Source of the DNA: Prochlorococcus sp. AG-363-M21
Lineage (GTDB): Bacteria; Cyanobacteriota; Cyanobacteriia; PCC-6307; Cyanobiaceae
Reading direction: 5' to 3'
Length of the DNA stretch: 55,350 bases
Assembly: GCA_003278305.1 (NCBI GenBank)
Contig: QCFU01000009.1
Span: 1 to 55,350 of the forward strand
In this document: positions 1 through 55,350 of the stretch, one piece after another
How positions within the stretch are numbered: position 1 is the first letter of the stretch
Layout of the letters: every line of letters starts with the position of its first letter
Notes under the pieces: generated by a model
The model's database searches: none
Told to the model about the DNA's origin: nothing
The model's input: only the letters and a program-made list of their open reading frames with translations
Made by a program: the position numbers and the translations under genes

Positions 1-1
1 C

Positions 2-1381
<1,380 letters not shown>

Positions 1382-1386
1382 CTGTA

Positions 1387-2298
1387 ATGAATAATTCAAA
1401 TCGAAAAAATCTTGAAGCTGCTTATGAAATATGTAGACAAGAAACTGCAAAATGGGCTAAAACCTTTTATCTAGGCACTCTTTTACTTCCACCAACCAAA
1501 AGAAAAGCAATTTGGGCAATTTATGTATGGTGTAGACGAACTGATGAGCTTATGGATAGTGCGGAAGCACAAGCAAGATCAAAAGAAGAATTAGCTTCAA
1601 GACTAGATCAATGGGAATTAAAAACTAGAGCAATATTCTCAGGCGACGTGAAAGATGAGTTAGATGCCGTTATGTCAGATACTATCGAACTTTTCCCTCA
1701 ATCTATTCAACCATATATAGATATGATTGATGGACAAAGAATGGACCTCAATCTACATCGATACTCTACTTTTAAAGAACTTCAACTTTATTGCTATAGA
1801 GTCGCTGGAACAGTAGGCTTAATGACTCAAAATGTCATGGGCATTGACCCTGCATATACAAATGCTCCTTGGAGTGAAATCCCAGACCCATCAGAAGCAG
1901 CGGTAGCTCTTGGTATCGCAAATCAACTCACTAATATTCTCAGAGATGTAGGGGAAGATAGATCTAGAGGGAGAATCTACATTCCACAAGAAGACCTCGA
2001 AAAGTTTGGTTATTCAGAAAGTGAATTAATGGCAGGAACAATTAATTCAGCATGGAAAGAACTAATGGCATTTCAATTAGAACGAGCCAGAGAATGGTTT
2101 GAACGATCAGAAGCAGGCATCAGATGGCTTTCTCCAGATGCAAGATGGCCTGTATGGACTTCTCTAAGACTTTATAGAGGTATACTTAATTCAATTGAAA
2201 GACTTGACTACGATGTTTTCAATAATCGAGCATACGTAAACAAATGGGTAAAAATGTTAGAGATTCCTGTCTCCTACTTAATTGCTCAAACAAAATAG
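1387..2298 (+). CDS. crtB: Phytoene synthase
   Basis: Condenses two geranylgeranyl diphosphates to phytoene, the first committed carotenoid step. The 303-residue protein has the two aspartate-rich substrate/Mg2+ motifs of the squalene/phytoene synthase family: DELMD at residues 53-57 and NILRDVGED near 183-191. The DGQRMDL segment of the family is also present. Length is normal for cyanobacterial CrtB. It follows crtP by 5 bases, the classical crtP-crtB pair. An inverted repeat shared with the convergent rbp gene follows the stop. Confidence 0.96.
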   Translation: MNNSNRKNLEAAYEICRQETAKWAKTFYLGTLLLPPTKRKAIWAIYVWCRRTDELMDSAEAQARSKEELASRLDQWELKTRAIFSGDVKDELDAVMSDTIELFPQSIQPYIDMIDGQRMDLNLHRYSTFKELQLYCYRVAGTVGLMTQNVMGIDPAYTNAPWSEIPDPSEAAVALGIANQLTNILRDVGEDRSRGRIYIPQEDLEKFGYSESELMAGTINSAWKELMAFQLERAREWFERSEAGIRWLSPDARWPVWTSLRLYRGILNSIERLDYDVFNNRAYVNKWVKMLEIPVSYLIAQTK

Positions 2299-2309
2299 AT
2301 ACTGCAGAC

Positions 2310-2349
2310 CTAATCAAACGCCGAAATCAAACAGCTGTTTTTTGATTAG
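2310..2349. terminator. Inverted repeat, possible bidirectional terminator
   Basis: CTAATCAAA (2310-2318) is complemented by TTTGATTAG (2341-2349), with a T-rich right side and an A-rich left side. It lies between the convergent crtB and RRM genes. The stop codon of the RRM gene (2327-2329) is inside it, and a shorter alternative pairing AATCAAA (2325-2331)/TTTGATT exists. A terminator role is inferred from position. Confidence 0.45.
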
Positions 2350-2758
2350 CCAAAAGTTCCTTTAACTTAGATAATTCACCAGCCCATCTTGGATCAGGTG
2401 CTTCTGTAATTGGGGCATCACTATGCACAACCTTCTTTACATCTTTACGTGGTGAACCTTTTGACTTATTTCCACCATTTGCATTATTCCGTCTGCCTCC
2501 ATTATTTGAATCCTTACGCTCTGAACGTTCGACCCTCAACTTATTTCCTTGAAACTCATGACCATTAAATTGCTCAATAACTTCATTAGCAACCTTCTCA
2601 TCTTCGATATTTGCAAAGCCAAAACCCCGACATGCCTTTGTATCCCTATCTAAGACGGCTTTAAACCGAATACCCTTACCAACAGTTGCAAAGAGTGATT
2701 CAAGCTCTTTGTTCTTCAGATTTTGCGGCAAGTTACCGATGTAAAGACGAACACTCAT
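2327..2758 (-). CDS. RRM-type RNA-binding protein
   Basis: A 143-residue protein with one N-terminal RNA recognition motif (residues 3-80). RNP2 is LYIGNLP near residue 5 and RNP1 is CRGFGFANI near 43-51. This is the layout of cyanobacterial Rbp proteins, linked in the family to RNA chaperoning, cold response or mRNA localisation. After the RRM comes a low-complexity Asn/Gly/Lys/Arg linker (about 85-110) and a separate, less basic tail containing DPRWAGELSKLKELL. The tail is not part of a canonical RRM and may be a contact module. The gene is monocistronic and convergent with crtB. The specific RNA target is unknown. Confidence 0.9.
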   Translation of the reverse strand: MSVRLYIGNLPQNLKNKELESLFATVGKGIRFKAVLDRDTKACRGFGFANIEDEKVANEVIEQFNGHEFQGNKLRVERSERKDSNNGGRRNNANGGNKSKGSPRKDVKKVVHSDAPITEAPDPRWAGELSKLKELLANQKTAV

Positions 2759-2818
2759 GATAAAGAAGGCATATGGGAAATGAACCGCATCAGTAAAAAC
2801 TGAATTCCTTGTCAGTAG

Positions 2819-4060
2819 TTAATCATAAAAAGGTTGATTTTGTTTCCACCAGTTAAGAGATAATTCATATGCCTCCTCTCGATTTTTTATACGGCCAAAG
2901 GCATTTTCCTTGCAGAGAAAGTTCATTAATTGCCCAATCCATAGACCTTGCTGATCATTACAAATCGCTTTTAATGTATCGCCATCTAAAGGTGAAAAAG
3001 GATGAAAGAGAGGATCTTTAGCATTTCTCCAACGAATTAGCCATTGCTCCTGATCACTAGTTGAAAGTTGGAGAATTAAGGCTGGAAGTATATTCTCTAG
3101 GTCTTTATGTAATTGAATTCTATCTAATTCACTCAAACTTTTAAAAGCAAAGCCATCGTTTCTAGAATGCCAATAACGTAAAAGATTGCATTGTTTAACT
3201 TTCTTCCTGCTAAAGCCTAAGTTGTTTAAACCTTCATTGCTTAATAGCTTGATCAAGAAAATTAGAGGCACAGCAATTTCTTTCTCATTGGCATTCAAAG
3301 TAGAAATATTTTTTAAAGGTAGCGAAAAAGTTTTTAAATCATTTTTTTTAGGGGACCAAGGATCTAACAATCCAATTTGTTGCAAACGTTGTACTACTTC
3401 GTCAGCCCATAAACCATTTACAAGCCTTTCGAGCTCAAATTTAATTCTTTCTCTTGCGACATTCTTTAATAAAGATTTATGAGCTTTGATCCAAGAAATT
3501 GTCTTTAGATCTAGCTGAAGATTTAGTTCTGCACTCAATCGGAATCCTCGCAATAGGCGCAATGGGTCTTCAATTAAATTTTTCTCACTCACTGCAATAA
3601 GTTTCCGATCCTTCAAATGATTAATTCCATTATTTGGATCAAATATTTTTGGCGAAGGGTCAAAGGTTATAGCAATTGAATTTATTGTGTAATCTCTTCG
3701 AGATAAGTCATCTTTGAGGGACAATCCAACTTGACTCGCTAGATCAACAGTCCAGCCTTTCACGACTAACCTGGCAATGTCTCTTTTAGAATCAAGAATG
3801 ACACACCTTCCATTGATTTCTAACGCTAATTGCTCAGTCAATTTTATTGCTCCTGATGGAACAATAAAATCAAGATCTGGCTTATGCTTAAGATTATTCA
3901 GCAAGGCATCTCTAATCGCACCTCCAACCAAAGCCGTTCCAGGAGGAAAATTTCTTGGTTGGATTGGCCATCCAGCAGGATTAAGTCTTTCTATAAGCAA
4001 TTTGATTAGAAAGCCTTGATTGTTATTTACACAAGAAAAATTAGATTCAAATAAAGACAT
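2819..4060 (-). CDS. cca: tRNA nucleotidyltransferase / poly(A) polymerase family
   Basis: Class II nucleotidyltransferase expected to add or repair the CCA end of tRNAs, or to act as a poly(A) polymerase. Visible motifs are GTALVGGAIRDALL (41-54), the catalytic DLD (62-64), RRDYTINSI (121-129) and the nucleotide-specificity helix DPLRLLRGFRLSAEL (165-179). Length is 413 aa. The ATG at 4058-4060 overlaps the start codon of the divergent ycf34 within a CATG. An in-frame TTG at 4000 (20 codons in) is an alternative that would drop a poorly conserved N-terminus. CCA addition versus polyadenylation cannot be separated from sequence alone. Confidence 0.9.
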   Translation of the reverse strand: MSLFESNFSCVNNNQGFLIKLLIERLNPAGWPIQPRNFPPGTALVGGAIRDALLNNLKHKPDLDFIVPSGAIKLTEQLALEINGRCVILDSKRDIARLVVKGWTVDLASQVGLSLKDDLSRRDYTINSIAITFDPSPKIFDPNNGINHLKDRKLIAVSEKNLIEDPLRLLRGFRLSAELNLQLDLKTISWIKAHKSLLKNVARERIKFELERLVNGLWADEVVQRLQQIGLLDPWSPKKNDLKTFSLPLKNISTLNANEKEIAVPLIFLIKLLSNEGLNNLGFSRKKVKQCNLLRYWHSRNDGFAFKSLSELDRIQLHKDLENILPALILQLSTSDQEQWLIRWRNAKDPLFHPFSPLDGDTLKAICNDQQGLWIGQLMNFLCKENAFGRIKNREEAYELSLNWWKQNQPFYD

Positions 4061-4310
4061 GTGTATCTGTGTTAACTGCCATTGGGTAAATCGATGTAAG
4101 ACTTATCACTCGGTAGAGAAACAACATGGCGTAAAACACCTAACTTCAAACCCAGATTTCCAAGGCAATAATCCTTTAATCCATATCATTGTCAAAGAAC
4201 AAAAGAATGCTGCTACCAGCATTGAATGGGATGTAAGAAAATGTGAAAGTTTCTTGGAAGAAAAGGGTAAGTGGAAAAAGTTAAGGCCTGATGAAGAATT
4301 ACCTTCATAA
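4059..4310 (+). CDS. ycf34: Ycf34 family protein
   Basis: An 83-residue protein starting MCICVNCHWVNRCKTYH, the signature of Ycf34, which is conserved in cyanobacteria and red-algal plastids. Ycf34 is reported as an iron-sulfur protein that influences photosynthetic electron transport. The cysteines at positions 2, 4, 7 and 13 fit cluster binding. The open frame extends upstream to a TTG at 4020, but the family begins at MCICVNC, so the ATG at 4059 is chosen. Its start codon overlaps that of cca on the other strand, so its leader must lie inside the cca coding region. tsaB follows after 10 bases. Confidence 0.9.
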   Translation: MCICVNCHWVNRCKTYHSVEKQHGVKHLTSNPDFQGNNPLIHIIVKEQKNAATSIEWDVRKCESFLEEKGKWKKLRPDEELPS

Positions 4311-4320
4311 TATTATTCAT

Positions 4321-4962
4321 ATGTACTTAAATAATGGCCAATATTTACTTGGATTACATAGTTCAACAAAGGACTTTGGAGTTGCTGTTCTTGATTTAAA
4401 AAAGGAATCAAGGATAATTGAAACCTCTATCGTTAAATTCGATAGGAAATTATCTAATAATCTATTCGATTATATTGAGAAATTACTACCGAATAAATAT
4501 TGGTCACAGATAGCAAGACTTGCAGTCAGTACAGGTCCAGGAAGTTTTACTGGAACAAGAATTACTCTTGCAATGGCCAGAATATTAGCTCAACAAATTA
4601 ATTGCCAAATTGATGGAATAAGTAGTTTTTCATTAATGGCACCAAGGTTATCAAAAAAACTCAATAAAGAAGATATTAGCAAGCCATTTTGGATAATACA
4701 ATCAATCAAAAGACAAGGTTACATAGCAGGTAAATATCAAGTTATGAAAAATAAAGAATCGAGCTCAATAGTAACTTCAGAATTAAAAGAGCCCTTCCTT
4801 TTAAAACAAAGTGAAGAAGTTTATCCAGCCTTATCTGCAGATGAAGATTTATCCTTAGACATTCATGAACTAATGAATAGATGTCTGATTGGATTCCAAA
4901 ATGAGAACGTGAGTCCCTGGCAAAAAGTCTTACCTATTTACCCAACAGCTCCTGTAAATTAA
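4321..4962 (+). CDS. tsaB: tRNA threonylcarbamoyladenosine biosynthesis protein TsaB
   Basis: TsaB (YeaZ) is a catalytically inactive ASKHA-fold partner of TsaD and TsaE in making t6A at position 37 of ANN-decoding tRNAs. The fold starts at LLGLHSSTKDFGVAVLD, and the family hallmark STGPGSFTGTR lies near residues 70-80. An earlier in-frame ATG at 4291 would overlap ycf34 by 20 bases, so the ATG at 4321 is preferred. The C-terminus is shorter than in enterobacterial TsaB, which is common in cyanobacteria. Confidence 0.88.
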   Translation: MYLNNGQYLLGLHSSTKDFGVAVLDLKKESRIIETSIVKFDRKLSNNLFDYIEKLLPNKYWSQIARLAVSTGPGSFTGTRITLAMARILAQQINCQIDGISSFSLMAPRLSKKLNKEDISKPFWIIQSIKRQGYIAGKYQVMKNKESSSIVTSELKEPFLLKQSEEVYPALSADEDLSLDIHELMNRCLIGFQNENVSPWQKVLPIYPTAPVN

Positions 4963-4966
4963 CTAA

Positions 4967-5551
4967 TTGAACTACAAACAATTCTTATTTATAAGCTCAT
5001 TAGGAATGCTTTCTTGGGCATCCATATCTGGACCAATAAATCCTTTTATTCAAACTTTATTTAACAATAAAAGTCCTCAAGTAATTCTTGTGCTTGGAGG
5101 TGATGTTCAAAGAGAAAAACTAGGTCTAGAAATCGCCAATGAATTGAAACTACCAATAATAATTAGTGGAGGGAGCAATCCTGAATACTCAGAATGGCTT
5201 GCAAAAGAAATAGGAATTAAAGCCAATCAAGTCCGAAGAGATTATAGAGCCAAAGATACACTAGGTAATTTCACATTTTTAGTTGACGAACTATCCCTAG
5301 AGGGAGTAAATCATGCGCTATTAATAACAAGCGAAGACCATATTGATAGAGCAATGACAATTGGCAATGTTGTTGCAGGAAGTCGTGGAATTAGACTGAC
5401 AAGTATCTCTGTCCCATGTAAATCTTTATGCAAAGAAGAAAGTAACCGCAAGCAATATTTTGATTTTATAAGAGCAATAACATGGGTTATTTTTGGAAAA
5501 GATGTAAAAACAATAGTTCCTCAAAGATTAAATCATAATTTTATAGATTAA
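4967..5551 (+). CDS. YdcF/SanA-like DUF218 protein
   Basis: A 194-residue DUF218 protein. A short N-terminal hydrophobic segment (about residues 5-30) may anchor it. The family motifs follow: VILVLGGDVQREK (38-50), ISGGSNPEYS (67-76), the RAKDTLGNF stretch and LLITSEDHIDRA. Members such as SanA and ElyC affect envelope integrity in other bacteria, but the substrate is not established here. The start is a TTG at 4967, four bases after the tsaB stop; an in-frame ATG at 5006 is the alternative. It ends convergently with plsC. Confidence 0.75.
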   Translation: MNYKQFLFISSLGMLSWASISGPINPFIQTLFNNKSPQVILVLGGDVQREKLGLEIANELKLPIIISGGSNPEYSEWLAKEIGIKANQVRRDYRAKDTLGNFTFLVDELSLEGVNHALLITSEDHIDRAMTIGNVVAGSRGIRLTSISVPCKSLCKEESNRKQYFDFIRAITWVIFGKDVKTIVPQRLNHNFID

Positions 5552-5561
5552 ATACAACAAA

Positions 5562-6236
5562 TTATTCTAATAATCCCTCATCTATCATTGAATTAATAGC
5601 AAACTGTAATTTGTCTGTGGTTTCTCTTAGATCAACCTTTTTACGACTATTTGGTGGGGGAATTGGAGTGCCTACTCTCAAATGAATTGGCAAGAGCCTA
5701 GGGAAAAATCCTTTTTTCTTGAGCACTCTGTGACTATTGATAATTGCAACTGGAAGAAGATAAGAACCACTTCTGGCTGCCAGCAAAGCCGCACCAGCCA
5801 TAGGCTGATTAATTCTTCCATCTGCTTGTCGAGTGCCATCTAGAAAAACTCCTGTAGCCCAGCCAGAAAGAAGTTTATTATTAGCAATTCTAAAGGCCTC
5901 TCGATCACTAGAGCCTCTGCGTACCGGATAAGCTCCACATGAACGAATAATCCAACTTAAAAAAGGAATCCTAAAAAGCTCTTGTTTGGCCATAAAAGCA
6001 ACTGGTCTACCCAAAGCATGTCCTAAAATAGGCGGATCTAGATGGGACCCATGATTAGCAACAACAACAAGAGGTCCCTTTAAAGGCACATTCGATTGAC
6101 CATGTATTCGACCTCTAAAAAAGATTCGGAAAACAGGAAATACTATTAACCAACTAACGAGTAGATAAATAAAACCTGTTTTTGGTTTAACTAATGTCAA
6201 ATCCCTCTGATTAGAAGTTGCTATTAAATCAGCCAA
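5562..6236 (-). CDS. plsC: 1-acyl-sn-glycerol-3-phosphate acyltransferase
   Basis: Second acylation of glycerol-3-phosphate, giving phosphatidate at the inner membrane. The HX4D catalytic motif is in NHGSHLDPP (H62, D67). The acceptor-binding motif is DGTR (133-136), a conservative variant of EGTR. A hydrophobic segment at about 22-40 fits membrane attachment. The 224-residue protein ends the run rpaB-plsX-fabH-fabD-plsC, 6 bases after fabD, so lipid initiation (PlsX, FabH, FabD) and lysophosphatidate acylation are encoded together. Confidence 0.92.
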   Translation of the reverse strand: MADLIATSNQRDLTLVKPKTGFIYLLVSWLIVFPVFRIFFRGRIHGQSNVPLKGPLVVVANHGSHLDPPILGHALGRPVAFMAKQELFRIPFLSWIIRSCGAYPVRRGSSDREAFRIANNKLLSGWATGVFLDGTRQADGRINQPMAGAALLAARSGSYLLPVAIINSHRVLKKKGFFPRLLPIHLRVGTPIPPPNSRKKVDLRETTDKLQFAINSMIDEGLLE

Positions 6237-6242
6237 AATGTC

Positions 6243-7139
6243 TTAATGTCCTAAATCACTATCTGAACTGATTTGATTAATAACCATACCGTTTAATGAT
6301 CTTTTCGCTAATCCACTAAGAACTTTGCCAGGACCAATTTCAACAAAAGTCAAAACTCCTTGATTTTGAATTACTTGCATTGTTTCTCTCCAGCGCACAC
6401 CAGTTATCATTTGATTCTCAAGCCTTTTCTTCAACAAGGCACCATCTTTGCTAGGGGAAGGGTCCACATTGCTTGAAACTGAGAAAATTGCATCTTTAAA
6501 AGAAACTTTTTGCAATTCATTTGCAAAAGATTTGGCAGCATTAGCCATAAATGGTGAGTGAAATGCTCCTGAAACTTTCAAAGGCACTGCACGTTTAGGC
6601 TCAATCTTTTGTACTACTGACTTCACAGAATCTGGCATGCCTGATAAAACAACTTGATCATTACTGTTGTCATTTGCAACTACTACACCTTCTGTACTTG
6701 CAACAACTTGAAAAAGCTGTTGCGAATCAAAACCCATAACTGCTGTCATTGCTCCACCACCCGCATCAGCCATTAGCTCAGAACGACATTTCAGCAATCT
6801 CAAGGTTGTTTGAAAATCAATTACTTCAGAAGCATATAAAGCAGAGAATTCACCCAGGCTATGACCAGCAAGCAATGAAGGTTTTCGCCCTTGCCTTTTT
6901 AAATCATCAACCAATATCGACTGAATCACAAACATGGCAGGCTGGGTATTGCGCGTATCATTTAGATCATTAAGGCCATCTGCTTCTTCACTAGTGCCCT
7001 GACAGATAGCTAATAAATTGCGTCCTAACACTTCAGAAGCCAATTGGAACCTTTCAGAAGCTCCTTGAATAGAAGCAACAGAATCGGCCATTCCAAGTTT
7101 TTGCGATCCCTGTCCAGGGAATACCCAAGCAACAGACAT
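6243..7139 (-). CDS. fabD: Malonyl-CoA:ACP transacylase
   Basis: Loads malonyl groups onto acyl carrier protein. WVFPGQGSQ opens the domain. The nucleophile serine lies in GHSLGEFSAL (about residue 94) and the catalytic histidine in SGAFHSPFM (about 194). The C-terminal VEIGPGKVLSGL segment is standard. The frame is open to a TTG at 7151, but the ATG at 7139 gives the usual family N-terminus (MSVAWVFPGQGSQ). It sits between fabH and plsC on the same strand with short gaps, so it is probably in one transcription unit. Confidence 0.94.
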   Translation of the reverse strand: MSVAWVFPGQGSQKLGMADSVASIQGASERFQLASEVLGRNLLAICQGTSEEADGLNDLNDTRNTQPAMFVIQSILVDDLKRQGRKPSLLAGHSLGEFSALYASEVIDFQTTLRLLKCRSELMADAGGGAMTAVMGFDSQQLFQVVASTEGVVVANDNSNDQVVLSGMPDSVKSVVQKIEPKRAVPLKVSGAFHSPFMANAAKSFANELQKVSFKDAIFSVSSNVDPSPSKDGALLKKRLENQMITGVRWRETMQVIQNQGVLTFVEIGPGKVLSGLAKRSLNGMVINQISSDSDLGH

Positions 7140-7166
7140 AAATCTATTCAATAAATCATTAAGAGA

Positions 7167-8183
7167 TTAAATCGGACCATGCCATTTTATAAAAGCAGCC
7201 CCCCAACTCAACCCTGCACCAAAACCACTTGTAGCTATGAGATGACCTTTTTGAATTCTTTCATCTCTCACTGCTTCATCGAGCATTAAAGGAATTGTTG
7301 CTGCCGAAGTATTTCCGTAATTAGAAAGATTAGTTAAAACCTTAGAGTAGGGAATCTTAAATCGATCTGCTACAGCATCAATAATTCTCTTATTTGCCTG
7401 ATGAAGAAGAAGCCAATCTATAGATTCAGAGTTAATTTCAAGTTCTTGCATTAAATTTCCAAGAATTAACGGTACTTCTCTCACTGCAAACTTATAAACC
7501 TCCTGTCCATTCATTTGAATAGGTAAAAAGCCACCTTTCTGATAACTTGTCTCTTGAAGTAAAGCTTGAAAATCTGAAATTTGAGGAAGTGTCAAACAGT
7601 CTCCTCTCTGGCCATCAGATCTAAGTTTAAATCCAAGCAAATCATCTTGAACATCAGATGCTTCAATAGCTACAGCACCAGCACCATCACCAAAAAGCAC
7701 GCAACTTTTTCGATCATCCCAATTAACCCAACTGGATAACTGATCTGCTCCAATCACCAATGCTCGTTTCATAGATCCACTGCGCAAATATTGAGATGCA
7801 GTAACCAATGCAAATAAAAAGCCACTACAAGCAGCCGTAAGATCAAATGCTACGGCTTTATTGGCCCCAACACCAGCTTGAATCTTTGTAGCAGTGCCAA
7901 ACAAATCGTCTGGAGTAGATGTTGCCAGGATCAACAAGTCAATACTTTCAGGGTCCCATCCAGCCATTTCTATAGCCAATGAACCTGCTTTTTTACAAAG
8001 CTGAGAAAAAGATTCTAATTCAGATAATATTCTTCTTTCTCGAATACCAGTTCTTGTACTAATCCATTCATCACTTGTATCCACTCGAGAAGCAAGTTGC
8101 TCATTGGTAATTCTTTGATCAGGAACAGCACTGCCACTCCCCATCAGAGTAATTCCTAAGTAATTGTGGTGAGTTTTAGTCAA
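7167..8183 (-). CDS. fabH: 3-oxoacyl-ACP synthase III
   Basis: Starts fatty-acid synthesis by condensing acetyl-CoA with malonyl-ACP. The Cys-His-Asn triad is visible as C119 in DLTAACSGF, H261 in LLLHQANKR and N291 in NYGNTSAA. At 338 residues it has the full FabH length, with the typical N-terminal TSDEWISTRTGIRERR segment. Its gap from plsX is 53 bases and from fabD 27 bases, all on the minus strand. Confidence 0.95.
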   Translation of the reverse strand: MTKTHHNYLGITLMGSGSAVPDQRITNEQLASRVDTSDEWISTRTGIRERRILSELESFSQLCKKAGSLAIEMAGWDPESIDLLILATSTPDDLFGTATKIQAGVGANKAVAFDLTAACSGFLFALVTASQYLRSGSMKRALVIGADQLSSWVNWDDRKSCVLFGDGAGAVAIEASDVQDDLLGFKLRSDGQRGDCLTLPQISDFQALLQETSYQKGGFLPIQMNGQEVYKFAVREVPLILGNLMQELEINSESIDWLLLHQANKRIIDAVADRFKIPYSKVLTNLSNYGNTSAATIPLMLDEAVRDERIQKGHLIATSGFGAGLSWGAAFIKWHGPI

Positions 8184-8236
8184 ACGAAGAAATTTCTTAC
8201 CTGAAATCAGTCAAACACAACATAAGCACTGATGAG

Positions 8237-9556
8237 TTAAACATCTGCAGTCTTTGAACCTTGTAGTTTTGCTAGATCATCCATTACGCCATGACTAGCA
8301 GCAGAATGTGCGATACGGAGAGCACTTACTACTGACAAAGCCTTACTACTCCCATGACCAATTACACAAATACCGTTAACACCTAACAAAAGAGCCCCTC
8401 CATGCTCTGCATGATCCAAACGTTTTTTAATTCTTTTAAGATTACTTCGCAAAAATGCAGAACCAACTTTACCTCTCCTACCTCTAGGTAACTCTGCTCG
8501 CAAAACATCTAATAAAACACCACCAACAGACTCTAAAAATTTAAGAAGCACATTTCCTGTAAAACCATCACAAACAACAACATCAAATTTGCCTGACAAA
8601 ACATCTCTACCTTCACAATTTCCAATAAATTTAAATCGATCCTCATTAACTAATAATTCATAAGTCTTCTGAGACAGATCATTGCCTTTACAAGCTTCTT
8701 CCCCAATATTTATAAGACCTACTCTAGGTTCATTAATTTGCAGTACATCCCTAGAATAGATATTTCCCAACAAAGCAAACTGATGTAAATAAATTGGTTT
8801 GCAATCCATATTTGCTCCAACATCTAAAACTAAAACTGGCTGCGCTGGGTCTTTAGTAGGAAACAATGCACCAATAGCTGGTCTATCAATACCTTCAAGT
8901 CTACCTAATCTGAAAATTGCTGATGCCATTAATGCTCCTGAATTTCCTGCTGAATAAACAGCCATAGCATCGCCTTTTTTCACCAAATCCATTGCAATGT
9001 TTATGCTTGCATCTCTTTTTTTTCTTACTGCCGTAGCTTCATCATCCATACCAATTGACTCTCCACTAGCAATAAGTTCAATATGACCATCAGAGACTGC
9101 TTGATTCAATGATTCAGTTATACCTAGTTCATTTGCTGCATTAATAACCTTCTCAACTTCACAAACAAATTTAATACGGAGCGGAAGTCTTGTTATTGCG
9201 TTTAAGCAACCTTCTAAAATAGGCCCGGGTGCATAGTCTCCTCCCATTCCATCTACAGCTATCCATATTCTTTCAGAGTCTTTAAAAGAGTCTTTATCTA
9301 AAACATTTATTCCTCCTTGCAATCTTCTTAAAGGATCAAATACCAAAGGCTGCAAAGTACTTCTCGCCATTGATCCAGCCGTGGAAACTACAGATCCAGC
9401 ACCGGAAACAACTGAACCCGCAACACTACCAGCTGCAGAAGCAGAGCTTGTTGCAGTGTCCACAAGGCTAGTTACGGCTGCATTACGCCTATACCAAATA
9501 ACTAAACGCCTAATAGCTTTAGGACGATTATTTTTTGCCCGAAAATCATTTTCCAC
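8237..9556 (-). CDS. plsX: Phosphate acyltransferase PlsX with N-terminal extension
   Basis: Makes acyl-phosphate from acyl-ACP for phospholipid synthesis. The catalytic domain starts at about residue 97 with IWIAVDGMGGDYAPGPIL and runs to the end. Upstream is an extra stretch of about 96 residues: a basic segment (RRLVIWYRRN, 16-25) and then an Ala/Gly/Ser/Val-rich repeat region (about 36-66) with AGSV/GSVVS units, probably helical and membrane-affine. Most PlsX proteins start directly at the catalytic domain. The start is a GTG at 9556. The rpaB stop is only 9 bases upstream, which supports co-transcription. Confidence 0.92.
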   Translation of the reverse strand: MENDFRAKNNRPKAIRRLVIWYRRNAAVTSLVDTATSSASAAGSVAGSVVSGAGSVVSTAGSMARSTLQPLVFDPLRRLQGGINVLDKDSFKDSERIWIAVDGMGGDYAPGPILEGCLNAITRLPLRIKFVCEVEKVINAANELGITESLNQAVSDGHIELIASGESIGMDDEATAVRKKRDASINIAMDLVKKGDAMAVYSAGNSGALMASAIFRLGRLEGIDRPAIGALFPTKDPAQPVLVLDVGANMDCKPIYLHQFALLGNIYSRDVLQINEPRVGLINIGEEACKGNDLSQKTYELLVNEDRFKFIGNCEGRDVLSGKFDVVVCDGFTGNVLLKFLESVGGVLLDVLRAELPRGRRGKVGSAFLRSNLKRIKKRLDHAEHGGALLLGVNGICVIGHGSSKALSVVSALRIAHSAASHGVMDDLAKLQGSKTADV

Positions 9557-9565
9557 AATATTCTT

Positions 9566-10312
9566 TTAAGGTTTATCTTGAGCCATTGGATCAACAATAC
9601 GTTGAAACAAATAACCTGTTCCTCTCGCAGTAAGAATCAATTCAGGATTTGCAGGATCATCTTCTAATTTTGATCGCAATCGTGAAATATGTACATCTAC
9701 CACCCTAGTATCAACATGTCTTTCAGGAGTATATCCCCAAACCTCCTTTAATATCTCTCCTCTACTAAACGGCTCGCCAGAACGACTAACTAAAAGTTCA
9801 AGCAAGCTAAATTCCATGCCAGTCAAACGAATTCGTTCATCACCTCTAAAAACCTTTCGTTTATTTGTATCAATTCTAAAAGCAGCTACTTGGATGACAC
9901 CAGAATTAGGCAATCCAGCTATCTGTTCTTTTTCAATTCGTCTCAAAACGCATCTAATACGTGCTTCAAGCTCCTTAGGGCTAAAAGGCTTAATAACGTA
10001 ATCATCTGCCCCTAATTCCAGACCTGTGATCCTATCTGCTACATCTCCTAAAGCAGTTAGCATGACAATTGGGACATCAGACTCTTTTCGTAATTCTTGA
10101 ATGACACCATAGCCATCTAACTTTGGCATCATTACATCGAGTACAACTAAGTCGGGTTCTAGGTTCCGAAATTTTTCAAGAGCTTCATTCCCATTTGATG
10201 CAGTTACAACTTGATAACCGATCATTGATAAACGAGTTTCCAGAATTCTACGAATACTGGCCTCGTCATCAGCTACGAGAATGATTTCTTTAGATTGACT
10301 TGTAGCCGTCAT
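9566..10312 (-). CDS. rpaB: Response regulator RpaB
   Basis: OmpR/PhoB-type regulator. The receiver domain has phosphoacceptor D59 (DLVVLDVMMPK) and K108 (YVIKPFSPKE). The winged-helix domain includes RLTGMEFSLLELL and the recognition region WGYTPERHVDTRVVDVHISRLRSK. Near-identity to the RpaB consensus (DEASIRRILETRLSMIGY, GDVADRITGLELGADDY) separates it from RpaA. In cyanobacteria RpaB, with the kinase NblS, controls high-light genes including hli and photosystem genes. It is divergent from radA and lies directly upstream of plsX. The kinase gene is not in the window. Confidence 0.93.
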   Translation of the reverse strand: MTATSQSKEIILVADDEASIRRILETRLSMIGYQVVTASNGNEALEKFRNLEPDLVVLDVMMPKLDGYGVIQELRKESDVPIVMLTALGDVADRITGLELGADDYVIKPFSPKELEARIRCVLRRIEKEQIAGLPNSGVIQVAAFRIDTNKRKVFRGDERIRLTGMEFSLLELLVSRSGEPFSRGEILKEVWGYTPERHVDTRVVDVHISRLRSKLEDDPANPELILTARGTGYLFQRIVDPMAQDKP

Positions 10313-10418
10313 TTGTTTTTGGCTTGTTCGGCTCTAAGGCTCGATTGTAAACGAACCTCGAAGAAGGCTTAAATGCCTTTCTTTATTCAACTACATTCAA
10401 CTTTCTTTACACAACTTA

Positions 10419-11798
10419 GTGAAACGAACTAGCACTATTTACATTTGTCAAAGTTGCGGAGCTGAAACCGCTCAATTCTTTGGAAAATGCTCTAGCTGCG
10501 GGGCCTGGAATTCAATCATAGAAGAAAAAATTTATTCCTCAAAAGAAAAATATAGAAGTAAATCAATTATCGAATCACAAACAAAAATTAAGTGTCGTTC
10601 AGAGCCTATCTCTTCAATTAAGGCAAATACAGTCTCTAGACTTTCCAGTGGATATAAAGAATTTGACAGAGTGCTTGGAGGCGGTTTAGTACCTGGCTCT
10701 CTTGTTTTGATTGGAGGAGACCCTGGGATTGGGAAAAGCACATTATTGCTTCAAGCAGCCACTGAAATAGCTCTCAAACATTCAACTATTTATATCAGTG
10801 CTGAAGAATCTGCCAGTCAAGTACAAATGCGTTGGCGCAGATTAGAAAAAATTGAATCCAATCTTCATATTCTTTCAGAGACTAACTGCGAAATAGTTCT
10901 TGAAGAACTTGAAAGGTTTAATCCTTCCGTCGCAATAATTGACAGTATTCAAGCTTTACAAGATCACACAATTTCAAGTACGCCTGGCTCAATATCACAG
11001 GTCAAAGAATGTGCTGCATCATTACAGCAAATAGCAAAAACAAAGAATATAGCTTTATTAATTGTTGGCCATGTGACAAAAGAAGGAATGCTTGCAGGCC
11101 CAAAAGTACTTGAACATCTTGTTGATACCGTATTAACCTTCGAAGGTGATAGGTTTGCAAGTCATAGGCTATTGAGAGCTGTAAAAAATAGATTCGGTGC
11201 CACAAATGAATTGGGGGTATTTGAAATGCAAGACAAAGGTCTAGCAGAAGTTTTAAACCCAAGTGAACTATTTTTAAATACTGAACTAGCCTCTGGGGTC
11301 GCAACTATAGTTGCCTGCGAAGGAACAAGACCATTAGCAATAGATATACAAGCTCTTTTAAATCAAACGACTTATGCAAGCCCTCGCAGAACGGCAACTG
11401 GAATAGAAAACAATCGGCTTCATCAAATACTTGCTGTTATCGAAAAGCATATGAATCTAGTTCTATCTCGTTTTGATTGTTATCTTGCAGTTGCTGGAGG
11501 TTTAGAAGTTGATGAACCAGCAGCAGATTTAGGAATTGCAGCAGCAATTATTTCTAGTTACAAAAATTGCAAGTTGCCTGCAGGTACAGTTTTGATTGGC
11601 GAAATTGGTTTAGGTGGACAGCTTCGAACTGTTGGTCAAATGTCTCTAAGACTTCATGAAGTTGCAAGATTAGGTTTCAAGCGTGTAGTAATACCTAAAA
11701 CAATGGGAAAGGAAAAAATAAACAATCAAGATATAGAAATAATTGAAGCAACTACAGTTTCAGAAGCTTTAACAAGCGTATTAGGGATAGATATATAA
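10419..11798 (+). CDS. radA: DNA repair protein RadA
   Basis: RadA (Sms) is a RecA-like branch-migration and recombination helicase. The order is an N-terminal C4 zinc finger (CQSCG and CSSCG, residues 10-28), Walker A GGDPGIGKST (99-108), the RadA-specific KNRFG motif near 255-259, and a C-terminal Lon-protease-like fold beginning around ASPRRTATG with the non-proteolytic GLEVDEPAADLGIAAA. The start is GTG at 10419. It is divergent from rpaB across about 105 bp. Length (459 aa) is normal. Confidence 0.95.
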   Translation: MKRTSTIYICQSCGAETAQFFGKCSSCGAWNSIIEEKIYSSKEKYRSKSIIESQTKIKCRSEPISSIKANTVSRLSSGYKEFDRVLGGGLVPGSLVLIGGDPGIGKSTLLLQAATEIALKHSTIYISAEESASQVQMRWRRLEKIESNLHILSETNCEIVLEELERFNPSVAIIDSIQALQDHTISSTPGSISQVKECAASLQQIAKTKNIALLIVGHVTKEGMLAGPKVLEHLVDTVLTFEGDRFASHRLLRAVKNRFGATNELGVFEMQDKGLAEVLNPSELFLNTELASGVATIVACEGTRPLAIDIQALLNQTTYASPRRTATGIENNRLHQILAVIEKHMNLVLSRFDCYLAVAGGLEVDEPAADLGIAAAIISSYKNCKLPAGTVLIGEIGLGGQLRTVGQMSLRLHEVARLGFKRVVIPKTMGKEKINNQDIEIIEATTVSEALTSVLGIDI

Positions 11799-11809
11799 AA
11801 AATTAACTC

Positions 11810-12331
11810 TTACAAATAAACATCTATTTTACTTCTACCAGTTGTTTTTAACCAATTCTCAATATCAAGATAACCTCCTGGATAAAGTCTAACGGCTTTT
11901 GTCCATACTTCCGCAGCCTTATCAAACCAAATATCACTCTCATCCTCTTTCCCTTCTTGTTGAGCTAAACGTCCTCTTTTTTCATAAATTAAACCCATAT
12001 TCTTTAAGCATGATGGTTGTTTTGGATTTTCATCTAAAGCCCTTACATAAGTTTCTAAAGCCTTGTCTTCATCCCCATTACTCATATAAATAATTGCCAT
12101 GTTCTTAAGAGTCTCACCCCTATCTACAGCATTTTCCTCAAGTTTTAAGCTCTCTTCATAGTTTTCAAGTGCTTCAGAATAATCCCCATTATTCTGAGCA
12201 GCAAATCCTTCGCGATAGTAGATGTATGCTTGTTTCTCTTTGGCTGCTATTGGCATCACCTTTACAATTCCCTCAGCAATCACAGTGAATGCCTTGTCTA
12301 GAAAATTGTCTTTGTTATTACTTCCTGGCAC
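11810..12331 (-). CDS. ycf3: Photosystem I assembly protein Ycf3
   Basis: TPR chaperone for photosystem I assembly, conserved in cyanobacteria and chloroplasts. The N-terminal NDNFLDKAF-like segment and three TPRs, starting at [41 protein letters not shown] and [18 protein letters not shown], match the family. The frame is open to TTG at 12349, but a GTG at 12331 gives [15 protein letters not shown], which fits the family N-terminus better. Length is then 173 aa. It is convergent with radA. Confidence 0.92.
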
Positions 12332-12495
12332 GGCAAGGTAAATATTCAAATTTGCAACCCTATCTTGACCTATTTAGGGCTTATAGACTAAAAGAATGAA
12401 ATTATTGTTTTTTAAAAACACCAAAAGTAAGCTTGATAAATAGTCATTAGCCTTAATTTAAAGAAGTCTCTGAATAATCTTTAATTCGCAAAGTC

Positions 12496-14808
12496 ATGCA
12501 ATCTCAATTCTATTCAATCTTATTAGACATTGAAGGAATGAAATGTGGCGGATGTGTAAAGACTGTCGAACAAACTCTTTTAAGCGAAAAAAATGTTCTA
12601 AATGCAAGTGTGAATTTAGTAAAGCGAACAGCGCTTGTAGATCTTAAAGACGAAGAATCAATTGATCCAATACTTAATGCACTATCCCAACGAGGCTTTC
12701 CTGCAAAACAAAGAGGTTCAGAACACATAAACACTCCATCTCACTCACAAGATCATCTGATTAATCGCTGGTGGAGCCAGTGGAAACAATTAATGATTGC
12801 TTTATCATTATTGCTTTTATCAGTACTGAGTCATCTTGCAGAAAGCAAAACTCTTGAAATACCAATTCTTGGTTCACTGTTCTTTCATGCAAGTTTGGCA
12901 AGCTTTGCAATATTTGGTCCAGGTCAAAAAATTTTAAAAAGTGGCCTGAAATCGGCTTGGTTCCTCACTCCCAATATGGATACTTTGGTTGGGATAGGAG
13001 TATTAAGTGCCTACTTCACTAGTTTAAGTTCATTAATTTGGCCTGATTTTGGATGGCCATGTTTTTTCAATGAACCAGTAATGCTTCTAGGTTTTGTTCT
13101 GCTTGGAAGATTCCTAGAAGAAAGAGCCAGGTTTAGGACAAATAAAGCGCTTCAAGAATTAGCAAAATTACAACCAGATAAAGCAAGATTACTGATTAAT
13201 GAAAATCAAACTCAGGAAATACGTGTTGGCGCATTAAAGCTTGGCGAAAAAATCCAATTACTTGCAGGAGATAGAAATCCTATTGATGGAATTGTTGTAG
13301 AAGGAAACTCTTATGTGGACAACTCAAGCATTACTGGAGAATCAATTCCTATCAATGCGATTCCAGGACAAGAACTGCTTGCAGGAAGTCTCAATCTAGA
13401 TGGGACATTAACTGTTGAAGTAACGCGAATAGGGAAAAATACATCCTTAGCTAGAATTATTGGTTTAGTTGAACAATCACAAACAAGAAAAGCTCCAATA
13501 CAAAGCCTGGCTGATCAAGTAGCAGGTAAGTTTTGTTATGGAGTGGTATCTCTATCTATATTCACATTCTTTTTTTGGTGGAAAATAGGAAGTGCGTTAT
13601 GGCCAAATGTACTTTTAGCTTCTGGGCAAGGTTTAATAAATACTCATCACAACATGCTTCATTCCTCGTTAGGAGAAAATGCACAAACTCCAATAGGACT
13701 TGCAATTCAACTATCAATAGCAGTTCTTGTCATTGCTTGTCCATGTGCTCTTGGCCTTGCAACTCCTACAGTGATAACAGTTGCATCTGGACAAGCGGCA
13801 AAGAGAGGCTGGCTTTTTAAAGGCGGTGATGTAATTCAAAAAGCTTCTGAAATCACTCAAATTATTTTTGATAAAACAGGTACACTAACAATTGGAAGAC
13901 CAAAAGTTATTGGATATCTTGCTTCGGAAAATGATGTAAAACTCATACAAATAGCAGCAAGTATAGAGCAGAATAGTAGGCATCCAATTGCTCATGCAAT
14001 CCTACAAAAAGCAATAGATAAAAATATTACATTGCTGAAAAGTGTTAATATAAAAACTATTCCTGGCAAAGGAATATTAGGAGAATTAAATAATATAGAA
14101 GGGACTGTAAGGGTAGGTCAAATAAAATGGATTAAAGAAGAAATTAATGCATTTAACTCAGAGCTTGAAAAAAAATTAGACCTTACTAAATATAGTGATC
14201 AATCTATAGTTGGTGTTTCAATAAATAAATCTTTACTTGGTCTAATTATAATTGATGACCAGCTAAGAAAAGATGTTGGCATTTCATTATCAAGATTAAG
14301 ATCTTTAGGTTTTAATTTAAAAGTCTTAAGTGGAGATAGAGAGAGAGTAGTCATTCGCATTGGTAAAAATCTTGGCTTTGAAGAGTCAGAATTAGGGTGG
14401 GAATTAATGCCTGAAGACAAATTAAAACATCTAGAAAATTTCAAAAAAAATGGACGCGTAGCAATGGTAGGAGATGGTATTAATGATGCTCCTGCGCTAG
14501 CAGCTTCTGACCTTGGGGTTTCTATTGGAACAGGAACACAAATCGCTCAAGAAACTTCCGATTTGATAATCATGGGAGACCGATTAGAAAGCTTGCCAGA
14601 TGCTCTTTTATTATCAAAAAAGACAATTGAAAAAGTGAAGCAAAATCTTTTTTGGGCATTCGGTTATAACATCATTGCTTTACCAATTGCCGCAGGAATA
14701 CTTCTACCAAGATTTGGAATATTACTTTCACCACCTATTGCTGCACTACTTATGGCCACAAGCTCAATCACTGTCGTAATAAATTCTTTAACTCTCCAAA
14801 AAACATGA
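12496..14808 (+). CDS. Copper-transporting P1B-type ATPase
   Basis: A heavy-metal pump of 770 residues in the membrane. The N-terminal HMA domain has GMKCGGC (14-20). Further on are the actuator TGES (280-283), the transmembrane metal site CPC (about 415-417 in [12 protein letters not shown]), the phosphorylation site DKTGT (from 459), the SRHP motif and the hinge GDGINDAP (from 659). CPC indicates Cu+. Cyanobacteria have two such pumps: CtaA (plasma membrane import) and PacS (thylakoid). Which one this is cannot be decided here. It overlaps tmk by 4 bases (ATGA). Confidence 0.92.
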
Positions 14809-15437
14809 AAGGACGTTTGATTGCAATAGAAGGAATTGATGGATGCGGAAAAAGCACGCAAATAAGACATCTATCTGAGTGGTTGCCCAATAGTGGTCTT
14901 ATGCCAGAAAATGCAATTTTACATATAACTCGTGAGCCTGGTGGAACAGATTTAGGGAAATCATTAAGAAAGATTCTTCTGCATGCTCCCAAAGAAGAAT
15001 CACCATCTCCTTTAACAGAACTATTACTTTATGCTGCAGATAGAGCACAACATATAAGTCAGGTCATTGCTCCTCTTCTGGAGAAAGGGGATTGGGTTAT
15101 AACTGATCGTTTTAGTGGCTCCACACTTGCCTATCAAGGCTTTGGAAGAAAATTAAATATTGATTTAATCAATAATTTAGAAAGCATCGCTACTCAAGGA
15201 ATATCTCCTGATATAACACTTTTACTGAATCTATCTGTCAAAACAAGTTTAAAAAGAAGACAACAACAAACAAAAGATAGGATTGAAGGGGAGGGTTATG
15301 ATTTTCTCGAAAAGGTTTCTTCAGGTTTCGCCACAATTGCAAAAGAAAGAAATTGGGTAATTATTCAAGCAGAGAAAAATGCTAGTCTCATTAGCCAGGA
15401 AATCGAAGAGCAACTTTATGATTTACTAAAAAAATAG
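14805..15437 (+). CDS. tmk: Thymidylate kinase
   Basis: Phosphorylates dTMP to dTDP. The P-loop is [11 protein letters not shown] (about residues 8-18), the DR(Y/F) motif is [15 protein letters not shown], and the substrate region [14 protein letters not shown] is present. Length is 210 aa, normal. The ATG overlaps the copper ATPase stop (ATGA), and holB starts 4 bases after the tmk stop. This gives a translationally coupled ATPase-tmk-holB run; tmk-holB pairing is common in bacteria. Confidence 0.95.
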
Positions 15438-15441
15438 TTAA

Positions 15442-16419
15442 ATGTTAAATAATCAATTAATGGCTAAAGATTCTGATAGTTTAATGCATCAGAAACTAGC
15501 AAAAGAATTATTAGATTCTTCTATAAAGAAAGGTTATATAGCACCTTCATATCTTTTTTCAGGACCCAAAGGTGTAGGACAAGAAGAAATGGCTATTAAT
15601 TTTCTTTCCAATCTAAGTAATAATTATATAAAAAAGTTAGGGAGAAAAGAACGTCTTCAGAAATTCAATCATCCAGATCTATTATGGATAGAACCAACTT
15701 TTATTCATGAGAATAAACAGATCAAAGAGTCTATTGCTAAAAGTCAAGGCATATCAAACAAATCATCATCAAAAATAAGACTAGAACAAATTAAAGAAAT
15801 AAAGCGATTTTTAGCTAATAAGCCTATTGAATCAAGTCATGGAATGATAGTAATTGAAGATGCAGAAAAAATGAATGAATCTGCATCCAATGCACTTCTA
15901 AAGACGCTTGAAGAGCCAATGAATGGAGTGATAATATTAATCTCTAGTCAAACAGAAAAATTATTATCAACAATAAAATCACGTTGCCAAGAAATACCAT
16001 TTAAAGGTCTAGGTTATAAATCAATGAAGAAGGAATTCAAACAATATACTGATATATCATCAATATTACATTATGAGGAAATTCTTTTAAGCCTTTCAAA
16101 TGGATCCCCCAAATTATTAACTGAGAATATTGAATATTTTCAAGAAGTACCAAATACTATTTTTAAATCGATAGAAGAGCTATCTCAAAATAATTTAGAA
16201 TCCCTTGATTTAGCAAAGACAATTACTGACGAATTAAATCTCGAATATCAATTATGGTTGGTTAAATTCCTGCAGCAAAAATATTGGGACATAGACCATA
16301 ACATAACAGTTCTCAATAGGCTTGATAAACTTTACAAGCAAATTAGTTCATCAATTCAACCAAGAATAGCCTGGGAAATTGCATTAATAGAATTAACTAG
16401 AAGTTTAAGCACAGATTAA
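15442..16419 (+). CDS. holB: DNA polymerase III delta' subunit
   Basis: Clamp-loader subunit of 325 residues. The AAA+ region is recognised from SYLFSGPKGVGQEEMA near residues 34-50, where the usual Walker A GKT is degenerate (GQE), as expected for an ATPase-inactive delta'. RLEQIKEIKRFL, VIEDAEKMNESASNALLKTLEEP and the SRCQEIPF motif (about 183-190) follow. It probably shares a transcript with tmk. It is convergent with rpaA. Confidence 0.87.
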   Translation: MLNNQLMAKDSDSLMHQKLAKELLDSSIKKGYIAPSYLFSGPKGVGQEEMAINFLSNLSNNYIKKLGRKERLQKFNHPDLLWIEPTFIHENKQIKESIAKSQGISNKSSSKIRLEQIKEIKRFLANKPIESSHGMIVIEDAEKMNESASNALLKTLEEPMNGVIILISSQTEKLLSTIKSRCQEIPFKGLGYKSMKKEFKQYTDISSILHYEEILLSLSNGSPKLLTENIEYFQEVPNTIFKSIEELSQNNLESLDLAKTITDELNLEYQLWLVKFLQQKYWDIDHNITVLNRLDKLYKQISSSIQPRIAWEIALIELTRSLSTD

Positions 16420-16448
16420 GTTGATTAATTTTAAATAATTTATTCAAC

Positions 16449-17219
16449 TCAGTTTTCTGCCTTTCCCCGACGAAATTCCTCAAGATCTTTCTTGCACTCT
16501 TCAATCTTTAAGCCAGTAGGTAATTCCAAGCAATAACCTGCACCATAGACTGTTTTTATAAAGCGAGGCTTCCTAGGCTCAGGTTCAAGCTTAGTTCGCA
16601 AGTGTCGCACATGTACTCGAATAGTCTCAATATCATCATCTGGCTCATAACCCCAAACTTCTTTAAGAATCAAAGAAGGAGATACGGTCTGACCATGCCT
16701 TTGAAGAAGACAATGAAGCAACTCAAATTCAAGATGTGTAAGTCGAACAGGTAAATCAAACCAAATAACCTCAAATCTCTCTGGAACCAAAGTTAAAGGG
16801 CCATAATTAAGTATTTCCTGATGATTACTGCTTCCTAAAGGCGCACGATTGGTTCTCCTAAGTAATGCTTTCACTCGTACTTGCAATTCCTCCAAATCAA
16901 ATGGCTTAGTCAAATAATCATCTGCTCCAGAATTAAAACCTGTAACCTTTTCTTTTGTACCTCCTAATGCAGTAATCATCAAAATAGGGATACCAGCGGT
17001 GCGTTCATCTCTCCTTAAACGTTGACATAAAGTAAGGCCATCTACTTTAGGCAACATTAAATCAAGCAAAATCAAATCAGGTGTGTATTGAAGCGCAAGT
17101 GCTTGACCTCTAATCCCATCTTCTGCTCTTTGGACGTCAAATCCAGTGTGTTCGAGATGAGCTGAAATTAATTCGCGCATATCCTTGTCATCTTCAATTA
17201 ACAAAATGCAAGGCTTCAT
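16449..17219 (-). CDS. rpaA: Response regulator RpaA
   Basis: OmpR-type regulator of 256 residues with phosphoacceptor D53 ([12 protein letters not shown]) and K105 ([10 protein letters not shown]). The C-terminal winged helix includes [22 protein letters not shown] and [34 protein letters not shown], diagnostic of RpaA rather than RpaB. RpaA is the main output regulator of the KaiABC clock via SasA in cyanobacteria and also affects phycobilisome/PSI energy distribution. No kinase is adjacent. The leader (17220-17330) contains repeated GAATT elements, described separately. Confidence 0.92.
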
Positions 17220-17245
17220 TAGAAATAACTCAAGAAAATGAAATT

Positions 17246-17326
17246 GCAGCGAATTGCTGCTATATACAATTCGTAGAATTCTCTCAAAATTTCATTTTTT
17301 TTGCAGAATTCAAGAAAAGAATTGTA
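17246..17326. promoter_or_regulatory. Repeated GAATT elements and inverted repeats upstream of rpaA
   Basis: Just upstream of the rpaA ATG there is a stem GCAGC/GCTGC (17246-17250 and 17256-17260) with a GAATT loop, a perfect 8-bp inverted repeat TACAATTC (17265-17272)/GAATTGTA (17319-17326), and two GAATTC palindromes (17276-17281, 17306-17311). A T8 tract lies between them. The density of the same pentamer suggests a binding site array or a structured leader. No function is proven. The rest of 17220-17444 is AT-rich and I see no gene in it. Confidence 0.35.
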
Positions 17327-17444
17327 TTAATGCAAAAAAGACAAAACACCTTCTCATAACTCATTTATTTGGGAAAGAAAAGCAATCTACGGCTCACTAG
17401 CTCTTTAGAAATTCTTCAGATTTAGTAGGCATTCTGTTAAGGAA

Positions 17445-17609
17445 ATGCTTGAAATTGTACAAAATATACCAAGAGAAAGTGCCATTCTAAAGAAATTTGG
17501 AAAATGTTTGGCTAAGGGAAATAGCTGTAAAGCAAGAATGTATGCACACCAATACAGCAATTGTGTTTTTAGAGCAAAAGACATTCATGTGAGGCAATGC
17601 CTCTCATGA
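17445..17609 (+). CDS. Putative 54-aa cysteine-containing small protein
   Basis: An ORF of 54 codons plus stop beginning MLEIVQNIPRESAILKKFGK. It is basic and has four cysteines (CLAKGNSC and two further C-terminal ones). It has an AAGGA element 4 nt before the ATG. It fills most of the gap between rpaA and tRNA-Asn and reads on the opposite strand to both. I do not recognise a family. Small unannotated proteins of this size are common in Prochlorococcus. The stop codon is inside a strong hairpin (17586-17608). A function is not proposed. Confidence 0.45.
   Translation: MLEIVQNIPRESAILKKFGKCLAKGNSCKARMYAHQYSNCVFRAKDIHVRQCLS
17586..17608. terminator. Strong hairpin between small ORF and tRNA-Asn
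   Basis: CATGTGAGGC (17586-17595) pairs with GCCTCTCATG (17599-17608), 9 of 10 positions, around an AAT loop. No clear T tract follows on the plus strand. It may act as a transcript end for the small ORF or, read on the minus strand, downstream of the tRNA. Confidence 0.4.
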
Positions 17610-17631
17610 GATTAACTGTAATGATCAAAAA

Positions 17632-17703
17632 CTCCCCGGGCGGGATTCGAACCTGCGACCAATCGGTTAACAGCCGATCGCTCTACCGCTGAGCTACCGA
17701 GGA
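17632..17703 (-). tRNA. trnN: tRNA-Asn (GTT)
   Basis: The minus strand reads a full 72-nt cloverleaf. The acceptor stem is TCCTCGG/CCGGGGA with discriminator G, the D arm is AGCTCAGCGGTAGAGC, the anticodon stem-loop has GTT in CTGTTAACC, and the T arm is GCAGGTTCGAATCCTGC. No CCA is encoded, consistent with the need for a CCA-adding enzyme (cca at 2.8-4.1 kb). A T5 stretch follows the 3' end on the minus strand. Confidence 0.97.
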
Positions 17704-17745
17704 AAGTTGGAAAGAACCTAACCTTGATAGTGACTTTAATGCAAG

Positions 17746-18411
17746 TCAATTTAATTTGTTAGTTAATTCTTGCCAAGAATTCCATTTGCCAACTTGTCCC
17801 GATTTCATTACAGCTCCACCATCTGAATATCTAAGTTCCTCTAAACGGTGAGTAATCCAAAGAGCTGTAATTGGATTATTTCTGCGCCTTGTCAAATCCT
17901 GGACTAATTCCAAGATGGCTTTTTGACTATTAGGATCTAATAATGCAGTGGGCTCATCCAAAAGAAATAAATTTGAATTACTGACTAAAGCCCCTGCTAA
18001 AGCTAAACGCTGTTTTTGGCCTCCACTCAAAGTATGAATTGGTCTAGTAAACATACCTGCAAGGCCAACTTGACTTAATGCATAATCGATATTTTTTCTC
18101 AAATCGCTAGCAGATAAACCCTGAGGTGCACTAAGCATCAAATCACTTCCACAACTTGGCAAAAGAAGCTGGTGGTCTGGATTTTGAAACATCAATGCGG
18201 GTTTATAGGAACAAAAAAGACTGCCTTCTTGGGGCTTAATCACGCCACTAATCAAACGAAACAAAGTGCTTTTTCCACTTCCATTGCTGCCAACAAGCAT
18301 CCAAAAACCTGGATGAGAAATTGAAAAATTACATTGATCTAAAACTCTTTTACCAGGTGTCCAAGAAAAGGAGACATTTTTTAAATTCAGTACATCCACG
18401 TCAGTCAGCAT
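17746..18411 (-). CDS. ABC transporter ATP-binding protein, CbiO/ECF-like
   Basis: A single ATPase domain of 221 residues. Walker A is GSNGSGKST (41-49), the Q-loop is MFQNPDHQLL, the signature is LSGGQKQRLALAGAL (from 128), Walker B is LFLLDEP (148-154) and the H-switch is ITHRLEELR. MFQNPDHQ is typical of CbiO/EcfA ATPases that energise vitamin or metal uptake. No transmembrane (T) or substrate-binding (S) partner is nearby, so it is an orphan and the substrate is unknown. Confidence 0.85.
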   Translation of the reverse strand: MLTDVDVLNLKNVSFSWTPGKRVLDQCNFSISHPGFWMLVGSNGSGKSTLFRLISGVIKPQEGSLFCSYKPALMFQNPDHQLLLPSCGSDLMLSAPQGLSASDLRKNIDYALSQVGLAGMFTRPIHTLSGGQKQRLALAGALVSNSNLFLLDEPTALLDPNSQKAILELVQDLTRRRNNPITALWITHRLEELRYSDGGAVMKSGQVGKWNSWQELTNKLN

Positions 18412-18432
18412 AAAAAATTTCTGATTATGATT

Positions 18433-18696
18433 TCAATCATTCAAAGAAAACCCTGGTCGCTTGCTACCGCCTATGGATGCTGTCTTCTCATAAATCTGAA
18501 GAGCTAAAATTTCATTAGTTAAAACTGTAATCTTTTTATCAACTAATTGATCACATGATAGCTCTAGAAGCTTAGGACTCCCTTTATCTAGACAGTCTTT
18601 AATTTTGTTATAAAGAGCTTCAGCATCCTTTTTTTGCTTCCGTTGGACAGATAATGATAGAGGGCTCAATTTGAGAGCAAGTTCAATTACGTACAC
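18433..18696 (-). CDS. UPF0367 family conserved protein
   Basis: An 87-residue protein starting from GTG ([20 protein letters not shown]) and ending with [13 protein letters not shown] recognise this as the small cyanobacterial UPF0367 family, with the conserved [11 protein letters not shown] stretch before the C-terminus. It has no signal peptide or membrane helix. It is 21 bases upstream of the CbiO-like ATPase on the same strand and may share its transcript. Function unknown. Confidence 0.72.
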
Positions 18697-18801
18697 AGAA
18701 ATCTTTCAAACTTCTCAAGTTTATTTATTTTGTGTCTTTAGTGAAAACTTTGTCTTCATGAAAGCAATTAGATCAAACATTTCAACGACCGAGGATAAAT
18801 A

Positions 18802-19770
18802 ATGACTATTGCTCAAGACATCACAGATTTAGTAGGAAGAACTCCATTAGTCAAACTGAATCGTCTGCCAAAAACTTTTGGATGTAAAGCAGAGTTAATA
18901 GCGAAACTGGAGAGCTTTAATCCAACAGCGTCAGTGAAAGATCGCATAGCTGGTGCAATGGTTCGCGCGGCTGAAGTGAAAGGGACAATTCAGCCAGGAG
19001 TTACTGTATTGGTAGAACCCACCAGTGGAAATACAGGTATAGCTCTAGCAATGGTTGCAGCAGCAAAAGGGTATCGACTGATATTAACTATGCCAGAAAC
19101 GATGAGTAAAGAAAGAAGAGCAATGCTTCGAGCTTATGGTGCTGAATTACAACTCACACCTGGGAATGAAGGTATGCAAGGTGCAATAAAATTGGCTCAA
19201 GAAATAGTTAATTCGATACCCAATGCATATCTACTCCAGCAATTTGACAATCCCTCTAACCCAGAAATTCATGAAAAAACAACAGCAGAAGAAATTTGGC
19301 AAGATTGCGATGGCAAAATCGATGCAATTATTGCAGGAGTTGGAACTGGTGGAACAATCACGGGTTGTGGTCGAAACCTAAAGCTTAAAAATCCAAAAAT
19401 TCAAATTTTTGCTGTAGAGCCTTCTTCAAGTGCTGTTCTTTCCGGGAAACCACCAGGTTCTCATATCATTCAAGGGATTGGAGCGGGATTTATTCCAAGT
19501 GTTCTTGATTCCTCGATCATTGATGAAGTAATTGAAGTAAATGATAATGAAGCACTTGAAATGGGAAGAGAACTGGCCAGAAAAGAAGGGCTATTAAGTG
19601 GAATTAGTAGTGGTGCTGCAATAGCAGCTGCCTTAAAAGTTGGCCAAAGAGTAGAGTTTACAAATAAGCGAATAGTTGTGTTATTACCTAGTTTTGGCGA
19701 GCGTTACTTGTCTACATCAATGTTTAATAGTATTTCATCAATTGAACCTAGGCTAGATGGATATATATAA
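18802..19770 (+). CDS. cysK: Cysteine synthase (O-acetylserine sulfhydrylase)
   Basis: PLP enzyme making cysteine from O-acetylserine and sulfide. The lysine K46 in [14 protein letters not shown] forms the Schiff base. The substrate loop [11 protein letters not shown], phosphate loop [13 protein letters not shown] and C-terminal [13 protein letters not shown] are intact. Length 322 aa is normal. GAGG lies about 7 bases before the ATG. The J-domain gene begins 12 bases after the stop. Confidence 0.95.
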
Positions 19771-19782
19771 AGATTGCTGATA

Positions 19783-20463
19783 ATGAAACAAGACCCTTAC
19801 ACTGTTCTAGGAGTTAGTCCTCACTCTACATTTGAAGAAGTTAAATCAGCCTTTAGATCCTTAGTTAAGAAATATCATCCAGACAAGGGGGGAGACTCTC
19901 AGAAAATTCTTGCCATCAATGCAGCTTGGGAAACATTAAAGAATTCAAAGAATTCTATCAGTCCTCAGAGGCAATATTCCGGTTTTGAAAATAAAAATAG
20001 AAATAAATATAGTTCAGACCAAAAGCAAATAAAAAAAGAAAAGTCTCATTCTGCAAATATTGATCAAGAAATTTCCTCTTGGATTAAAAATGTTTATAGG
20101 CCTATAGATTCTTTGATGGGTGAGGTTATTAATTCCTTTCCCAAAGCATTAAAAGAATTATCTGCTGATCCTTACGATGATAAATTAATGGATTCTTTTT
20201 GCTTCTATATTAAAAAAAGTCAGAAAAAATTATCCAAGGCAGAAGATTTATATAGCTCTGTAAGAGCTCCTATTGCAACAAAAAGTTTTGCCTTGGGTTT
20301 ATATCAATGTTTCTCAGAGATACAAGATGGCTTAAATGAACTTGAAAGATATACCTTTGGATATGTAGATAATTATTTACATGATGGTCAGGAGATGTTG
20401 CGTAATGCAAAAAAGAAACGTCTACTACTCAGAGAAGAGAAGAAACAACTCCCAATGGATTGA
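19783..20463 (+). CDS. J-domain (DnaJ-like) protein
   Basis: An N-terminal J domain (about residues 3-60) with the HPD tripeptide in KYHPDKGGDSQKI, needed to stimulate Hsp70/DnaK. The rest (to about 226) is a charged helical region without the G/F linker, zinc finger or C-terminal peptide-binding domains of classical DnaJ, so it is a type III J protein with an unknown client. The ATG at 19783 is preferred to a TTG at 19774. It follows cysK on the same strand. Confidence 0.85.
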   Translation: MKQDPYTVLGVSPHSTFEEVKSAFRSLVKKYHPDKGGDSQKILAINAAWETLKNSKNSISPQRQYSGFENKNRNKYSSDQKQIKKEKSHSANIDQEISSWIKNVYRPIDSLMGEVINSFPKALKELSADPYDDKLMDSFCFYIKKSQKKLSKAEDLYSSVRAPIATKSFALGLYQCFSEIQDGLNELERYTFGYVDNYLHDGQEMLRNAKKKRLLLREEKKQLPMD

Positions 20464-20483
20464 AATGGTAAACATTTAAAAAT

Positions 20484-20741
20484 CTAAGTAGCCTTCCAAG
20501 CTTCAAGTTGATCCACTCTTAACCAAACATCTGGGACTGGACGACGCCATCTTACTTGGCCATATTCTCCTTTCACAGCCAAAATTTCACCAGGTCCTTC
20601 GAAAATATACTTGGGAGGCATTTCATCACTCGCTTGAGATTCCAAACTATTTTGATAGAGATCGCGATTAACGCGGACCAATGTGCCTTTCCTCAATGTC
20701 TTAACAGTCTGATTTGTAGATGAAGGCTCTGTTGAAGTCAT
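20484..20741 (-). CDS. ndhO: NAD(P)H-quinone oxidoreductase subunit O
   Basis: Small peripheral subunit of cyanobacterial NDH-1. The family core is clear: KGTLVRVNRDLYQNSLESQA, YIFEGPGEILAVKGEYGQVRW and a C-terminal VWLRVDQLEAW. NDH-1 drives cyclic electron flow and respiration in thylakoids. An in-frame TTG at 20759 exists, but the ATG at 20741 is more likely. The N-terminus carries about 15 extra Ser/Thr-rich residues compared with the compact family core. Confidence 0.88.
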   Translation of the reverse strand: MTSTEPSSTNQTVKTLRKGTLVRVNRDLYQNSLESQASDEMPPKYIFEGPGEILAVKGEYGQVRWRRPVPDVWLRVDQLEAWKAT

Positions 20742-20819
20742 AGAAAATTTATTAGACAATTACTTTTTAGTACTAACTTTCTAGCATCAAGTGTAGAGTT
20801 TTCAATAACCTAAAAGATT

Positions 20820-21749
20820 ATGAAATTACTTTTGCTTGGTTGTACAGGATTTATCGGTAAGGAACTCATTCCAAAGCTAATTAATTCAGGGCATGAGCTA
20901 ACAATTATTACTAGACAAAATCAGAGTACTCTCAATCCCAAGCTGAAAAATAAAAATATTCATCTTCTTAACCTAGACCCTTCCTCTATTTTCAGCTGGG
21001 AAGATATAAACCTTTTAAATGCAGTTAAAGAATCTGAAGGAATAATTAATTTGGCTGGAGAATCAATTGCGGATAAACGTTGGAATACAAAGCAATGTAA
21101 AAAAATAAGAAATAGTAGAGTTTTGACAACGCAATACTTAATCAAAAAAATTAATCAACTTCCGAAGCCACCTAGACTTCTAATCAATGGATCAGCGATA
21201 GGCTTTTATGGAACTAGTGAAAATTTAGAGTTCAATGAAGATAGTCTTCAAGGAAATGATTTTTTGGCAAATGTTTGCAAAGAATGGGAACAAGCTGCAT
21301 TCGAAAAACCTCAAAAAACGAGACTAATCATTCTTCGCATAGGAATCGTTCTCGAGAAAGATGGAGGAGCATTAGGAAAAATGCTTCCTATCTTTCGAGC
21401 TGGTCTAGGAGGACCTATAGGTGATGGTCGCCAATGGATGACTTGGATTCATAGAGCAGATATTTGCGAAATTATCAACCAAGCAATTTTGAATCAATCT
21501 TGGAAAGGAACAATTAATGCAGTTGCTCCTAACCCTGTATTAATGTCCAAGTTTTCAGAAACTTTAGGCAAATCTCTTAATCGACCCTCTCTTTTATCAG
21601 TACCTGGTCCAATCCTAAAGTTACTTCTTGGTGATGGAGCTAAAATAGTATTAGAAGGTCAAAAAGTAATGTCCAAAAAACTAAAAAAATTAGGTTTTAA
21701 TTTTACTTATCCAGATCTATCAAGTGCTATTGACTCAATCACAAAATAA
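20820..21749 (+). CDS. TIGR01777/YfcH-type NAD-dependent epimerase family
   Basis: Extended SDR protein of 309 residues. The N-terminal nucleotide motif is LLLGCTGFIGKELI, with later LINGSAIGFYGT (catalytic Tyr in the YG pair), ILRIGIVLEKDGGALGKML and GDGRQWMTWIHRAD. This matches the TIGR01777 (SulA/YfcH-like) family present in cyanobacteria and plastids. The substrate is unknown. The stop is 20 bases from the convergent TPR gene. Confidence 0.82.
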   Translation: MKLLLLGCTGFIGKELIPKLINSGHELTIITRQNQSTLNPKLKNKNIHLLNLDPSSIFSWEDINLLNAVKESEGIINLAGESIADKRWNTKQCKKIRNSRVLTTQYLIKKINQLPKPPRLLINGSAIGFYGTSENLEFNEDSLQGNDFLANVCKEWEQAAFEKPQKTRLIILRIGIVLEKDGGALGKMLPIFRAGLGGPIGDGRQWMTWIHRADICEIINQAILNQSWKGTINAVAPNPVLMSKFSETLGKSLNRPSLLSVPGPILKLLLGDGAKIVLEGQKVMSKKLKKLGFNFTYPDLSSAIDSITK

Positions 21750-21769
21750 ATAATTTCAAGAAAGTAAAC

Positions 21770-22189
21770 TTAAAAACCAAGCCAGTCTTTAATCTTTTTC
21801 AATGCTTTCCAATCTGGTTTACGACTTAAACCATCTTCAATAGAAATTTTCAATTCTTTCTCAAATTCAGGCACAACAAGTAATGCTCGTTTAACAAATT
21901 CAATATGATCTCTAACACCTTTTGAGTTTGTTGCTAATAAAGCTAAGCTCAAATTAATTCTTGCTTGAGGATCCTGAGAGTTGAGTTTCACAGCTATACG
22001 AGCTGAACGGAGCCCATCATCATTTCTATCACACAGCAATTGCAACCAAGCCAGGCAGGTCCAACCAGCTGATTGATTTGGTGAGGAAGAAGTAATAACT
22101 TCAAAATCCTTAATCAAGATCGACGCGTCTTCTCCAGATTTATATCTAGACATTGCGTTATCAAAAAGATTTTCTTGACTTGAATCCAT
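21770..22189 (-). CDS. TPR-like hypothetical protein
   Basis: A 139-residue all-helical protein with TPR-like repeats (NQSAGWTCLAWLQLLCDRNDDGL and DPQARINLSLALLATN). There is no signal peptide or catalytic motif. It lies between ndhO/epimerase and the IscA/HesB gene; the latter is on the same strand 43 bases upstream. A scaffold role is plausible but not shown. Confidence 0.65.
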   Translation of the reverse strand: MDSSQENLFDNAMSRYKSGEDASILIKDFEVITSSSPNQSAGWTCLAWLQLLCDRNDDGLRSARIAVKLNSQDPQARINLSLALLATNSKGVRDHIEFVKRALLVVPEFEKELKISIEDGLSRKPDWKALKKIKDWLGF

Positions 22190-22232
22190 AAACTTTAAAG
22201 ATTAAACAATTGAGTATCTTTAGGAAGAGAAC

Positions 22233-22625
22233 TTAAACAGAAAAAGAGCTTCCACATCCACAAGTCTGCGTTGCATTGGGATTTGTGAAATTAAACCCAC
22301 CACCAATTAAGTCGGTACTAAAATCCAACTGCATCCCATATATGTATAAAAGACTTTTAGGATCGCAAACAACTTTAAACGAATGTCCATTTGGTGCTGA
22401 ATATTCATAAAGCTCATCTTCTTGAGTTGTATCCAATGAAGATACAAAATCCATTGTGTAACTCATACCGCTACATCCTCCTGACCTGACACCTACACGA
22501 AGGATTTTATCTTTACCCTGTTGTTGGCATAACTGTGACAATTGCTGCATAGCAATTTGTGTAATTAAAATCCCTTTACCATCATTCGCGGAATGGGTAA
22601 CAGAATTTGATTCTTGAATACTCAT
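22233..22625 (-). CDS. Iron-sulfur cluster assembly accessory protein, IscA/SufA/HesB type
   Basis: A-type carrier of 130 residues. The three conserved cysteines are visible: C51 in RSGGCSGMSY, and C122 and C124 in TCGCGSSFSV. These bind iron or an Fe-S cluster for delivery to apoproteins. A short non-conserved N-terminus of about 18 residues precedes the domain. In cyanobacteria the paralogs are SufA and IscA; I do not assign which. Confidence 0.9.
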   Translation of the reverse strand: MSIQESNSVTHSANDGKGILITQIAMQQLSQLCQQQGKDKILRVGVRSGGCSGMSYTMDFVSSLDTTQEDELYEYSAPNGHSFKVVCDPKSLLYIYGMQLDFSTDLIGGGFNFTNPNATQTCGCGSSFSV

Positions 22626-22735
22626 AAAGTCAATACTATGACCTAAGCTCAGTTTATTGAGAAAATTAGTTTTTTGTCTTTTTCGAAAAAGTATCTCTTT
22701 TATATTGAGTCAGTAAGTTCCTTCCCGGAGAAAAA

Positions 22736-24196
22736 GTGAAAATAGCTATTATAGGAGCTGGACTCGCAGCACTCTCAGCAGCAGTCGATCTAGTTGATGA
22801 AGGTCATTCAGTTGTGCTTTATGAAGCCAGACCTTTTATTGGAGGAAAAGTAGGAAGCTGGGAGGATGAAAATGGAAATCATATTGAAATGGGTTTACAT
22901 GTCTTTTTCTTCAATTATGCAAATCTTTTTGCATTGATGAGAAAGGTTGGTGCAATTGAAAACTTATTACCAAAAGACCATACTCATTTATTTGTTAATG
23001 AAGGTGGAAAAGTAAACTCACTGGATTTCCGATTTGGACTTGGAGCTCCTTTCAATGGTCTAAAAGCATTTTTCACAACTTCGCAATTAGCGTGGATAGA
23101 TAAGCTGAGAAATGCTTTAGCACTTGGTACAAGTCCAATTGTTAGAGGTTTAATTGATTACGAAGGAGCCATGAAAACCATACGTGAGTTAGATGCAATT
23201 AGTTTTCAAGATTGGTTTATTAGTCATGGGGGGAGTATGAAAAGCATAAAAAGAATGTGGGATCCTATTGCCTATGCACTAGGTTTCATCAATTGTGAAT
23301 CAATATCAGCAAGATGCATGCTTACAATATTTATAATGTTTGCCACTAAAACAAAAGCTTCAAAATTAAATCTTCTCAAAGGATCACCCCATAAATGGCT
23401 TACTAAGCCAATCAAAGAATATATCGAAAATAAAGGGGCAAAAATATTGTTAAGGCATAGAGTAAAAGAGATATTTTATGATAAATGTTCAAATTTAAAA
23501 GTAACTGGCTTACTATTAAATACACCAGATGGGGAAAAAACAATTACTGCAGATAAATACCTTGCAGCTTGTGATGTTCCTGGTATTCAAAAAATTATTC
23601 CAGAAGAATGGAAATCATATGCACAGTTCAAGGATATTGATAATTTAAAAACAGTTCCAGTGGCAACTGTACAACTTAGATATAATGGATGGGTTACAGA
23701 AATGAAGAATAGTTCACTAATAAATAATCTAAATAATCCATCAGGACTAGATAATCTTTTATATACCGCAGATGCAGATTTCAGTTGTTTTGCAGATTTA
23801 GCAATAACAAGTCCAGTTGATTATCAGATTGAAGGACTTGGATCATTATTACAATGTGTTCTTACACCAGGTGATCCTTGGATAACAAAATCCAACCAAG
23901 AAATTATTTCACATACAGATACTCAAGTGAGAAGTCTTTTTCCTTCATCGAAAAACTTAAACTTGATTTGGGGAAATGTAGTCAAACTCGCACAATCTCT
24001 CTACAAAGAATCTCCAGGAATGGAGCCTTATAGGCCTAAGCAAGACACTCCAGTAAGTAATTTCTTTTTGGCAGGCAGTTATACTCGTCAGGACTATATA
24101 GACTCGATGGAAGGGGCAACTATGAGTGGTCATTTAGCTGCCTCTGCAGTTTTAAATAAAGCTATAAAATTAGAAAAGAACCCCTCTGTTTACTAA
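22736..24196 (+). CDS. crtQ: Zeta-carotene desaturase
   Basis: Plant-type CrtQ (ZDS) desaturase that turns zeta-carotene into lycopene. It opens with the FAD motif [15 protein letters not shown], then [14 protein letters not shown] and [13 protein letters not shown], and ends with [20 protein letters not shown]. The start is GTG at 22736, preceded by GGAG. Length 486 aa is normal. The SRPBCC gene begins 2 bases after the stop, so they are co-transcribed. It completes the desaturation chain with crtP and crtB. Confidence 0.95.
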
Positions 24197-24198
24197 AA

Positions 24199-24651
24199 AT
24201 GGGAATCTGGTTAGAACACGAAGTCATAACTACGATCAACGCTTCAGTAGATGATGTATGGAATATTTGGAGTGATTTAGATTCAATGCCACTTTGGATG
24301 ACATGGATTGAATCCGTTCGGACAGTTGAGGATAAAACAAATATACTTCCAGACTTAACTGAATGGACTCTAGCTGCAAATGGATTTCGTTTTAAATGGA
24401 GAGCTCAGATCAACGAAAGAATAGATAAACAAAAACTCCAATGGGATTCTGTTGGAGGACTACCTACCAAAGGTTGCGTTTATTTCAAAGAAGAAGAAGA
24501 AGGTTGCACAATAGTTAGGTTAATCATTTCATATGAATTGCCAAAAATAGTTGCTCGTCTAATGGAGAAAAATATTCTAGGAAATCTAGTTACTAATGAA
24601 CTTCAAACAAATTTAAATAATTTTAAAAAGCTTGTTGAAAGTAAATTCTAA
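24199..24651 (+). CDS. SRPBCC (polyketide cyclase/START-like) protein
   Basis: A 150-residue protein with the START-like hydrophobic-pocket fold. It starts WLEHEVITTINASVDDVWNI and has the DLDSMPLWMTWI helix-strand region. Its start lies 2 bases after crtQ. The pairing suggests a role near carotenoid metabolism, such as binding a hydrophobic intermediate, but that is inference. The last 4 bases overlap the convergent hemD stop. Confidence 0.82.
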   Translation: MGIWLEHEVITTINASVDDVWNIWSDLDSMPLWMTWIESVRTVEDKTNILPDLTEWTLAANGFRFKWRAQINERIDKQKLQWDSVGGLPTKGCVYFKEEEEGCTIVRLIISYELPKIVARLMEKNILGNLVTNELQTNLNNFKKLVESKF

Positions 24652-25457
24652 GATTCTGATTTCAAAGACTTAATACAAGCCTTAATTAAACCATCTATGT
24701 CATGTGGAATGGCTTCTTCGTCGACTCTAAAAAAATATTTCTCACATGTCTTACTTGTTTGTGGACCAATAGAAATTATTTTTACATTTTCAAGTTTTTG
24801 ATGCCAAGTATTACCAAAAGCTTTATTCATTAATTTAACAGTATTTATAACTGTTTTACTACTTGTAAAAGTAATAATATCAACTTCTTGATTCATTAAA
24901 GCATTAGAAGTTATTTCTGGAATATTTTCAGGGCATCTAGACTCATAAGCCGCTACTTCTACGACTCTCGCTCCTGCCTCACCAAAAGCTTGTGTCAAAA
25001 GGGTTCTTCCACCAGTTTGGACTCTAGGAAGAAGCATTTTTAGCCCATAGACAGGAGCAGGGAAATTATCAATCAAGCTATCAGCCACGAAATTCGGAGG
25101 AATAAAATCTGCTTTAATTCCTACGTCTTCCAGGCAATTAGCCGTTTTACGACCTACTGCTGCGATCTTCAAAGTATTTGGCCTTGAAGACAATGATTTT
25201 CCTTGCAGGCCTAACCTTGTTTCTAAGGCTTCGACTCCATTGCTACTTGAAAATATAAGCCAATGAAAACTGTCTAGTTCTAACAAGGCATCATCTAGAG
25301 GTCCCCATTCATCTGGAGAACCAATGACAAGTGATGGAAGATCTAAAACCCTTGCCCCAAGAGATTCAAGAGACTTCCTTGTAGAACTTTCCTGGCTTTT
25401 CGCTCTTGTAATGATAATTGCTTTACCAGACAAAAGAGAAGTTGTATTCAGATTCAT
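24648..25457 (-). CDS. hemD: Uroporphyrinogen-III synthase
   Basis: Closes hydroxymethylbilane into uroporphyrinogen III for heme and chlorophyll synthesis. The two-domain HemD fold is recognised by SGKAIIITRAKSQ at the N-terminus, LIFSSSNGVEAL, the PRVQTGGRTLLTQAFGEAG segment and DIITFTSSKTV. Sequence conservation in this family is low, so the call rests on the combined pattern. It overlaps the SRPBCC gene tail-to-tail and lies 18 bases from nagZ. Confidence 0.85.
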   Translation of the reverse strand: MNLNTTSLLSGKAIIITRAKSQESSTRKSLESLGARVLDLPSLVIGSPDEWGPLDDALLELDSFHWLIFSSSNGVEALETRLGLQGKSLSSRPNTLKIAAVGRKTANCLEDVGIKADFIPPNFVADSLIDNFPAPVYGLKMLLPRVQTGGRTLLTQAFGEAGARVVEVAAYESRCPENIPEITSNALMNQEVDIITFTSSKTVINTVKLMNKAFGNTWHQKLENVKIISIGPQTSKTCEKYFFRVDEEAIPHDIDGLIKACIKSLKSES

Positions 25458-25475
25458 CTTTTTTATTAATAGTAA

Positions 25476-27128
25476 TTAATTCATAAAGTTCATCTCATGT
25501 TTATTAAGTATTTCCTGCGAGTTTTGATTCGATTTAAATAATAATTGCAAAACCTTTTCTTGAGCTAAAGGAATCTGAGCAGGACAATAAATCGCCGGAA
25601 TTGAAGGATCTAGTTTATTAATTATCTTATCCCATAAATAAGGACTCCCAAATATTAATAATGCTTTCAATATCTTAGCTTTCTGCAACTGCATAACTGC
25701 AGAGAACCATGGCTCTTCAAAACAAGAATTTCCCATAAATGGATTACCTCTAATAAAAAGTTGAAGCATAATTTTCTGCTTACCAAAAAGATCAATATTG
25801 AGAGGTTCTGTCGTGTTTTTTGTCCAAGGAGAAATACCTGAAGCATGAATAATTATATTCTGAAATCCATATTGAGCAGGTATAATTAGAGAAGGGGAAG
25901 ATTTATCCAGACATGTATTATAAATTAAACTATCAACTCTAATTAAATTAATCGTATCCTCAACTGAATTACCAAGCTTCATATTATTTGTTCTCAATGA
26001 TATATCAATCAACTTTTTATTGAGATTAATTGCATTAGCACTTTCACACCAATTGGAATCAAATGATAGATTCGTTGACTTAGATTGCTTAAAAGAAAAT
26101 TTAGAATCAATTTTAGAAAGTTCATTACTTCGCCTTTGCAAAGATTCTTCCAATCGTTTAACAGGAATTACTCCTTTAAGTAATGCGCCAACTATTGCAT
26201 CAATAGCTTGTAAAGGCTCTTTAGGCATCATTAGCAAATCAGCCCCTGCTTGAAATGCCATTACAGCAGCATCTCCTGAAGAATATTTCTTAGACACAGC
26301 CTCCATCACTAAAGCATCAGTTACTATGAGCCCTTGAAAACCTATTTTTCGGCGTAAAAGATTAGATAAAACTTCTTTTGAAAAAGTTGCTGGGTAATTA
26401 GGATCAACCTTCTCTAAAAGTAAATGTGCCGTCATAACACTATTTACCCCTTCAGCAATTAAAGCTTTAAAAGGTATTAACTCTTTTTTTTCTAAGTAAT
26501 CAACAGAATGTTGCAAAACTGGTAAAGCTAAATGAGAGTCAACGCTGGTATCTCCATGACCTGGAAAATGCTTAGCACAACTTAAAACTCCTTGAGAAAC
26601 AAGTCCTTTATTAAAAGCACAAACAAGTTGCGCCACAACTTGTGGATCTTCTCCCCAAGCCCTCATATTTATTACAGGATTTTTGTGATTTGTATTTAGA
26701 TCGCATACTGGAGCTAAAACCCAATTGAGTCCACAATTACGGGCCTGCTCACCTAAAAGTTTTCCATATTCTTCAGCAAGTACAACAGCTTGATGTTTGT
26801 CTTTTTTATAAATAAGACCAAAAGTCATTGGGGGAGCAAATCTTGTAAAGCCTTTAAATAGCTGTCCTACGCCTTCTTCAACATCTGCACATAACAAAAG
26901 AGAATTCCCAGACCAAGTATTTAATTGGTTACATCGATCTTGGATTTCTTGAGCATTACCCCCATGCAAAATCACACCTCCTATCCCTTGCTCTAAATAG
27001 GCTTTCAACTCTTTATTAGTTGATTCCCATTTAGGATATTGTCTTAAGGAATCTAATTGATACCCACTAGCTCGAACAATTATTAGCTTTGCAACTTTCT
27101 TCCAAAGATCTGTTTTATTTATTGCCAT
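25476..27128 (-). CDS. nagZ: Glycoside hydrolase family 3 (NagZ-like) beta-N-acetylhexosaminidase
   Basis: GH3 enzyme that removes GlcNAc from 1,6-anhydromuropeptides in cell-wall recycling. The NagZ signature KHFPGHGDTSVDSH is at residues 186-199, and the nucleophile aspartate is D271 in LIVTDALVM. The protein is 550 aa. The catalytic (alpha/beta)8 domain ends near 340, and the following 200 residues resemble a degenerate second GH3 domain. Single-domain NagZ proteins of Gram-negatives are about 340 aa. It shares one base with rbfA upstream. AnmK, a later recycling enzyme, is at 50-51 kb. Confidence 0.86.
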   Translation of the reverse strand: MAINKTDLWKKVAKLIIVRASGYQLDSLRQYPKWESTNKELKAYLEQGIGGVILHGGNAQEIQDRCNQLNTWSGNSLLLCADVEEGVGQLFKGFTRFAPPMTFGLIYKKDKHQAVVLAEEYGKLLGEQARNCGLNWVLAPVCDLNTNHKNPVINMRAWGEDPQVVAQLVCAFNKGLVSQGVLSCAKHFPGHGDTSVDSHLALPVLQHSVDYLEKKELIPFKALIAEGVNSVMTAHLLLEKVDPNYPATFSKEVLSNLLRRKIGFQGLIVTDALVMEAVSKKYSSGDAAVMAFQAGADLLMMPKEPLQAIDAIVGALLKGVIPVKRLEESLQRRSNELSKIDSKFSFKQSKSTNLSFDSNWCESANAINLNKKLIDISLRTNNMKLGNSVEDTINLIRVDSLIYNTCLDKSSPSLIIPAQYGFQNIIIHASGISPWTKNTTEPLNIDLFGKQKIMLQLFIRGNPFMGNSCFEEPWFSAVMQLQKAKILKALLIFGSPYLWDKIINKLDPSIPAIYCPAQIPLAQEKVLQLLFKSNQNSQEILNKHEMNFMN

Positions 27129-27526
27129 TATTCAGCATCTAAAGAATCTCTAATTTGATTCTTTCCTTTTCTTTCTTCTTCTAATTTTCCTAGTAAATCA
27201 AGAACAGAGTTTCCCTTCTCTACACCTCTATCCAATTTAAAAACTATTTCTGGTACTCTTCTCATTTGTAACCTTCTAGTGAGTTCACCTTTCAAAAAGC
27301 CTTTAGCATCTGTCAAAGCATTAAGAATTTCATCTCTTTGTTTACTCTCATTTGCGTAAATACTTACAAATATCTTGCAATGTTGCAAATCTCCTGAAAG
27401 ATCAACTTCGGTAATTGTGATCAGACCTGATTGAAGTCGTTGATCTTTCAAGCCTTGCAAAAAAAGCTGGCTCATTTCTTTCCGAATCAATGAAGAAACT
27501 TTCTCTACGCGTCTACTTTGTGCCAT
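27128..27526 (-). CDS. rbfA: Ribosome-binding factor A
   Basis: Factor for 30S maturation and cold adaptation. It opens with the [18 protein letters not shown] helix and contains [23 protein letters not shown], followed by [20 protein letters not shown]. Length 132 aa is typical. It overlaps the nagZ start by one base, and its own start is 2 bases after the DUF751 gene, so DUF751-rbfA-nagZ is a compact unit. Confidence 0.93.
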
Positions 27527-27528
27527 GA

Positions 27529-27735
27529 CTAACCAAAAGAGGGGGGAAGAACCATTGCCTTGACAACAAAATAAAAAGTAACTATTGCACTTACCAGTGC
27601 CCCCAGTAATGAGATTGCCGTAATTGGATTTTTACTTCGTTGAATTAATGGCTCAAGAAATGCAGTAAATACTCCCAGTATGATTGTGATGAGATACTTA
27701 GGGTATCTAGCAACATTTGAAAAAAACTCACCCAT
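27529..27735 (-). CDS. DUF751 family small membrane protein
   Basis: A 68-residue protein with two predicted hydrophobic segments (about residues 13-30 and 41-60), starting [20 protein letters not shown]. It fits the cyanobacterial/plastid DUF751 (Ycf33-like) family. The stop is 2 bases before rbfA. The function is unknown. It is divergent from the GST gene across about 58 bp. Confidence 0.7.
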
Positions 27736-27793
27736 TAAATTTCCTATTGCATACCTTTAATAGCTACTCTGCAGTTCTTTGCGAGAAAAATTA

Positions 27794-28516
27794 ATGTTGG
27801 TGCTATATCAATTTCAACATTCAGCATTTTGTCTCAAAGTCAGAATGGCTTTACGAGCCAAAAAACTAAGCTTCAGAACAGTAGAAGTAACACCTGGAAT
27901 TGGTCAGATTAAAATCTTTCGACTCTCTGGGCAAAAGCAATTACCTGTCTTAGTAGATGGTGAAAATGTTATTTCTGACTCGAGTGAAATTATTCAATAT
28001 CTAGAATGCAATTATCCTGAAACAAGTCTGATACCTTCAGATCCCAAAGAAGCTGGTTTAGTCCATTTGCTCACGAATTGGTCAGATACCACTCTTGCAA
28101 AAGCAACAAAAAAAGCACTGATTAAATCAGCCACACTAGATCAAGAACTGCTTGTAGCTTTATTGCCTAATGAAATACCAATAAAGATCAAAAACTTTGC
28201 AAAAGTTTTCCCAGGAGAAATAATTAACAGGTTATCAAACTTAACTGAGCAAAAAGAGACCCTAGACCTAGAACATAATCTTGAGGAAATATCTAAATTA
28301 GTGAAGGAAAATAATTTTTTGATAGGCGATTCAATTAGTATTGCAGATATTGCAATTGCAGCACAATTATCACTCATAAAATTTCCATTTTCTGCAGGCA
28401 CTGTACTCGCAGGTAAAGGATGCAAAAGATTATATAATAATTCTAAGTTAATCTCACTTTTCACTTGGAGAGATAACTTGGAAAAAATGCTCATGATAGA
28501 TGAGCAAAAAGCTTGA
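27794..28516 (+). CDS. Glutathione S-transferase family protein
   Basis: Protein of about 240 residues with an N-terminal thioredoxin-like domain: LYQFQHSAFCLKVRMALRAK and QLPVLVDGENVISDSSEIIQ, the latter carrying the glutathione-binding Ser of the SS/ES motif. The C-terminal helical domain includes NNFLIGDSISIADIAIAAQ. The active residue may be Ser or Cys in HSAFC. The ATG at 27794 is chosen over a TTG at 27779. Substrate unknown. It precedes the CRR7-like gene by 27 bases. Confidence 0.85.
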   Translation: MLVLYQFQHSAFCLKVRMALRAKKLSFRTVEVTPGIGQIKIFRLSGQKQLPVLVDGENVISDSSEIIQYLECNYPETSLIPSDPKEAGLVHLLTNWSDTTLAKATKKALIKSATLDQELLVALLPNEIPIKIKNFAKVFPGEIINRLSNLTEQKETLDLEHNLEEISKLVKENNFLIGDSISIADIAIAAQLSLIKFPFSAGTVLAGKGCKRLYNNSKLISLFTWRDNLEKMLMIDEQKA

Positions 28517-28543
28517 TAAAGAAACTTGACTAATTAAAGAATC

Positions 28544-28807
28544 ATGTCAGATCCATTAATATATGATTCAGATAATTATGTGATCATAGAACCAGGCAAA
28601 AAAGAGCAATTATTAAATGAAAAAGAAACTCTTTTATGGCTAGAAAATTGGCTCATTCAATTTGAAGAGTTACCATCCGATCTAAAAGCTCAAAACTCTG
28701 TTAAAGATGCTGCACAACGTTTATTAGATACTGCTTGCGCTCTCCAGATAAAGCCAGGTTTGACAATAGAATGGTTTGCTATTCGTCTGGAAAATTCTGA
28801 TTCTTAA
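28544..28807 (+). CDS. CRR7-like (DUF3571) NDH-1 assembly protein
   Basis: An 87-residue soluble protein. The pattern YVIIEPGKKEQLLNEKETLLW, LPSDLKAQNSV, RLLDTACAL, KPGLTIEWFAIRLEN resembles the cyanobacterial/plastid CRR7 family, implicated in NDH complex assembly. The assignment is from memory of the family, not a search. The last 29 bases overlap the 3' end of the convergent aroK. Confidence 0.65.
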   Translation: MSDPLIYDSDNYVIIEPGKKEQLLNEKETLLWLENWLIQFEELPSDLKAQNSVKDAAQRLLDTACALQIKPGLTIEWFAIRLENSDS

Positions 28808-29358
28808 TTAGTATTGTTAATTGATTTAATATTAAAAGAGAGACTTCTTCAGGAGATTCATCTTCAACTTTAATATGGAGATCTGATTTGGAATACATAG
28901 ACTCTCTCTGTTTCAACAAATCATCAAGAGCTATTGTTGGATTCTTTGTTTCTAATAAAGGTCTCTTACTTGTGTCTAATTGCAATCGTTTTAATAAGCG
29001 ATTTCTTCCTGGATCTAGCCAAATTGATAGTCCTTGATGCAAAATTCCCCAATTTATTGAAGAAGTAACTAAACCACCACCAGTCGCCACAACAAAAGAA
29101 TGTCTTTGACCAATTTCTTTAAGCACTTCTGATTCAAATGATCTAAAAATTGACTCTCCCTCAGATTGAAAGATTTCAGAAATAGTTCTTTGAGTTGCTT
29201 TTTCTATCTGTTGATCAATGTCTATAAATCGATAACCTAATTCTTTAGCCAAATAAGGGGGCTGTTTGAGTTTTGCCTGAACCCATCATACCAACAAGGT
29301 AAAGATTAATACCTTTGAGGTTTTGACTTAAAGCAGAAAATCTAGAAGGATAATTCAT
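28779..29358 (-). pseudogene. aroK: Shikimate kinase aroK, frameshifted (single-base expansion)
   Basis: Shikimate kinase of the chorismate pathway. The minus strand opens with an ATG at 29358 and reads through the intact P-loop LVGMMGSGKT, then hits TAA at 29245-29247. The rest of the kinase continues in the +1 frame from LAKELGYRFIDIDQQIEK, with the expected DID, the FRSFESEV arginine, GGGLV and LLETKNP. Removing one C from the C5 run (29257-29261) restores one frame reading TAPYLAKELG. Because this enzyme is normally essential, a sequence error or slippage is as likely as true loss. It overlaps the CRR7-like gene at its 3' end. Confidence 0.85.
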
Positions 29359-29410
29359 ATAGGCATCAAACTATACAACTTAGTTAAAATAAGATCTAAT
29401 TAAGCCTCTC

Positions 29411-30319
29411 ATGATTGCAAACTCATCTCAAGGAAAACATGGTCAAGGGAGACAGTGCGTAATCACTCGTCGCGCTTGTTTTAGTGCAAGCCATCGTTAC
29501 TGGCTACCAGAATTAACTGCAGAGGAAAACAAAGCTTATTTCGGCAACTGCTCAATAGCTCCTGGACATGGGCACAACTATGAGTTAATTGTCTCAATGG
29601 AAGGCGAGCTAAATGAAGATGGTATGGTCCTAAATTTATCTGATGTAAAACATGCAATACACAATGAAGTCACTAATCAACTTGATTTTTCCTTTTTAAA
29701 TCAAACTTGGCCTGAGTTTGATACATCCAATCCACAAGGGTGTTTACCCACTACTGAAGCCCTAACAAAAATTATTTGGAAAAGACTAAAAGCGCATATT
29801 CCAATAAAATCAATAAGACTTTATGAACAAGAACGTCTTTGGGCAGATTATTCTGTAACTACTATGAATACTTACCTAACTATTAGAAAGCATTTTGCTG
29901 CTGCACATCGACTCGCAAGAGAAGAGTTATCCCAAAAAGACAATGAACAAATCTATGGAAAATGTGCACGAGTACATGGACATGGGCACAACTATTTGGT
30001 TGATATAACTGTCCAAGGATCTATCCATCCTAGAACTGGAATGATTTGTGACCTTAATGCATTGCAAGAATTAGTAGAAAGACTAATTATCGAGCCTTTT
30101 GATCATACTTTTTTGAATAAGGATATACCGTATTTTCAAACATGTGTTCCTACAGCAGAAAATATAGCAATTCATATTGCAGATACTCTAAATACACCTA
30201 TTAAAGAACTAGGTGCAGAATTATATAAGATTCGCCTTCAAGAAAGTCCTAATAATGCTGCAGAAGTATATCCACAAGAGAATTTATTAGATTCAGAAAA
30301 GACATTATTAAAAACATAA
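29411..30319 (+). CDS. Tandem 6-pyruvoyl-tetrahydropterin synthase/QueD-like protein
   Basis: A 302-residue protein with two consecutive PTPS/QueD domains. Domain 1 (about 15-155) has FSASHRYWL, CSIAPGHGHNY, LDFSFLN and PTTEAL. Domain 2 (about 158-285) has FAAAHRLA, CARVHGHGHNY, FDHTFLN and PTAENIA. Both retain the zinc histidines (one in ASHR/AAHR, two in GHGHN), the active-site cysteine and the Glu of the PT(T/A)E motif. Most family members are single-domain hexamers. The product could be a pterin or the queuosine precursor. The RibD-C gene starts 11 bases later. Confidence 0.86.
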   Translation: MIANSSQGKHGQGRQCVITRRACFSASHRYWLPELTAEENKAYFGNCSIAPGHGHNYELIVSMEGELNEDGMVLNLSDVKHAIHNEVTNQLDFSFLNQTWPEFDTSNPQGCLPTTEALTKIIWKRLKAHIPIKSIRLYEQERLWADYSVTTMNTYLTIRKHFAAAHRLAREELSQKDNEQIYGKCARVHGHGHNYLVDITVQGSIHPRTGMICDLNALQELVERLIIEPFDHTFLNKDIPYFQTCVPTAENIAIHIADTLNTPIKELGAELYKIRLQESPNNAAEVYPQENLLDSEKTLLKT

Positions 30320-30330
30320 TCTAAAAGAAC

Positions 30331-31029
30331 TTGTTAGATTCTCCATGGGTAAAGCTAGTTCTAGCAATGAGTATTGATGGGCGTATTGCATTTACTCAAA
30401 ATAAAAAGATTACCCTTGGAGGGGAAGGAGATAGAAAAGTTTTAGAAGAAGCATTGGCTTGGGCTGATGCAACCTTAATAGGTGGCCAAACCTTACGAAT
30501 TCATGAAAACATATGCCTAATTCATAATAAAAAATTAATTGAAAAACGTAAATCCAAGAAACTTCCAAGTCAACCAATAACTATAATTGCAAGTAAAAGA
30601 AAATTATTCAGGGAGGATCTATCATTTTTTAATCAACCACTTAATAGGTGGCTCATTACTGATAAATTAGCAGAGGGAGATAATGAAAAACTAAAAGGAT
30701 TTGATAAGAAAATACTAATTAAAAATAATTGGTCGGAAACTCTAAAAATACTAAAAAAATACGGAATTTTTAAAATAGCGCTTCTAGGAGGGGCTAAATT
30801 AGCTCAATCATTATTTATAGAGGACAACATTGATGAATTACAATTAACAATTACTCCAAAGATCTTAGGTGGTGAAAATTCATTGACTCCTTTTAAAAAG
30901 GATAATCTACCAATTAACTTACACCAAAATAATGCTTGGATTCTCAAAAATGTTAACCACTTAGGGGGCAATGAATTAATGGTCAACTATATTCGCAATA
31001 GAGAAGTTAAGCTCAATAATATTATATAG
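30331..31029 (+). CDS. RibD C-terminal domain-like reductase, stand-alone
   Basis: A 232-residue DHFR-fold reductase related to the C-terminal half of RibD. It has VKLVLAMSIDGRIAF, the NADPH region ADATLIGGQTLRI and a C-terminal GGAKLAQSLF...ITPKILGG pattern. The deaminase half of RibD is missing and the usual substrate motif after GRIA is poorly kept, so the riboflavin reaction is uncertain. The start is TTG at 30331. It directly follows the tandem PTPS gene, hinting at pterin reduction. The next gene starts 4 bases after its stop. Confidence 0.78.
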   Translation: MLDSPWVKLVLAMSIDGRIAFTQNKKITLGGEGDRKVLEEALAWADATLIGGQTLRIHENICLIHNKKLIEKRKSKKLPSQPITIIASKRKLFREDLSFFNQPLNRWLITDKLAEGDNEKLKGFDKKILIKNNWSETLKILKKYGIFKIALLGGAKLAQSLFIEDNIDELQLTITPKILGGENSLTPFKKDNLPINLHQNNAWILKNVNHLGGNELMVNYIRNREVKLNNII

Positions 31030-31033
31030 GAAA

Positions 31034-32236
31034 ATGAAAAGTAAGATAAATAAGAATGATTCAAAAGAATTATTTATAACAAAATGGCATACATCGCTGC
31101 AAGAGATACCAGAGGAAGATTGGGATCATCTTTTAGGAGAGCAAGATATTCCCTTTTATAAATGGAACTGGTTAAATGAACTTGAAAAATCTAAAAGTGT
31201 TTGCAATGAAACTGGCTGGCAGCCATTGCATATGAGCATATGGAAAAATAAAAAAATAGTAGGCTTAGCGCCTTTATATCTTAAAAATCATAGCTATGGT
31301 GAATTTATTTTTGACAATCTTTTTTTACAGTTATCACAAGAATTAGAACTCAGATATTACCCAAAAATTATAGGGATGAGTCCCTTTAGTCCAATAGAGG
31401 GATATAAGTTTTTTATATCTCAAAAAGAGAATCAGGATGAAATTACTTTATTAATAATGAAAAATATAGATCAATTTGCTATCAAGAATAATATTCTTAG
31501 TTGTAACTTTCTTTACGTTGACCCAAATTGGAGTAAAGTTGCGAAAAAATTTAATTACCACTCCTGGATAAATCAACAAAGCCTTTGGCAGCCCTCTGGT
31601 GAAAAAAATTTCTCAGACTATCTAACGAAATTTAACGCAAATCAAAGAAGAAATATAAAAAGAGAGCAAAGATCAATAAGGAACTCTGGAGTAAACATAT
31701 CTACTATTGAAGGAGAGCAAATTAACCAAGAAATTATGGCATCCATGTATCAATTTTACAAACTACATTGCTCAAGGTGGGGTATTTGGGGAAGCAAGTA
31801 CCTTTCCAGAAGCTTCTTTAAGGGACTTGCAAATTCCAACCAAAGAGACAGAATTGTTTTATTTAGTGCACATAGAGGGAATCCATACGATCCTTTAGCA
31901 ATGTCATTATGCATTAGAAATAAAGAAGCTTTATGGGGAAGATATTGGGGTTTCAAGGAAAAGATTAATTACTTGCACTTTGAAGTTTGCTATTATTCGC
32001 CTATAAAATGGGCTATAGAACAAGGAATTAAAAAATTTGATCCAGGCGCAGGTGGTAGTCATAAAAAAAGACGGGGATTCAATGCTCAAGCTCGAATAAG
32101 TATGCACAAATGGTATGACAAAAGAATGGAATCTCTAATGAAGAATTGGTATCAGAAAGCAAATAGTTTTATGATTCAAGAGATAAATGCATCAAACAAT
32201 GAAGCTCCCCTAAAGGATTCTTTTAAGAAACTATAA
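31034..32236 (+). CDS. DUF482/GNAT-like protein (FemAB-related)
   Basis: A 400-residue protein matching the PF04339 family (called peptidoglycan biosynthesis/recognition in some databases, related to the GNAT fold of FemAB). Recognisable parts are SIWKNKKIVGLAPLYLK, NFLYVDPNW, FNANQRRNIKREQRSI, SLCIRNKEALWGRYWGFKE, HFEVCYYSPIKWAIEQGI and the terminal DPGAGGSHKKRRGF. Acyl or aminoacyl transfer is inferred. It follows the RibD-C gene by 4 bases. Confidence 0.78.
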   Translation: MKSKINKNDSKELFITKWHTSLQEIPEEDWDHLLGEQDIPFYKWNWLNELEKSKSVCNETGWQPLHMSIWKNKKIVGLAPLYLKNHSYGEFIFDNLFLQLSQELELRYYPKIIGMSPFSPIEGYKFFISQKENQDEITLLIMKNIDQFAIKNNILSCNFLYVDPNWSKVAKKFNYHSWINQQSLWQPSGEKNFSDYLTKFNANQRRNIKREQRSIRNSGVNISTIEGEQINQEIMASMYQFYKLHCSRWGIWGSKYLSRSFFKGLANSNQRDRIVLFSAHRGNPYDPLAMSLCIRNKEALWGRYWGFKEKINYLHFEVCYYSPIKWAIEQGIKKFDPGAGGSHKKRRGFNAQARISMHKWYDKRMESLMKNWYQKANSFMIQEINASNNEAPLKDSFKKL

Positions 32237-32265
32237 TTGATTTGCAAGAATTAAAACTATTTTTT

Positions 32266-32466
32266 ATGGTTAAAGAAGAAGAAAGTAATAAGAAAAAGGA
32301 TGACATTCTCTCCTATGAGTATGATGAAAAACAATCATTACTTAAAGTCTTTGGAGTAGAGTTAACTGCTCCTAAAAAATTAAAGAATCCTAGAATTATT
32401 TATATATCTTTTATTCTTGTAAATTTGATTCTTCTTCTTGTTCTAAAAAATCTCTTATCAAATTAA
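32266..32466 (+). CDS. Small hypothetical protein with C-terminal membrane helix
   Basis: About 66 residues. A charged N-terminus (KEEESNKKKDD), a middle segment (YEYDEKQSLLKVFGVELTAP) and one hydrophobic C-terminal helix (RIIYISFILVNLILLLVLK). The ATG at 32266 is preferred to a TTG at 32242. It lies 29 bases after the DUF482 gene on the same strand. I recognise no family. Confidence 0.5.
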   Translation: MVKEEESNKKKDDILSYEYDEKQSLLKVFGVELTAPKKLKNPRIIYISFILVNLILLLVLKNLLSN

Positions 32467-32523
32467 TCTATAATTAAATTAATAATTTTCCTTAATTACA
32501 ATCCAACTTACTCATGTAACAGA

Positions 32524-32916
32524 ATGGAAGACACTAAAGCAATCTTGAAGAATATTCAGGTTATTGATGAAAAGCTTTCCGAACGATTTATTTTCCTTGA
32601 TCCAAGTGGCTATTTTCTAATTAAATTACAGAAGGAGTCTCAAGAGATAATTCTTGAGCATTACTCTAATGAAATTGATGAAAATGGTATCGCAATAGAT
32701 CCCGACTCTGGAAAACCAATCGAATGCTCTTCAAACGAAAAACGATCCCCTAACAAAATTTTCATTGGTAAAAGCGCAAAAGAAATCGGAATTAAGATTA
32801 GCGAAGGCAATGGGCCTCATCCAATTAGCCGGCTAGATCACGCTTTATACATAGGCAGAGAACTCCAGAAAGCAGAATTCTCATTAGCTCACAACCTTAC
32901 TTATATCCAAGATTAA
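32524..32916 (+). CDS. DUF4346 family protein
   Basis: A 130-residue protein with the pattern LDPSGYFLIKLQKESQEIILEHY, DPDSGKPIECSS, SAKEIGIKISE and ISRLDHALYIGRELQKAEF. I recognise this as DUF4346, a cyanobacterial family sometimes linked to dihydropteroate-synthase-like proteins. No membrane segment or catalytic motif is visible. It precedes petL. Confidence 0.72.
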   Translation: MEDTKAILKNIQVIDEKLSERFIFLDPSGYFLIKLQKESQEIILEHYSNEIDENGIAIDPDSGKPIECSSNEKRSPNKIFIGKSAKEIGIKISEGNGPHPISRLDHALYIGRELQKAEFSLAHNLTYIQD

Positions 32917-32988
32917 ATCTAAATAAGCTCATCAATGTCACAAAAAAGTCGAATCTATCTGTTCTAATGGTTAGTGGATATATTTTTT

Positions 32989-33084
32989 ATGATGGGAATT
33001 ATTTTTTATTTGGCGATTTTTGGACTTGGACTTGGCACAGCATTTGGCCTAACCAAGGTGCTAAAGGCAATAAAACTCATTTAG
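32989..33084 (+). CDS. petL: Cytochrome b6f complex subunit PetL
   Basis: A 31-residue protein, too short for most gene finders, reading [20 protein letters not shown] and ending [10 protein letters not shown]. The single helix and the KxIKLI end match cyanobacterial PetL, a peripheral b6f subunit that stabilises the dimer. An in-frame GTG at 32974 would add five residues. A longer ORF in another frame (32967-33200) is a shadow. Its last 8 bases overlap the 3' end of the convergent rimO. Confidence 0.8.
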
Positions 33085-34435
33085 TTGAAACGAGCTCTGC
33101 CGTTAGATCATATAAGTCGGAATCAATAACTAAAGCCTGCACCATCATCCCAGGCGAAATATTTGATGTATTAGTAGAAGCCTTAGTCAACCTTACATAA
33201 CCATCAACTTCAGGAGCGAACCTTAAACATCTTCCTATGAATTCTCCAGTTTGATCATCTTTTTTTTCTATTAGAACACTAAAAATTTTTCCCACACAGC
33301 CTTGGTTCTTATTAGCTGAAATTGATTGTTGAATAGAGATAATTTTATCTTTTCGCGCTTGAGCTATTTCATAAGGGACTTGATTATCCATCATGGCTGC
33401 TTTAGTCCCTTCTTCTGGGGAGAAAGTAAAGACTCCAACATGATCAAACTCATGTGTTTTCACAAAAGAGCAGAGGTGCTCAAAATGATCTTCTGTTTCT
33501 CCAGGAAAACCAACTATAAAAGTTGTTCTCAGTACTGCATCAGGTAATTGTGCTTTGATATTAGTGATAAGAGATTCATTAATATTCGTTTGCCATGGAC
33601 GATTCATTGCTCGCAAGACCTCAGGGTGACTATGCTGCAAAGGCAAATCTAGATAAGGCAAAACATTAGGAACATCTCTATAAGCACTCAAAACCTCTGG
33701 GGTTAATCCTGTGGGGTAAGCATAATGAATTCGAATCCAAGGAATATTTACAGAGCCAAGGGCTCTTAAAAGCTCAGCAAGATATGGTTTGCCATACAAA
33801 TCAAGACCGTAATTAGTAGTAATCTGACTAATTAGAATCAACTCTTGAACACCGTCTTTGGCGAGTTGATGGGCTTCTGAGACTATTGATTCTAACGATC
33901 GGCTGCGCTGATCCCCTCTGAGTTTTGGAATAATGCAAAAAGCACATCTGTAATCACAACCCTCAGCAATCTTTAAATAAGCGATTGATTTACCTGTCAT
34001 TCTCAAACGAGGCAGAACTTCATCTCCAACAAAAACTGGCGATTTAGTTACCTTTTGAACTGTTTCACCTGACCTCACTCTGTTTAAGACTTCGACAATA
34101 TGTTGATAATCCCCAGTTCCAACAACAGCCTTTGCTTCAGGGATTAAATGCAGTAATTCTTCTTGAAAATGTTGTGCCAAACAACCTGCAATAATAATTT
34201 CCTTACCCTTTTCAGCAAGTCCCACTAGAACTCGAACAGACTCTTCTCTAGCATCTTCAATAAAACTACACGTGTTAACTACCACCAAATCAGCAGAGTC
34301 AGCATCATTTAGTAATGCATAACCAGCTTGATCCAATAACCCCATCATATGTTCAGTGTCTACTAAATTTTTTTCACAACCAAGATGAAGAAAAGCGACT
34401 GCAAAATTTGCTTGATTAATAGAAGTGGAAGTCAT
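33077..34435 (-). CDS. rimO: Ribosomal protein S12 methylthiotransferase
   Basis: Radical-SAM enzyme that adds a methylthio group to an aspartate of ribosomal protein S12. The N-terminal Fe-S cysteines are C20 (LGCEKNLVD), C56 (VNTCSFI) and C85 (IAGCLAQ). The radical-SAM triad is C160, C164 and C167 in [10 protein letters not shown]-terminal TRAM domain ends around [11 protein letters not shown]. RimO is distinguished from MiaB by the EKNLVD(T/S)E motif. Length 452 aa is normal. Confidence 0.94.
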
Positions 34436-34563
34436 ATTGTGTCTCTGAATAAATTGCTTATAAATGATTATCCTGATGAGAGGTCATTTGTTTTTACTTA
34501 AATAATAAATGGCTACCTCTTGCTTATAGACAAACTGCAAGAATCAAAAAACATTCTAATAAA

Positions 34564-35502
34564 ATGAGCACTTTTCGTCTTAAAAGTCGTCGTCGTGAAG
34601 ATCAGGGTTCCAAGTGGGGAAGAATCCTAATCGCAATTCTTGCAACCATAGGAGTTATTGACACAGGCTCAATAACTTTAAAAAGATTTGGATTCTTAGG
34701 TTCATTGACATGTCCAGGTGGAAACCAAGGTTGTGACCAAGTACTAAATAGCCCATGGGGTTCAATCCCATTTGGAGAATCATTAATTCCATTATCTAGT
34801 ATTGGTCTATTAAGTTATTTGATAGTTTTACTATTCGCTATTATACCTTTTTTATCTGGTTTATTTAAAAAGAAAAATAATTTATATCGACCTACTTGGT
34901 GGGGATTATTTATTATATCAACCTGCATGTTTATATTCAGTGGTTTATTAATGATATTAATGGTTTACAAGATCCAAGCATTTTGCTTCTTCTGTGTTCT
35001 TTCAGCATTAATATCAACACTAATACTAGTAATAACTATACTTAATGGAGGATGGGAAAACCCAAGGGGATTGATTTTTAGAGGATTTATTATATCCATA
35101 ATTGTTATACTTTCAGGACTAATTTGGTCTTCTTCTGTAGACCCAAGTAAACAAGAATTAACGACCGCTGAAATAGGTATAGCACCCCCAATAAAATCAA
35201 TTAGTAGTTCTTCATCTATTAGTCTAGCAAAACATCTAACTGCAAATAAAATTGTTTTATTTAATGCATGGTGGTGCCCACATTGCCATGACCAAAAAGA
35301 ATTATTTGGTAAAGAAGCCGTAAATGAATTAATGCTAATAGAATGCGCTTCAGATGGTAAAAATAACCAAGCAGATCTATGCAAGGAAAAGGGGATTACA
35401 GGTTTCCCCTCTTGGGAAATAAATGGGCAACTTGAATCTGGCGTAAAGAGTCTAAAGGAATTAGCAGAAATAAGTGGCTACAAGGGATCTACAGACTTTT
35501 AG
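34564..35502 (+). CDS. Vitamin K epoxide reductase-thioredoxin fusion
   Basis: A 312-residue protein joining a VKOR membrane domain and a thioredoxin-like domain, used in cyanobacteria to form disulfides with quinone as acceptor. The VKOR part has several helices, loop cysteines C50 and C57 and the active CFFC (141-144). The Trx-like domain starts near 225 with WWCPHC (CPHC 238-241). The natural fusion is typical of cyanobacteria. It is monocistronic here; nadB is convergent and 4 bases away. Confidence 0.93.
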   Translation: MSTFRLKSRRREDQGSKWGRILIAILATIGVIDTGSITLKRFGFLGSLTCPGGNQGCDQVLNSPWGSIPFGESLIPLSSIGLLSYLIVLLFAIIPFLSGLFKKKNNLYRPTWWGLFIISTCMFIFSGLLMILMVYKIQAFCFFCVLSALISTLILVITILNGGWENPRGLIFRGFIISIIVILSGLIWSSSVDPSKQELTTAEIGIAPPIKSISSSSSISLAKHLTANKIVLFNAWWCPHCHDQKELFGKEAVNELMLIECASDGKNNQADLCKEKGITGFPSWEINGQLESGVKSLKELAEISGYKGSTDF

Positions 35503-35506
35503 ATAA

Positions 35507-37174
35507 TCAGCTAATAACAGGTCTAGTAGAAATATCTTTACCTTTAACTTGTCTTGAATGGCACTTCCAAAAAGGTATTTTCGTAGGAATATCTTTACGA
35601 AAGTGTCCTCCTCTACTTTCTTTTCTAAACAAGCAAGCTTTAAATAATAAAATACTTGTTAATTGCCTGTGATATAAATCAATCAAAAGATTTAAATTAC
35701 GGCGATGATTTTCATTAAATCGATAATTACAATCAAAATCCTGATTATTTAATAACGACAATAATGGGTGGCTGTTGATATTAGAAAGATCCCTTTGGAT
35801 ATCTAGCAAAGCTATCTTCATTCCTTTTTCACTTCTATTAACACCAGCCTCTTTCCAGCACAACCTTCGTAAATCTTCTATGGATTCTTCTAAAGACTTA
35901 TTACTTAAAGAATCTAAAGAGTCTTCATTTGAATCTATAACTTTAAAAGTCACTCTTTTAGGCTTATGAATCGAATCAATTAAACTAATGGATGAAAGTT
36001 GTCTTGCAAATACAAGACATTCTAATAAAGAATTGCTGGCCAATCGATTAGCACCATGAACACCAGTGCAGGCAACTTCACCAACTGCATATAGTCCATT
36101 TAAGGTAGTAGCTGAATTTAAATTAGTTGCAATTCCTCCCATCCAATAATGTGCTGCTGGTGCAATTGGAATTAAATTCTGAAATGGGTCTAATCCAAAT
36201 TCCCTACATCTTTGAATAATGAATGGGAATCTAAGATCTAAGTTTTTATTTGATATCTTTTGTAAATCCAGATCAATATGATTAACACCTTGAGCACTCA
36301 TGGCTTCACAAAGTGCCCGACTAACTTGATCTCTTGAAGCAAGATCTTGCATAGGTAAATGCGATACAGGACTATTTCCAAATTGATCTACTAAAACAGC
36401 ACCTTCACCTCTAAGAGCTTCAGACAGCAAGAAGCATGGGGCTCCTTTAAGCTTTAACGCTGTTGGATGAAATTGAATAAACTCCAGATCTTCAATTGCA
36501 GCACCTGCTTTCCACGCCAAGGCCAAACCTTCTCCACAAGCTTGAGGTGGATTTGTCGTATTTTCAAATAGATGTCCACCGCCTCCAGAAGCCAAAACAA
36601 CTGCTCGCGAAGAAATCCAATAGAGACATTCTCCATCAAGCACTTGAACCCCTTTACAAGTTTTTTCTTCAACCCAAAGCTGAGTAACCCTTACACCTCT
36701 ACGGTGCAAAATATTAGAACTACTCTCAACTTGATCTCTCAAAACTTCAACAAGTGCTCTTCCTGTTCTGTCTTGAACATGCAAAACTCGTCGAAAACTA
36801 TGAGCAGCTTCTAATGTTGTCGCAAGACCATCAGAATCTCGATCAAATTCCATACCTAGTCTCTGTAATCTTTTTACAGAATTAGGGGCTTCTTCTACAA
36901 GTAATTCCACTGCATTGAGATCACATAAGCCTGCTCCCGCATTTAATGTATCTTCTGCATGACTTTGAAAACTGTCTTCCTTTCTAGTTACGGAAGCTAT
37001 ACCACCTTGAGCCCATCGACTTGAAGAACGACTACTAGTATTGCGATTTAAAAGTAAAATCTTCAAATGAGTTGGCAACTCTAAGCAAGTCATTAACCCA
37101 GCAGCTCCTGCACCAATTACAACAACATCCCAAACTTCTTGATCAATCGAATTTAATGTTTTCTTATTTTGCAT
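35507..37174 (-). CDS. nadB: L-aspartate oxidase
   Basis: FAD enzyme oxidising aspartate to iminoaspartate, the first step of de novo NAD synthesis. N-terminal VVIGAGAAGLMTCLEL, SSSRWAQGGIAS, HSFRRVLHVQDRTGRAL, EFIQFHPTALKL, PAAHYWMGGI and GEVACTGVHGANRLASNSLLE are intact. The C-terminus is longer than in E. coli, about 555 aa in total. The 18-base gap from the DUF3120 gene suggests a shared transcript. Confidence 0.95.
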   Translation of the reverse strand: MQNKKTLNSIDQEVWDVVVIGAGAAGLMTCLELPTHLKILLLNRNTSSRSSSRWAQGGIASVTRKEDSFQSHAEDTLNAGAGLCDLNAVELLVEEAPNSVKRLQRLGMEFDRDSDGLATTLEAAHSFRRVLHVQDRTGRALVEVLRDQVESSSNILHRRGVRVTQLWVEEKTCKGVQVLDGECLYWISSRAVVLASGGGGHLFENTTNPPQACGEGLALAWKAGAAIEDLEFIQFHPTALKLKGAPCFLLSEALRGEGAVLVDQFGNSPVSHLPMQDLASRDQVSRALCEAMSAQGVNHIDLDLQKISNKNLDLRFPFIIQRCREFGLDPFQNLIPIAPAAHYWMGGIATNLNSATTLNGLYAVGEVACTGVHGANRLASNSLLECLVFARQLSSISLIDSIHKPKRVTFKVIDSNEDSLDSLSNKSLEESIEDLRRLCWKEAGVNRSEKGMKIALLDIQRDLSNINSHPLLSLLNNQDFDCNYRFNENHRRNLNLLIDLYHRQLTSILLFKACLFRKESRGGHFRKDIPTKIPFWKCHSRQVKGKDISTRPVIS

Positions 37175-37192
37175 CGCTAGAGAAAAAATAAA

Positions 37193-37912
37193 TTAAATCA
37201 ATCCACTTAAAGATGGCTGCAGAAGAGTTGTTAGAAAAAATAAACCATCAACCCAAAGAGTTGTTGTCAAAGCGGCACTTGCAACCAACCAAGCACCTCC
37301 TTGTAATGAATATGCGAGATTGCCTCTTTTTCGCATTTGATCTGATATAAAAAGAATTAAAGCTCCAGCAAAAATAATTAATGCTCCTGATCTAAAGTTA
37401 AGTAAATTCTGAGCAGTTAAAAGCAGAATCCGCGAGGCATCATAAATAGAAGCACTAACTACTAAAGGCCATTGATGCATTACCCCAGTGACTAACATCA
37501 TCAAATCTGTAAACGCGGTTCCTAATAAGCAAGCAAGGTAAAAGGCAGAACCAATTCTCCATTTAGTAGTAAGACCCAACATTGCAAATGGCATTGCTAT
37601 TGCTTCAACTGGAAGATGAAGAACAGGGTGCATTCGCAACCATCCCCAAAACAAGCATCCTCCTAACCAGCTACCACTTACCCCCACCAAGAGAGAACCA
37701 ACACGCTCCCATCTCCGTCCAAAATATTTGCTTAAAAAATAGCCAGCGCCCAGAAGGACAAACGTAAATAAAAGAGCCGAAAGTGGATAGAAATGAACCC
37801 AAGGCGCTTGAAGAAAAACTGGAAGCACTACAAGAGTACTAGCCCAAAATTGCAATGTTCTTGGGTTACTTAAATAACCCTGTGAAGAAACAGAGGTCTT
37901 GATAGTAGGCAA
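37193..37912 (-). CDS. DUF3120 membrane protein
   Basis: A 239-residue hydrophobic protein with about five or six predicted membrane helices. It fits the cyanobacterial DUF3120 family, with the WGWLRMHPVLHLPVEA and YLACLLGTAFTDLMM stretches. Conserved His and Trp residues suggest an enzyme or transporter, but the function is unknown. It lies 18 bases upstream of nadB on the same strand and is divergent from the DUF512 gene across about 215 bp. Confidence 0.75.
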   Translation of the reverse strand: MPTIKTSVSSQGYLSNPRTLQFWASTLVVLPVFLQAPWVHFYPLSALLFTFVLLGAGYFLSKYFGRRWERVGSLLVGVSGSWLGGCLFWGWLRMHPVLHLPVEAIAMPFAMLGLTTKWRIGSAFYLACLLGTAFTDLMMLVTGVMHQWPLVVSASIYDASRILLLTAQNLLNFRSGALIIFAGALILFISDQMRKRGNLAYSLQGGAWLVASAALTTTLWVDGLFFLTTLLQPSLSGLI

Positions 37913-38127
37913 AGAATTACTCAGAGCGTGATTGGGCTAAATTGATAATGGCCAAGGAGAATTTATTCATAAGTGGCTAAGAAAATAATTCATAAGAAAT
38001 CGATCACTCAGAATGCAGATTAAAAGATTGTCATTCTTTGAGATTATTCATTGCTATAAAGAAATTATCATTTACTTGCTGTCAAAATGGAGAAGCTCAT
38101 TAAAACACTTCATCAACGCAATTAATC

Positions 38128-39516
38128 GTGTGGAATGAACCTTCTACGACGATTGCAAATTCGTCAACAACACCGCATTCAATATCGGAACCAAGTCCTG
38201 CTTTAGTGGAGTCTGTGGAACCTGGATCAATTGGCGAAGAGATTGGCTTTGAAGCTGGTGACCAATTAATTAGTGTGAATGGTGTTAAACCAAGAGATTT
38301 AATCGATTATAAATATCTAATTGGTGAAGAAGAGCTGCGACTTGCAGTACTAGGAAAAGATGGTGAAGAACATTTAGTGGAACTTGAAAAAGATATAGAC
38401 CAAGGATTAGGTCTTAATTTTAAAGAAGCTTTATTTGATGGCCTGAAACAATGTAATAACAAATGTCCATTTTGTTTTATTGATCAACAACCTCCTGGGA
38501 AAAGAAAAACTTTATATTTGAAGGATGATGACTATAGAATGAGTTTCCTTTATGGGTCTTATTTAACTCTAACTAATCTAACTACTAGTGATTGGGAGCG
38601 TATTAAAACCCAGCGACTTTCACCATTATTTGTTTCAATTCATGCAACAGATCCCAATCTTCGATCTGATTTGTTAAAAAATGAAAGAGCAGGAATGATA
38701 ATGAACCAGATTGAGTGGTTTCAGAAAAATAAATTACAAATACATGCACAGATAGTTGTTTGTCCTGGCTTAAATGATGGTGATGCTTTAGAAAAAACAA
38801 TTAATGATCTATCTAAATATGGGAAAGGGAATTTACCAACCGTTCAATCTATAGCAATTGTTCCAGTAGGACTTACTCGTTTTCGTCCAGATAATGATGG
38901 TTTAATACCAGTAAATAAATTTTGTGCAAAAGAAACTATCAAGCAAGTAGAAAAACTTCAAAGACATTTCAAAGTTATAATTGGATCAAATTTTGCATGG
39001 CTATCAGACGAATGGTACCTTTTAGCTGAGGAAAAACTTCCCAAACGTAAGTCATACGAAGACCTACCTCAAGAAGAAAATGGTGTAGGAAGCATTAGAT
39101 CATTTTTAGAAGAAATGGATGAAGCGACCTCAAAACTTCCTCTATATATCCCTAAAACAAGAAGTTGTAGCTGGGTTGTTGGGAAATTAGTCGAAAAGGC
39201 TTTAGAGCCAATATGTAATAAACTTAATAAGATCGACGGTTTATCAATACAATTATATGGTTTACCGAGTATTTACTGGGGGCAAGAAAAGGTAGTGACA
39301 GGTTTACTGACAGGCGAAGATCTTCTTATAGGGCTACAAGGAAAAAAGCTTGGGAATCAACTTTTGATTCCATCAATAATGGTCAAAAATGAAGAACCTG
39401 TTTTTTTAGATGATATGCAAATAGCAGAAGTTAGCAAAAAGCTGAATGTTGAGATAAAAATTGTTTATAATGCTAATGATATCGTTTCTAAAGCTATAGG
39501 CATAGAGCATGAATAA
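38128..39516 (+). CDS. PDZ/radical-SAM-like DUF512 protein
   Basis: A 462-residue protein. A PDZ-like domain (about 24-90, ALVESVEPGSIGEEIGFEAGD) is followed by a radical-SAM-type cluster C109-x3-C113-x2-C116 in CNNKCPFCFID, DYRMSFLYGSYLTLTNL and an internal DUF512 region. This matches the cyanobacterial TIGR03279 family. The substrate is unknown. The start is GTG at 38128. The OMF gene follows after 23 bases. Confidence 0.87.
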   Translation: MWNEPSTTIANSSTTPHSISEPSPALVESVEPGSIGEEIGFEAGDQLISVNGVKPRDLIDYKYLIGEEELRLAVLGKDGEEHLVELEKDIDQGLGLNFKEALFDGLKQCNNKCPFCFIDQQPPGKRKTLYLKDDDYRMSFLYGSYLTLTNLTTSDWERIKTQRLSPLFVSIHATDPNLRSDLLKNERAGMIMNQIEWFQKNKLQIHAQIVVCPGLNDGDALEKTINDLSKYGKGNLPTVQSIAIVPVGLTRFRPDNDGLIPVNKFCAKETIKQVEKLQRHFKVIIGSNFAWLSDEWYLLAEEKLPKRKSYEDLPQEENGVGSIRSFLEEMDEATSKLPLYIPKTRSCSWVVGKLVEKALEPICNKLNKIDGLSIQLYGLPSIYWGQEKVVTGLLTGEDLLIGLQGKKLGNQLLIPSIMVKNEEPVFLDDMQIAEVSKKLNVEIKIVYNANDIVSKAIGIEHE

Positions 39517-39539
39517 ACTAAATTTTTTCGAATAAAGAA

Positions 39540-40982
39540 ATGAAAGTTTGGAAATTTGCTTGCAATGTAATTATGTCAGTCCTGATTATAAGTACTGGCA
39601 CAAATATAGCTTTCAAAAGCGAAGAAACTAAAAATCAATTATCCATTCAGAAAAAAATATTATCACCAAAGCAAATTCATAATTCAAATCTCAAGGCAAA
39701 TAAAACTATTAATTTAGATGAAATACCTGAAATATTAAAATCTAAAAACAAGGAATTAGAAATTATGAAAAGTAGAATTGAGCAGAATAAATATTCATTA
39801 CGCAGCAAAATTGCAGCTTGGTACCCTAGCCTAAACCTTTCTAGCAGTGGATTTCCTCAATACCTTAATGCAAATATTGATAATGAGTTATCTACAAATA
39901 CGTCGAGTGACCAATGGAAAACTAGTATTAGTGCAACAATCAAATGGGATTTAATTAATCCCTCAAGAATTCCTGATATTGACGAATCAAAAGATCAGCT
40001 TGAAGAGTCAATACTAAATTATAAAATTAAATTTAGAGAAATATATTTAGAAGCATTAAATAAATTCTTCATGCTTCAAAGATCAAACGAATATGTTGAG
40101 ATAGCAAAAAAATCTATTGAGATCTCTGAAACTTCATTAAAAGAAGCAGAAATACGCCTTGAATCAGGTATTGGAACAAAATTTGAAGTCTTAGAGGCCA
40201 AAGCGCAATTAGCAAAGGATAGGCAGTTTTTAATTAAAAAAGTTGGGGAAAAAAATATTAACCAAAGCTCTTTAGCAAAAATACTGAACCTTAATAGACA
40301 AGCAAATCCAATAATTAACGGAAAAACAGATTTAATTGGACAGTGGAAAATCTCTCTTTCAGAAAGCATCGAGGCTGCTTTTAAAGTTCGCGAGGAAATA
40401 GAAAAGGAAAGGATTAAGATATCAATTAATAATAACCAAATAAAATCATCATCTGGATCTAATAAACCTACCTTAAGCTTATTTAATACATTTAGTTTAT
40501 CCACAGCTCAGGGTGAAGTAGGAGTTGCATCTCCAAATTCTAGTAATAATATTCATACTCAAAGTAATACCATCGGTCTTCAAGTTGATTGGCCAATGTT
40601 TAATGGTGGTTCAGTAAAAGCGTTAACTAAAGTGAAAAAAGAAAAGCAAAAAGAGCTATTGGCTCAATTAATCTTAAAGGAAAATGAAATTCGTCATGAA
40701 GTTGAAGAAAGCTTCTTTAATCTTGAAATAGCAGAACAAAATATTAGCAACACTAAACTCGAAGTTGATTCTGCTAAAGAGTCTCTTAGACTGGCTTTAA
40801 TAAGACTAAAGGCTGGAATTACCACACAAAGAGAGGTAGTAACAAATCAAAGGGATTTAACACAGGCAGAAGTGAATCATATTGAAGCAATAACAGATTA
40901 CAATTCTAGTCTGGCAAAATTAAGCCTTCAAACTGGTATTAATAAGATTAATCAAGTATTAAAAAATGAAGGATCTAAGTGA
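39540..40982 (+). CDS. TolC-like outer membrane efflux protein
   Basis: A 480-residue OMF protein. The N-terminal signal-like segment (about 1-25) is followed by two repeats of coiled coil plus outer-membrane strands, e.g. ISETSLKEAEIRLESGIGTKFEVLEAKAQL and VDSAKESLRLALIRLKAGITTQREVVTNQRDL, both typical of TolC channels. Exports proteins or small molecules with an inner-membrane pump; no RND or ABC partner lies next to it. Confidence 0.9.
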   Translation: MKVWKFACNVIMSVLIISTGTNIAFKSEETKNQLSIQKKILSPKQIHNSNLKANKTINLDEIPEILKSKNKELEIMKSRIEQNKYSLRSKIAAWYPSLNLSSSGFPQYLNANIDNELSTNTSSDQWKTSISATIKWDLINPSRIPDIDESKDQLEESILNYKIKFREIYLEALNKFFMLQRSNEYVEIAKKSIEISETSLKEAEIRLESGIGTKFEVLEAKAQLAKDRQFLIKKVGEKNINQSSLAKILNLNRQANPIINGKTDLIGQWKISLSESIEAAFKVREEIEKERIKISINNNQIKSSSGSNKPTLSLFNTFSLSTAQGEVGVASPNSSNNIHTQSNTIGLQVDWPMFNGGSVKALTKVKKEKQKELLAQLILKENEIRHEVEESFFNLEIAEQNISNTKLEVDSAKESLRLALIRLKAGITTQREVVTNQRDLTQAEVNHIEAITDYNSSLAKLSLQTGINKINQVLKNEGSK

Positions 40983-41021
40983 AACTCAAAAAACATTCCT
41001 CACAGTTATTATAATTAAGTA

Positions 41022-41834
41022 ATGGATAAATATAACCAAGTGAGTCTTAGTGAATTTCAAATCAACCGTGTCAATGAATTAATTGATAAGGTTGCAAAAA
41101 GACAAATTTTAGACTTTGGCAACATCAATGCAGAAACAAAAGATGATGGAAGTTTAATCACCAACTGTGATAGATGGAGTGACAAGAATATTGTGCAAGG
41201 TCTAAAAGAAATTACTAATGGTGAAGAAGGTATTCTCAGCGAAGAAGGATCTAAAAAAGTTCCTGATTCAAAAGCTTTTTGGGTTGTAGACCCCTTAGAT
41301 GGAACAACTAATTTTGCAGCTGGCATACCTCACTGGGCTATTTCAATTGCTCGTTTTATTAATGGTGAACCTCAATCTGCTTTTTTAGATATACCTGCAC
41401 TTAAACAAAGAGTTACAGCAATAAAAGGCCAAGGAGTATGGATAAACGGAGAATCAATATCATCAGAAAAGAAACTTCAATCAAGAACTGAATGTGTATC
41501 ACTATGTAGCCGTTCAATAAATATTTTAAGAAAAAGTCCTAATCAGACTTTCCCTGGGAAAATTCGTCTATTAGGTGTATCTAGCTTAAATATGTTGACT
41601 GTTGCAACTGGTCAAACTTTTGGTGCAATTGAATCTACTCCAAAAATCTGGGATATCGCAGCATCATGGCTTATCCTCACTGAATTAAAATGTGAAATTA
41701 ATTGGTTAGACATTAATCCTTATGACTTATATCCAGGACAGGATTTATCTACTGTAAACTTCCCCCTAATTACAGCCTTATCTAAAAGTCATCTAGAAAA
41801 ATTAAGCCCTTGGGGAGAGATCTTAATGTCCTAA
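41022..41834 (+). CDS. Inositol monophosphatase family phosphatase
   Basis: A 270-residue Mg2+-dependent phosphatase. The metal-binding motifs are EE at about 74-75 (ILSEEGSKK), VVDPLDGTTNF (88-98) and WDIAASWLI near 207. Members include inositol and sugar-phosphate phosphatases; the substrate is not determined. It is in a plus-strand run with the YihY gene, which starts 10 bases after the stop. Confidence 0.9.
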   Translation: MDKYNQVSLSEFQINRVNELIDKVAKRQILDFGNINAETKDDGSLITNCDRWSDKNIVQGLKEITNGEEGILSEEGSKKVPDSKAFWVVDPLDGTTNFAAGIPHWAISIARFINGEPQSAFLDIPALKQRVTAIKGQGVWINGESISSEKKLQSRTECVSLCSRSINILRKSPNQTFPGKIRLLGVSSLNMLTVATGQTFGAIESTPKIWDIAASWLILTELKCEINWLDINPYDLYPGQDLSTVNFPLITALSKSHLEKLSPWGEILMS

Positions 41835-41844
41835 ATCAGGACAT

Positions 41845-42861
41845 ATGAAAAGCTCTTATCAAGAAAAGTACTCACAAACCGTTAAAATAAATTCGAGCTT
41901 CTATAGACAAAGAGTGGTAAGTCGATGGAAACGCCAATTCAACTGGTTTGTTAGAAGCATATGGCAAGCATCTCAAAAATGGAATAGGTGTGATTGTGTC
42001 GATCTAAGTGCGGCATTTGCTTACTACACCCTACAGTCTTTTTTCCCGATACTAATAATCTCACTTTCGGTGGCTTCTTGGTTTTTAGGAAAGCAACAAG
42101 GTCTAGATGAACAAATTATTGGATTAGCCGCACAAGTATTACCTTCTTCAGTTGTTGATTTAGTTAAAAGTACTTTGGAACAATTAGTAAGGCAACGTTT
42201 TGGCGCAGGATTACTAGGGGCAACATTTCTATTGATTACTGCTGGAAATGCATACTTAACTTTACAAAGAGGCGCGGACAGACTTTGGGAAGATGCCTTG
42301 CCTTCTAGAAACTCAGATAATGCTTTCCATATTCATGCATTTCAGTTTATTAGAAATCGAATAGAAGCATTTTTAGTAGTATTACTAGTTGGATTTTTAA
42401 TGGTACTTGATGAAATCAGTTCTTATATACAAATGATTCCAGGAGCAGTGTGGCAAGATTTAAAAAATACTAGTCCTGAAATAGCGCAAACTTTAGCAAT
42501 AATTGAGGTGCCTGGAATAGAAGTAGGGCAAGTAGTTTTACCACTAATAGGTTTTACTGCAATAGCTTTATTACTACAAGCTATTCTTCCAAGAAGAAGA
42601 GTTCCATTGAAACCTCTAATTCCTGGATCAATTATGATTGGAATCTTGCTCACAATATTAAACTCAGCCGTTAGTAGAACAATTCTCTCTCTAGGTTCTC
42701 GTTTCCAAGCTTATGGATTAATTAGCAGTGTGCTAGTTCTAACATTATGGATCTGGATTGTTGGTTTAATAATATATTTTGGACAATGCTGGAGTGTAGT
42801 ACTAGCAACTACCCAGCTAAATAGGCATCAAAGAACAAGAACAATAAAAATTAAGATTTAA
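41845..42861 (+). CDS. YihY/BrkB (UPF0761)-like membrane protein
   Basis: A 338-residue polytopic protein with about six helices. The YihY family signature DLSAAFAYYTLQSFFPILIIS near residue 54 is present, as is the RLWEDALPSR region. Once called ribonuclease BN, the family is now treated as of unknown function. It begins 10 bases after the IMPase gene and is followed 1 base later by a small zinc-ribbon membrane protein. Confidence 0.88.
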   Translation: MKSSYQEKYSQTVKINSSFYRQRVVSRWKRQFNWFVRSIWQASQKWNRCDCVDLSAAFAYYTLQSFFPILIISLSVASWFLGKQQGLDEQIIGLAAQVLPSSVVDLVKSTLEQLVRQRFGAGLLGATFLLITAGNAYLTLQRGADRLWEDALPSRNSDNAFHIHAFQFIRNRIEAFLVVLLVGFLMVLDEISSYIQMIPGAVWQDLKNTSPEIAQTLAIIEVPGIEVGQVVLPLIGFTAIALLLQAILPRRRVPLKPLIPGSIMIGILLTILNSAVSRTILSLGSRFQAYGLISSVLVLTLWIWIVGLIIYFGQCWSVVLATTQLNRHQRTRTIKIKI

Positions 42862-42862
42862 G

Positions 42863-43189
42863 ATGAATAAAAATTCTCTTATTCTTCCAATAGGACTAAT
42901 CTTAATTATTCTTTTACCGAATTCTTTAGGGAGATTTTTAATAGATTTAACTGGTAGTATCCTCATTTTCAGTTTAGTTGCCCCAATATTAATAGCGGGT
43001 CTTGGGTGGATTTTGTGGAAAATCATTCAATTACGCACAAGCAAATGCAGTTCATGTGGAACAACCTATTTTGGTAATCTTCAGGAATGTCCTTTATGTG
43101 GAGTGACACAATTTGACAATCAATCTTCTGACGATACTGTTCCTGCAAGTGATAAAACAATTGATGTAACTGTTGAAGAAATAGAATGA
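42863..43189 (+). CDS. Membrane protein with C-terminal zinc ribbon
   Basis: A 108-residue protein. Two hydrophobic helices (about 5-24 and 30-52) are followed by a CxxC-x(12)-CxxC zinc ribbon (CSSCGTTYFGNLQECPLCG) and an acidic tail. No family recognised. It starts right after the YihY gene and is probably part of the same transcript; the xseB gene converges on it. Confidence 0.6.
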   Translation: MNKNSLILPIGLILIILLPNSLGRFLIDLTGSILIFSLVAPILIAGLGWILWKIIQLRTSKCSSCGTTYFGNLQECPLCGVTQFDNQSSDDTVPASDKTIDVTVEEIE

Positions 43190-43198
43190 TTTTGCAGA

Positions 43199-43501
43199 TT
43201 ATTTTTCTAACTCAATGTGAAAAACTTCTTGCTCTACTTTATCTAGCAAATTCTCACAATGCTCTAGGTATAAGCTTCCTTCTAAAAAAGATTGTTTTAA
43301 TTCGTTAATAGGCATTCTTTCACTTTTCATTTGATCTAATAAGATTTCCAGCTTTTCCAATGACTCCTCATAAGATAATTTAGATATCTTTTCCCGCAAT
43401 GTATTAATCAATTCACTATTAGAAGAATTCTTATCATCTACTGATTTAGAATCTTTTTGAACAGAATCTATCTGATTAGAATTTTTTGGTAACTTAGACA
43501 T
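43199..43501 (-). CDS. xseB: Exodeoxyribonuclease VII small subunit
   Basis: A 100-residue protein. An N-terminal 30 residues of Ser/Asn/Lys/Asp-rich linker precede the conserved XseB core SYEESLEKLEILLDQMKSERMPINELKQSF. It complexes with XseA to degrade ssDNA. Its ATG overlaps the xseA stop by one base (TAATG), indicating coupling. Confidence 0.9.
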   Translation of the reverse strand: MSKLPKNSNQIDSVQKDSKSVDDKNSSNSELINTLREKISKLSYEESLEKLEILLDQMKSERMPINELKQSFLEGSLYLEHCENLLDKVEQEVFHIELEK

Positions 43502-44667
43502 TAATGTTTACTCTCTAGATTAACTTCTTCTATCTTTGATTTAAGGGAACCATCTATTAACTGAATAATAATATTATCATTAGTTTGAATCTTCTTTGCA
43601 CTTTGAATAAGCACACCTTGCTGATTAGACAATATACAGAAGCCCCTTTTCAATAAGCTCTGCGGAGACAATGCAACTAGCAATTGACTTCTTTGAGACA
43701 AAAAATCTCTCTTTTTAAAGATATAATTGATAGGTGATTGCTCTTTCCAATTCAATGCCAAATCAGACAATCTTTGTTTTTCATTACCAATAATAATCGC
43801 AGAGTAATCTTTAAGCCTTTGCTTAATTTGAAAAAAATTATTTCTCGCAACATCTTTACTTGGCAACAAATCAACGATAGTCGCTGTTGGAGTTGCAGAT
43901 CTATGATCTGCAACAAGATCAGCCACAGTCAGGTCATCCTCATGACCAATGCCTGTAACAAGTGGTATTGGAAGATTAGCTAAAGTTCTGCATAACTTTT
44001 CATTATCAAAAACCATAAGATCCTCTCTATTACCTCCGCCTCTAGCAAGAACAATCGCTTGTATACCAAGCTTTATTCTCAAATCAATCACTTGCTGAAG
44101 AATATCCTGAATCTTTTGCGACACATCACCTTGCATGGGAGTCGGAAAAACCATGATCTTGGTTAAAGGCCAACGTTCTTTTGCTGTTCGAAGAATATCT
44201 GCAAGAGCAGAACTAGGAACACTTGTCAGAATTGCAACACCCTTGGGGTATTCAGGTAAGGGCCTACGCCGTTCATTAGATATTAATCCATCTTTTAACA
44301 AAAGCTTTTTAACAACTTCGAATTTTCGTAGCACAGTTGAAATACTAGGCTTAATATCTAATACTTGAACAACTAAACTTGCTCTCGTCTCCCAAAAATT
44401 TAATTTTCCTAAAATCTCAACTCCATCTTGATCAATAGGTTGGAAATTTACTTTTTGCAGAGTGGAAGACCAAACAACAGCAGTAATACTTGATTTACCA
44501 TCAGTTAAAGTTAACCATAAATGTCCATTTTTTAACTGTGTCTTAGAAACAGTTGCATGTAAAAAGAACTTCGGAGCAAACCCCCGAGACAGCAAGTTTC
44601 CTATTGCTTGATTTAATTCGTTTACTGAATAACTAGGGATCGATGCAGTCGTCACATCAAATAACAA
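43501..44667 (-). CDS. xseA: Exodeoxyribonuclease VII large subunit
   Basis: A 388-residue protein with an N-terminal OB fold (SVNELNQAIGNLLSRG, then TVSKTQLKNGHLWLTLTDG) and the nuclease domain containing YPKGVAILTSVPSSALADIL, VLARGGGNREDL and GIGHEDDLTVADLVADHRSATPTAT. The start is TTG at 44667, with an in-frame GTG at 44655 as alternative. It lies 30 bases downstream of the hli gene on the same strand. Confidence 0.93.
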   Translation of the reverse strand: MLFDVTTASIPSYSVNELNQAIGNLLSRGFAPKFFLHATVSKTQLKNGHLWLTLTDGKSSITAVVWSSTLQKVNFQPIDQDGVEILGKLNFWETRASLVVQVLDIKPSISTVLRKFEVVKKLLLKDGLISNERRRPLPEYPKGVAILTSVPSSALADILRTAKERWPLTKIMVFPTPMQGDVSQKIQDILQQVIDLRIKLGIQAIVLARGGGNREDLMVFDNEKLCRTLANLPIPLVTGIGHEDDLTVADLVADHRSATPTATIVDLLPSKDVARNNFFQIKQRLKDYSAIIIGNEKQRLSDLALNWKEQSPINYIFKKRDFLSQRSQLLVALSPQSLLKRGFCILSNQQGVLIQSAKKIQTNDNIIIQLIDGSLKSKIEEVNLESKH

Positions 44668-44697
44668 GCAATTTAATCGAAAAAGTTTTTTCCTAAA

Positions 44698-44844
44698 TTA
44701 CCCAAAACCAATCTGACCCAAAATTCCCTGTCCAGTTAATAATTCTGTACTTAGTGCAACTACTATCCCAAGCATTGCCAAGCGGCCATTCCAAATCTCA
44801 GCATAATTAACAAAACCATATTTAGGTGGGATATTTTTAGACAT
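44698..44844 (-). CDS. hli: High-light-inducible protein (HLIP), 48 aa
   Basis: A one-helix stress protein starting MSKNIPPKYGFVNYAEIWNG. The chlorophyll a/b-binding-like motif E-x-x-N-G-R-x-A-M-x-G (EIWNGRLAMLG) is intact, followed by a single hydrophobic helix and a Gly-rich end. HLIPs bind chlorophyll and carotenoid and protect photosystems under excess light. It is too short for most gene finders. It stands directly upstream of xseA-xseB on the same strand. I see no convincing HLR1/RpaB box in the 90 bases upstream. Confidence 0.93.
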   Translation of the reverse strand: MSKNIPPKYGFVNYAEIWNGRLAMLGIVVALSTELLTGQGILGQIGFG

Positions 44845-44933
44845 TGATCGTAATACTAGTTTTTATAAATAATAACTCTAGCCAGAAATAAACTCAAAGG
44901 TGTGTGATGACAAGAGAAATATATTTTCAACTA

Positions 44934-45317
44934 TCATCTAACATGCTTTGATCCATCCACAGGATGATAATCCTCTCCTGTGAGCTCTTCATAAATAATT
45001 GCAGGAAGTCCTGTCTCAAACATTGTTTGCAAGGCTTCTTTAAGGTAAGGATTCCACCCACCAGTACTTACCTTGCCATGTCTGACTGTCCAATCCCATG
45101 TCCCTTGCAAGTCTCTGGGGATTCTCCCTTCTCGATCACGTCTAGCAACAAAGTCAAGAGATTCAACTAATCCAACTTGGATAGGATTTTTACCATATGC
45201 AGGAGTCAAGCTCAACTCAAGTCTAATAGGATCCTCTTTAACAATTCGCACCCTAAATCTAGGAGGCAACTTCAAAGTCTTTAAGACTGAAACAACAATG
45301 CGTGTTCTTTGATCCAC
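44934..45317 (-). CDS. Conserved hypothetical protein
   Basis: A 127-residue soluble protein starting MDQRTRIVVSVLKTLKLPP. It has a mixed alpha/beta composition and the segments RIPRDLQGTWDWTVRHGK and GWNPYLKEALQTMFETGLP, which look conserved. I do not recognise the family. It is 89 bases upstream of hli and 57 bases downstream of the DUF2973-like gene on the same strand. Confidence 0.7.
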   Translation of the reverse strand: MDQRTRIVVSVLKTLKLPPRFRVRIVKEDPIRLELSLTPAYGKNPIQVGLVESLDFVARRDREGRIPRDLQGTWDWTVRHGKVSTGGWNPYLKEALQTMFETGLPAIIYEELTGEDYHPVDGSKHVR

Positions 45318-45374
45318 AATTTAACTCCGTTAAGGTTTCTTGATAGTGTCAATCATTTAAGGTCTGACATAACT

Positions 45375-45632
45375 CTATTCATTGATTGAATCTGGAGGCT
45401 CAAGATCATCAGAAAAACGAACTGTAAGCAAGTCCTCATCTGTCAGCTTCCCTTCTTGATTCAATAATTCAGGGTGAACGGTTAACAAACCAGTGCGGTC
45501 AGAATTAGATTTATCGGTTTTGATGGATTTTGAATTTATCGACATTAGTCCACGAGACATTACTTTAAAGGCTTGCAGTAAAAGCAGGGTTATTGCCAAA
45601 AAATATAAAAGTGGCACTAAAGCGTTCATCAT
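45375..45632 (-). CDS. DUF2973-like small membrane protein
   Basis: An 85-residue protein. An N-terminal helix (MMNALVPLLYFLAITLLLLQ) is followed by a Ser/Lys-rich linker and a conserved cytosolic end with HPELLNQEGKLTDEDLLTVRF. The HPELLxxxGxLTxExLLxVRF pattern fits the cyanobacterial DUF2973 family. Function unknown. Confidence 0.65.
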   Translation of the reverse strand: MMNALVPLLYFLAITLLLLQAFKVMSRGLMSINSKSIKTDKSNSDRTGLLTVHPELLNQEGKLTDEDLLTVRFSDDLEPPDSINE

Positions 45633-45864
45633 CTTCTGTCATAAGATTGTTCGGTTTAACAGCCTCAGGTTAGAAAGTGACTTAAGTTCTTTTATTATAA
45701 CAATCTCATAATCAAGGTGGCTTGGGAAAGTGATGATAGCCTAGAGATAGTTCTATAAGACTGCGCCTACCCAAAAAGAGACTTGATTAATCATGATAAG
45801 AGTTAAAAATACCGTTTTTAAGGAAGGGGTTGTCGCATAGTCTTAAATAAAAAAATTTGCAAAA

Positions 45865-47020
45865 ATGCAATTAAAAGCTCACATCAAAAGATTTAGCCAA
45901 ATAGGAATTTTTTTCTTACTTATCAGCAGTTCCTTCTTAGCAGTAAATTCTCTAGAAAAAAAAGCTAAAAACCAACTCCAGCAAAGTGAAGGATACTTTT
46001 TAACTAAAAAATCTTTTGTCTCAGAGGCTCTTCAGAAAAGTGGTCCAGCTATTGTAACTATAGAGACGAGCAAAAAAATCATTTCTAGAGGAATAACTCT
46101 ATTACCTCCACAGCTCTTATTAGACCCATATATTGAACGTTTTTTTAAAAATCCTTTAAACAACCCTCCTAAAGTCAACGTTCAAAAAGGACAAGGAAGT
46201 GGATTTATTTTTTTCCAATAAAGGATTAGTTTTAACAAATGCTCATGTAATCGAAAATAGTGAAAAGCTTATTATTGGTTTGTCTGATGGTAGAAGAGTT
46301 AATGGACAAGTTATTGGACAAGATTATTTAACCGATGTTGCGGTGATTAAATTAAATGGGTATGAACAATGGCCTGTAGCAAAGATAGGCGACTCCGAAA
46401 CACTAACAGTAGGCGATTGGGCTATTGCCGTTGGCAATCCATATGGACTAGAAAAAACCGTAACTCTAGGAATAATTAGCAATCTAAATAGGAATGTTTC
46501 TCAATTGGGGATTGCAAATAAAAGAATTCCCTTAATTCAAACTGATGCTGCAATTAACCCAGGGAATTCAGGAGGCCCGCTACTTAACGCTTATGGGGAA
46601 GTCGTGGGAATAAATACACTTATAAGAACTGGTCCAGGAGCAGGTTTAGGGTTTGCAATTCCAATTAATGAGGCAATTCGAATTGCCAATCAATTAGCAA
46701 AAGATGGCAAGGCAATCCATCCTATAATAGGAGTAAGTTTAACATATTTAAATCAGGAAGATAAGGAAAAATTTAATTATTCAGATGGTGCTAAAATTAT
46801 AAATATAATCCCAAAAGGACCTGCTGATAAGAAAGGATTAAAAATAAATGATGTAATTATAAAAGTAAACTCAAAAGAAATCAAATATCCAGAAGATGTT
46901 ATCACTGAAGTTAATAGAAATGGTATTAATAAAAAGTTATCGATGACTGTCTTACGAAGAAAAAATAAAATTGATTTTTTAATAAAACCTATTGATATTT
47001 ACAAGATTGGAATAGAATAG
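45865..47020 (+). pseudogene. htrA: HtrA/DegP-like serine protease, frameshifted (single-base expansion)
   Basis: Periplasmic trypsin-like protease with PDZ domain. The first frame (45865-46221) gives a signal-like segment and VQKGQGSGF, then stops. A second frame (from 46199) resumes at SNKGLVLTNAHVIEN. The triad is otherwise intact: His in TNAHVIE, Asp in LTDVAVIK and Ser in NPGNSGGPL; the PDZ domain follows. Deleting one T from the T7 run (46208-46214) restores GSGFIFSNKGLVLTNAHV. Loss, assembly error and slippage are all possible. Prochlorococcus strains usually carry more than one HtrA. Confidence 0.85.
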
Positions 47021-47023
47021 ATA

Positions 47024-48727
47024 TCATTTACGTTTTTTCTTTCGATTGCGATTAGCCAACCTTTTTTCTTCTCTTTTCGCTAAGGCTAATTCTTGATCTT
47101 GCAAAATTCTTTCTTGCTCCTTTTTATCAAGATAGTAGGAATAGTCTCCATTGTAGAATAATAATTGACCATCTTTTATTTCAACAATACGATTTGCAAT
47201 CTTAGATATAAAATATCTATCATGAGATATAAATAATAGTGTGCCATTATATTCTCTTAAAGCGCCTTCAAGCATTTCTTTTGCAGGTATATCAAGGTGA
47301 TTAGTTGGTTCATCTAATAAAAGAAGATTACAAGGTCTTACGATTATCAATGCTAATGCAAGTCTTGCTTTTTCACCTCCACTTAAATTACAAACACTTT
47401 TAAAAACATCCTCATTAGAAAAGCCTAATCCACCTAATAATGATCTAACTTTCGACTGCGTCCAATCAGGTACCTTATTAAATAATGTATCTAATACGTT
47501 TTTATCTAAGTCTAAAGCTTCTGATTGGTTCTGTTCAAAATAACTAGGAATTATATTATGGGAACCTAAAGATATAGTGCCTTCTTCTGGTTTTTCTATA
47601 CCCATCAAAAGACGCAATAATGTTGACTTGCCTGAACCATTAGGACCTAATATTGCTATATGGTCTCCTTTCTCTATTTCTAAATTAGCCTCTAAAAATA
47701 ATATATTTTCTTGATAAGCCAAAGACAAGTCTTTAATTTTTGCCACTTCCCGTCCTGATCTTGGTGCTTCAGGAAAAGAAAATTTAGGCTTACTCAATGT
47801 AATTGGGAGTGGCTCAATAACTTCAACCTTACTAATCAATTTTTCACGACTTTTTGCTTGTGTACTCCTAGTAGCACTTGCACGAAATCGATCTATATAA
47901 GATTTTTGCTCATTTAAATATTTCTGTTGGCGTTCAAATGCAGATATAGAAGACTCTTCTTCGAGTTTTCTTTGCTGAATATAAGAAGAGTAATTGCCTA
48001 TATAAGAACGTGATTTTCCTCTCTCAGTATTTACAATATTAGTGCACAATTTATCTAAGAATCTTCGATCGTGACTAATCACAACCATAGCAGATTGTTG
48101 ATTTAAAAGATAAGACTCTAGCCATTCTATTGTCTGAATATCTAAATGATTAGTCGGTTCATCTAATAAAAGTAAATCTGGTTTTTTAAGCATAATTTTT
48201 CCTATTCCTATACGCATTTGCCAGCCTCCTGAAAAAGAGTCTAATAAAGTATCTGCATCTGTAGAATTGAAACCAATCTTTGGCAGCAATTTATCAATTT
48301 TTGCCTCTAACTCATAACCATTTAAAGCTTCAAATCTACTCTGCAAAAAACCTAATTCATTAATCAAAGCATCAAAATACTTGCTATCGATTAAAGCTTT
48401 ATCGGATTCCAGGAGCTTCTCTACTTCTGATTTTCTATTTAATACTAAAGATGCCTCAGAGAATGCCTGAAAAAGCTCCTGGCGAAGAGTTCGTTTAAAA
48501 TCAAAGTCAAATTCTTGAGACAGATAACCTATAGAAGGATTACCTTTTCGTATAACTTCACCACTACTTGGTTCCTCCAAACCAGCAATAATTTTTAATT
48601 GCGTAGATTTACCAGAACCATTTACCCCTACTAGACCTATCCTTTGACCAAGATTGATTTCCCAAGTGACTTCATTTAAGACTTCACCAGTAGGATAAAT
48701 TTTGCTCACTCGTTCAAGTCTTATCAC
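47024..48727 (-). CDS. ABC-F family ATPase
   Basis: A 567-residue soluble protein with two ABC domains: Walker A GVNGSGKST and GPNGSGKST, signatures SFSGGWQMR and NLSGGEKAR, Walker B LLLLDEPTNHLDI twice, and H-loops ISHDRRFL and ISHDRYFI. There are no membrane segments. ABC-F proteins act on the ribosome in translation or in antibiotic resistance. The linker between domains and a Lys/Arg-rich tail (NRNRKKKRK) suggest RNA contact. The start is GTG at 48727. The subfamily (EttA, Uup, YheS) is not fixed. Confidence 0.9.
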   Translation of the reverse strand: MIRLERVSKIYPTGEVLNEVTWEINLGQRIGLVGVNGSGKSTQLKIIAGLEEPSSGEVIRKGNPSIGYLSQEFDFDFKRTLRQELFQAFSEASLVLNRKSEVEKLLESDKALIDSKYFDALINELGFLQSRFEALNGYELEAKIDKLLPKIGFNSTDADTLLDSFSGGWQMRIGIGKIMLKKPDLLLLDEPTNHLDIQTIEWLESYLLNQQSAMVVISHDRRFLDKLCTNIVNTERGKSRSYIGNYSSYIQQRKLEEESSISAFERQQKYLNEQKSYIDRFRASATRSTQAKSREKLISKVEVIEPLPITLSKPKFSFPEAPRSGREVAKIKDLSLAYQENILFLEANLEIEKGDHIAILGPNGSGKSTLLRLLMGIEKPEEGTISLGSHNIIPSYFEQNQSEALDLDKNVLDTLFNKVPDWTQSKVRSLLGGLGFSNEDVFKSVCNLSGGEKARLALALIIVRPCNLLLLDEPTNHLDIPAKEMLEGALREYNGTLLFISHDRYFISKIANRIVEIKDGQLLFYNGDYSYYLDKKEQERILQDQELALAKREEKRLANRNRKKKRK

Positions 48728-48806
48728 TAAAATGAAACCTCGTATAAAGAGTTTTTGAATTTCATAAATTCAGACTTTCAATATTAACCACTCCTATTGC
48801 AACTCA

Positions 48807-48962
48807 ATGCTAAGACTAGAAAACATTACTGCATTAATTTTAGCGGGTGCACTAGCAATTCCTAGCTACTGGTTCTTTTGGACATTAGCTGGTGGTGGTG
48901 GATATAACCAAAGAGAAATTCCTCAAAATGGTCTGATGGAGAAAACAGACCAGAAAAAGTGA
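48807..48962 (+). CDS. Small single-helix membrane protein, 51 aa
   Basis: Reads MLRLENITALILAGALAIPS and continues YWFFWTLAGGGGYNQREIP with a polar C-terminus. It has a hydrophobic helix of about 20 residues. I do not recognise it with confidence. The combination of one helix, a SYWxFW motif and a short soluble tail resembles small thylakoid complex subunits such as those of NDH-1, but this is only a guess. It is divergent from the ABC-F gene and convergent with the Nif11-like gene. Confidence 0.55.
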   Translation: MLRLENITALILAGALAIPSYWFFWTLAGGGGYNQREIPQNGLMEKTDQKK

Positions 48963-48975
48963 AAAATCATTTTAA

Positions 48976-49206
48976 TTAAAGACCTCCTCGCGCCTTAACA
49001 AGCCACTGTTTCGTATCAAAATCATCCAAAGTAGATAAGTAGCTTATGACTTCTTGCTTTGTGACAGGCAAGCCTAATTGATTACCAATTTCGCAGATTG
49101 CTGTCAAAGCCCCCTGAGGGTCTTGAAGAGCCTGACGAAACAAAAGTTTTGTATAAGAAGGATCAGACTCTATCTTCTGGTAAAGCTGTTCAGCATTACT
49201 TTTCAT
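48976..49206 (-). CDS. Nif11-like small protein
   Basis: A 76-residue protein resembling Nif11-type domains: MKSNAEQLYQKIESDPSY, then helical segments and a C-terminus KARGGL. Nif11-like peptides serve as leaders of RiPP precursors in marine cyanobacteria (prochlorosins and relatives). Here there is no core peptide beyond the GG, so it looks like a stand-alone domain or a leader without a core. No modifying enzyme (LanM) is near. Confidence 0.55.
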   Translation of the reverse strand: MKSNAEQLYQKIESDPSYTKLLFRQALQDPQGALTAICEIGNQLGLPVTKQEVISYLSTLDDFDTKQWLVKARGGL

Positions 49207-49238
49207 AAAAAAAAATCTATCTAATTCAGAATATTCAA

Positions 49239-49589
49239 TTAAGCGGCTTTTGACTGAAAATTCGAATCATGAAACTTATCAATATCGCTATCTTGCATTC
49301 CTAAAGCAAAAGCATCTTTCATGCTCCTTGCATCCATGCATAAAACCTTTCTTAATTGGGCAAAATTAGCTGCCTGCGAATTTCTACCTTCTTGCAAAGC
49401 AACATATTCAGATCTTTGCAAAACCTGATGCAAATGAGTTAGTAGGTATGAACTTATAACTGCTGAAATTAATACATCACTATTCTCTTGATTAGATCTT
49501 TGCGTTTTTCTTTTGCACTTGCCACCAAGTTTTTTCGCCTTAGCAGAGTTATTACTCCTAGATGTTTTGTGAAAGGTTGATTTAGTCAT
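49239..49589 (-). CDS. Basic hypothetical protein, 116 aa
   Basis: Starts MTKSTFHKTSRSNNSAKAKK, with AAGGAG ideally placed 6 nt before the ATG at 49589. The open frame extends to 49715, but that part lacks support. The N-terminal 40 residues are strongly Lys/Arg/Ser/Asn-rich; the rest is helical with ISAVISSYLLTHLHQVL and QAANFAQLRKVLCMDARSM. No family recognised. It is divergent from the ribbon-helix-helix gene. Confidence 0.6.
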   Translation of the reverse strand: MTKSTFHKTSRSNNSAKAKKLGGKCKRKTQRSNQENSDVLISAVISSYLLTHLHQVLQRSEYVALQEGRNSQAANFAQLRKVLCMDARSMKDAFALGMQDSDIDKFHDSNFQSKAA

Positions 49590-49740
49590 TGATTGCTCCT
49601 TTTGACTAACTTGATTGGGAAATAAGGCCAAACCCACAAAGTGAGCCTGCGATAGCCAAGTAGATTCAGAGATCCGATACCTTGAAAGCATCACCAATGA
49701 ACCTAATATCAGCATAGTATTGGATACTACCCTTGACTAC

Positions 49741-49752
49741 TAGTGTACACTA
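49741..49752. promoter_or_regulatory. Perfect 12-bp palindrome, operator candidate
   Basis: TAGTGTACACTA is a perfect 12-bp palindrome, 27 bases before the ATG of the ribbon-helix-helix gene and within the divergent promoter region of the 116-aa basic protein. A TTGACT resembling a -35 box lies at 49733-49738. A further TAGTG half-site occurs at about 49771. An autoregulatory operator is inferred. Confidence 0.5.
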
Positions 49753-49779
49753 TTTAATACCCGTTACTTTTAGTGGGTC

Positions 49780-50082
49780 ATGGCTACCAGGCAAAATTCA
49801 TCAAGTGGCAAGCCAAAATCGCCCAGAATACAAGTTGTGCTTCCAGAAGATCTCTGGAGAGAACTTAATTTATTAGCTTCAGAAGACTCTCGAACAATTA
49901 GCAATATGGCCAAAGTTTTAATCCAAGAAGGTGTTCACAAACGACTAACTTCCAAACAAAAATCTGATTGTTTACAAGAACATCAATTATCAAATACTGA
50001 GCAAATTTTATCCTCATTAGAAAATCAACAGACTCGCAGACTGCGAGGTTTGCCTCGCAAATTCAAACTTCATAAACCCTAA
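49780..50082 (+). CDS. Ribbon-helix-helix (CopG-like) DNA-binding protein
   Basis: A 100-residue protein. The RHH core is RIQVVLPEDLWRELNLLASEDSRTISNMAKVLIQEGVHKRL (residues about 16-56): a strand, helix, turn and helix with the expected basic strand residues. A C-terminal region of about 40 residues (QTRRLRGLPRKFKLHKP at the end) is basic. RHH proteins often repress their own promoter; the palindrome 49741-49752 lies just upstream. No toxin gene is recognised nearby. Confidence 0.72.
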   Translation: MATRQNSSSGKPKSPRIQVVLPEDLWRELNLLASEDSRTISNMAKVLIQEGVHKRLTSKQKSDCLQEHQLSNTEQILSSLENQQTRRLRGLPRKFKLHKP

Positions 50083-50083
50083 T

Positions 50084-51223
50084 CTAATTAGGCTTTACTT
50101 CTATCCCAAGAATTACAGGCCTTGATATTCCAGTAGTTGACTTTGTAGATCCTGGAACATTTAACCGATTCCACCAAGCCAATAATGCGAATACAATAGC
50201 TTCTCTTCCTTGTAAGGGTATCCCTAAGTCTTTGATTGTAGAAATTTTTATACCTCTGCATAATCGTCTTATTTCACTAAGCAAAAATAAATTGTTAGCT
50301 CCTCCACCTGCCATAAAAATCTCAATTGGTCTTATAAATTTCTCGAGAAACAAATGATCTAAATCTTGGGCAATAACAGATGCAGAAAAGCTTGCCAATG
50401 TTGCAATTACATCATTATCAGAAGAACCCTTTAATTGAGATAGTCTCTGATCCAAATCCTTCATACCAAAATATTCTCTACCAGTTGACTTAGGAGGTGG
50501 AATTTGAAAAAAAGGCTCTTTTAACCATAAAGATATAAGACTGCTATTAGGAACTCCTTTTGTTGCCATTATGCCATCACAATCAAAAAATGATTTCCCT
50601 TTAGAAATTTTTTGAACTGCTAAATCAATAAGACTATTTGCTGGTCCACAATCCCATCCAAATACAGTTTCATTTTTATTAGGACCAGATCTGGGAGGAA
50701 TCATAGAAATATTTGCAATGCCTCCTAGATTCAAGACGCCTCGCCAGCCATTTCCACGTCCAATTAATGCCATATCAGGCAATGGTACTAATGGAGCACC
50801 ATGTCCTCCCAAGGCAAGGTCTTTAGATCTGAAATCATAGATTACAGGTTTATTTAAAAGAGTCGCGAGAAGAGGGGCTTGCAGTATTTGCAAGCTAGCT
50901 CCTCGAGTTGAACCGACTGGAGGTCGATGCCACACAGTCTGTCCATGACAGCCAACAATTCGAGCAAGAGACTTTGAATCACATTTTCTTGCAACAATTG
51001 CATGAAATTCAGTAATTGCTTCTGAAAAATCTAACCATTCTTTACTACTTAACTTCAAACCTTGGCTTACATTAATGATGTAACTTCTCAAATCTTGAGG
51101 ATATGAAACCGAAAGATAATTGTGTAAATTCCAGATTGGCTGATATGGATTACCAAGAAATTCAACCAAAGCCGCATCAACACCATCAGAGCTGGTGCCA
51201 CTCATAAGCCCCAGCACATACAT
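50084..51223 (-). CDS. anmK: Anhydro-N-acetylmuramic acid kinase
   Basis: Phosphorylates and opens 1,6-anhydroMurNAc in cell-wall recycling. The 379-residue protein starts YVLGLMSGTSSDGVDAALVEF, with GCHGQTVWHRP, VIYDFRSKDLALGGHGAPLVP, NLGGIANIS, FGWDCGPANSLID and the C-terminal AGGGANN. Length and motifs are normal. It lies 4 bases downstream of ktrA on the same strand. NagZ upstream in the pathway is at 25.5 kb. Confidence 0.93.
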   Translation of the reverse strand: MYVLGLMSGTSSDGVDAALVEFLGNPYQPIWNLHNYLSVSYPQDLRSYIINVSQGLKLSSKEWLDFSEAITEFHAIVARKCDSKSLARIVGCHGQTVWHRPPVGSTRGASLQILQAPLLATLLNKPVIYDFRSKDLALGGHGAPLVPLPDMALIGRGNGWRGVLNLGGIANISMIPPRSGPNKNETVFGWDCGPANSLIDLAVQKISKGKSFFDCDGIMATKGVPNSSLISLWLKEPFFQIPPPKSTGREYFGMKDLDQRLSQLKGSSDNDVIATLASFSASVIAQDLDHLFLEKFIRPIEIFMAGGGANNLFLLSEIRRLCRGIKISTIKDLGIPLQGREAIVFALLAWWNRLNVPGSTKSTTGISRPVILGIEVKPN

Positions 51224-51227
51224 GAAA

Positions 51228-51932
51228 TTAATTTTGAGGAAGTTTCTGTAAATCTTCCATTAACCCCATAACGACCAAAACATGATCTTCTTCTAAAACA
51301 TATTTTGCAGGAGGGTTAACAGTTAATCGCTCTGCTGGTCCAGCAGCCAAAACATTTACTAAATAATTTTTGCGTAAATTTAAATCTCTCAAAGAACGAC
51401 CTACAAATATCTCTGGGACTTTAATTTCATCAATACCTGTCTGAGCATCTAATTCCAGTCTTTCTATCAAATTAGGACGCACTAATTCAAGGCCTAACCT
51501 TTCTCCTTGCATCCTAGATGGAAAAACAACTCTATCTGCACCAACTCTTTTGAGCATTTTTTCATGCAAATTACTTGTTGCTCTCGCAATAACCTGCTGG
51601 ACTTTACTGCCTTCAGTATCTTTAGCAATAAGGGTAGTGGTAATACTTGCTTCTATTGGTTCACTAATCCCAACCACTACTGTACCCATTTCTAATACAC
51701 CAGCTTCTCTCATTGATTCTTCATCAGTTGAATCAACCACTCTGGCTTCTATAGATGGCTCTAGTTGACGTAATTCTTCTATAGCTCTTTCAGAAGAATC
51801 AACAGCCAAAACTTCTACGTCGTTACGTATAAGTTCTCTGCAAACCGCACTCCCAAACCTACCAATACCTACTACAGCAAATCCTAACGGATCACCACCT
51901 TTAGCAGGCAACCATTGCCACCACTGACTCAT
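51228..51932 (-). CDS. ktrA: KtrA-type potassium channel regulatory protein (RCK)
   Basis: A 234-residue cytosolic regulator. The N-terminal RCK/TrkA-N domain has AVVGIGRFGSAVCREL, a Rossmann nucleotide-binding loop, and DSTDEESMREAGV; the C-terminal TrkA-C domain runs from about 150. It gates the KtrB subunit encoded immediately upstream, 24 bases apart. In cyanobacteria Ktr is needed for fast osmotic adaptation. Confidence 0.9.
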   Translation of the reverse strand: MSQWWQWLPAKGGDPLGFAVVGIGRFGSAVCRELIRNDVEVLAVDSSERAIEELRQLEPSIEARVVDSTDEESMREAGVLEMGTVVVGISEPIEASITTTLIAKDTEGSKVQQVIARATSNLHEKMLKRVGADRVVFPSRMQGERLGLELVRPNLIERLELDAQTGIDEIKVPEIFVGRSLRDLNLRKNYLVNVLAAGPAERLTVNPPAKYVLEEDHVLVVMGLMEDLQKLPQN

Positions 51933-51956
51933 TGACTTGCCTCAATCAGAAAAACA

Positions 51957-53360
51957 TCAAACATAAAGATCCTCTCGTGGGTAGCCAATCCGACTTTGGT
52001 GTTGAAGCCTACCTTTGTTAATGGCTTGCCAAATAGCACTTAATAACAAAAGAATACCCAATCTTCCAACAAACATACCCACAACAAGAACAAATTGACC
52101 AAAATGACTTAATTGTTGTGTTACACCTAAATCAAATCCTACTGTGGCAAAGGCAGATATACAGGTAAATAAAATTTCTAGGAATGAAAACGGTTCCCGT
52201 CCACCAAAACTGCTGCTCAGAGTTATCAATAAAGCCATCACTAAAACAAAAAGAAGAGAAGCAACGGTAATGCCAACTGCTCTTAAAACAACTTTGTCCG
52301 AAATTTGTCGATGTCTAATAACTACATCATCTTGTCCTCTTAATGTCGACCTTGTTGCTGCCATTAAAGCAGCAACTGTAGTAGTTTTAATACCTCCTCC
52401 AGTTCCTCCAGGGCTAGCACCAATAAACATTAGAGTCATTAAAAGCAAAAGACCAGAATCAGAAATAGTCTCTATAGAAATGGGCATATTAGTAAAACCT
52501 GCAGTTCTCGCACTAACTGATTCAAATAAGAAGCTTATGGACCTTTCCCTCCAATTCATATCTGAAAATAAATAACCATCACTGATTGATTCTGTTATAA
52601 AAAGACCTACTGCCCCAATGCAAACCAATATTGCAGAAGTACGCAGAACTAAACGTGTATGAAGACTAAGATTTCGAAAGTATAAATTCTTACGATTCAC
52701 CCATATGTCACTTGTAACTCTCCAACCTAAGCCTCCTAAAATAACCAACAAAATGATAACTATATTTACTACCCAATTCGTTCTATAGCTTTGCAAGCTA
52801 TCAGACCAAAGTCCAAAGCCAGCATTATTATAAGCCGAAATACTATGGAATAAAGATGCCCATAGCCTTTCACTTAAATTTGGAATGTTATTAAACCCAA
52901 AGTAAAAAAGAACTACTGCACCTAGACAAATCAAAACAATTGCAGTTAAAGCAATGCCCCGAAAGGTTCTCCCTACTCCACCTACACCAAATTCATCAAG
53001 AGTTTTTCCACGATCTAAACGACACCTCAATTCCGTTCCGCTAACAACAAAACCTTGTAAGAAAGTTGTGATAGCCATTAAACCTAAACCACCTATTAAA
53101 AGCATTAATGCCAAAATAATTTGACCATATATCGATAAATCCTTACCAATGTCAATGATTGTCAATCCAGTTACCGTCACTGCCGAAGTTGCAGTAAAAA
53201 AAGACTCCCATAACCCCACTTGATTACTTGAGCATAGAGGGCTGGAAAGAATCAGTGTCCCTATAAATATCACCAGTAATCCAGTGAGAACAGTAAACTG
53301 AGGTACAGTTAAGCGTCTATACCAGGGATATCTTCGATTTGTAAAATTAGAGAATGTCAC
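51957..53360 (-). CDS. ktrB: Ktr/Trk-type potassium transporter membrane subunit
   Basis: A 467-residue polytopic protein of the TrkH/KtrB superfamily with four P-loop/helix repeats: ATSAVTVTGL, SISAYNNAGF, SVSARTAGFTN and CISAFATVGFDLG. The Gly residues form the K+ selectivity filter. In cyanobacteria KtrB needs Na+ for activity. It is 24 bases upstream of ktrA. The start is GTG at 53360. Confidence 0.92.
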   Translation of the reverse strand: MTFSNFTNRRYPWYRRLTVPQFTVLTGLLVIFIGTLILSSPLCSSNQVGLWESFFTATSAVTVTGLTIIDIGKDLSIYGQIILALMLLIGGLGLMAITTFLQGFVVSGTELRCRLDRGKTLDEFGVGGVGRTFRGIALTAIVLICLGAVVLFYFGFNNIPNLSERLWASLFHSISAYNNAGFGLWSDSLQSYRTNWVVNIVIILLVILGGLGWRVTSDIWVNRKNLYFRNLSLHTRLVLRTSAILVCIGAVGLFITESISDGYLFSDMNWRERSISFLFESVSARTAGFTNMPISIETISDSGLLLLMTLMFIGASPGGTGGGIKTTTVAALMAATRSTLRGQDDVVIRHRQISDKVVLRAVGITVASLLFVLVMALLITLSSSFGGREPFSFLEILFTCISAFATVGFDLGVTQQLSHFGQFVLVVGMFVGRLGILLLLSAIWQAINKGRLQHQSRIGYPREDLYV

Positions 53361-53404
53361 AGTTGAAATTGTAATTCACTATCAATCGTTGAATTTTCAA
53401 GACA

Positions 53405-55225
53405 CTAATCACCGTATTGCCAAAGAATTAAAAATGGGACCAGAAATGTCATTAGTATCGTTAATCCTGCACCATATCTTGTGACATCCAAAAAACGATA
53501 ACGACCTGGACCAAAAACCATCAAATTAGTTTGGTAACCCATTGGCGTCAAAAAAGATTGACTTGCTCCAAATAGAACTGTCATCAGAAGAGCAGTAGGA
53601 GGCAAATTCATGCTTCCTGCAAGCTGAATAGCTACAGGAACCAACAATGCAACGGAAGCTGCGTTACTAATAAACTGTGTAAATATAGTTGTGGAAAAGA
53701 AAATCACCAACAAAGCAAAATAGGTTGGCAATCCTCTAAGCCAAAATTCAAGACTAGTCGCAAATGCATCTGCAAGGCCTGTAACCTGCATTGCAACACT
53801 AAAACTTGAAAGAGAGCCTAATAAAAGAATTACATCTAACCTAATAGACCTTTGTACTTCAGCAGGTCTTATACAACCTCCTAAAACCATTGCAATGACA
53901 GCAAGCAAAACAGAAGCTACTAAAGGCAATGATGTCAATGCAGGCAAAAGAACCATAGCAATAGCAATGGCAATGGCGACTGGTTTCCGTTTAACGGTTG
54001 GCAGATCATTTTCAAACTGATCAAGTACTAGCAAATCATTATTTGCTTGCAATCCTCTAATTGAATCCATTGGAGCCTGCAACAGCAATACATCACCTTC
54101 TCTAAGCAACGCTTGACCAAGTCGTTCTTGCACAGTTTGCCTACCTCTTCTTAAAGCCAAAACAGTTGCATTATGTCTTTGCCGAAATCTCAACTCTCTT
54201 AAGCTTGCTCCAGCCAAAGTTGAACCCGCTGGCAACAAAACCTCTACTGTCTTCTGCCCTTCACTCGAAAACCAATCTGAAGATTGGTTCGCATCATGTT
54301 TTAAATGAGGCTTAGCTAAATGAATAGTATGCTCTTGTTGCAGTCTTAATAAGTCCAAACGTGTTACTCGAATAAGTAATCTATCTCCAGGCTCAAGAGT
54401 TCTATCTGCTAGCGGTGGCAATAATCTTTCTTTCCCTCTTTGCAACTCTAAAACATCCACATCAAATCTACGCTGCAACCTACTGTTATGAAGAGATTGT
54501 CCTACTAATTCCGAGTTAACAGGAATAGTGACCTCTGTAAAATACCCAGTCTGATCCGAGCTAGTTTGAAAGTCATGATTCTCTCTCCCTCTATCTGGTA
54601 AAAGAGCTTGTGGTGCCAGTAATAAATAAGCTGTTCCTACGAGCCAAATAGGAATGCCTATTGCAGTAAAACTAAATAACTCTAAAGAACCATAACCCAA
54701 CTGTTCACTAATATCACTGACTAAGAGATTTACTGAACTACCTAATAAAGTTAAAGTCCCCCCCAAAACAGTTGCAAATGAAAGAGGAAGTAGAACTCTC
54801 GATGGTGAAAGGTTACGTTTACTACACCATGCTTCTATAACAGGTAACAGAGAAGCCACTACAGGAGTATTAGGAACAATTCCTGATATAGGGGCAACAA
54901 CAAATCCTAAAAACGCAATTAATCGACGAGGCGTCTTAATACTCTCAAAAGCAATTAACTCCCTTAAACGGTCTAATGCACCACTCTTAAATAAAGCAGC
55001 CGAAACTGCAAATAAACCCATTAATGTAATCAATGCAGGACTTCCAAAACCAGACAGAGCCTTTTGAGGGGTTAAAACTCCTGTAGCCATTAGCAAGGCT
55101 ACACTTAAAAGCCCTGTTAATTCAGGTGCAAGAAAACCACTAACAAACAAAACTACAGCTAATACCAAAACTCCTAATGTGATTAGAGCCTGAGGATTTG
55201 CAAAAACTTCACTTAGTTCATTCAT
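53405..55225 (-). CDS. SLC13/DASS-type transporter with TrkA-C domains
   Basis: A 606-residue polytopic protein. An N-terminal half with about five helices (ALITLGVLVLAVVLF onward; SGIVPNTPVVASLLPVI motif), two central TrkA-C domains (about 225-290 and 325-395), and a second membrane half with FSTTIFTQFISNAASVALLVPVA. It resembles the DASS/ArsB-like family of Na+-linked sulfate or dicarboxylate carriers. In cyanobacteria such proteins stand next to Ktr genes, as here, 44 bases from ktrB. Substrate unresolved. Confidence 0.87.
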   Translation of the reverse strand: MNELSEVFANPQALITLGVLVLAVVLFVSGFLAPELTGLLSVALLMATGVLTPQKALSGFGSPALITLMGLFAVSAALFKSGALDRLRELIAFESIKTPRRLIAFLGFVVAPISGIVPNTPVVASLLPVIEAWCSKRNLSPSRVLLPLSFATVLGGTLTLLGSSVNLLVSDISEQLGYGSLELFSFTAIGIPIWLVGTAYLLLAPQALLPDRGRENHDFQTSSDQTGYFTEVTIPVNSELVGQSLHNSRLQRRFDVDVLELQRGKERLLPPLADRTLEPGDRLLIRVTRLDLLRLQQEHTIHLAKPHLKHDANQSSDWFSSEGQKTVEVLLPAGSTLAGASLRELRFRQRHNATVLALRRGRQTVQERLGQALLREGDVLLLQAPMDSIRGLQANNDLLVLDQFENDLPTVKRKPVAIAIAIAMVLLPALTSLPLVASVLLAVIAMVLGGCIRPAEVQRSIRLDVILLLGSLSSFSVAMQVTGLADAFATSLEFWLRGLPTYFALLVIFFSTTIFTQFISNAASVALLVPVAIQLAGSMNLPPTALLMTVLFGASQSFLTPMGYQTNLMVFGPGRYRFLDVTRYGAGLTILMTFLVPFLILWQYGD

Positions 55226-55350
55226 ATAATTCTTGTTGTATGTGCATTATTCATCAGAAATTCAATTAAATACGTTGCAAGGTTCAAACATACAATCTAA
55301 CCCCCCTATTAAATATTTTCTCAATTACATGAGATTCTTGCCACTATCAA

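Follow-up and report, generated by a model that had tools for sequence, protein, structure and literature searches.

A stand-alone RibD_C reductase beside a tandem PTPS protein in Prochlorococcus: a candidate dihydrofolate reductase

The stand-alone RibD_C protein encoded within the window, by which we mean the whole 55,350-nucleotide stretch of Prochlorococcus DNA that was analysed, is a candidate for the cell's dihydrofolate reductase (DHFR), a RibD-family analogue in the manner of Rv2671, and we put the probability of this reading at roughly 0.57. The enzyme would use NAD(P)H to reduce 7,8-dihydrofolate, and perhaps other 7,8-dihydropterins as well, to the tetrahydro form, which is the step taken by FolA elsewhere. 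The proposal builds on the observed gene order, the distribution relative to FolA, a truncated copy in a genome that has FolA, the residue pattern and the predicted fold, from which we infer the reaction, the cofactor and the operon. It draws its support from a published gap, the absence of FolA from the marine family, the alternation of the two genes, the stages seen in one family (f32), the pocket residues, the fold and trimethoprim tolerance; it is held at its present level by an activity that is predicted only, by the ten genomes with both genes and those with neither, and by a PTPS link in at least one distant genome. A conserved candidate gene, a clear pattern of replacement between it and FolA, and a truncated copy in a genome that has FolA make the question directly testable. 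If the reading is true, very abundant marine phototrophs rely on an enzyme from the riboflavin-reductase family for a step that DNA and protein synthesis cannot do without, and riboflavin labels on such genes would be wrong.

Prochlorococcus marinus was described in 2007 as lacking a recognizable DHFR, the gene being unidentified, in a paper which also noted that Pfam01872 proteins confuse FolA annotation (PMC1971073, section 8). As of February 2026 the final folate step was still called unclear in most cyanobacteria (PMC12903740). Two further papers report poor trimethoprim susceptibility of cyanobacteria (PMC4531292, PMC4790302), with EC50 values from 11 to >200 mg/L in the latter. Among open-licence papers, covered in part by their top-ranked matches, we found no recognised assignment of DHFR to a cyanobacterial stand-alone RibD_C protein.

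The locus and its conservation

Table 1. Genes at the locus, in positions of the window
Feature	Position	Strand	Remark
Tandem PTPS protein, 302 aa	29411..30319	+	two PF01242 domains
Stand-alone RibD_C (DHFR-fold) reductase, 232 aa, TTG start	30331..31029	+	proposed dihydrofolate reductase analogue
FemAB-like protein (PF04339), next gene	31034..32236	+	Pfam
Small PterinBD-DUF4346 protein (PF14251)	32524..32916	+	Pfam

A preliminary description of the locus had pictured a fused double PTPS followed 11 bases on by a reductase that lacks a deaminase partner, and the open reading frames and Pfam matches (PF01242, PF01872) bear this out: 11 bases separate the PTPS stop from the reductase TTG, and Pfam places one RibD_C and zero deaminase domain in the second protein. 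No PTPS or RibD_C match beyond this pair was found in the genome of the window, a 1.16 Mb assembly that is 70% complete. The stand-alone reductase is seen in 35 of the 37 marine-family genomes, the window's own included, and the two without it are 62% (G023) and 53% (G034) complete. Conservation of the pair, which the same description had left to be checked, is evident: in all 34 other marine-family loci fetched, PTPS and reductase adjoin with order and strand unchanged, so the pairing is not due to chance, and they are found together in 79 of the best 80 loci among 570 named relatives of the tandem PTPS, the remaining locus stopping at a contig end. These 80 loci belong to Prochlorococcus and Synechococcus and to a single uncultured cyanobacterium; no fewer than 11 of them duplicate loci of the first set, judged by an exact match of the central stretch. 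The gap between the genes has a median of 6 bases over 33 marine-family loci (L069, whose start is unsure, was left out) and is an overlap in nine of them. Such short or overlapping gaps suggest that the two genes share one transcript in marine picocyanobacteria; the proposed scheme thus probably places the reductase in one operon with a tandem PTPS, domain 2 of which would offer a complete site of the 6-pyruvoyl-tetrahydropterin synthase kind.

The wider neighbourhood in the 34 marine-family loci, some of which end at a contig edge, comprises shikimate kinase (34 loci), FemAB (33), DUF4346 (32), CRR7 (32), GST (28) and RbfA (28). In the window the shikimate kinase gene (28779-29330, minus strand) is split, with the P-loop part (GMMGSGKT) in a different frame from the rest, which is either a true frameshift or a mistake in the draft assembly. 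Scans of positions 29200-33100 were uninformative, returning 10 promoter-like sites, fewer than the shuffle mean of 16.0, and 4 terminator-like sites against 1.8 in shuffles. A single scan of viral contigs, sensitive to close relatives only, gave no viral relatives.

The tandem PTPS protein matches PF01242 with an E-value of 3e-63 over the whole protein, its domains extending over residues 18-148 and 156-287 or thereabouts, and its profile has matches at E <1e-80 in 232 of the 242 genomes of the class. Both domains retain the zinc His, Cys, Asp and Glu positions. Domain 2 holds the complete residue set of three zinc His, Cys, an Asp-His pair (D231-H232) and Glu; domain 1 lacks the His of that pair and reads Asp-Phe (D92-F93) instead. 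We take this His to be catalytic by analogy with rat PTPS. The corresponding domain-1 position is Phe in 63 of 67 aligned cyanobacterial rows and His in none, and outside the marine family the Cys and Asp of domain 1 vary too in some rows. The preliminary claim that zinc and catalytic residues are intact in both domains consequently stands for the zinc ligands and fails for the catalytic His of domain 1. Although the tandem protein passes the QueD equivalog TIGR03367 (121.9 bits against a cut-off of 89.25), matches to solved structures favour the animal enzyme, domain 2 scoring E 8e-30 with 3i2b and E 3e-7 with the QueD structure 4ntm.

Distribution of the reductase and FolA across the class

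Across the class the reductase and FolA alternate, a pattern pointing to dihydrofolate. The 242 genomes were searched with the family profile (A3, 30 rows) and with PF00186, presence being called at E <1e-45 for the reductase and E <1e-30 for FolA, cut-offs that were set after seeing well-separated groups. The DHFR count covers the FolA route (PF00186), as distinct from FolM, pteridine reductases and FolP-fused DHFR2. PF00186 matches at E <=0.001 in 48 of the 242 genomes, of which 27 were counted as FolA while 21 with weak matches (E 9e-7 or weaker) were counted as lacking it; in the four of these 21 that were compared (G046, G060, G108 and G120), the weak match falls on a short RibD_C protein every time. 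None of the 37 marine-family genomes, that of the window included, has a FolA (PF00186) match.

The reductase alone is present in 181 of the 242 genomes, FolA alone in 17, both in 10 and neither in 34, 26 of which make up family f23. With f23 set aside the 216 remaining genomes divide as 181, 17, 10 and 8 (Fisher p 9e-13), and when the marine family is removed as well p is 1e-11; counted by genus it is 3e-10, rising to 7e-8 with the five mixed genera scored against the association and to 3e-6 with f23 scored against it too, all of these values ignoring phylogeny. The genomes with FolA alone are spread over 11 families, and the tandem PTPS is retained in all 17 (E at most 2e-100); five genomes, one of them just 85% complete, have the reductase without the tandem PTPS. 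Four of the eight non-f23 genomes with neither gene (G038, G040, G060 and G247) are 97-99% complete, so that another route must exist.

A tree was built from a chosen sample of 67 tandem-PTPS proteins, drawn from 13 of the 17 FolA-only genomes, 4 of the 10 with both genes, 1 of the 8 with neither, one f23 genome and, for the rest, reductase-only genomes; seven rows are from the marine family, and 31 of the 64 inner branches have values below 80. This weakly supported tree requires at least 8 changes in reductase presence and at least 11 in that of FolA, the six FolA genomes of family f15 fall into one group, and the best tree contains 8 reductase-lacking groups, 7 of them with FolA. A phylogenetic contrast on the tree yields just one case on starred branches and is not significant.

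The genomes of family f32 show stages of reductase replacement at one site. Two of them (G234 and G148) have an intact reductase upstream of FemAB-DUF4346 and FolA at a different place. A third (G129) has FolA and a 105-aa reductase fragment closed by a stop codon; the 210 bases from there to the FemAB frame could not encode what is missing from a protein of about 240 aa, so this is a truncated copy. In a fourth (G172) FolA is present and FemAB-DUF4346 have no reductase match beside them. The FolA of G129 is an unbroken frame of 166 aa that matches PF00186 at E 2e-45, and it scores below the curated cut-offs of the NCBIfam DHFR models (best E 1e-31). The six f15 genomes with FolA likewise keep FemAB-DUF4346 and have no reductase match, though the single reductase locus retrieved from f15 (L108) showed the gene with no neighbouring FemAB cluster. 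Family f23 has no strong FolA match in any of its 26 genomes, and 12 of the 13 tested carry only a divergent stand-alone RibD_C protein (PF01872) of another subfamily, of which L115:5244-6026 and L124:1738-2541 are examples; the five f23 proteins read keep Asn10, Asp34, Asp58 and Glu152, and this lineage may represent an independent solution to the DHFR gap.

The tandem PTPS and the reductase are both widespread in the class and outside the marine family are usually apart, PTPS being absent from all 16 reductase loci fetched there. A comparison by eye of the listed coordinates found two genomes outside the family with both genes within 10 kb. In G188 (family f24) the PTPS follows the reductase at a distance of about 2.5 kb. 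In G065 (family f11; L306 2268-6068) the tandem PTPS, a spacer of 510 bases, the reductase, FemAB and DUF4346 follow one another in a single orientation, matching the window, and in its family mate G046 the tandem PTPS and the reductase are far apart. The four-gene order is hence either old or has arisen more than once, and the G065 locus moved our odds slightly toward a PTPS-linked role. Neighbour clusters at the 16 outside loci recur in at most 6 of them; a FemAB-like frame, named by likeness rather than by Pfam, follows the reductase in four, and the other recurring clusters could include a folate gene.

Several cyanobacterial families have a FemAB-like gene next to the reductase and DUF4346, as seen in the window (Table 1), at L306:2775-3950 and at L121:3329-4510. 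DUF4346 itself may have to do with folate or pterins: G040 encodes a 505-aa protein (L123:2344-3861) that joins a domain resembling methanogen-type thymidylate synthase to a C-terminal PterinBD-DUF4346 and scores 148 bits on TIGR03283, under the cut-off of 174.55, and 25 of the 27 ThyA-family matches in the 242 genomes sit in frames of 498-576 aa. The idea that FolA simply tracks ThyA was discarded, a ThyA-family match being present in 27 of the 242 genomes and missing from 20 of the 27 FolA genomes.

Taken further, there is about an even chance that most cyanobacteria, Prochlorococcus included, finish folate with a Rib7/RibD-derived enzyme and that FolA has displaced this enzyme several times; the picocyanobacterial version, which would be operonic with the tandem PTPS, may act on an unconjugated dihydropterin as well as on dihydrofolate, thereby joining folate and pterin supply, and could underlie the tolerance of trimethoprim.

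Substrate pocket and competing roles

The reductase is a clear member of PF01872 (E 7e-27, 95.0 bits against a cut-off of 24.1), and PF00186 is found neither among its Pfam matches nor in the genome of the window. An NCBIfam RibD match spans the reductase part only, and scores fall below the equivalogs of RibD (TIGR00326, 60.2 bits against 156.35) and archaeal Rib7 (TIGR01508, 64.4 against 186.45). It also scores 47.1 bits, against a cut-off of 184, on NF010663, which we take to be the model covering Rv2671. When 30 rows of the family were aligned with 30 complete RibDs, five f23 proteins and Rib7, position 34 was Asp in 30/30 family rows, in 5/5 f23 proteins and in Rib7, and Ala or Ser in all 30 RibDs. 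By HMMER alignment D34 corresponds to D33 of Rib7, the residue changed in the 5xv0 and 5xv2 mutants (D33N, D33A). The RibDs are invariant (30/30 each) for Lys10, Asp58, Pro60 and Glu152, where the family rows have Val, Ile or Leu at position 10 (30/30), His or Tyr at 58 (27/30), Ser or Thr at 60 (21/30) and Leu at 152 (28/30). The window protein reads Val10, His58, Asn60 and Leu152 and so departs from the conserved RibD/Rib7 pattern of Lys or Asn10, Asp58, Pro60 and Glu152. D33 of Rib7 presumably reads the 2-amino group of the 2-amino-4-oxopyrimidine ring, a feature also of pterins, and positions 58-60 presumably hold the ribose phosphate in RibD and Rib7; if these roles are as assumed, the pocket suits a pterin without ribose phosphate. 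The proposed enzyme would accordingly work with a RibD/Rib7-family pocket that has kept the Asp of Rib7 and given up positions conserved in riboflavin-pathway reductases. Antifolates contact Asp27 of DHFR and Asp55 (the paper's numbering) of Rv2671 in a simulation study (PMC10530724), and we infer that these residues occupy the same column as Asp34.

The preliminary description had suggested that the pair could together make and reduce a pterin. Pterin reduction survives as the right chemistry; a single obligate pathway finds no support in the distribution, given that the genes are usually apart outside the marine family and that each can occur without the other. A looser coupling, in which the reductase acts not on folate but on what the adjacent PTPS makes (6-pyruvoyl-tetrahydropterin or a 7,8-dihydropterin), yielding a tetrahydropterin such as the core of a cyanobacterial pterin glycoside, is the main rival to the dihydrofolate reading, and we rate it as a tentative possibility. 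It would account for the tight and often overlapping adjacency in the marine family, for the repeat of the four-gene order in distant G065 and for the animal-like character of PTPS domain 2, and cyanobacteria do make pterin glycosides according to PMC13259868. Against it stand the 17 of 17 FolA-positive, reductase-negative genomes that keep the tandem PTPS, the five with the reductase and no tandem PTPS, and the 0 of 16 outside reductase loci that hold a PTPS; nor does it predict the alternation with FolA, unless FolA serves that pterin too.

On the queuosine side, QueC is strong in 34 of the 37 marine-family genomes, including that of the window, and 32 of the 37 have a separate single PTPS. 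The two single PTPS proteins read, in G001 and G012 (L221:243-731 and L223:309-794), have HGYS for HGHN, so that one zinc His looks lost, and they score 43.2 and 37.5 bits on the QueD model against the cut-off of 89.25; their assignment as QueD is doubtful. In a 60-genome sample, eight genomes from outside the marine family lack a strong QueC match and seven of these keep the tandem PTPS, whose role there is therefore not queuosine alone.

A riboflavin role fares worse. The preliminary description had suggested looking for a separate complete RibD, and one is found in relatives: a long RibD frame occurs in 30 of the 37 marine-family genomes, the seven without it (the window's among them) being at most 90% complete, and the RibD of the genus mate G001, which was read, has both deaminase and reductase parts. 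The marine-family PF01872 matches amount to this complete RibD plus the stand-alone reductase, with a few extras in G007, G024, G031 and G036. The stand-alone protein is thus not simply the cell's RibD, and an ordinary RibD role was set aside on this ground and on the changed conserved positions. That it is a second riboflavin-pathway reductase, of PyrR or Rib7 type, is very unlikely: PF01872 membership, the archaeal Rib7 proteins as closest solved relatives and the shared Asp34 would fit, but a complete RibD exists in relatives, the four residues found in 30/30 RibDs are gone and the alternation with FolA is left unexplained. A reductase of some other small molecule, the alternation arising incidentally from common ancestry or way of life, appears unlikely. 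The association tests ignore phylogeny, the tree support is weak and some nearly complete genomes have neither gene, all of which would suit such a role; the scatter of FolA-only genomes over 11 families and the truncated reductase beside its usual neighbours in the FolA genome G129 argue the other way.

Comparison with known enzymes

The predicted model of the reductase (pLDDT 88.8) is closest to Rib7 (Z 24.9), then to Rv2671 and RibD/RibG, and then to DHFRs, an order of likeness that alone fixes no substrate. Rv2671 of Mycobacterium tuberculosis is stated to be a DHFR in PMC12855090, citing Cheng and Sacchettini 2016. It is a stand-alone RibD_C protein like that of the window and has the same fold (4xrb, 4xt4 and 4xt6, Z 21.9-23.0, the upper value for 4xt4 with its dihydropteridine ring), the two differing in sequence to the extent of about 19% identity over the structural alignment; by their entry titles the Rv2671 structures carry dihydro- and tetrahydropteridine rings. 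M. tuberculosis also has dfrA, so that Rv2671 is not its only DHFR, whereas the cyanobacterial enzyme would be the sole one. Archaeal Rib7 (Methanosarcina mazei, 5xux) is the best match in both sequence and fold and has the Asp in common (D33 to D34), and its Asn10, Asp58, Pro60 and Glu152 are replaced in the window protein. The reductase domain of RibD shares PF01872, but the window protein comes without a deaminase and with altered substrate positions. FolA has the overall fold in common (Z 18.2 for 1cz3 and about 14-15 for the other DHFRs listed) without a PF00186 match linking the two. For the partner protein, 6-pyruvoyl-tetrahydropterin synthase (rat 1b66, human 3i2b) is the closest solved relative of domain 2, which has the full set of expected residues, the differences being that the window protein is a tandem and that its domain 1 lacks the His.
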